The notes under the pieces are model-generated. The model was not told where the DNA came from, ran no database searches, and was given only the letters and a program-made list of their open reading frames with translations. Below, one piece after another: positions 1 to 23,448 of a stretch of 23,448 nucleotides of DNA (position 1 is the first letter of the stretch; every line of letters begins with the position of its first letter). This stretch comes from a virus. The position numbers and the translations under genes were made by a program. Where the stretch lies: IMG/VR virus record IMGVR_UViG_3300025767_000129, positions 1 to 23,448 of that record, one strand, 5' to 3'.

Positions 1-193
1 CTGTTTCTTTATATAGGAATCCATTGTGTACTCGATAGGAAATAACTTCCTTGCGAAATACTCCATCCATTTTATCTAGTGACGTTCTGAATGGTCCGTC
101 GTTCAATGCAGTGTAGGGTTTGTTTGCTCTGTCTAACATAAACTTTTTTGAATGAGTTAGTGTCTCAACGTTACTTCCTTTGTAGTCTACCAT
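1..193 (-). CDS. Partial hypothetical protein (N-terminal 64 residues)
   Basis: An open frame starts at the ATG at 193 and runs off the left edge, so only the N-terminus is seen. An AGGA ribosome-binding sequence lies about 7 bases ahead of the ATG and overlaps the stop of the gene before it. The product is soluble-looking and mixed in charge (start MVDYKGSNVE), with no signal peptide or membrane segment. I do not recognise the family. It follows the 248-aa gene at 203-949 in the same direction, separated by 9 bases, so the two are probably co-transcribed downstream of the tail-fibre-like gene. The call rests on the intact frame, the ribosome site and the tight spacing. Confidence 0.7.
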   Translation of the reverse strand, partial: MVDYKGSNVETLTHSKKFMLDRANKPYTALNDGPFRTSLDKMDGVFRKEVISYRVHNGFLYKET

Positions 194-202
194 AATATAT
201 TC

Positions 203-949
203 CTATTCTTCTGTTTGTTGTTGGTCTGGGTGCGTACCTGCTGCCCATTGTAATCTTTCTTCGTCTTCTTCATCTTCAAACTCTCCTTCAGTCACGACTG
301 GGAAAACTACTCCTGCTGTCATTTTAAGACCAGAGTTACCGAGTTCGTTTTCGAAGATTTCTTGAAGTTGCTTAATTTCCGTATTTGCATTTGGAACGCC
401 TGACAACCCAACCGAGGTGGCGACAAGTTCTCCTGCCATATCACCTTCTACTAGGCGGTTACTTCGAGCATTTTGAATCCATTCTGGATTGTTTGTTACG
501 GTTTCGGTATATACTTTTGATATATGATCAAAGAATGATGTGCCTGGTCCCATTGTTTGAAAGTCCCAGGTAACAAAATTTACTTCATCCCAAAACGCTT
601 CTCTTGCTTGGTGATATTCTTCAGCATGCATATATGATTTGCTACCTGCTTGATTACGACCAATTAATACCATTGTACCAAGGAAGTGAGTTTCGTTGAC
701 GACATTACCTGCACTTATTGTTAGAGCATACCCATCTTCAGAACATACAAATACAACTCCATCGTCTGCATTAATAAACTCTTGGAAACATGTTTTTTGG
801 TATGCCTTTTTCTCTTCGTTTGTTCCTGATGCTACTGGTGTCATTTCCCAAGGATAGGAACCACCATTTAATGCGTCAACACAATCATCAAACATTCGTG
901 AGAATTCTGTATCGTCAATTTCAGTTATTAAATCAAATCTTATTGCCAT
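203..949 (-). CDS. Hypothetical protein, 248 aa, acidic C-terminus
   Basis: A 248-residue soluble protein without signal peptide or membrane segments. Residues 60-110 contain alternating beta-strand-like stretches (for example VVFVCSEDGYALTISAG, then FLGTMVLIGR), followed by an amphipathic helical stretch with HAEEYHQAREAFWDEV. The last 30 residues are very acidic (EFEDEEDEER) and probably disordered. The strand-rich middle is loosely reminiscent of an acetyltransferase fold, but I cannot point to a cofactor motif and do not assign one. The gene lies 9 bases after the tail-fibre-like gene, so a virion or fibre-assembly role is possible from context only. An AGG ribosome site precedes the ATG. 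Confidence 0.75.
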   Translation of the reverse strand: MAIRFDLITEIDDTEFSRMFDDCVDALNGGSYPWEMTPVASGTNEEKKAYQKTCFQEFINADDGVVFVCSEDGYALTISAGNVVNETHFLGTMVLIGRNQAGSKSYMHAEEYHQAREAFWDEVNFVTWDFQTMGPGTSFFDHISKVYTETVTNNPEWIQNARSNRLVEGDMAGELVATSVGLSGVPNANTEIKQLQEIFENELGNSGLKMTAGVVFPVVTEGEFEDEEDEERLQWAAGTHPDQQQTEE

Positions 950-958
950 TATATAAAC

Positions 959-1519
959 CTATTGTGGAGTTTCTGGTGAAAGTACTGCACCATTAGCATA
1001 TGAGCCCCAATTGGGAACATCCCAAGACCAAATTGTATTTGTACTGTTAGGCGACCAAGTAGCGGAGGCTGTATAATAAGTACCATTTGGGTCTACATAG
1101 CGATTAAACCAATTTCTTGCGCGGTAGCCAGATAATATGATAATCTGTTGACGGGTGGTATTACCTTTAAAGGTGAATTGGGTTCTGTACATTGCTCTAA
1201 GAGTAGCGCCACGATAATTTGTTGGGTTAATACTTCCAATCGCGGCTATATTTTGGCCGTTCGAGTATCCTCGCCATTCAAAGCTGCCATTACTACTAGC
1301 CCCGCATGTTAGATGCCAACCTCTATGCGCGTTATAAAATTGAGAAAGACTAACCTGACTAGTACCAATGTTAGTGTTATGGCCAGAACCATAACTATGA
1401 ACTCTCGTTGCGTTTACTCCACCTCTACGGTATTCAGCCAAATCAGGCTCACCCGTTGCACCAAATTCATTACGAATATCATTAATCGAAATTGAGCCTG
1501 ATGATTTTATTCTACCCAT
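959..1519 (-). CDS. Tail-fibre-like / virion surface protein
   Basis: A 186-aa protein rich in Gly, Ser, Asn and Thr. The N-terminus has the block SGSISINDIRNEFG followed by LAEYRRGG, and a second similar block SQVSLSQFYNA lies at about 55-65. This 'SISLNDIxxEFG...LSxYxRGG' pattern is common at the N-terminus of small phage tail-fibre or virion surface proteins, where it probably mediates attachment. Residues 70-186 look like a beta-rich, aromatic, polar domain (repeated Trp, Tyr and Asn) such as a receptor- or glycan-contacting module. The gene has its own T4-late-type promoter at 1547-1554 and an AAGG ribosome site, as expected for a structural gene. The family pattern is recognised; the exact fibre position is inference. 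Confidence 0.7.
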   Translation of the reverse strand: MGRIKSSGSISINDIRNEFGATGEPDLAEYRRGGVNATRVHSYGSGHNTNIGTSQVSLSQFYNAHRGWHLTCGASSNGSFEWRGYSNGQNIAAIGSINPTNYRGATLRAMYRTQFTFKGNTTRQQIIILSGYRARNWFNRYVDPNGTYYTASATWSPNSTNTIWSWDVPNWGSYANGAVLSPETPQ

Positions 1520-1546
1520 TTATATTCTCGCCTTAGTATAATTAAC

Positions 1547-1554
1547 TATTTATT
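1547..1554 (-). promoter_or_regulatory. T4-late-type promoter octamer (AATAAATA)
   Basis: On the minus strand AATAAATA lies 27 bases upstream of the ATG of the tail-fibre-like gene. It differs by one base from the T4 late consensus TATAAATA that gp55-bound RNA polymerase recognises. It overlaps the stop codon of the 67-aa gene before it. The same octamer, also followed by G, precedes the gp19-like gene at 11697-11704. Confidence 0.6.
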
Positions 1555-1756
1555 AATCAACTAGGAGCTGAATGATACCGTTATTCCAATTTTCACAGAC
1601 GTCATTTACATACGACATACTTTTACCAGGAAGTTTTCTTGATTCTACAACCTGCCCATTTTCAATTAGGTCAACTATGTACATTGTATCAGGACCGCTA
1701 CTTTCATTTGTAACTCCTGAACAAGGTACCTTTCTAACACTTGCTGCTCTATTCAT
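1553..1756 (-). CDS. Hypothetical protein, 67 aa
   Basis: I place the start at the ATG at 1756 (MNRAASVRK...) rather than an upstream ATG in frame, because GGAGAAAG lies just ahead of it at good spacing and because the longer form would overlap most of the end of the preceding gene. The stop of that gene (1749) overlaps this start by 8 bases, suggesting coupled translation. The product is small and soluble with two cysteines, a central stretch MYIVDLIENGQVVESRKLPG that reads like a short beta-hairpin, and a hydrophobic end (IIQLLVD). I do not recognise the family. Confidence 0.7.
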   Translation of the reverse strand: MNRAASVRKVPCSGVTNESSGPDTMYIVDLIENGQVVESRKLPGKSMSYVNDVCENWNNGIIQLLVD

Positions 1757-1943
1757 CTTCTTTCTCCAAATCGCTTTCGCGAATAATGATTCCATGATCA
1801 GTTGTTCCAATCACCGGATCCTCGTTTAAAGCATTATAAAATACAATGCCTAATACAACAACCCAGAACGCTATTCCAACCCAAAGTATACTCTGTATTG
1901 AATAATAGGCAAGATCGTCTAAGAACTTATCAAGTCGATTCAT
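1749..1943 (-). CDS. Small single-pass membrane protein, 64 aa
   Basis: Residues about 16-36 form one strongly hydrophobic segment (SILWVGIAFWVVVLGIVFYN), preceded by a basic/acidic amphipathic N-terminus (MNRLDKFLDDLAYY) and followed by a polar tail ending in acidic residues. This is the layout of a small inner-membrane protein. Its start shares one base with the stop of the 67-aa gene upstream (TAATG) and its end overlaps the next gene by 8 bases, so it belongs to the 2438-to-1553 minus-strand operon. Function unknown. Confidence 0.75.
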   Translation of the reverse strand: MNRLDKFLDDLAYYSIQSILWVGIAFWVVVLGIVFYNALNEDPVIGTTDHGIIIRESDLEKEDE

Positions 1944-2146
1944 TAGGATTCCAATGTAGGAATTTCAACGTTTCTTCGAACCAATTCGTTACGTATCTTT
2001 GCTCTAAGTTTAGGAGTTGTACTACCCCTCGTAAATGTATCAAGTAATTCCTTTAACGCAGTTGCGTTCATATGAAACCTTTGAACATGTTTCTTACCAG
2101 TAGCCTTATCTATGACTACTTGATTTTCTTTAAATTTAACCGGCAT
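1943..2146 (-). CDS. Hypothetical basic protein, 67 aa
   Basis: A small, basic, soluble protein. The N-terminal part (MPVKFKENQVV, then TGKKHVQRFHMNAT) is probably a beta-hairpin, followed by a helix with LKELLDTF and a C-terminal helix KLRAKIRNELVRRNVEI. Proteins with this pattern (VKFK..., FHM..., NELVRR) recur in marine T4-like phages, in my recollection without a known function. The basic C-terminal helix could contact nucleic acid; that is inference. The gene overlaps the previous gene's stop by 11 bases and the next gene's start by one base. Confidence 0.75.
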   Translation of the reverse strand: MPVKFKENQVVIDKATGKKHVQRFHMNATALKELLDTFTRGSTTPKLRAKIRNELVRRNVEIPTLES

Positions 2147-2438
2147 ATTTCATTTTCCCCACGTATTGGATGATTCTATCGGCGTCAGGATCTCTAAGAA
2201 ATCCATAGACTCCTGGGTCTCCCTTCTTAGGTGAATAATCTTCCAAGATTGTTAATAAACCATAATCAGTGGTGTCTGTAAAATCACCATCCTGATTTAT
2301 GATCGCCAATTCCCACAGACCTTTTTTGTATCCGTAAGAACCTGTAAACTTGACTAACGAAATTGTATATCCGTTATCAAAGTTAAATTCTTTTCTCTCA
2401 CCGTCGTGGTGAGGTTTGCTTTCTGGCCATTTAGGCAT
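2136..2438 (-). CDS. Hypothetical protein, 100 aa
   Basis: A soluble, aromatic-rich protein of 100 residues. The middle (NFDNGYTISLVKFTGSYGYKK, then LWELAIINQDG) reads as several beta strands, and the C-terminus (FLRDPDADRIIQYVGKMK) as a helix. Short proteins with a 'NGY.iSvv....sYG...g.wElAv' pattern are common in phages, usually without a function assigned. GAAGG lies about 7 bases ahead of the ATG. The start overlaps the end of the 25-codon frame at 2431-2508, so translation may be coupled to it and to the SH3-type gene upstream. Confidence 0.75.
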   Translation of the reverse strand: MPKWPESKPHHDGERKEFNFDNGYTISLVKFTGSYGYKKGLWELAIINQDGDFTDTTDYGLLTILEDYSPKKGDPGVYGFLRDPDADRIIQYVGKMKYAG

Positions 2439-2508
2439 ATAAATTTACCTTCGTTCCTTTGAGTGATTCAGGACATAGATACTTTCTTAACTTTATTCTA
2501 AGCTTCAT
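2431..2508 (-). CDS. Possible 25-aa basic microprotein
   Basis: The ATG at 2508 overlaps the TGA of the SH3-type gene as ATGA, and the frame ends 8 bases inside the next gene. It therefore bridges two otherwise separated genes with overlaps at both ends, as in the other couplings of this window. The product MKLRIKLRKYLCPESLKGTK... is basic, with Lys and Arg alternating with hydrophobic residues. No good ribosome site stands before it, so expression would depend on translational coupling. The case rests on its layout alone; it could be an untranslated spacer. Confidence 0.4.
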   Translation of the reverse strand: MKLRIKLRKYLCPESLKGTKVNLYA

Positions 2509-2771
2509 GCTACATTGCCTACTGCCCAGCTAACTACAGTGTCTAAACGAAAACTTCTCCAAGCTTCTTTATCAATTGCCCAAGCCGCGAAGTGTTCTGT
2601 GTCTAAATCAATATCTTTCACCATTGGTTTAACACCTGCATCAGCCAACGTTTGCTCATTGATAGTACAAGGCATAATACGAATCTCATCCGTACCAATC
2701 TTTTTAAATGTTACTGTAACTACACCTTCTTTAAGTGCGTTAAGTAATGTTGCTTTTTCAGATACTTCCAT
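2505..2771 (-). CDS. SH3 beta-barrel fold protein, 88 aa
   Basis: The start at 2771 (MEVSEKATLL...) is preferred over the ATG nine codons upstream, because AGGA lies about 8 bases ahead of it. The sequence matches a family widespread in T4-like phages that is annotated as SH3 beta-barrel fold protein. It has an N-terminal helix LLNALKEG, strands VVTVTFKKIGTDEIRIMPCTI, a variable insert, and the conserved end with WRSFRLDTVVSW. The function is not known; the fold suggests a small binding protein. It is the first gene after the early promoter at 2805-2833 and probably heads the operon running down to 1553. Confidence 0.85.
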   Translation of the reverse strand: MEVSEKATLLNALKEGVVTVTFKKIGTDEIRIMPCTINEQTLADAGVKPMVKDIDLDTEHFAAWAIDKEAWRSFRLDTVVSWAVGNVA

Positions 2772-2804
2772 AATATATATTCCTAATTTGGGTTTCAATT
2801 GTCT

Positions 2805-2833
2805 ATTATAACAAACTTCTTATCACTTGTCAA
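2805..2833 (-). promoter_or_regulatory. Early sigma-70 promoter for the SH3-type operon
   Basis: On the minus strand TTGACA, a 17-base spacer and TATAAT form a perfect sigma-70 core. Upstream sequence (GAAAACTA before TTGACA) and the GT step before TATAAT match the other early promoters of this window. The inferred start of transcription, near 2798, lies about 27 bases ahead of the SH3-type ATG. The -35 box is 16 bases from the CCA end of the tRNA-Arg gene. Confidence 0.9.
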
Positions 2834-2849
2834 TAGTTTTCTTTCACAG

Positions 2850-2926
2850 TGGCGCGGCTGATAGGAGTCGAACCTATGACCTTCGGTTTCGTAGACCGAT
2901 ATTCTATCCAGCTGAACTACAGCCGC
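2850..2926 (-). tRNA. tRNA-Arg (anticodon ACG)
   Basis: Read on the minus strand, this 77-base gene folds as a full cloverleaf. It has a perfect 7-bp acceptor stem (GCGGCUG with CAGCCGC), discriminator G, and an encoded CCA. The anticodon stem is UCGGU/ACCGA around the loop CUACGAA, which gives anticodon ACG at plus-strand 2890-2892. The T-loop has the normal GGUUCGA...UCC pattern. With A34 edited to inosine it would read CGU, CGC and CGA. It sits 5 bases after the stop of a membrane protein gene, so it is probably transcribed with that operon. It differs from the tRNA-Arg(UCU) at 5053-5129 at only about 14 positions. Confidence 0.95.
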
Positions 2927-2931
2927 TTGCC

Positions 2932-3228
2932 TTAAAATATAGATGAAAATATAGATGACCAATAAGCCATCCAATAACTTCCATGTAATTTAACAATACC
3001 AATACACAGCGTTGTAAATCCCACTCCATTTAATAGTATCAATGCACGGTCTTCCCACAACAAAGATACCCATAACCACAATGCAAGGCCGATTGCACTA
3101 AAATATAAATCAAGTAAATGGTACTCTCCACCCGCAGAACGGAATATGATTGCTGATAGTACAAGGACAGATGCTGCCCACTTAACATACCAATCTAATT
3201 TCTTTTCACCCCTTTCACTTCGTATCAT
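2932..3228 (-). CDS. Multi-pass membrane protein, 98 aa (paralogue of the 4119-4514 product)
   Basis: After a charged N-terminus (MIRSERGEKK) the protein has three or four hydrophobic segments, at about 15-32, 42-58, 64-80 and possibly 83-98. The opening LDWYVKWAASVL...RSAG and the later WVSLLWEDRALILLNGVG align with LDSYVKWGATIL...QSAG and YVGHCWNDKAIMIGSAITG in the 131-aa product at 4119-4514, so the two are paralogues separated by two genes. Proteins of this type recur in marine T4-like phages without known function. An inner-membrane location is predicted. The start follows the stop of the 62-aa gene by a single base. Confidence 0.8.
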   Translation of the reverse strand: MIRSERGEKKLDWYVKWAASVLVLSAIIFRSAGGEYHLLDLYFSAIGLALWLWVSLLWEDRALILLNGVGFTTLCIGIVKLHGSYWMAYWSSIFSSIF

Positions 3229-3229
3229 A

Positions 3230-3418
3230 TTATTCAGGGATTACCGTTTCCGTTAAAATATTAGCAGTTGGAAAATCAATAACATAGTCGTCAATTCTCA
3301 TAACGTATGTTCTATCAGGGTCGTCAAATTCGCCGGCTGCTGCTACTAGTGGTCGGCCGACTACTTCTAATGTTCTATCGGCGTCTGTTTCGTGTGTATA
3401 TGTATATCTCTTTTTCAT
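3230..3418 (-). CDS. Hypothetical protein, 62 aa
   Basis: A short soluble protein. Basic, tyrosine-rich start MKKRYTYTHETDADRTLEV, then a possible strand-helix core (VVGRPLVAAAGEF) and a second strand region (YVMRIDDYVIDF). The ATG overlaps the TGA of the phosphatase gene upstream (ATGA), and the downstream membrane gene starts one base after its stop, so it is an internal member of the operon. Family not recognised. Confidence 0.7.
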   Translation of the reverse strand: MKKRYTYTHETDADRTLEVVGRPLVAAAGEFDDPDRTYVMRIDDYVIDFPTANILTETVIPE

Positions 3419-4122
3419 AGTTGTTTTAAAACCTCCCAGGTTTGTTTGTAATTTTCAACTGGGTATGCTGTTCCCATATTACCAATTGTTATTGTTGTAG
3501 CAAGAGGGTAATCGTTGCCACCATACTCCATCTTATCTCCGTAGAAATGAATATGGTCGTATTGTTTATTTAGGATATCTGCGATTTGAGACTTATTATT
3601 TGATCTCGGTGCGATATCAATACTAATCTGCCCACCTACTGAAGCTAATAGCTTTGGGTATTCGTGGTTGATCTGTTCGCAAAGTAATATACGTTCGTGG
3701 TATTTTAGATCCCACTTGTAATACTCTTCTCTCTGCTGTAAAGTTGCACCGCGTCCTATTGTAGAAAAGTTTAACATGCCAGTTCTTTCCTCAATATGAG
3801 ATCCTGTCTTAATTGGATATCTACTTGAGTTAACGTGATTCGTAAGAAACTTTTTGAACTCGTAGTCAACTACAAAGTCATTCTTTGGACCACGTTGCGA
3901 TCCTTCCCAAAATTCGTTACCGTTGCATTGCCATACACCTTTACAGGCCTCGTAAAATTCAAATCCTAATTGTTCATAGGTCTTGAGACGATCGGATCCT
4001 GTAACGAGGAATACATCTTTGTTCTCCATGAATTTCAACATAAACTCTTTGAACTCTGGATTCATTGGCTGGCGAGAATCTGTTAATGTTCCGTCTACGT
4101 CAAATACAAATACTTCTTTCAT
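3415..4122 (-). CDS. Phosphomannomutase-like HAD phosphatase, 235 aa
   Basis: The protein belongs to the HAD superfamily. The nucleophile motif is FDVDGTLT at 7-14 (Asp8, with Asp10 as acid/base), the second motif is LVTGSD at 39-44, and the metal-binding motif GDKxxxGGNDY lies at 195-205. It resembles eukaryotic-type phosphomannomutases (HAD subclass IIB), whose cap signatures HIExRxGMLNxSxIGR (109-124) and SVGGQISxDxxPxxxxKS (161-178) are both present, at close to the family's usual length of about 245 residues. Those enzymes interconvert mannose-6-phosphate and mannose-1-phosphate for GDP-mannose. The phage copy could act on sugar phosphates or serve only as a phosphatase; the substrate is not shown by sequence. 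Both ends overlap neighbours as ATGA, inside the operon 4753-2932. Confidence 0.85.
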   Translation of the reverse strand: MKEVFVFDVDGTLTDSRQPMNPEFKEFMLKFMENKDVFLVTGSDRLKTYEQLGFEFYEACKGVWQCNGNEFWEGSQRGPKNDFVVDYEFKKFLTNHVNSSRYPIKTGSHIEERTGMLNFSTIGRGATLQQREEYYKWDLKYHERILLCEQINHEYPKLLASVGGQISIDIAPRSNNKSQIADILNKQYDHIHFYGDKMEYGGNDYPLATTITIGNMGTAYPVENYKQTWEVLKQL

Positions 4123-4514
4123 CTAATATATTCCGTTAAATTTAATAGAACGGCAGTTCCTGTAATTGCACTACCGATCATAATTGCTTTGTCATTCCAA
4201 CAATGTCCTACATAAGTCCATGCAATAGAACTTAAAGCATATGCAATTTTACCCATAAAAATAAAACCTGCGCTTTGAGTAAATACTCCAAACACCGCAA
4301 GTATCGTTGCTCCCCATTTAACGTAACTATCAAGTGTACCTTCAGGAGTAACCGGTGTTAAGTCTTCTACCTGTACTTGAAGCTCTGCCATCTCTTGTCT
4401 TAATCGAGCCTTCTCTGCAGACAGCTCCATCGCAAGACGACCAGTTTTAGACATAGCACTATCTTTGTACTGTTCCTTGATCTCCTGCTTTATTTCTTTT
4501 GCCAAATCACTCAT
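4119..4514 (-). CDS. Coiled-coil plus membrane protein, 131 aa
   Basis: Residues 1-52 are highly charged and helical (KEIKQEIKEQYKDS, then ELSAEKARLRQEMAELQVQVEDL) with heptad spacing, as in a short coiled coil. Residues about 60-131 hold three hydrophobic segments and match the 98-aa product at 2932-3228 (LDxYVKWxAxxL...SAG; later W-N/E-D-K/R-A). It is therefore a membrane anchor domain fused to a cytoplasmic coiled coil, and the paralogue is the anchor alone. The stop overlaps the phosphatase start as ATGA. Function unknown; tethering a partner to the inner membrane is a reasonable guess only. Confidence 0.8.
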   Translation of the reverse strand: MSDLAKEIKQEIKEQYKDSAMSKTGRLAMELSAEKARLRQEMAELQVQVEDLTPVTPEGTLDSYVKWGATILAVFGVFTQSAGFIFMGKIAYALSSIAWTYVGHCWNDKAIMIGSAITGTAVLLNLTEYIR

Positions 4515-4519
4515 ACTTA

Positions 4520-4753
4520 TTAATTGAGATAGTCTTCCAATTTTGGTTTCACTAAATCTTTTCTTTCTTCCAAAGGCTTAAACATATAATCACTCATTGC
4601 CAAATACATTGTAGTATATAAAGGAACTTCTTGAATGATTGACTGAAGTCTCTGACCTTCGTTACGACCTTTGGTCCAGGCTCGATGATCATCTGAATAT
4701 TGATAGTACCAATCATGGTTTTCTAACAATTTAAAAAATTCTTGAATATCCAT
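4520..4753 (-). CDS. Hypothetical protein, 77 aa
   Basis: Two ATGs lie in frame, at 4759 and 4753. GAGGA (minus strand, 4764-4760) touches the first but stands 6 bases ahead of the second, so 4753 (MDIQEFF...) is the better start. The first ATG overlaps the stop of the 42-aa gene as ATGA and may still help re-initiation. The product is soluble, aromatic and helical, with the block NHDWYYQYSDDHRAWTKGR and the helix LQSIIQEV. Similar short proteins (HDWYY..SDD.R.W..G) occur in marine T4-like phages with no assigned role, in my recollection. Confidence 0.75.
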   Translation of the reverse strand: MDIQEFFKLLENHDWYYQYSDDHRAWTKGRNEGQRLQSIIQEVPLYTTMYLAMSDYMFKPLEERKDLVKPKLEDYLN

Positions 4754-4755
4754 TA

Positions 4756-4884
4756 TCATTCCTCAATGCAACGTTTATATTTGTCGTATCCACGTGCTGC
4801 CGCTTTCTTACGGTCCACATGCGTGGCTGGTTTATTGAACTTGTTACAGTTCTTCGCAACTGGATTTGACTTTATCTTTTCCAT
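4756..4884 (-). CDS. Small basic protein, 42 aa
   Basis: The frame MEKIKSNPVAKNCNKFNK... contains PVAKN and then THVDRKKAAARGYDKYK. I recognise this as a recurring small phage protein pattern (NPVAKxxxxFNKxxxHxDRKK), of unknown function and probably disordered and basic. AGGAG is present just upstream, though closer to the ATG than ideal. The start lies 41 bases inside the 58-aa gene in another frame, and the TGA overlaps the first ATG of the 77-aa gene. It falls below the length that automatic callers usually keep. Confidence 0.7.
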   Translation of the reverse strand: MEKIKSNPVAKNCNKFNKPATHVDRKKAAARGYDKYKRCIEE

Positions 4885-5020
4885 TTCTCCTAAACCTTTT
4901 GTTATACTTTTTCTTAATTGACTTCGCAACACCTGAACGAGTTAGATATATGTACCATTTTCGCATGGTAAAGGCATCAAATTCATCTCCACCTTTTAAC
5001 GGTATTCTTTCTTTCTTCAT
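4844..5020 (-). CDS. Small basic protein, 58 aa, late-promoter gene
   Basis: The frame opens with MKKERIPLKGGDEFDAFT and continues with RKWYIYLTRSG, then a Lys/Arg-rich stretch (KSIKKKYNKRFRRNGKDK). The start 'IPLKGGDExDA' with a basic tail is a pattern I recognise from small proteins of many T4-like phages, of unknown role. GGAGA stands about 7 bases ahead of the ATG. A perfect T4 late octamer lies 22 bases upstream at 5043-5050. The basic, probably unstructured character fits nucleic-acid binding or a virion-packaged protein, which is inference. It overlaps the 42-aa gene by 41 bases in another frame. Confidence 0.75.
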   Translation of the reverse strand: MKKERIPLKGGDEFDAFTMRKWYIYLTRSGVAKSIKKKYNKRFRRNGKDKVKSSCEEL

Positions 5021-5042
5021 ATCAGTTCTCCATCCGTAAAGC

Positions 5043-5050
5043 TATTTATA
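5043..5050 (-). promoter_or_regulatory. Perfect T4 late promoter octamer (TATAAATA)
   Basis: The minus strand reads TATAAATA, the exact T4 late promoter element, 22 bases upstream of the ATG of the 58-aa gene and only two bases beyond the CCA end of tRNA-Arg(UCU). It would give a late transcript of the 5020-to-2850 genes, including the HAD phosphatase and tRNA-Arg(ACG). The promoter depends on gp55, encoded at 15682-16215. Confidence 0.75.
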
Positions 5051-5052
5051 TC

Positions 5053-5129
5053 TGGCGCGCCTGGCAGGATTCGAACCTGCGACCCTCGGTTTAGAAGACC
5101 GATGCTCTATCCAGCTGAGCTACAAGCGC
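5053..5129 (-). tRNA. tRNA-Arg (anticodon UCU)
   Basis: The minus strand folds as a 77-base cloverleaf. The acceptor stem is GCGCUUG with CAGGCGC (one G-U pair), the discriminator is G and CCA is encoded. The anticodon stem UCGGU/ACCGA holds the loop CUUCUAA, so the anticodon is UCU at plus-strand 5093-5095, reading AGA and AGG. The D-arm (GCUC...GAGC) and T-arm (GCAGG UUCGAAU CCUGC) are intact. AGA is frequent in the phage genes here, so the tRNA may supplement the host pool. It lies 14 bases after the SprT-like gene and abuts a late promoter. Confidence 0.95.
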
Positions 5130-5143
5130 ATTATCAGATATAC

Positions 5144-5569
5144 TTAACCTTGCTCAAATTGATTCATATAATCATTCATGAGTTTCTTCTGTAACCTTCG
5201 AGCTTCTTTCTCCCATGGCTGTTTCCAATAATCTGTATCGGAACAATCTTTACCTTTCCAATATTGTAAGTTATCACTAAGTTCACCTCGAGCAAACTGT
5301 TTCACATGAACTAACTCATGAGCCAAGGTCGACATCCAATTCCCATACAACGCGATGTCTATAATAAAAGATCTCGGATCCACGGACTCGCAAAGTCCTT
5401 CACTGTGGGAGTTGTCTACGTATAGATTATGATGGAACTTGACATGAATGTTGGTACGGAGTCGATGGATATTCAGTTTCTTACTAAAGAAGTTAACTGC
5501 CATCAGTGCCGCGGCCTGTAGATTCTTGTCTAATTGTCCGTCACGTGGACCCGAGAAAAACGTTGTCAT
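5144..5569 (-). CDS. SprT-like zinc metallopeptidase, 141 aa
   Basis: The zinc-binding HExxH motif is present as HELVH at 84-88, preceded by the helix GNWMSTLAHE. A C-terminal PWEKEA (118-123) supplies a likely third acidic ligand and matches the 'yWxxPWExEA' ending of phage SprT-like peptidases. The family's usual length is about 130-160 residues. Cellular SprT/Spartan proteins cut protein-DNA crosslinks; the phage target is unknown. There is no signal peptide, so it should act in the cytoplasm. The gene follows two small genes driven by the early promoter at 6341-6369 and is followed by a tRNA gene. Confidence 0.85.
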   Translation of the reverse strand: MTTFFSGPRDGQLDKNLQAAALMAVNFFSKKLNIHRLRTNIHVKFHHNLYVDNSHSEGLCESVDPRSFIIDIALYGNWMSTLAHELVHVKQFARGELSDNLQYWKGKDCSDTDYWKQPWEKEARRLQKKLMNDYMNQFEQG

Positions 5570-5579
5570 ATTAATATAC

Positions 5580-5729
5580 CTATATTACTGCGACAAAAAC
5601 GATACACATTAGAATCAATAACAACCAAACGTTGTTCCAAACAAATTCCAATGTTCCTAACAAAATTTTAATAGCCGCGAAAAATATCACAACCATTAAA
5701 AATAAGTAGAAGAGGATTGCTAATTCCAT
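5580..5729 (-). CDS. Two-pass membrane microprotein, 49 aa
   Basis: The frame from the ATG at 5729 overlaps the end of the 79-aa gene by 10 bases and stops just before the SprT-like gene. Two hydrophobic segments (about 3-25 and 33-49, such as LAILFYLFLMVVIFFAAI) are joined by a short turn with Glu, Trp and Asn. This is the layout of a small inner-membrane hairpin. It fills what would otherwise be a 150-base gap in a tightly packed operon. Role unknown. Confidence 0.65.
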   Translation of the reverse strand: MELAILFYLFLMVVIFFAAIKILLGTLEFVWNNVWLLLILMCIVFVAVI

Positions 5730-5959
5730 GTGGAATCAAAACTACCCTCATCATAACTAGGAGTCAAATTTAACTCCGTGGTTGCATCAAACTTATCATC
5801 TGAATACAACGCAAAATCTTTCATCTTGGCTAACTTGTTGGCAGCACGTTCATTCTTTGCTGCTTCTCTGCGTTCTTTGTTAGCTTCTTCCTTTTCGTAC
5901 TTCTTTTTCATTTTGGTCAATTCACGCATGATCACTTCGTAAGAACTTAACTTTTTCAT
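5720..5959 (-). CDS. Hypothetical charged helical protein, 79 aa
   Basis: Residues 1-50 are almost wholly charged and helical (Lys, Glu, Arg, Ala runs such as KKKYEKEEANKERREAAK) and could form a coiled coil. The C-terminal 30 residues are acidic and polar, ending SFDSTWN. Its start shares one base with the stop of the 116-aa gene upstream (TAATG), so the two are coupled. No family recognised. Confidence 0.75.
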   Translation of the reverse strand: MKKLSSYEVIMRELTKMKKKYEKEEANKERREAAKNERAANKLAKMKDFALYSDDKFDATTELNLTPSYDEGSFDSTWN

Positions 5960-6309
5960 TACACCGCCTCCGAGTAATTTAATGTATTATTAAAGTATTC
6001 AGTTACATAAGCAGAGACGATACCAGAGGTACCACCAATATGCCATCTGTAAATAGGATTGGATCTTGCATCAAATCCTCCGTCATAGTCTTTCCAATTA
6101 TAAATGGTAAAAGGACGGATTGCATTGTGATCGAAATCCTCAACTTGCATTTCCCACTCGATGTCGACTTTGCCGTCACCTGAGGTTTCTGTACATGTTG
6201 GTTCGCCGAAGACTTTAACCAGTTCTGCGTAAGAACACGTGATATAGCCTTGAAGACTAGTCGAAACGAACTCCGACCGTGGTTTGATTTTATAGTTTTC
6301 TAAATTCAT
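5959..6309 (-). CDS. Hypothetical phage protein, 116 aa
   Basis: The start at 6309 (MNLENYKIKP...) is chosen over an ATG four codons upstream because GGGAG lies 5 bases before it and the upstream ATG lies ahead of that site. The protein is soluble, with a pattern seen in small phage proteins: CSYAELVKVFGEP, then DGKVDIEWEM, IYNWKDYDGG and WHIGGTSGIV. The pattern suggests a compact alpha/beta fold; I know of no assigned function. It is the first gene after the early promoter at 6341-6369 and heads an operon running through 5720-5959, 5580-5729, the SprT-like gene and tRNA-Arg(UCU). Confidence 0.75.
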   Translation of the reverse strand: MNLENYKIKPRSEFVSTSLQGYITCSYAELVKVFGEPTCTETSGDGKVDIEWEMQVEDFDHNAIRPFTIYNWKDYDGGFDARSNPIYRWHIGGTSGIVSAYVTEYFNNTLNYSEAV

Positions 6310-6340
6310 AACAACTCCCATTGATTTAATTTATACAACA

Positions 6341-6369
6341 ATTATAACACAGTTTCCTTACGATGTCAA
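6341..6369 (-). promoter_or_regulatory. Early sigma-70 promoter for the 116-aa/SprT operon
   Basis: A perfect TTGACA-17-TATAAT on the minus strand, with AACTGTGT before the -10. The same eight bases precede the -10 of the promoters at 7055-7083 and 22579-22607. Upstream, a 9-base direct repeat TATTTTCAT (plus strand 6374-6382 and 6384-6392) makes an A-tract-rich region before the -35. The start of transcription should be near 6334, about 25 bases before the ATG. Confidence 0.9.
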
Positions 6370-6388
6370 TAGTTATTTTCATTTATTT

Positions 6389-6487
6389 TCATAAAGTTAT
6401 GATAAATGTTGAAACCGTCACTGCAATTGCAGCAATAATAATAAAGGATGCGATTGCGACTGTAATTCTAACCAATACTTCAACCAT
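6389..6487 (-). CDS. Single-pass membrane microprotein, 32 aa
   Basis: A 32-codon frame from the ATG at 6487, with AGGA sites upstream and its own perfect early promoter at 6521-6549 about 27 bases before the ATG. There is no other frame of note for that promoter to serve before the next promoter. The product starts MVEVLVRI and is then almost purely hydrophobic (TVAIASFIIIAAIAVTV, then STFIITL), so it should be one membrane helix with a short charged N-terminus. Such tiny early membrane proteins in phages can modify host envelope or block other phages, but nothing in the sequence shows which. Confidence 0.65.
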   Translation of the reverse strand: MVEVLVRITVAIASFIIIAAIAVTVSTFIITL

Positions 6488-6520
6488 GTTCCTATTCCTT
6501 TTCAATTATTTAATATAGTT

Positions 6521-6549
6521 ATTATAAACGGTTTCATAACAAATGTCAA
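6521..6549 (-). promoter_or_regulatory. Early sigma-70 promoter for the 32-aa microprotein
   Basis: Perfect TTGACA-17-TATAAT on the minus strand with the upstream flank AACCA directly before TTGACA. Expected transcription start is near 6514. It lies 47 bases after the stop of the 63-aa gene. Confidence 0.9.
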
Positions 6550-6596
6550 TGGTTTATTTAGATCATTTAGTTATATGGTTATAACCAAACTGAATA

Positions 6597-6788
6597 TTAG
6601 ACTCCGTGAGTCATGTGTTCGTAGGCTTCAGGACAATTATTGATGTTGTCTCCGCAACCGCAGATCTGATCTTCCTCAATTGATGGTGCTCCGACCATAT
6701 CCCTGATTTGTGATTCAGTATACCTTTGTTTGCCACCTACGGTGGATTGCTTCGCAAGCAATGTTATCTGTTCATGTGTTAATCCCAT
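6597..6788 (-). CDS. Hypothetical early protein with Cys cluster, 63 aa
   Basis: A small soluble protein. The N-terminal helix-like part is MGLTHEQITLLAKQS, followed by YTESQIRDMVGAPSIEEDQ, which reads like a helix-turn-helix-sized segment. The C-terminus holds three cysteines and two histidines (CGCGDNINNCPEAYEHMTHGV), which could bind a metal. The AAGGAG ribosome site at 6-base spacing is the strongest on the minus strand, and the promoter at 6842-6870 is perfect, so high early expression is likely. I do not know a function; a small DNA- or protein-binding early regulator is possible. Confidence 0.75.
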   Translation of the reverse strand: MGLTHEQITLLAKQSTVGGKQRYTESQIRDMVGAPSIEEDQICGCGDNINNCPEAYEHMTHGV

Positions 6789-6841
6789 AATGTACTCCTT
6801 TTTATGTTAAACTCTATTGTGGTATTAGAGATGATATATCT

Positions 6842-6870
6842 ATTATAAACAGCTCGACTGCATATGTCAA
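6842..6870 (-). promoter_or_regulatory. Early sigma-70 promoter for the 63-aa gene
   Basis: Perfect TTGACA-17-TATAAT on the minus strand with AAAACCA before the -35. It is the first promoter of the leftward arm. Expected start near 6835 gives a leader of about 46 bases before the ATG, longer than for the other early genes. Confidence 0.9.
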
Positions 6871-6873
6871 TGG

Positions 6874-6897
6874 TTTTCTGAAATTATTTTCAGGAAA
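6874..6897. repeat. Inverted repeat between divergent promoters
   Basis: TTTTCTGAAA and TTTCAGGAAA form a 10-bp arm (one G-T pair) around TTAT. It lies directly upstream of the minus -35 box and 50 bases from the rightward -35 box at 6947. There is no U-tract, so it is not a typical terminator; an operator or A-tract activator site is possible. Nothing else is evident in the 6898-6946 stretch. Confidence 0.5.
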
Positions 6898-6946
6898 CGA
6901 CTCCTTATACAATATATAGATAGTTGAGGTACCACGAAAATAATGG

Positions 6947-6975
6947 TTGACATTCATAAAGAACTATTGTATAAT
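6947..6975 (+). promoter_or_regulatory. Early sigma-70 promoter, distal promoter of gene 39
   Basis: Perfect TTGACA-17-TATAAT on the plus strand. A transcript from here would carry a leader of about 110 bases (6982-7093) before gene 39. That leader holds a possible 11-codon frame (7012-7047) but no clear gene. Together with the promoter at 7055 it forms a tandem pair. Confidence 0.88.
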
Positions 6976-7054
6976 GGTATCATAACGAATTGACTGAGAA
7001 GGTTGTAAAGCATGATTCGGAAGGATGTAGCCTTGAAGTTAATTTAAATAACTA

Positions 7055-7083
7055 TTGACATCGATAGCAAACTGTGTTATAAT
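7055..7083 (+). promoter_or_regulatory. Early sigma-70 promoter immediately before gene 39
   Basis: Perfect TTGACA-17-TATAAT with AACTGTGT before the -10. The -10 ends 10 bases before the gene 39 ATG at 7094, so transcription should begin about 3-5 bases before the start codon, giving an essentially leaderless message. Confidence 0.88.
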
Positions 7084-7093
7084 GGTGGTTGAT

Positions 7094-8935
7094 ATGGAGA
7101 ATAATGATTTGACTAAACAAAACGAACAGTTCAGAATCCTCACAGCTCGACAGCACGTTCGAGAGAGGATCGGTATGTACATGGGTTCAAGTTCAAAAGA
7201 GGAGATCGAAAGATTTATCCTTGGAGAATGGAAGAAGGCCACATACGTACCTGCACTATCAAAAATGGTTGACGAAATACTCGACAACTCAATTGATGAA
7301 GCAATCCGTACTAACTTCAAGTTTGCTAACAAGATTAATGTATCTATTAATAACAACGAAGTTACCGTCACTGATAATGGTCGAGGTATTCCTCAAGACA
7401 AGATCTTTGACGAAACAACAAATGAAAATATTCTGAGACCTGTCGCGGCATGGACTAAGGTTAATGCAGGTACTTCGTTTGATGACGAACGAGTAACGAT
7501 CGGTACTAACGGTGTCGGTTCAGCTGCAACCAACTTCCTATCTAAATCATTCACTGGTAAAACATGGTCTAACGGAAAGTCAATTCAACTTGACTGTACA
7601 GATGGTGCTGATACCGTGAAAGTAAAGGCAGGCAGTAAAGTAGGAAACGGTACTGAGGTATCATTTGTTCCTGACTTTGAGTTGTTTGAAGTTAACTCAT
7701 TGGACCAACTTGATACAATTATATTAATAGAAGATCGACTCGTCAGTTTGCAGATGGCATTTCCTGAGATTCAGTTTTCCTTTAATAAAAAGAAGATCAT
7801 GGTTAACGATTTTAAAAAGTACGCTGCTCTGTTCTCTGATACGGTAATTATGGAAAAGACAAATAATCTTTCCTACTTCATTGCTTCTTCGGAAGATGGG
7901 TTCAGAACTAACAGTTATGTTAACGGTGTGAATACAAGACAGGGTGGTACTTATGTTGACCACTTTATGAATACTATTATTGATTCGTTAACTGTCAAAA
8001 TTAAAAGACGTCATAAGGTCGAAGTATTAAAGACAACGATCAAGAGTGGTATTACATTCGTTATGTTTGCCAGGAACTTTGTGAATCCTAAATTTGATTC
8101 TCAAACAAAAGAACGTCTAACTAATCCAATTGGTAATATTAAGGAACACCTAGATATCTGTCAGGTACGTGATGCTGAGTGGCTTGCGAACAAGATATTA
8201 AATACTCCTGATATAATTGATCCCATTATTGAAGCTCAACTAGCAAAGAAGCTAGCCGCGGATCGAAGAGCTGCAACATTAGCACAAAAGAAACTTCGTA
8301 AGGTAAAAGTTGCGAAACATATCTCTGCTAATAAAGACAATGCTACTCTGAAAATTGTGGAAGGAGATTCTGCAATGGGATTCTTATTAAAGGTACGTGA
8401 TCCTGATACAGTTGGAGCGTTTCCACTTCGAGGTGTGATTATGAATACCTGGGATATGAAACCTGCGGAAGTATTAAAGAACAAGGAACTATCAGAATTA
8501 GTAGCGGTTCTAGGATTGGATATTAACGATCAGGACAGTGTAGACAATATGACATACAAATATATTGCCACATTAACTGATGCTGACCATGACGGTATAG
8601 GACATATATCACCATTGCTAATTGCATTCTTTTACAAATTTTGGCCTCGACTGTTATTAGAGAATCGTGTTCAAATTACAAGAACACCAATTATGATTAG
8701 TACGAAAGGTTCTGAAGTCAAATGGATCTATACTTATGAAGATGCAGCAGAGTTCAAAAAGAAAGATGGTTATAAACATAGATACATTAAAGGTCTAGGT
8801 TCTTTAACCGAAGATGAATATCATGTCATTATTAATAAACCAATGTATGACACTGTTACAGTTGATGATGCTTCTGTATTTCAGATGATGTTCGGAAAAG
8901 ATTCAAGTTTAAGAAAGGAGTATATGTTCGCATGA
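7094..8935 (+). CDS. 39: DNA topoisomerase II large subunit (gp39/gp60 type)
   Basis: ATPase and TOPRIM subunit of a T4-type type II topoisomerase, 613 residues from this start. The GHKL ATPase motifs are EILDNSIDEA (61-70), DNGRGIP (94-100) and the lid GTNGVGSAATNFLS (137-150). The TOPRIM metal site is EGDSA (423-427) with DADHDG (496-501). T4 splits this protein into gp39 and gp60; here it is one chain, as in most relatives. The start at 7094 (MENNDLTKQ) is preferred. Upstream in-frame codons at 7055 (TTG) and 7082 (ATG) fall within the promoter's -35 and -10. The last bases overlap gene 52 as ATGA, which ensures balanced subunit synthesis. The enzyme relieves torsion and supports phage replication origins. 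Confidence 0.97.
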   Translation: MENNDLTKQNEQFRILTARQHVRERIGMYMGSSSKEEIERFILGEWKKATYVPALSKMVDEILDNSIDEAIRTNFKFANKINVSINNNEVTVTDNGRGIPQDKIFDETTNENILRPVAAWTKVNAGTSFDDERVTIGTNGVGSAATNFLSKSFTGKTWSNGKSIQLDCTDGADTVKVKAGSKVGNGTEVSFVPDFELFEVNSLDQLDTIILIEDRLVSLQMAFPEIQFSFNKKKIMVNDFKKYAALFSDTVIMEKTNNLSYFIASSEDGFRTNSYVNGVNTRQGGTYVDHFMNTIIDSLTVKIKRRHKVEVLKTTIKSGITFVMFARNFVNPKFDSQTKERLTNPIGNIKEHLDICQVRDAEWLANKILNTPDIIDPIIEAQLAKKLAADRRAATLAQKKLRKVKVAKHISANKDNATLKIVEGDSAMGFLLKVRDPDTVGAFPLRGVIMNTWDMKPAEVLKNKELSELVAVLGLDINDQDSVDNMTYKYIATLTDADHDGIGHISPLLIAFFYKFWPRLLLENRVQITRTPIMISTKGSEVKWIYTYEDAAEFKKKDGYKHRYIKGLGSLTEDEYHVIINKPMYDTVTVDDASVFQMMFGKDSSLRKEYMFA

Positions 8936-10275
8936 ATTTAGAAATGTTTACTGAAGAGCTGAAAGGCAATAACTATCCAATCTCAAAGGTAGCTGCTAAC
9001 GAATGGAAATCATTCGCAATGTATACCGTTGAGAGTCGAGCAATTCCTAATATGATTGATGGTCTAAAACCAGTTCAAAGGTTCTATCTCTATTCCTCAT
9101 TAATTAATAGCAAGAAGGATTTTAAAAAGGTATCTGCAGTTTCTGGTATTATTTCTGACTACGGTTATAACCACGGAGAATCTTCTGCTGCTGGTGCAGG
9201 TCAATTAATGGCAGCCACTTGGAATAACAACATATGTCTTATTGAAGGTAGAGGATCATTTGGTACTCGACTTGTTCAAGAAGCTGGTGCTGCTCGTTAT
9301 GTCTACTCAAGAGTTCACGATAATTTCAGTAAGTACGTTAAAGATATTGATCTGAGTCCTATTCACGAAGATCCTGAACACGAACCGCCTGCGTTCTATT
9401 TGCCAATCATCCCTATGGTACTTGTAAATGGAACCAAAGGTATTGCTACAGGATTCGCGACAAACATCCTTCCACATAACCCTAATGATCTCAAGAAGGC
9501 TTGTTTACAATACATTAAGAATGGTAAAATACAAACACCATTAGGAATTAAGTTTCCTGATTATACTGGTAAGGTTGAACAGAGTGAAGAAGACCCGACT
9601 AAATATATTTCGTATGGTACCTTTAAACGTTCTGGTAAAACTGCGGTATCTATTACGGAAGTACCATACGGCTTTGACCGAGAAGGATATGTAAAGGTTC
9701 TCGATAAGTTAGAAGAAGAAGGTGATATCGTATCTTACGAAGACAAATGTAATAAAGATGGGTTTCACTTTGATGTTAAACTCAAACAATCTTCGGTTAA
9801 ATGGAACGATTCTAAACTCATTGCCAAATTCAAGCTAAGTAAGCCATTCTCTCAAAACCTAACAGTTATTGATTTTGATGGTAAACTCCGCGAATACTCG
9901 TCCGCTAAACAACTTGTAAAGGACTTTTGTGACTACCGCAATGGTATCCTACAGCAGAGAATTGACGCTAGAGTAAATGAATTCACAGAACAAGTTCGAT
10001 GGCTTAATGTCAAAATGGAGTTCGTTCAAGCAAATGTTGACGATCGTATTGTGTTTAAGAATAATAATAAAGCACAGGTCGTTAAACAAATAATGCAAGA
10101 GACATCGGCACTAGGAGGTGACACAAACCGATTGCTCGCATTAAGTTTCTTAAATTGTACAAAAGAGGAAATTGTAAACCTTAAGAAACAGATTGCTGAC
10201 GCTACTGAGACATTAAGCTTCTGGCATACAACCTCACCACAAGAACAATTCATAGCAGACTTGGAGAACATATAA
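8932..10275 (+). CDS. 52: DNA topoisomerase II medium subunit (gp52)
   Basis: The 447-aa breakage-reunion subunit, close to T4 gp52 (about 440). The N-terminus carries SRAIPNMIDGLKPVQR (35-50), typical of the GyrA/ParC winged-helix region. The catalytic site is AGAARYVYSRV, where Tyr123 follows Arg122 and should form the covalent bond with DNA. GFATNILPHNP is the conserved segment after the active-site domain. Like T4 gp52 it lacks the GyrA beta-pinwheel C-terminus, so it should relax DNA rather than supercoil it. It pairs with the large subunit encoded just upstream, with a 4-base overlap. It also overlaps the next gene by one base. Confidence 0.97.
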   Translation: MNLEMFTEELKGNNYPISKVAANEWKSFAMYTVESRAIPNMIDGLKPVQRFYLYSSLINSKKDFKKVSAVSGIISDYGYNHGESSAAGAGQLMAATWNNNICLIEGRGSFGTRLVQEAGAARYVYSRVHDNFSKYVKDIDLSPIHEDPEHEPPAFYLPIIPMVLVNGTKGIATGFATNILPHNPNDLKKACLQYIKNGKIQTPLGIKFPDYTGKVEQSEEDPTKYISYGTFKRSGKTAVSITEVPYGFDREGYVKVLDKLEEEGDIVSYEDKCNKDGFHFDVKLKQSSVKWNDSKLIAKFKLSKPFSQNLTVIDFDGKLREYSSAKQLVKDFCDYRNGILQQRIDARVNEFTEQVRWLNVKMEFVQANVDDRIVFKNNNKAQVVKQIMQETSALGGDTNRLLALSFLNCTKEEIVNLKKQIADATETLSFWHTTSPQEQFIADLENI

Positions 10276-10559
10276 TGGCAAGTAATACTACTCAATTAGA
10301 AATTGATACATCAGCACACATAGATGAGAGAGGCGTTGAAGTTTCTATCTATATTGGTGCAAACGCATGTGAACCTTCTATTGAAACAATCTTCGATTTT
10401 GAAACATTGATTGAGAACTATTTTGAAGGTTATACAATAGGTGATATGATTCGACCTATAGATATTCCTGATGCAGAACTTTTAGTTATTAAACTCGAGC
10501 AGATGGCAAAGTATGCACGGAACATGCTTGAAGATTACGCATCCGAACATAAGGAATAA
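10275..10559 (+). CDS. Hypothetical protein, 94 aa
   Basis: An acidic, soluble protein. The N-terminal half (QLEIDTSAHI, then VEVSIYIGANA) reads as beta strands, then FDFETLIENYFEGYT and a C-terminal helix LLVIKLEQMAKYARNMLEDYASEHKE. The start shares one base with the stop of gene 52 (TAATG) and GGAG stands 8 bases before it, so it is co-translated with the topoisomerase subunits. No family recognised; an association with the topoisomerase is only suggested by position. Confidence 0.75.
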   Translation: MASNTTQLEIDTSAHIDERGVEVSIYIGANACEPSIETIFDFETLIENYFEGYTIGDMIRPIDIPDAELLVIKLEQMAKYARNMLEDYASEHKE

Positions 10560-10562
10560 GTA

Positions 10563-10724
10563 ATGCTAATGCTGCTTGTTACACTCTTAAACTACCCGTT
10601 GCTGCTTGTTACACTCTTAAACTACCCGTGGTACAATCACACCACGGTCTATCTAAATCTCGACTGTCCTTTCGAGCTTCCTTCTATGCGAGGCTCTCAG
10701 GGTTGCCGATTACAATATGCTTGA
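10563..10724 (+). CDS. Possible 53-aa protein with in-frame 10-codon duplication
   Basis: An ATG at 10563 follows AAGGA at 7-base spacing and opens a 53-codon frame to TGA at 10722. The first 22 residues contain the decapeptide LLLVTLLNYP twice in tandem (second to third copy differ only in the first residue's context), followed by WYNHTTVYLNLDCP and a polar end with three cysteines in total or fewer. The N-terminus is hydrophobic enough for a short membrane or signal segment. Codons CTG, CTC, CCG and GGC are more common here than in neighbours, and the stretch is about 45% G+C by hand count (72 of 160), clearly above its surroundings. It may instead be a structured non-coding element. Confidence 0.4.
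   Translation: MLMLLVTLLNYPLLLVTLLNYPWYNHTTVYLNLDCPFELPSMRGSQGCRLQYA
10570..10629 (+). repeat. Perfect 30-bp tandem duplication
   Basis: Two adjacent identical 30-base units (10570-10599 and 10600-10629) beginning TGCTGCTTGTTACACTCTTA. The period is exactly ten codons, so the frame of the surrounding 53-codon ORF is kept. The perfect identity indicates a recent event. Confidence 0.95.
10626..10647 (+). other. Strong hairpin, 7-bp stem
   Basis: CCGTGGT (10626-10632) and ACCACGG (10641-10647) pair perfectly around an 8-base loop. A second, weaker 5-bp stem follows (CTCGA 10659-10663 with TCGAG 10672-10676). There is no U-tract, so intrinsic termination is not obvious; a structured RNA or processing site is possible. 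The remaining bases to 10787 hold no gene that I can see. Confidence 0.6.
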
Positions 10725-10787
10725 CGATCTGATAATGGAGCGGATCCTAAGCCTAATTCAAAATATTTCGCGCAGGAATAAATAATA

Positions 10788-10949
10788 ATGAATAAACTTA
10801 AATTGATATGGAAATACGCATTAGGTGGTTTCTCTGACGATAAGACAGAGCCCTATGACGATTATGTTATGTTGCTACGAACGATTATTGTTGGTGTAAA
10901 CTTTTTAACGTGTTTCTTTATTATGGCAAATACAATAAGGCATTGGTGA
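10788..10949 (+). CDS. Small membrane protein, 53 aa
   Basis: A 53-codon frame from the ATG at 10788, with AGGA about 10 bases upstream. The N-terminus MNKLKLIWKYALGGFSDDKT is amphipathic and then charged (EPYDDYV), followed by a membrane helix (LLRTIIVGVNFLTCFFIMANTI) and a short end RHW. The arrangement WKYALGGFSDDKT...YDxYVxxLRT...helix matches small proteins that I recall from marine T4-like phages, all of unknown function. The TGA overlaps the ATG of the methyltransferase by one base, so the two are coupled. Confidence 0.75.
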   Translation: MNKLKLIWKYALGGFSDDKTEPYDDYVMLLRTIIVGVNFLTCFFIMANTIRHW

Positions 10950-11677
10950 TGAGTAGAAAAGAAGATTACGAAAGAATGGATACTAACAAGTATCTTAATT
11001 TGAATTTAAAAACGGACGGGTTACCTCTACCAGATGTTAACGCGCAATTTATTGAATTCTTTCACAGAATGGATTACAAGTGGTGGAGAGATGTTGAAGA
11101 AGGTGATGTGGTTGTTGATATTGGTGCCTGTGTTGGTTTCTTTGTCTGTCATGCTCTTGACCGTAAAGCTTCTCGTATATTTGCTATCGAACCTTCTAGG
11201 CCTCATCTCAAAACTCTTATCCAAAATATTTCGGATCATTATATTGACAATAGTACTACTCCTGTCATTCCTATCGAAGCAGGCATAGGATCAACGTCAA
11301 ACCATTTTAATAATGTCTTTTCAGAATATCGAGAGTTTAAAAGAATGTCTTTTCTCGATCTTGTGGTTGATTATAATATACCAAAAATTGATTACCTCAA
11401 AATAGATTGTGAAGGTGGAGAGTACGGTGTATTCACTGAAATCAATATGGAATATCTAACTACAAATGTTAAACACATGGCAGTAGAGTTTCACTTAAGC
11501 TGTTATGGTGGAGCTGCAAAACAATGGATGAAGGTCAGAGATACGTTATTGCCGCAATTCAAAAAAGTACGATGGATGGATAAGAAACACGAAGCCTTAG
11601 CCTACAATGACCGATGGTTAAACGAAGGTAATTGGGATCAGTGTTGTGCATTCATGGTATACATCACCAACGAATAA
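10949..11677 (+). CDS. FkbM-family methyltransferase, 242 aa
   Basis: An S-adenosylmethionine-dependent methyltransferase of the FkbM type. Motif I is VVVDIGACVGFF (54-65), an acidic residue ending strand 2 is in FAIEPS (78-83), and the later motif YLKIDCEGGEYGVF with AVEFH fits the family's C-terminal half. The start at 10949 (MSRKEDYERMD) is chosen over an ATG 13 codons upstream because AAGG lies 8 bases before it and its A overlaps the stop of the preceding gene. FkbM enzymes methylate hydroxyls on sugars or small molecules; the phage substrate is unknown, possibly a surface glycan. Confidence 0.88.
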   Translation: MSRKEDYERMDTNKYLNLNLKTDGLPLPDVNAQFIEFFHRMDYKWWRDVEEGDVVVDIGACVGFFVCHALDRKASRIFAIEPSRPHLKTLIQNISDHYIDNSTTPVIPIEAGIGSTSNHFNNVFSEYREFKRMSFLDLVVDYNIPKIDYLKIDCEGGEYGVFTEINMEYLTTNVKHMAVEFHLSCYGGAAKQWMKVRDTLLPQFKKVRWMDKKHEALAYNDRWLNEGNWDQCCAFMVYITNE

Positions 11678-11696
11678 TTCTTGCCGACTCAATTCT

Positions 11697-11704
11697 AATA
11701 AATA
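11697..11704 (+). promoter_or_regulatory. T4-late-type promoter octamer (AATAAATA)
   Basis: AATAAATA preceded by CT and followed by G lies 25 bases ahead of the gp19-like ATG. The same octamer precedes the tail-fibre-like gene at a similar distance. One mismatch from TATAAATA. It fits gp55-dependent expression of a virion gene placed among early genes. Confidence 0.6.
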
Positions 11705-11729
11705 GAAATATACAAATAGGATTGAGCCG

Positions 11730-12218
11730 ATGCCAGAAATTATTAACAATTACTTATCTCCAACTAATTTTACGATTAGTATAGAGAAACTCCCTAATGT
11801 AGAATTCTTTACACAGAAGCTGCAAATTCCAGATGTCACTGTAACTCCTACAACGTTAGGTACTCCTTTAGCAAACATATACGAATACGGGGATCGTATT
11901 GAGTACGCTGAGTTGACGACTACCATGATCCTCGATGAGAATATGAATAACTATAAAGAAATTCTCAATTGGATAGAAGGCTATGCTTCCCCAGAATCCT
12001 CGAAACAAAACAAAATATACACCGCAACTGGTCATGAGTCCGATATCATTGCGACCATTACCAACTCTCACAAAAATCCAAACATAAGATTCGTATTTAA
12101 GAATTGCTTCCCAACCTCTTTGGGTGGTGTTTCTCTTGATGTTAATGTTACTGATGTAGCATATGCAACAACGACAGTTACCTGGAGATACGATACCTTT
12201 ACGATGGAACAACTATAA
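11730..12218 (+). CDS. gp19-like tail tube protein, 162 aa
   Basis: The length (162; T4 gp19 is 163) and pattern match the T4 tail-tube family. An early strand FTISIEKLPNVEFF is followed by IPDVTVTPTTLGTPLANIYEYGDRIEYAELTTT-like strands (31 onward), then LDENMNNYKEILNWIEG with the family's conserved 'DE...Y..i..Wi'. The C-terminus has FKNCFPTSLGGVSLD and TTVTWRYDTF, like the gp19 end 'gxWPTnvG.l.LD ... T.eVtl.yd.w'. It could be the main tube protein, or a second, tube-like copy such as a baseplate or tail-tip component. Its isolation from other virion genes and its own late promoter favour the second reading. AGGA stands about 8 bases upstream. Confidence 0.75.
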   Translation: MPEIINNYLSPTNFTISIEKLPNVEFFTQKLQIPDVTVTPTTLGTPLANIYEYGDRIEYAELTTTMILDENMNNYKEILNWIEGYASPESSKQNKIYTATGHESDIIATITNSHKNPNIRFVFKNCFPTSLGGVSLDVNVTDVAYATTTVTWRYDTFTMEQL

Positions 12219-12233
12219 GATAAACCTTTTATT

Positions 12234-12845
12234 ATGAATTATGATTTTATTGAAGTGGGTACATCTGATTTTGATACCCTTATACAAGACGCAACCGATC
12301 AATGTATTGGTCTGTGCATTGAACCAATCAAGTTCTATTTAGATCGACTACCAAACAAACCAAACGTTAAGAAAATCAATTCTGCGATTTCTTTTGATGG
12401 AAAAGTAGGTCGTGATAAAGTTTATTATATTCCTCTTGAGACAATTCAGAAACACAACATGCCTCTTTGGATTCGCGGCTGTAATTCAATAGGTGACTAT
12501 CACTATCAACACAAAAAGAATAATCTTCAATCAGTTGTAGAAACAATTGATGTTGATACGATACCTTTAGGTGACATCTTTGAACAGCATAATGTTGATA
12601 CACTTACTATATTAAAAATTGATACAGAAGGCGGAGATTGTTTTATATTAAATTCGTTTCTTCCTTTTCTTGAATCTAATGAAAAAGAACGTTGGCCTTC
12701 ATGGATTGAATTTGAAACAAACATCTTAACACCAAAAGAAACGGTAGACGATACGATTCGTAAATACTGTGATCTTGGTTATACAGTAGCAAGACGTGGA
12801 GTTGGAGAAGAGAACTCAATCTTACAAAGTCCTTTGTGTAAATAA
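12234..12845 (+). CDS. FkbM-like methyltransferase, 203 aa
   Basis: The N-terminus YDFIEVGTSDFDTLI is an altered motif I (usual form DvGaNxGxft), and GLCIEPIKFYLDRLP supplies the acidic strand-2 end typical of FkbM proteins. The later KIDTEGGDCFILNSFLPF matches the family motif (lKIDtEGxE). It is shorter at the N-terminus than the 242-aa FkbM protein upstream and similar to it only in motifs, so the two are distant relatives rather than a recent duplication. Proteins of this form are common in marine T4-like phages. Substrate unknown. No good ribosome site is visible before the ATG. Confidence 0.8.
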   Translation: MNYDFIEVGTSDFDTLIQDATDQCIGLCIEPIKFYLDRLPNKPNVKKINSAISFDGKVGRDKVYYIPLETIQKHNMPLWIRGCNSIGDYHYQHKKNNLQSVVETIDVDTIPLGDIFEQHNVDTLTILKIDTEGGDCFILNSFLPFLESNEKERWPSWIEFETNILTPKETVDDTIRKYCDLGYTVARRGVGEENSILQSPLCK

Positions 12846-12848
12846 CCA

Positions 12849-12877
12849 TTGACATTCACAGTGAAACCTGTTATAAT
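12849..12877 (+). promoter_or_regulatory. Early sigma-70 promoter for uvsY
   Basis: Perfect TTGACA-17-TATAAT preceded by AATAACCA. It begins three bases after the stop of the 203-aa gene. Expected start near 12884, 25 bases ahead of the uvsY ATG. It should read through uvsY, the two unknown genes and uvsW, which are all tightly coupled. Confidence 0.9.
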
Positions 12878-12908
12878 TGTAATGAATTTAAAGTTTATGG
12901 AATAGATT

Positions 12909-13346
12909 ATGGATACGAATGATATAGCAGCAATATGGGCAGCTGACTCGCCAATAGATGAAACCAACCTCCTAGGTGAAAGTAAAAGAATCCCATCGTT
13001 ACACAGTAAGTACTATAATCTTTATTATAGGGAAGTCTTGCGTGTTAAAAAGTTAAAGGCAGAATATAAAGAATTGGAAATGGACAAACGTAATTGGTAC
13101 GATGGTTCTATGGCCGAAGAAGATCTGAGAGAAAAAGGATGGAAGCCGTTTCAAAGAAAGGTAATAAGAAACGATTTGGATAAACATATTCAAGCAGACA
13201 AAGATGTTATTAAATTAAGTCTTACGATTGATTTCCATACGGCAAACGCAAACTACCTCGAAGATATTATTAAAACAATACACAGTAGAAACTTCATTGT
13301 TAAGAATATGATTGATATATTGAAGTTTCAGTCTGGAGATTACTAA
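12909..13346 (+). CDS. uvsY: UvsY recombination mediator
   Basis: A 145-aa helical protein (T4 UvsY is 137). Residues 30-60 contain LHSKYYNLYYREVLRVKKLKAEYKELEMDKRNWYDG, which matches the UvsY helix 'kYxxlyxxExlrlkkLexexkkl...k..YY.G'. The later ADKDVIKLSLTIDF and IIKTIHSRNFIVKNMIDILKFQSG match the conserved 'aDkdVlk...l......ldaIksRgFaIkhmiD...F..G'. UvsY helps load the RecA-like UvsX on single-stranded DNA coated by gp32 during recombination-dependent replication. No uvsX lies in this window. The downstream gene begins directly after its stop. Confidence 0.93.
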   Translation: MDTNDIAAIWAADSPIDETNLLGESKRIPSLHSKYYNLYYREVLRVKKLKAEYKELEMDKRNWYDGSMAEEDLREKGWKPFQRKVIRNDLDKHIQADKDVIKLSLTIDFHTANANYLEDIIKTIHSRNFIVKNMIDILKFQSGDY

Positions 13347-13565
13347 ATGAACTGGTTCACAAAGTTTTGGAGCAAGCCTGAGGTTCAACAGCGAGAAACT
13401 CTTGTCATAGACATGATGAAGGACGATGTTGACCCTGAAGAACTAACAATTGAAAACGCATATAAGACAAGATGGATTTGGTACCATACAATATTAGCAA
13501 TAGGTATCTTTTTCACTAACATATTATTAATCTCAATACTTTTATTATTGGCAATTAAATTATGA
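13347..13565 (+). CDS. Membrane protein, 72 aa, unknown
   Basis: Residues 1-42 are polar (MNWFTKFWSKPEVQQRETLVIDMMKDD...) and 43-70 are strongly hydrophobic (WYHTILAIGIFFTNILLISILLLLAIKL), giving one C-terminal membrane anchor with the N-terminus in the cytoplasm. The start touches the stop of uvsY with no gap, and its stop overlaps the next gene as ATGA. A membrane protein between recombination genes is unexpected; no function is known to me. Confidence 0.78.
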   Translation: MNWFTKFWSKPEVQQRETLVIDMMKDDVDPEELTIENAYKTRWIWYHTILAIGIFFTNILLISILLLLAIKL

Positions 13566-14029
13566 ATCCATACGCAGCAGATATATCTGAAGAATTAAAA
13601 AGAACCATTTATAATGGCTTTTGTTCTATTCAGGAAATCAAAGGAATACCATTAAGAACTCAACAAGGTATGTTACTTGCATTAACTGGTATGTTAAAAG
13701 AACATGGTTGGGCAGTGATTGGTATTACTGAAGCAGCTGCATTACGTATTCAAGAGAACGAATATAAAAGACCAAAGAAAATCAATCGTGCACATATCTA
13801 TTCAAGAAAAGAAACAGCAGAGATTCTATTTTCGAAGTATTGGACATATACTGATTTTTGGGATTTCTTTTTAGAACGTGATTGTTGTGTATTAGCAACA
13901 TCTAAGGAAAATTATTCAAAACAACCCGAAGACCTATGGAGACAAGTACCAAAGGGTATGTTTCAATCTGTAGGGTTTGCATTTAAATGTGGAAAAGAAG
14001 AAGCAGGATGGCTTAAAGAGCAATTATGA
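13562..14029 (+). CDS. Hypothetical protein, 155 aa, between uvsY and uvsW
   Basis: A soluble alpha/beta protein. The N-terminal half has helices ISEELKRTIYNGFCSIQEIKG and TQQGMLLALTGMLKEHGWAVIGIT. The middle KKINRAHIYSRKETAEILFSKYWTYTDFWDFFLERD is basic then aromatic, followed by CCVLATSKEN and a C-terminal GMFQSVGFAFKCGKEEAGWL. The 'NRAHI.SRKETA.ILF' and 'VLATSKEN' stretch hints at an HNH-like or other nucleic-acid enzyme, but I cannot place a full catalytic set, so no function is given. It overlaps both neighbours by ATGA, so it is translated with uvsW and may share its process. Confidence 0.75.
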   Translation: MNPYAADISEELKRTIYNGFCSIQEIKGIPLRTQQGMLLALTGMLKEHGWAVIGITEAAALRIQENEYKRPKKINRAHIYSRKETAEILFSKYWTYTDFWDFFLERDCCVLATSKENYSKQPEDLWRQVPKGMFQSVGFAFKCGKEEAGWLKEQL

Positions 14030-15519
14030 GTGAAAGAATAGAAGTAGAATTAATTGATTCAGTATATATGCGCATTAAAGCGGATGCTGGATTAAAAACA
14101 GAGTTGTCTGATTTCTTTGCGTTTAAACCAGAAGGTTATCAGTTCAGTCCAAAATACAAAGCAAGAGTATGGGATGGAACCATTCGGTTGTTTCAAGCAA
14201 TGCGTCCTGTATTGTATGTTGGTCTATATCCGCATCTAAAAAAGTTTTGTGAACAAAGAGATTATATTTTAGAGGCACCAGCGTCAATAGCAGAACGGGA
14301 GAATATCGAAGATGGCTACGTTGAAGAGTTGGCTGAAGAAATTAATTGTAAGTTTAAACCAAGAGACTATCAAATTGAGTACATCAATAACGCTCTGCGT
14401 AACCGTAGATCTTTATCTCTATCACCGACATCATCTGGTAAGTCTTTAATTATTTACCTGATACAACAACATTACTATCAAGCACTCGGTTTAAGAACAT
14501 TGATTATTGTTCCTACGATATCTTTGGTACATCAGATGGCTGGTGACTTTGTTGATTACGGTTGTGATGAGAACTCTATCTATAAAATACAAGGTGGTGT
14601 TGATAAGAATACGAAAGCACCGATAGTAATCTCTACTTGGCAATCTTTGGTCAAACAAGATAAGGATTGGTTTGGTCAATTTGGTTGTGTGATGGGAGAT
14701 GAAGCTCATACCTTCCAAGCAAAGTCATTAACAACTATTATGCATAAACTTGAACATTGCGAATTCCGTCATGGATTTACTGGTACTCTAAAGTCTGCTG
14801 AAAGTAAAACTCATAGATTAGTACTCGAAGGTTGTTTCGGAGAAGTAAAAAGAATCGTATCTACAAAGAAATTAATGGACGAAGGTACGGTTGCTGATTT
14901 TGAAGTAAAGGCTATTGTATTGAATCATAGTAACGAAGCGAAGGCTGCGTTTAAAAAGGCAATGGGACAGGTAAAAGAATCTGTTAAGAAGTGGCCTGCT
15001 GAACGTGAATTCATAGTGAATCATACAGGTAGAAACAATTTTATTAAGAACCTTGTACATTCTTTAAAAGATCAGAATAACTTAATTCTATTTGACTTGG
15101 TTGAGAAACACGGCAAGATACTTGAACCTATGCTTCATAAAGAAGGACGTGAACTACATTTTATTTACGGTGCTACGAAAGGAGAAGAACGTGAACGCAT
15201 TCGACATTTGGTTGAGAACGACCCTGATAAGAAACATGATATACTCGCATCCTATGGAGTCTTTAGTACTGGTGTTAATATTAAACGACTTGATAATGTA
15301 ATCTTTGCTTCTTCGAGTAAATCTGAGATTAAAGTATTACAATCAATTGGTAGAAGTTTGCGTAAAGCTGAGGACTCGCAGAAAGCGGTCCTCTATGATA
15401 TCGCTGATGATTTGTCGGTGGGAAGTTACGAAAACTATACATTAAAACATTTTAAGTCGAGAATCGAAATCTACTCTTCAGAGGAGTTTGCATTTAAGAT
15501 CTTTACAATTGATATCTAA
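14026..15519 (+). CDS. uvsW: UvsW RNA-DNA / DNA helicase
   Basis: A 497-aa superfamily 2 helicase, close to T4 UvsW (about 500). The N-terminal domain (1-100, YKARVWDGTIRLFQ) matches the UvsW substrate-recognition domain. Helicase motifs are RDYQ (113-116), Walker A PTSSGKS (134-140), DEAH (225-228), FTGTL, STG (SYGVFSTGVN) and motif VI QSIGRSLRK. UvsW unwinds R-loops and branched DNA, turning off origin-dependent replication and driving recombination-dependent replication. In T4 it is a late gene. Here it is coupled to uvsY and early transcription, and an opposing early promoter sits just past its stop (15551-15579). Confidence 0.95.
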   Translation: MSERIEVELIDSVYMRIKADAGLKTELSDFFAFKPEGYQFSPKYKARVWDGTIRLFQAMRPVLYVGLYPHLKKFCEQRDYILEAPASIAERENIEDGYVEELAEEINCKFKPRDYQIEYINNALRNRRSLSLSPTSSGKSLIIYLIQQHYYQALGLRTLIIVPTISLVHQMAGDFVDYGCDENSIYKIQGGVDKNTKAPIVISTWQSLVKQDKDWFGQFGCVMGDEAHTFQAKSLTTIMHKLEHCEFRHGFTGTLKSAESKTHRLVLEGCFGEVKRIVSTKKLMDEGTVADFEVKAIVLNHSNEAKAAFKKAMGQVKESVKKWPAEREFIVNHTGRNNFIKNLVHSLKDQNNLILFDLVEKHGKILEPMLHKEGRELHFIYGATKGEERERIRHLVENDPDKKHDILASYGVFSTGVNIKRLDNVIFASSSKSEIKVLQSIGRSLRKAEDSQKAVLYDIADDLSVGSYENYTLKHFKSRIEIYSSEEFAFKIFTIDI

Positions 15520-15550
15520 TCATACTATATACCTTAAAGCCGATAGTCTT

Positions 15551-15579
15551 ATTATACAAGGACTTTTGGTAAATGTCAA
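15551..15579 (-). promoter_or_regulatory. Early-type promoter directed antisense into uvsW
   Basis: On the minus strand a perfect TTGACA-17-TATAAT preceded by AAAAAACTA. Transcription should begin near 15544 and run leftward into the 3' end of uvsW, which lies on the plus strand. No minus-strand gene follows. The core and flanks are as good as those of promoters that serve genes here, so chance is unlikely. Confidence 0.85.
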
Positions 15580-15585
15580 TAGTTT

Positions 15586-15603
15586 TTTTCATATTTGTGA
15601 AAA
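15586..15603. repeat. Palindrome between divergent promoters
   Basis: TTTTCA and TGAAAA are a perfect 6-bp inverted repeat around TATTTG, midway between the minus -35 (15574) and plus -35 (15617). The region is A/T-rich and could act as a shared upstream element or an operator. No U-tract terminator structure is seen. Confidence 0.45.
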
Positions 15604-15616
15604 TAAATTTAAACCA

Positions 15617-15645
15617 TTGACATGCAAGAGTAAATAGATTATAAT
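15617..15645 (+). promoter_or_regulatory. Early sigma-70 promoter for gene 55
   Basis: Perfect TTGACA-17-TATAAT preceded by AAACCA. Expected start near 15652, about 30 bases ahead of the gene 55 ATG. It is back to back with the antisense promoter at 15551-15579. Confidence 0.9.
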
Positions 15646-15681
15646 AACTACAATATTTAAACAAAGGAGTTTGTATTTGAA

Positions 15682-16215
15682 ATGGCTAAGAAAAAGAACT
15701 ACGTAAACAATAAAGATCTCCTTGCCGCATTAATCGAATATAAGAGTAAGTGCGTCGAGGCAGAAGAAAGTGGAGAGAAGAATCCACAAGTGCCTGATTA
15801 CATCGGCAAGTGCATTATGTTAATTGCCCAACGATTAGCAACACGACCAAATTTCAGTGGATACATGTATAAAGAGGAAATGGTCTCAGACGGAATAGAG
15901 AACTGTCTACAATATATACATAACTTTAATCCAGAGAAATCTCAAAACCCATTTGCTTATTTTACGCAAATCATTTGGTATGCATTCCTACGCAGAATCT
16001 CGAAAGAGAAGAAGCAGATGTATATTAAATTTAAAGCATCACAAAGACAAACGCTTGAGAATGAAGTATTTGATTCTACTGGTGAAGCTGTGTCCGCTAA
16101 TATATTACCTGATTACATTAATGAATTCATTGATGATTTTGAAGGCAAGCTTAAAGCGGCAAAAGTAAAGAACGATGCTGACGCAGAAGAAAAAAAGAAC
16201 AACGCAGCTGAGTAA
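15682..16215 (+). CDS. 55: Late-promoter sigma factor gp55
   Basis: The 177-aa product matches T4 gp55 (185). The N-terminal YVNNKDLLAALIEYKSKC is the hallmark, followed by the region 2-like IGKCIMLIAQRLATRPNFSGYMYKEEMVSDGIENCLQYIHNF-type helices (about 40-82) and FAYFTQIIWYAFLRRISKEKKQMYIK. The factor replaces sigma-70 on host RNA polymerase and directs it to the late octamers such as 5043-5050. Residues 160-177 are charged and disordered; T4 gp55 ends in a sliding-clamp-binding tail, and I see only a weak match to it here. AAGGAG stands 12 bases upstream, somewhat far. Driven by an early promoter, as expected for a switch factor. Confidence 0.94.
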   Translation: MAKKKNYVNNKDLLAALIEYKSKCVEAEESGEKNPQVPDYIGKCIMLIAQRLATRPNFSGYMYKEEMVSDGIENCLQYIHNFNPEKSQNPFAYFTQIIWYAFLRRISKEKKQMYIKFKASQRQTLENEVFDSTGEAVSANILPDYINEFIDDFEGKLKAAKVKNDADAEEKKNNAAE

Positions 16216-16220
16216 AAGTT

Positions 16221-16610
16221 ATGTTAGATTATGATAACCCATTTGATTGGAAGAAACCTTCTATTCAAATTGTAGGTAAATGGCAACCCTGGCATGCAGG
16301 TCATACAAATTTATTTAAAAAGGCCTTGACATTCACAGGACAAGTTGTTATAATAGTCAAAGAAGTATATAAATCGGAAGGAGAAGACGCTCCATTCGGT
16401 GAGATAGATGTTATCAATTCTATAACGATAGCACTAGAAAGAGAAGGCTTCTATGATGGACAGCATTATGTTATAGTATGTACTCCAAATATTGTTGGGT
16501 CCCTCAACGGACTTGGTAATGGAATATCTAACTATGATATGAAACCGTCTAAAGATTATATTATGTCAAGTGAAATTAGACAATCATTGAGAGAAGAAGG
16601 TAAATTATGA
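16221..16610 (+). CDS. Cytidylyltransferase-like nucleotidyltransferase, 129 aa
   Basis: A short HIGH-type nucleotidyltransferase. The ATP/CTP-binding motif is GKWQPWHAGH (19-28) with His25 and His28, following a strand IQIVG. The C-terminal motif MSSEIRQSLREEG is the family's 'iSSTxIR'-type phosphate-binding segment. At 129 residues it is a minimal form, like the glycerol-3-phosphate or NMN/pantetheine-phosphate transferases but lacking specific signatures. Similar genes are annotated as cytidylyltransferase next to gene 55 in marine T4-like phages. Substrate unknown. It overlaps the deformylase gene as ATGA and contains a perfect promoter at 16326-16354. Confidence 0.8.
   Translation: MLDYDNPFDWKKPSIQIVGKWQPWHAGHTNLFKKALTFTGQVVIIVKEVYKSEGEDAPFGEIDVINSITIALEREGFYDGQHYVIVCTPNIVGSLNGLGNGISNYDMKPSKDYIMSSEIRQSLREEGKL
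16326..16354 (+). promoter_or_regulatory. Early-type promoter inside the nucleotidyltransferase gene
   Basis: Perfect TTGACA-17-TATAAT with TTGACATTCACAG like the uvsY promoter. It lies in codons 36-45 of the nucleotidyltransferase, and a transcript from it would begin near 16361 and carry the deformylase, 47 and 46 genes but not the full nucleotidyltransferase. Confidence 0.7.
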
Positions 16611-17185
16611 AATTAGTATCTACAAAGGATCCAATTCTATTTAAAGAATTACAAGATGTTGACATCAAAAATCCACAGATTGATTTAAAGCAAACCAAGG
16701 AAGATATGGTAGAGCTGATGGTCTCCAAAAGAGGTCTAGGGTTATCTGCTTCTCAAGTTGGTATTGATTATAAAGTGTTTATTATCGGTGAAGACAAAGA
16801 GAATACAATGATGTTCGTTAATCCTAAAGTCCTATCTGTCTCGGAAGAAACAGAACTTGACTTTGAAGGATGTCTTACCTACCCTGATGTGTTTCTCAAA
16901 ATGCATCGACCAACATCCGTTGAAGCTTCGTGGTATGATGAAGATGGTAATCCACAAACCGGAAACTTTGAAGGTTATACCGCAAGATGTTTCTTACATG
17001 AATTTGACCACCTACATGGAGTTGTATTTTCTCAGAAAGTATCTCAACTCAAATGGGATAGAGCATTAAAGAAGAAGAAAAAAATTACAAAGCAAAGAAA
17101 CCAAATGACAGCTTATATCGCACGCGCCCAAGCAGCAATAGACAACGCAAAAGCCGAACAAGAAAAATCTGCCACCCAGGAGTAA
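16607..17185 (+). CDS. def: Peptide deformylase
   Basis: A 192-aa metalloenzyme that removes the formyl group from nascent protein N-termini. All three motifs are present: GLGLSASQ (43-50, family GxGxAAxQ), EGCLTYP (87-93, with the metal-binding Cys89) and HEFDH (131-135, with the two His ligands and Glu132). A Lys-rich C-terminal extension (about 148-192) is longer than the compact bacteriophage forms and ends in a helix (RAQAAIDNAKAEQEK). Phage-encoded deformylases are known from marine T4-like phages and vibriophages; they may speed processing of phage or photosystem-type proteins. It overlaps the upstream gene by 4 bases, and gene 47 follows after one base. Confidence 0.95.
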   Translation: MKLVSTKDPILFKELQDVDIKNPQIDLKQTKEDMVELMVSKRGLGLSASQVGIDYKVFIIGEDKENTMMFVNPKVLSVSEETELDFEGCLTYPDVFLKMHRPTSVEASWYDEDGNPQTGNFEGYTARCFLHEFDHLHGVVFSQKVSQLKWDRALKKKKKITKQRNQMTAYIARAQAAIDNAKAEQEKSATQE

Positions 17186-17186
17186 T

Positions 17187-18248
17187 ATGAAGATCGCGAT
17201 CGTTACCGATATTCACATCGGTGTCCGTGGAGATAGCAAAGTATTCCACGAAGTTCAAAGAAAGTTTTTCGAAGAATTATTCTTTCCATATATTGATGAA
17301 CATGGTATCACAACCGTGTTTGATCTTGGGGATACATTCGACCGTCGTAAGTATATTAATTATGCGTCACTATCGGCAGGTAAATCATTCTTCTTTGACA
17401 ATTTAGCAAAACGTAACATAGATTTCCACGCGCTTGTTGGTAATCATGATACTTACTATGCGAGTACTAACGAAATCAATAGTATGAATCTATTGACCAA
17501 AGAGTATCCGCAGTTTACTTTATATCAAGACGACGGAGTAGAATTGGAAATTGGTTCAACTAAATTCCTTATGCTACCTTGGTTGAATAAAGAGAACGGC
17601 GAAAAGAATCTAGAAATCGTAAAGAATTCTAATGCTAATATATTGATGGGACATCTTGAAGTGCAAGGTTTCGAGATGATGAAAGGTGCATTGTGTACCC
17701 ATGGTATTGATATGAACGTGTTTAAGAATTTTGAATCTGCGTTCTCTGGTCATTTCCACCATCCTTCAAGATATGGTAATGTTGAATACCTTGGATCACC
17801 TTATGAAATGACATGGTCTGATTATAAAGGTAGTCGAGGCTTTCATGTATTTGATACTGAAACGAGAGAGATGGTTAAGATTGAGAATCCTAATCGTGTA
17901 TTCTATAAAGTATTCTATGACGATGAGGGTTGGACTGTTGATGATGTTGCGAATTACGATGTAGAACAATATCGAGACAAGTTCGTTAAGGTAATCGTAC
18001 AGAATAGAACTAACGCATATCTTTATGATATGTTTATGGGTCGTATGTCTGAATGTGGTGCGGTAGATGTTAGAGCCGTTGATGACCATTTAAATTTAGA
18101 CGCAGCAGGTGTTGATGAGATACTTGACGAAACAAAAGATACGACAGAAATATTATCACAATACATTGATGGTCTTGAGACTACAATTGATAAGGTTAAA
18201 GTAAAAACTGTATTGGATGATTTATATCATGAGGCACTTAGTTTATGA
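17187..18248 (+). CDS. 47: Recombination nuclease subunit gp47 (Mre11-like)
   Basis: A 353-aa calcineurin-type phosphoesterase (T4 gp47 is about 340). Metal-binding motifs: DIH (8-10), LGDTFDRR (47-54), GNHD (85-88), GHLE (in MGHLEVQG) and SGHFHHPS (187-194). The C-terminal part should cap onto gp46. The gp46/gp47 complex resects DNA ends to make 3' tails for recombination and degrades host DNA. The stop overlaps gene 46 as ATGA, so the two subunits are co-translated. Confidence 0.95.
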   Translation: MKIAIVTDIHIGVRGDSKVFHEVQRKFFEELFFPYIDEHGITTVFDLGDTFDRRKYINYASLSAGKSFFFDNLAKRNIDFHALVGNHDTYYASTNEINSMNLLTKEYPQFTLYQDDGVELEIGSTKFLMLPWLNKENGEKNLEIVKNSNANILMGHLEVQGFEMMKGALCTHGIDMNVFKNFESAFSGHFHHPSRYGNVEYLGSPYEMTWSDYKGSRGFHVFDTETREMVKIENPNRVFYKVFYDDEGWTVDDVANYDVEQYRDKFVKVIVQNRTNAYLYDMFMGRMSECGAVDVRAVDDHLNLDAAGVDEILDETKDTTEILSQYIDGLETTIDKVKVKTVLDDLYHEALSL

Positions 18249-19957
18249 GAATTAACTTTGAGAAGGTTAAATATAAAAACATACTATCGACAGGAAACGT
18301 ATTTACAACAGTTGAACTAAATCAAGTTCCTAGTACATTGATCGCAGGATCAAATGGTTCAGGTAAAAGTACATTGCTTGATGCAATTGTATTTGGTCTA
18401 TACGGCCGACCTTTTCGTAATATCAACAAAGCACAGCTTGTTAACTCTATTAATAATAAAGAACTCATTATAGAATTATACTTTACAGCAGGTGGTGATA
18501 AGTACAAAATCCTTCGTGGTATCAAACCTAATCTCTTTGAGATATGGAAGAATGGTGCAATGATTAATAAAGATGCATCTATTCGAGACTATCAAGGATT
18601 CCTCGAAGACGATATTCTAGGTATCAACTTTAAAGCATTCAATCAAATCGTAGTACTTGGTTCTGCTACTTATATTCCTTTTATGGAATTGAGAGCATAT
18701 CAACGTCGAGAGATTATCGAAGACCTATTGGATATTCAAGTATTCTCTGTTATGGGTACATTGGCAAAAGAACGTATGTCAAGTATCAAGACTGATATTA
18801 ACGAAAACAAATACGAAATAGAAATGGTTGAGAGCAAAATCGTATCTCAAGAAGAAAGCGATGAAGCAATACGTAATCTAAAATCTATTGAAGTTGATAA
18901 GATCAAAGAAAAGATGAGTGGTCATATCGATGATATAGAAACTAAGAATAGTACTATTGATTCTCAAGATGAGATTATAAAAGTACTCTACGACGATATC
19001 TCTGATAAACCTGAAGAAAAGAAAAAGTTCTCTGATGCAACCGAAAAGAGAGCTGAACTTGAAAGATCTCGTGTTGCGTTTGAAAAGGAACTATCGTTCT
19101 ACGAACACAATGATGATTGCCCAACATGTAAGCAGGGTATTGCCCACGACTTTAAACAAGAACAAATTATAGATAAGAATCAACAGAAGGCTAAGATTGA
19201 GAAAGGTCTTGTTGAAATAGCAGACGTACTTACAAAACATCAGACTCGTTTAGGTTCTATCTCAAAAATCGAAGAACAGATTCAATCAGTTAACTTTAAG
19301 ATCTCTGAGATCCGAGCTGAAATCAAAATGTCCAAGAATGCTCTAATGAGTTATAAAAAGGAACTTGATAATGCTCAAAAGGAAGTTGCTGAAATTGATA
19401 CTTCTAAACTTGAGAATCTACAAAAGAGAATAGATAAGCTAACTGCAAGTCGTACTGAACTTCTTGATGAACATGAGGTACTCAATATTGTTCAATTGAT
19501 ATTGAGAGACGGTGGTATCAAGGCAAAGATTATTTCTCAGTACATTCCTGTAATTAATAAACTTATCAACAAGTATCTTGCTGCGTTTGATCTGTTCGTT
19601 GACTTTCAACTTGACGAAGAGTTTAATGAAGTAATACGTTCAAGGTTCAGAGACAAGTTCACCTATGCTAGTTTTTCCGAAGGTGAGAAACTACGTATCA
19701 CACTATCAATCATGTTGGCTTGGAGATCAGTTGCTAAACTGAGATCCTCCGTTTCAACTAACCTATTGATACTTGACGAAACACTCGATGGTGCATTGGA
19801 TGGAGTTGGTATTGAAAGTTTGATTGAAACACTACATGGATTGAATAACGATGACAACATCTTTGTGATATCGCATCGTGGTGATCAGTTCGCTGAAAAG
19901 TTTGAGAACAACCTCAAGTTTGAGAAAATCAAGAACTTCTCGGAGTTAGTACAATAA
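18245..19957 (+). CDS. 46: Recombination nuclease subunit gp46 (Rad50-like)
   Basis: A 570-aa SMC/Rad50-type ATPase (T4 gp46 is 560). Walker A GSNGSGKS (35-42), a coiled coil from about 170 to 420 rich in Glu and Lys, a zinc hook CPTC (292-295) near its middle, the ABC signature SFSEGEK (476-482), Walker B LLILDET (507-513) and the His switch ISHRG. With gp47 it forms the end-resection complex of recombination-dependent replication. Its order 47-46 is the same as in T4. A new early promoter begins three bases after its stop. Confidence 0.96.
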   Translation: MRINFEKVKYKNILSTGNVFTTVELNQVPSTLIAGSNGSGKSTLLDAIVFGLYGRPFRNINKAQLVNSINNKELIIELYFTAGGDKYKILRGIKPNLFEIWKNGAMINKDASIRDYQGFLEDDILGINFKAFNQIVVLGSATYIPFMELRAYQRREIIEDLLDIQVFSVMGTLAKERMSSIKTDINENKYEIEMVESKIVSQEESDEAIRNLKSIEVDKIKEKMSGHIDDIETKNSTIDSQDEIIKVLYDDISDKPEEKKKFSDATEKRAELERSRVAFEKELSFYEHNDDCPTCKQGIAHDFKQEQIIDKNQQKAKIEKGLVEIADVLTKHQTRLGSISKIEEQIQSVNFKISEIRAEIKMSKNALMSYKKELDNAQKEVAEIDTSKLENLQKRIDKLTASRTELLDEHEVLNIVQLILRDGGIKAKIISQYIPVINKLINKYLAAFDLFVDFQLDEEFNEVIRSRFRDKFTYASFSEGEKLRITLSIMLAWRSVAKLRSSVSTNLLILDETLDGALDGVGIESLIETLHGLNNDDNIFVISHRGDQFAEKFENNLKFEKIKNFSELVQ

Positions 19958-19960
19958 CCA

Positions 19961-19989
19961 TTGACATTCTCCGTCAACTAGTATATAAT
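19961..19989 (+). promoter_or_regulatory. Early sigma-70 promoter for gene 43
   Basis: Perfect TTGACA-17-TATAAT preceded by AATAACCA and followed by GG. Expected start near 19996, about 19 bases ahead of the polymerase ATG. It gives the polymerase its own unit, apart from the 55-to-46 operon. Confidence 0.9.
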
Positions 19990-20014
19990 GGTTGTTCAAA
20001 TATAAAAAGGCATT

Positions 20015-22573
20015 ATGGCATTGACTAAATTCTATACATCCGTTGAAAGATACGGAAACAATATTTTACATCGAGGTTACGAAAATGGTAAACGTTTCTC
20101 GTACCGCGTTCCATTTCAGCCTACTCTATACATTCATACTCCAAAGTCTGGTGCAGAAGGTTTCCATTCGTTAGAAGGTAACTTACCTGTATCTCCACAC
20201 AAGTTTGGTGATATGCGAGAAGCAAAGAACTTCATCGAAGAATACAAAGGTGTTCACGGTATGAAGACGTTTGGTTCAACAAATTATGTAACTCAGTTTA
20301 TTCAAGAAGAGTATCCTGGTAAGATTACATATGACGTAAGCCAGGTCAATATCGTATCGTTTGATATTGAGGTTGACATCAGTGATGGTTATCCAAATAT
20401 GGACACTGCCGATAAACCGATTACGTCTATTGCTTATCATAGTTCTCGAGATGATGTATATTATGTACTTGGTCGCAAAGATTATGACAAGACTAAAACT
20501 GTTACTGATATTCCTCAAGATAAGATTGAGTTCGTATTGTTTGATGGTATTGATGGTGAACGTGCTTTACTTCAATACTTTATGAAACTATGGACAACTG
20601 ATTATCCTGATGTTGTAACTGGTTGGAACGTTGAATACTTTGATATTCAATACATCGTAACTCGTATCACCGCGTTACTTGGAGAAGAAACCACAAAGCG
20701 TTTATCTCCACACAAATCATTAAAACAAACCTCTCGAGAGATCTTTGGTAAGGTTGCATCAACATATCGTATTATGGGTGTTGTTGTTCTCGATTATATG
20801 GATTGCTTTAAAAAGTTTGGTTATAAGTACGGTCCTCAAGAATCGTATAAGTTAGATCATATTGCTTACGCTGTCCTTGGTGAAAAGAAAATTGATTACT
20901 CTGAATATGGTTCGTTAACTGGATTATGGGAAGAGAATCCTCAATTGTATCTTGACTATAATTTAAAAGATACTCAACTGATTGCTCGTCTCGAAGAAGA
21001 GACAGGATTGCTTGCGTTGGTTATGACAGTTGCATATGACGGTGGTGTTAACTACGGTGATGCGTTTGGTACAGTTGGTATATGGGAATCAACCATATAT
21101 CGTAAACTAATGAAAGATAAAATTGTTCCTCCACTTAAAGGTGGACCAGGAATGGTTGCTGGTGATCTTGTTGGTGGTTATGTTAAAGATCCTAAAGTTG
21201 GAATGCATCCTTGGGTTGTATCTTTTGACCTTAACTCTCTATACCCTCACTTAATGTTACAATATAACATGTCACCAGAAACCTATATGCCCAATGATCG
21301 TGAATACGTGACTCAAGACATGGTACTGAATCGTGAATATAAGAATGATCGTCCTAATGTATCAGTGGCTGCTAACGGTGTTTGTTTTTCAAATAAGAAG
21401 CAAGGAATCATTCCTGAAATTATTGATGAATACTATAATAACCGTTCTGTTATCAAAAAGCAGATGATCCTTGCTGAACAACAGTTTGAGGTTGAGACAG
21501 ATCCAAGAGAACTCAAACGCCTAAAGCGTGAGATCAATCAATTACACAATTCACAAATGTCAATTAAGATTGCCATGAACAGTTTGTATGGTGCTACTGC
21601 TAACAAATATTTCTTATACTATATTAATGAAATGGCCGAGGCAATTACAACAAGCGGTCAGTTAGGTATTCGTTATGCTGAAAAGTCGGTTAATGATTAT
21701 TTAAATAGAACTCTAGGTACAACTGACCATGACTATATCATCTATATTGATACCGACTCTATCTATGTTGACTTCGGTCCTCTGATTAAAGAAGTGTTTG
21801 GTACGACTGATATTGATAAAGATAAAGGTGAAGAGTTCCTTGATAGAATCTGTTCAACTAAAATTGAACAAGTCATCGAAGATGGTTATGAAAAGCTTGC
21901 TGCTGATCTAGGTACATATCGTAACGCAATGGTAATGAAACGTGAAAAGATTACTAACCGAGCAATCTTTGTTGCTAAGAAACGATATATTCTAAATACA
22001 TTGAACTCAGAAGGCGTTCACTACGATACTCCTAAGGTATCGGTAACAGGATTAGAATCAGTAAGATCTTCGACTCCTGAGATCTGTCGTGATAAACTCA
22101 AGCAATGTTTTGAGATCATTATGAATACTGATGAAGAAACAACTCAAGGTTTCATTAAAGATTTCAAAGAACTGTTTCGTACATTAGATCCTATGGCCAT
22201 CGCAAAGACCTCGGGTGTTAATGAACTTAAGAAGTACCAAGACAAAGGATCTATATACAGAAAAGGTACTCCAATGCATGTTCGTGGATCCTTAATGTAT
22301 AACCACTTCCTTAAAGAGAAAGGACTTGACAAGAAGTTTGAAACTATCCAAGGTGGAGACAAAGTCAAGTTATTATATTTAAAGGTACCTAATCCTATTC
22401 GTGAGAACGCAATATCGGTTCCTGGCTTATTGCCAAAACAACTTGGACTACACGATTACGTTGATACTGAACTTCAGTTTGACAAAGTATTCTTGAGTCC
22501 CATACAGTCAATCCTTGATGCGGTTGGATGGTCAGCGGAGAAGGTTAATACTCTCGATGACTTTTTTAGTTAA
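20015..22573 (+). CDS. 43: Family B DNA polymerase gp43
   Basis: An 852-aa polymerase with 3'-5' exonuclease, near T4 gp43 (898). Exonuclease motifs: ExoI SFDIEVD (115-121), ExoII in GWNVEYFDIQYI and ExoIII YNLKDT. Polymerase motifs: A FDLNSLYP (404-411, Asp405), B KIAMNSLYG (518-526) and C DTDS (579-582), with KKRYIL further on. The gene is a single chain; some marine relatives split it, and I see no such break. The last residues VNTLDDFFS resemble the C-terminal sliding-clamp-binding peptide of T4 gp43 (ending in a hydrophobic DFLF-type motif). AAAAAGG precedes the ATG. Confidence 0.97.
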   Translation: MALTKFYTSVERYGNNILHRGYENGKRFSYRVPFQPTLYIHTPKSGAEGFHSLEGNLPVSPHKFGDMREAKNFIEEYKGVHGMKTFGSTNYVTQFIQEEYPGKITYDVSQVNIVSFDIEVDISDGYPNMDTADKPITSIAYHSSRDDVYYVLGRKDYDKTKTVTDIPQDKIEFVLFDGIDGERALLQYFMKLWTTDYPDVVTGWNVEYFDIQYIVTRITALLGEETTKRLSPHKSLKQTSREIFGKVASTYRIMGVVVLDYMDCFKKFGYKYGPQESYKLDHIAYAVLGEKKIDYSEYGSLTGLWEENPQLYLDYNLKDTQLIARLEEETGLLALVMTVAYDGGVNYGDAFGTVGIWESTIYRKLMKDKIVPPLKGGPGMVAGDLVGGYVKDPKVGMHPWVVSFDLNSLYPHLMLQYNMSPETYMPNDREYVTQDMVLNREYKNDRPNVSVAANGVCFSNKKQGIIPEIIDEYYNNRSVIKKQMILAEQQFEVETDPRELKRLKREINQLHNSQMSIKIAMNSLYGATANKYFLYYINEMAEAITTSGQLGIRYAEKSVNDYLNRTLGTTDHDYIIYIDTDSIYVDFGPLIKEVFGTTDIDKDKGEEFLDRICSTKIEQVIEDGYEKLAADLGTYRNAMVMKREKITNRAIFVAKKRYILNTLNSEGVHYDTPKVSVTGLESVRSSTPEICRDKLKQCFEIIMNTDEETTQGFIKDFKELFRTLDPMAIAKTSGVNELKKYQDKGSIYRKGTPMHVRGSLMYNHFLKEKGLDKKFETIQGGDKVKLLYLKVPNPIRENAISVPGLLPKQLGLHDYVDTELQFDKVFLSPIQSILDAVGWSAEKVNTLDDFFS

Positions 22574-22578
22574 GACTA

Positions 22579-22607
22579 TTGACATTTATATCAAACTGTG
22601 TTATAAT
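22579..22607 (+). promoter_or_regulatory. Early sigma-70 promoter for the LSm-glutaredoxin-MazG operon
   Basis: Perfect TTGACA-17-TATAAT with AACTGTGT before the -10, the same step found at 7055-7083 and 6341-6369. Begins five bases after the polymerase stop. Expected start near 22614. Confidence 0.9.
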
Positions 22608-22638
22608 ATACACAATAACAAATTAATGAGGAAAAATT

Positions 22639-22926
22639 ATGAGTGATGTACAAATCGTAAGGCTTACAACTGGTGAAGAAGTTGTGGCAAAAGTAAAATA
22701 TGATAAAGGATTCTATACCTTGACGGATGGTATTCTTTTAGTCCCAGCTGGTGAAGGTAAAATTGGAATGGTGCCATTCGTTCCTTATGCTACTCGTGAA
22801 CCAATCGTGATAAACGAAAATTCAGTTATGTTCTTGGCAGAGCCAATGGACGAGTTGAAAGCGCAAGTAATTGAAGCCACAACTGGACTAATCATGCCTG
22901 GTTCTGGTGGTTTAAAACTAGTATGA
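22639..22926 (+). CDS. LSm-like small beta-barrel protein, 95 aa
   Basis: The first 70 residues resemble a small Sm/Hfq-type barrel. The opening VQIVRLTTGEEVVAKVKYDKGFYTLTDG-type strands match the 'vrlk.Ge.v.g.v......l' start of Sm1 motifs. Later VPFVPYATREPIVINENSVMFLAEP is a second strand group, followed by a helix DELKAQVIEATTG and a Gly-rich end. I recall such proteins next to nrdC-like genes in marine T4-like phages, without a demonstrated function. RNA binding is suggested by the fold only. GAGGA is present 8 bases before the ATG, and the TGA overlaps the glutaredoxin start. Confidence 0.65.
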   Translation: MSDVQIVRLTTGEEVVAKVKYDKGFYTLTDGILLVPAGEGKIGMVPFVPYATREPIVINENSVMFLAEPMDELKAQVIEATTGLIMPGSGGLKLV

Positions 22927-23138
22927 TAGAAATATACGGAAAACCAAATTGCGGATACTGTAATATGGCAAAGCAACTTTGTGAGTCCAAAGGATTGGAC
23001 TTCGTATACAAATCCTTGGATGTTGATTACAAACAAGATGAATTTTTTGAAAAGTTTCCAACTGCAAGAACCTTTCCACAGATTACTATGGATGGTGAAG
23101 CAATTGGTGGATTTATGGAACTAAGGGATAAATTATGA
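22923..23138 (+). CDS. Glutaredoxin
   Basis: A 71-aa thioredoxin-fold protein with the active site CGYC (residues 11-14) after the strand MIEIYGKPN, the cis-Pro segment TFPQI and the family's glutathione-binding GGFMEL end. It should reduce ribonucleotide reductase or other disulfides using glutathione. Length is close to a minimal glutaredoxin (about 75-85). Overlaps both neighbours by ATGA. T4 nrdC is the functional analogue, but the sequence is of the glutaredoxin type, so I leave the symbol blank. Confidence 0.93.
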   Translation: MIEIYGKPNCGYCNMAKQLCESKGLDFVYKSLDVDYKQDEFFEKFPTARTFPQITMDGEAIGGFMELRDKL

Positions 23139-23448
23139 GTAAGGATTGGGTAAAAGATATTGTTGATATGCAATCAAAATATAAAACACACAACTGGGTA
23201 GCAAACGCAGATGTGGAAAAGTTGAAAGCGTTTTTGGAATTTAGAGTTAACTTCCTACAAGAAGAACTCGAAGAAACAAGAACAGCTCAAAAAGATATCG
23301 ACTCCGAAGAAATCGTTGATGGTTTAGTTGACCTTTGTGTAGTGGCAATCGGTACTCTTGATGCCTTCGGAGTCGATCCTTATAAAGCTTGGGACGCAGT
23401 TCTCGAAGCAAACATGGCCAAAGAACCTGGAGTAAAGGAAGGACGGCC
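23135..23448 (+). CDS. MazG-like nucleotide pyrophosphohydrolase (partial)
   Basis: The first 104 residues of a MazG/all-alpha NTP pyrophosphohydrolase; the gene runs off the right edge. The metal-binding motif EELEE at 43-47 is followed by the acidic pair of the second helix (EIVDGLVDLCVVAIG, Asp62 and Asp66). VLEANMAKEPG matches the family's 'Vl.SNmsKf'. MazG enzymes hydrolyse (d)NTPs to the monophosphate, keeping the nucleotide pool clean or low in ppGpp. Coupled to the glutaredoxin as ATGA, the gene completes an operon driven by the promoter at 22579. Confidence 0.88.
   Translation, partial: MSKDWVKDIVDMQSKYKTHNWVANADVEKLKAFLEFRVNFLQEELEETRTAQKDIDSEEIVDGLVDLCVVAIGTLDAFGVDPYKAWDAVLEANMAKEPGVKEGR

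Follow-up and report, generated by a model that had tools for sequence, protein, structure and literature searches.

An early-type promoter conserved at the uvsW–gene 55 border of T4-like phages points antisense to uvsW and carries a putative start-site hairpin

The window analysed, meaning the whole stretch of DNA, was a 23.4 kb (23,448 nucleotides) IMG/VR record of a T4-like phage which, judged by its relatives (cyanophages, pelagiphages and Melnitz), is probably marine. Its UvsW protein shared only ~45% identity with the nearest named relatives. Rightward genes included those for topoisomerase II (7055 and 8932), an FkbM-type methyltransferase (10910), the tail tube (11730), peptide deformylase (16607), gp47 (17187), gp46 (18245) and DNA polymerase (20015). 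Between the tail tube and deformylase genes, the plus strand carried uvsY (12909..13346; PF11056, phrog_231), uvsW (14026..15519, 497 aa; PF21241 with the helicase domains PF04851 and PF00271) and gene 55 for the late sigma factor (15682..16215, 177 aa). The latter was assigned from homologues annotated as gp55 in cyanophages and pelagiphages, and its match to the Sigma70_r2 domain was weak. In T4-like phages, gene 55, which redirects RNA polymerase, and uvsW, which ends origin replication, are the early-to-late switches.

The spacer between these two genes carried an early promoter on the minus strand (15551..15579), 32 bases past the uvsW stop codon, which ends at 15519. Its -35 element TTGACA (15579..15574) and -10 element TATAAT (15556..15551) form the core TTGACA-tttaccaaaagtccttg-TATAAT, which matched the sigma-70 early-promoter rule (TTGACA/TATAAT, spacer of 16–18 bp) at 12/12 positions with a spacer of 17 bp; transcription would be expected to start at ~15544, an A 7 nt past the -10 element. 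The gene 55 early promoter (TTGACA-17-TATAAT, 15617..15645, plus strand) was divergent from it, with 37 bp between the two -35 hexamers. Another perfect early promoter (12849..12877, plus strand) preceded both uvsY and uvsW, and was present upstream of uvsY in most relatives having the antisense promoter. An earlier, sequence-only reading of the window had described the minus promoter as perfect, back to back with that of gene 55 and without a gene to serve, and had assigned uvsW to an early unit with uvsY; all of these points were borne out. The minus-strand genes of the window all lay left of 6.8 kb, and in its right half the antisense promoter alone opposed the direction of the genes, the other promoters running along them. 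With spacers of 16–18 bp, the window held 12 perfect cores and no 11/12 core, indicating that perfect cores form a genuine class in this phage; 0.016 perfect 17-spaced cores were expected from base composition. One perfect early promoter (16326-16354, plus strand) was located within ORF 16221-16610, which precedes the deformylase gene, and was found inside the same gene also in the relatives G001, G002, G003 and G007.

For near relatives, 148 loci with both uvsW and gene 55 gave 62 distinct intergenic sequences for comparison. The minus-strand core was kept at the same place with 12/12 matches in 56 of the 62, with 11/12 in two, and was absent in four; the spacer of the 12/12 cores was 17 bp in 30 and 16 bp in 26. 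Among 33 non-redundant sequences, identity was 100% in the -35 and 99% in the -10 element, compared with 43–53% in the spacer and 60% in the upstream flank, and purifying selection on the core relative to spacer and flanks was observed in this set. From these comparisons, it is nearly certain that the antisense promoter is a selected element. Loss in close relatives that keep the gene order, which the earlier reading had named as evidence against its proposal, was not found, except that one older clade (~76% UvsW identity) lacked the promoter. The four sequences without it (L053, L057, L061 and L071; also L054 and L080) formed this single clade in the UvsW tree, corresponding to one loss. The clade keeps uvsW next to gene 55 with a much shorter spacer of only 56–71 bp, its gene 55 promoter is weaker (10–11/12), the early promoter upstream of uvsY persists, and a late promoter, TATAAATA (AATAAATA in L061), lies ~37 nt before uvsW.

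A minus promoter upstream of gene 55 was also found in most of the far groups tested (HTVC008M, Mosig, P-SSM4, Syn9, S-CAM3, DLP_6 and phiM12). It was weaker in MED4-213, degenerate in Melnitz with only the -35 element left, and absent in Cr30 as well as in Bhz51 and CZ01, where gene 55 is without its own promoter region or spacer. Among 216 distinct regions upstream of gene 55, 149 scored 11/12 or better for a minus core and 196 scored 10/12 or better (47 at 10/12); composition shuffles of the same regions gave 6 and 29, respectively (23 at 10/12). The backward promoter spans T4-like phages of the marine cyanophage, pelagiphage, Sinorhizobium and Stenotrophomonas groups. In the far relatives, uvsW is often separated from the antisense promoter and gene 55 by a small gene, so that an RNA of ~0.4–0.5 kb would be needed to reach uvsW in most of them, and the constant partner of the promoter is gene 55 or the unit border rather than uvsW alone. 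Judged by gene order, the promoter marks where the uvsY-uvsW(-x) unit gives way to the 55-47-46 unit in phages ordered uvsW-(x)-55.

No minus-strand ORF conserved across the relatives followed the antisense start site, and a hidden minus-strand gene was rejected on this ground. In all five long relatives the promoter was an orphan, and this applied to the uvsW–55 minus promoter only. In phiM12, a Sinorhizobium phage, an annotated minus ORF of 51 codons (L182, 4830-4982) comes right after its copy of the promoter. From 14.0 to 15.55 kb, the minus strand showed no terminator-like site. An Rfam search yielded no match above threshold, and a synonymous-site test of the uvsW 3′ codons under the predicted antisense RNA revealed no extra constraint; a conserved or trans-acting small RNA was rejected on these two results. 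The position opposite the neighbouring gene and the lack of a conserved minus ORF would suit a cis-antisense RNA. As neither a conserved minus ORF nor synonymous constraint was found, action in cis is likelier than action through a protein or a sequence-specific small RNA, and an effect of the predicted RNA would probably be exerted in cis. A literature search found no report of antisense RNA at uvsW or gene 55. CfrI of cyanophage S-PM2 (PMC2984593; PMC5931967), the function of which is not established, has been described as the first antisense RNA of a T4-like phage. CfrI belongs to another locus, is ~225 nt long, connects psbA with the gene of a homing endonuclease and has measured expression, whereas the uvsW–55 transcript is a prediction from sequence.

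Directly abutting the -10 element of the antisense promoter, and centred on its expected +1, was an inverted repeat, AAGAC-TATC-GGCTT (15537..15550, minus strand, one A.G mismatch), a conserved dyad which the sequence-only reading did not mention. Near relatives carried AAGGTT-atc-AACCTT, AGAAC-tatcc-GTTCT and others at this site, and dyads were likewise found in HTVC008M (AGGCA-tg-TGCCT), Mosig (AACGG-tgt-CCGTT), P-SSM4 (AAACC-gtgtaga-GGTTT), DLP_6 (TTCAGG-tgtcg-CCTGAA) and phiM12 (CAGGA-atg-TCCTG). The arms covaried, their sequences differing among relatives while complementarity was kept. In the four main groups, 79, 75, 48 and 73% of the distinct sequences had stems of at least four pairs, compared with 15, 13, 14 and 7% in shuffles of the same groups and 11–33% at the gene 55 promoter of the same phages. 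The centre of the dyad mostly lay 6.5–8.5 nt past the -10 element, the usual +1, and the loops (TATC, TGT, ATGT) could provide a pyrimidine-purine-pyrimidine start. A second minus promoter of the window (6842..6870), which serves a 63-codon ORF and diverges from the topoisomerase promoter, was followed by the dyad AGAT-atatc-ATCT (6841..6829), which has the same TATC loop with other arms and is also covarying and kept in relatives; the dyad is therefore not specific to antisense RNA. Start-site dyads were absent from ~30 other minus promoters nearby, and with the gene 55 promoters lacking them as well, a general property of early promoters was rejected.

Interior imperfect pairs of the stems, read on the minus-sense strand, comprised 16 distinct G.T cases and not a single A.C (p = 3e-5 on the assumption of independence, which holds only partly). 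One reading is that the minus-sense strand folds, the other that its cytosines, when exposed by the polymerase, deaminate more; either way, the non-template strand of the antisense promoter is implicated. At the level of sequence comparison, it could be shown that the dyad is of a kind that would fold as a hairpin on the minus-sense strand. The calculated energy of this hairpin as DNA was weak in the window (-0.3 kcal/mol) and ranged from -2 to -4.3 kcal/mol in relatives. A hairpin in plus-strand RNA, or a uvsW terminator, was rejected as the main reading, since the bias of 16 to 0 fits the minus-sense strand only; a U tract was also missing from the tail, and the second dyad site was without an evident plus transcript. 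A hairpin within the minus RNA is unlikely, with the 5′ arm at -6..-2, before any usual start.

The earlier reading had proposed that an early antisense transcript serves to delay UvsW. T4 delays UvsW by means of a late promoter, and the protein unwinds origin R-loops (PMC3016281). Keeping UvsW late would be a purpose common to T4 and the phages studied here, T4 using a late promoter and the present phage, as proposed, an early antisense one. No late promoter was found at uvsW itself in the window. The nearest late signal upstream was an ATAAATA motif before the tail tube gene (11698..11704, plus strand), whose position was kept in relatives. The motif was depleted in the window (4 matches compared with 11.2 expected in shuffles), and two plus-strand copies (10778-10784 and 11698-11704) sat just before ORFs.

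Early in infection, the host sigma-70 polymerase would fire leftwards from the spacer that also holds the gene 55 promoter, and would carry a non-coding RNA backwards across the 3′ end of the unit whose last gene is uvsW. Convergent transcription and sense-antisense pairing would then most likely damp the unit's early expression or its read-through in cis. Once gp55 redirects the polymerase, the early promoters would fall silent and UvsW would rise with late read-through. This damping of the uvsW unit is put forward tentatively, with somewhat less than an even chance of being correct. In its favour, a conserved promoter of the early type is aimed antisense at the 3′ end of uvsW, and the clade without it has the late promoter close to uvsW. 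The loss of the one together with possession of the other fits the timing idea, as a single event. A canonical late promoter adjoining uvsW was restricted to that clade and to L154, which has both. Against the proposed delay, some phages combine the antisense promoter with late motifs 43–400 nt before uvsW (L154, L074, L082, L156, L042, L064 and others), the small gene of far relatives would be met first, and the 3′ end of uvsW is free of extra synonymous constraint. The early promoter that persists before uvsY in the clade without the antisense one, the occurrence of the dyad at a promoter serving a small gene and the weak hairpin of the window also count against it.

Nearly as likely as damping of uvsW is a role in gene 55 expression or unit insulation. 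The divergent promoter might tune the gene 55 promoter, through competition for polymerase, a shared upstream element or transcription-driven negative supercoiling, or might insulate gene 55 from late read-through. Taken as the sole target, gene 55 is a possible but on balance unlikely explanation. The antisense promoter stays with gene 55 whether or not uvsW adjoins, is missing where gene 55 has no promoter region (Bhz51, CZ01), and its loss in the promoter-less clade goes with the weaker gene 55 promoter mentioned above. The two promoters are interleaved in P-SSM4-like phages (-35 gap of -16 bp; TTGACAAGTTTGTCAA) and therefore exclude each other. Across the main groups, however, the gap between the -35 elements spans -16 to 75 bp, giving no fixed geometry, and a competitor would need no conserved start-site dyad.

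An R-loop replication origin resembling T4 oriF, in which the antisense RNA would prime the leading strand and a hairpin of the displaced strand would hold the R-loop open, is improbable. The promoter of T4 oriF, or ori(uvsY), likewise drives transcription toward the uvsW 3′ end, according to a record note at 115321, R-loops at T4 origins are the substrate of the phage's own UvsW, and oriF needs only a promoter and an unwinding element (PMC3016281). The dyad at the uvsW–55 border is predicted to fold on the minus-sense strand, which would be the displaced one, and a conserved RNA sequence is lacking, as it would be for a primer. Four-fold-site GC skew, however, did not change at the site in four contigs, a weak test under recombination-driven replication, and the AT-rich stretch lies upstream rather than downstream of the minus start. 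The promoter is of the early type, unlike T4 PuvsY, a MotA middle promoter which serves uvsY and has no dyad after the -10 element. T4 PuvsY (L433, 2480..2360, minus strand) does have a perfect CACGT-taaa-ACGTG repeat, situated just upstream of the -10 element and not downstream.

There is only a slim chance that the promoter is a relic, or serves a small leftward gene occasionally, with the dyad as a repressor operator. The phiM12 ORF, the small gene served by the second dyad promoter and the location of the dyad over +1, a common place for operators, would agree with such an origin, but conserved minus ORFs were not found elsewhere and a relic would not hold a 12/12 core over such divergence. 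Half-sites were conserved neither among close relatives nor between the two sites of the window; unlike in a protein operator, the arms differ and yet stay complementary. That the promoter is a functionless by-product of AT-rich sequence or of promoter symmetry is hardly credible: two reports describe symmetrical bacterial promoters as commonly transcribing in both directions (PMC10268837, PMC12825309), but the promoters treated there share symmetrical core elements, whereas the uvsW–55 spacer, likewise divergent, has a full -35 and -10 for each direction; moreover, selection acts on the core alone, and the promoter recurs in several far phage groups well above shuffle controls.

To return to antisense damping of uvsW, the dyad would most likely act by way of a hairpin that the non-template strand forms when exposed in the initiation bubble, and this hairpin would control open-complex stability, promoter escape or factor recruitment. 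It is doubtful, though conceivable, that the locus represents an undescribed promoter type of T4-like phages, a sigma-70 start site in the loop of a covarying non-template hairpin (-6 to ~+8) that would act as an early antisense switch at the uvsW/55 border, timing the R-loop helicase relative to the late sigma factor. A literature search did not find such a start-site hairpin rule described. The ops element read by RfaH differs in acting during elongation and in having a fixed sequence with a stem of ~1–2 bp, whereas the uvsW–55 hairpin straddles +1, has covarying arms of 4–6 bp and no known reader. The promoter would be an old piece of a timing circuit placed between two switches and invisible to gene annotation, and the hairpin offers a rule for initiation that is concrete and can be tested at the level of sequence. 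Antisense starts on the minus strand are predicted at ~123,698 in Syn9 (NC_008296.2), ~125,239 in P-SSM4 (AY940168.2), ~80,260 in HTVC008M (KC465899.1), ~22,203 in phiM12 and ~20,481 in DLP_6, each to within 2 nt. The HTVC008M genome also contained two further 12/12 minus promoters (19462..19434 and 23571..23543), both antisense inside structural genes and without dyads.
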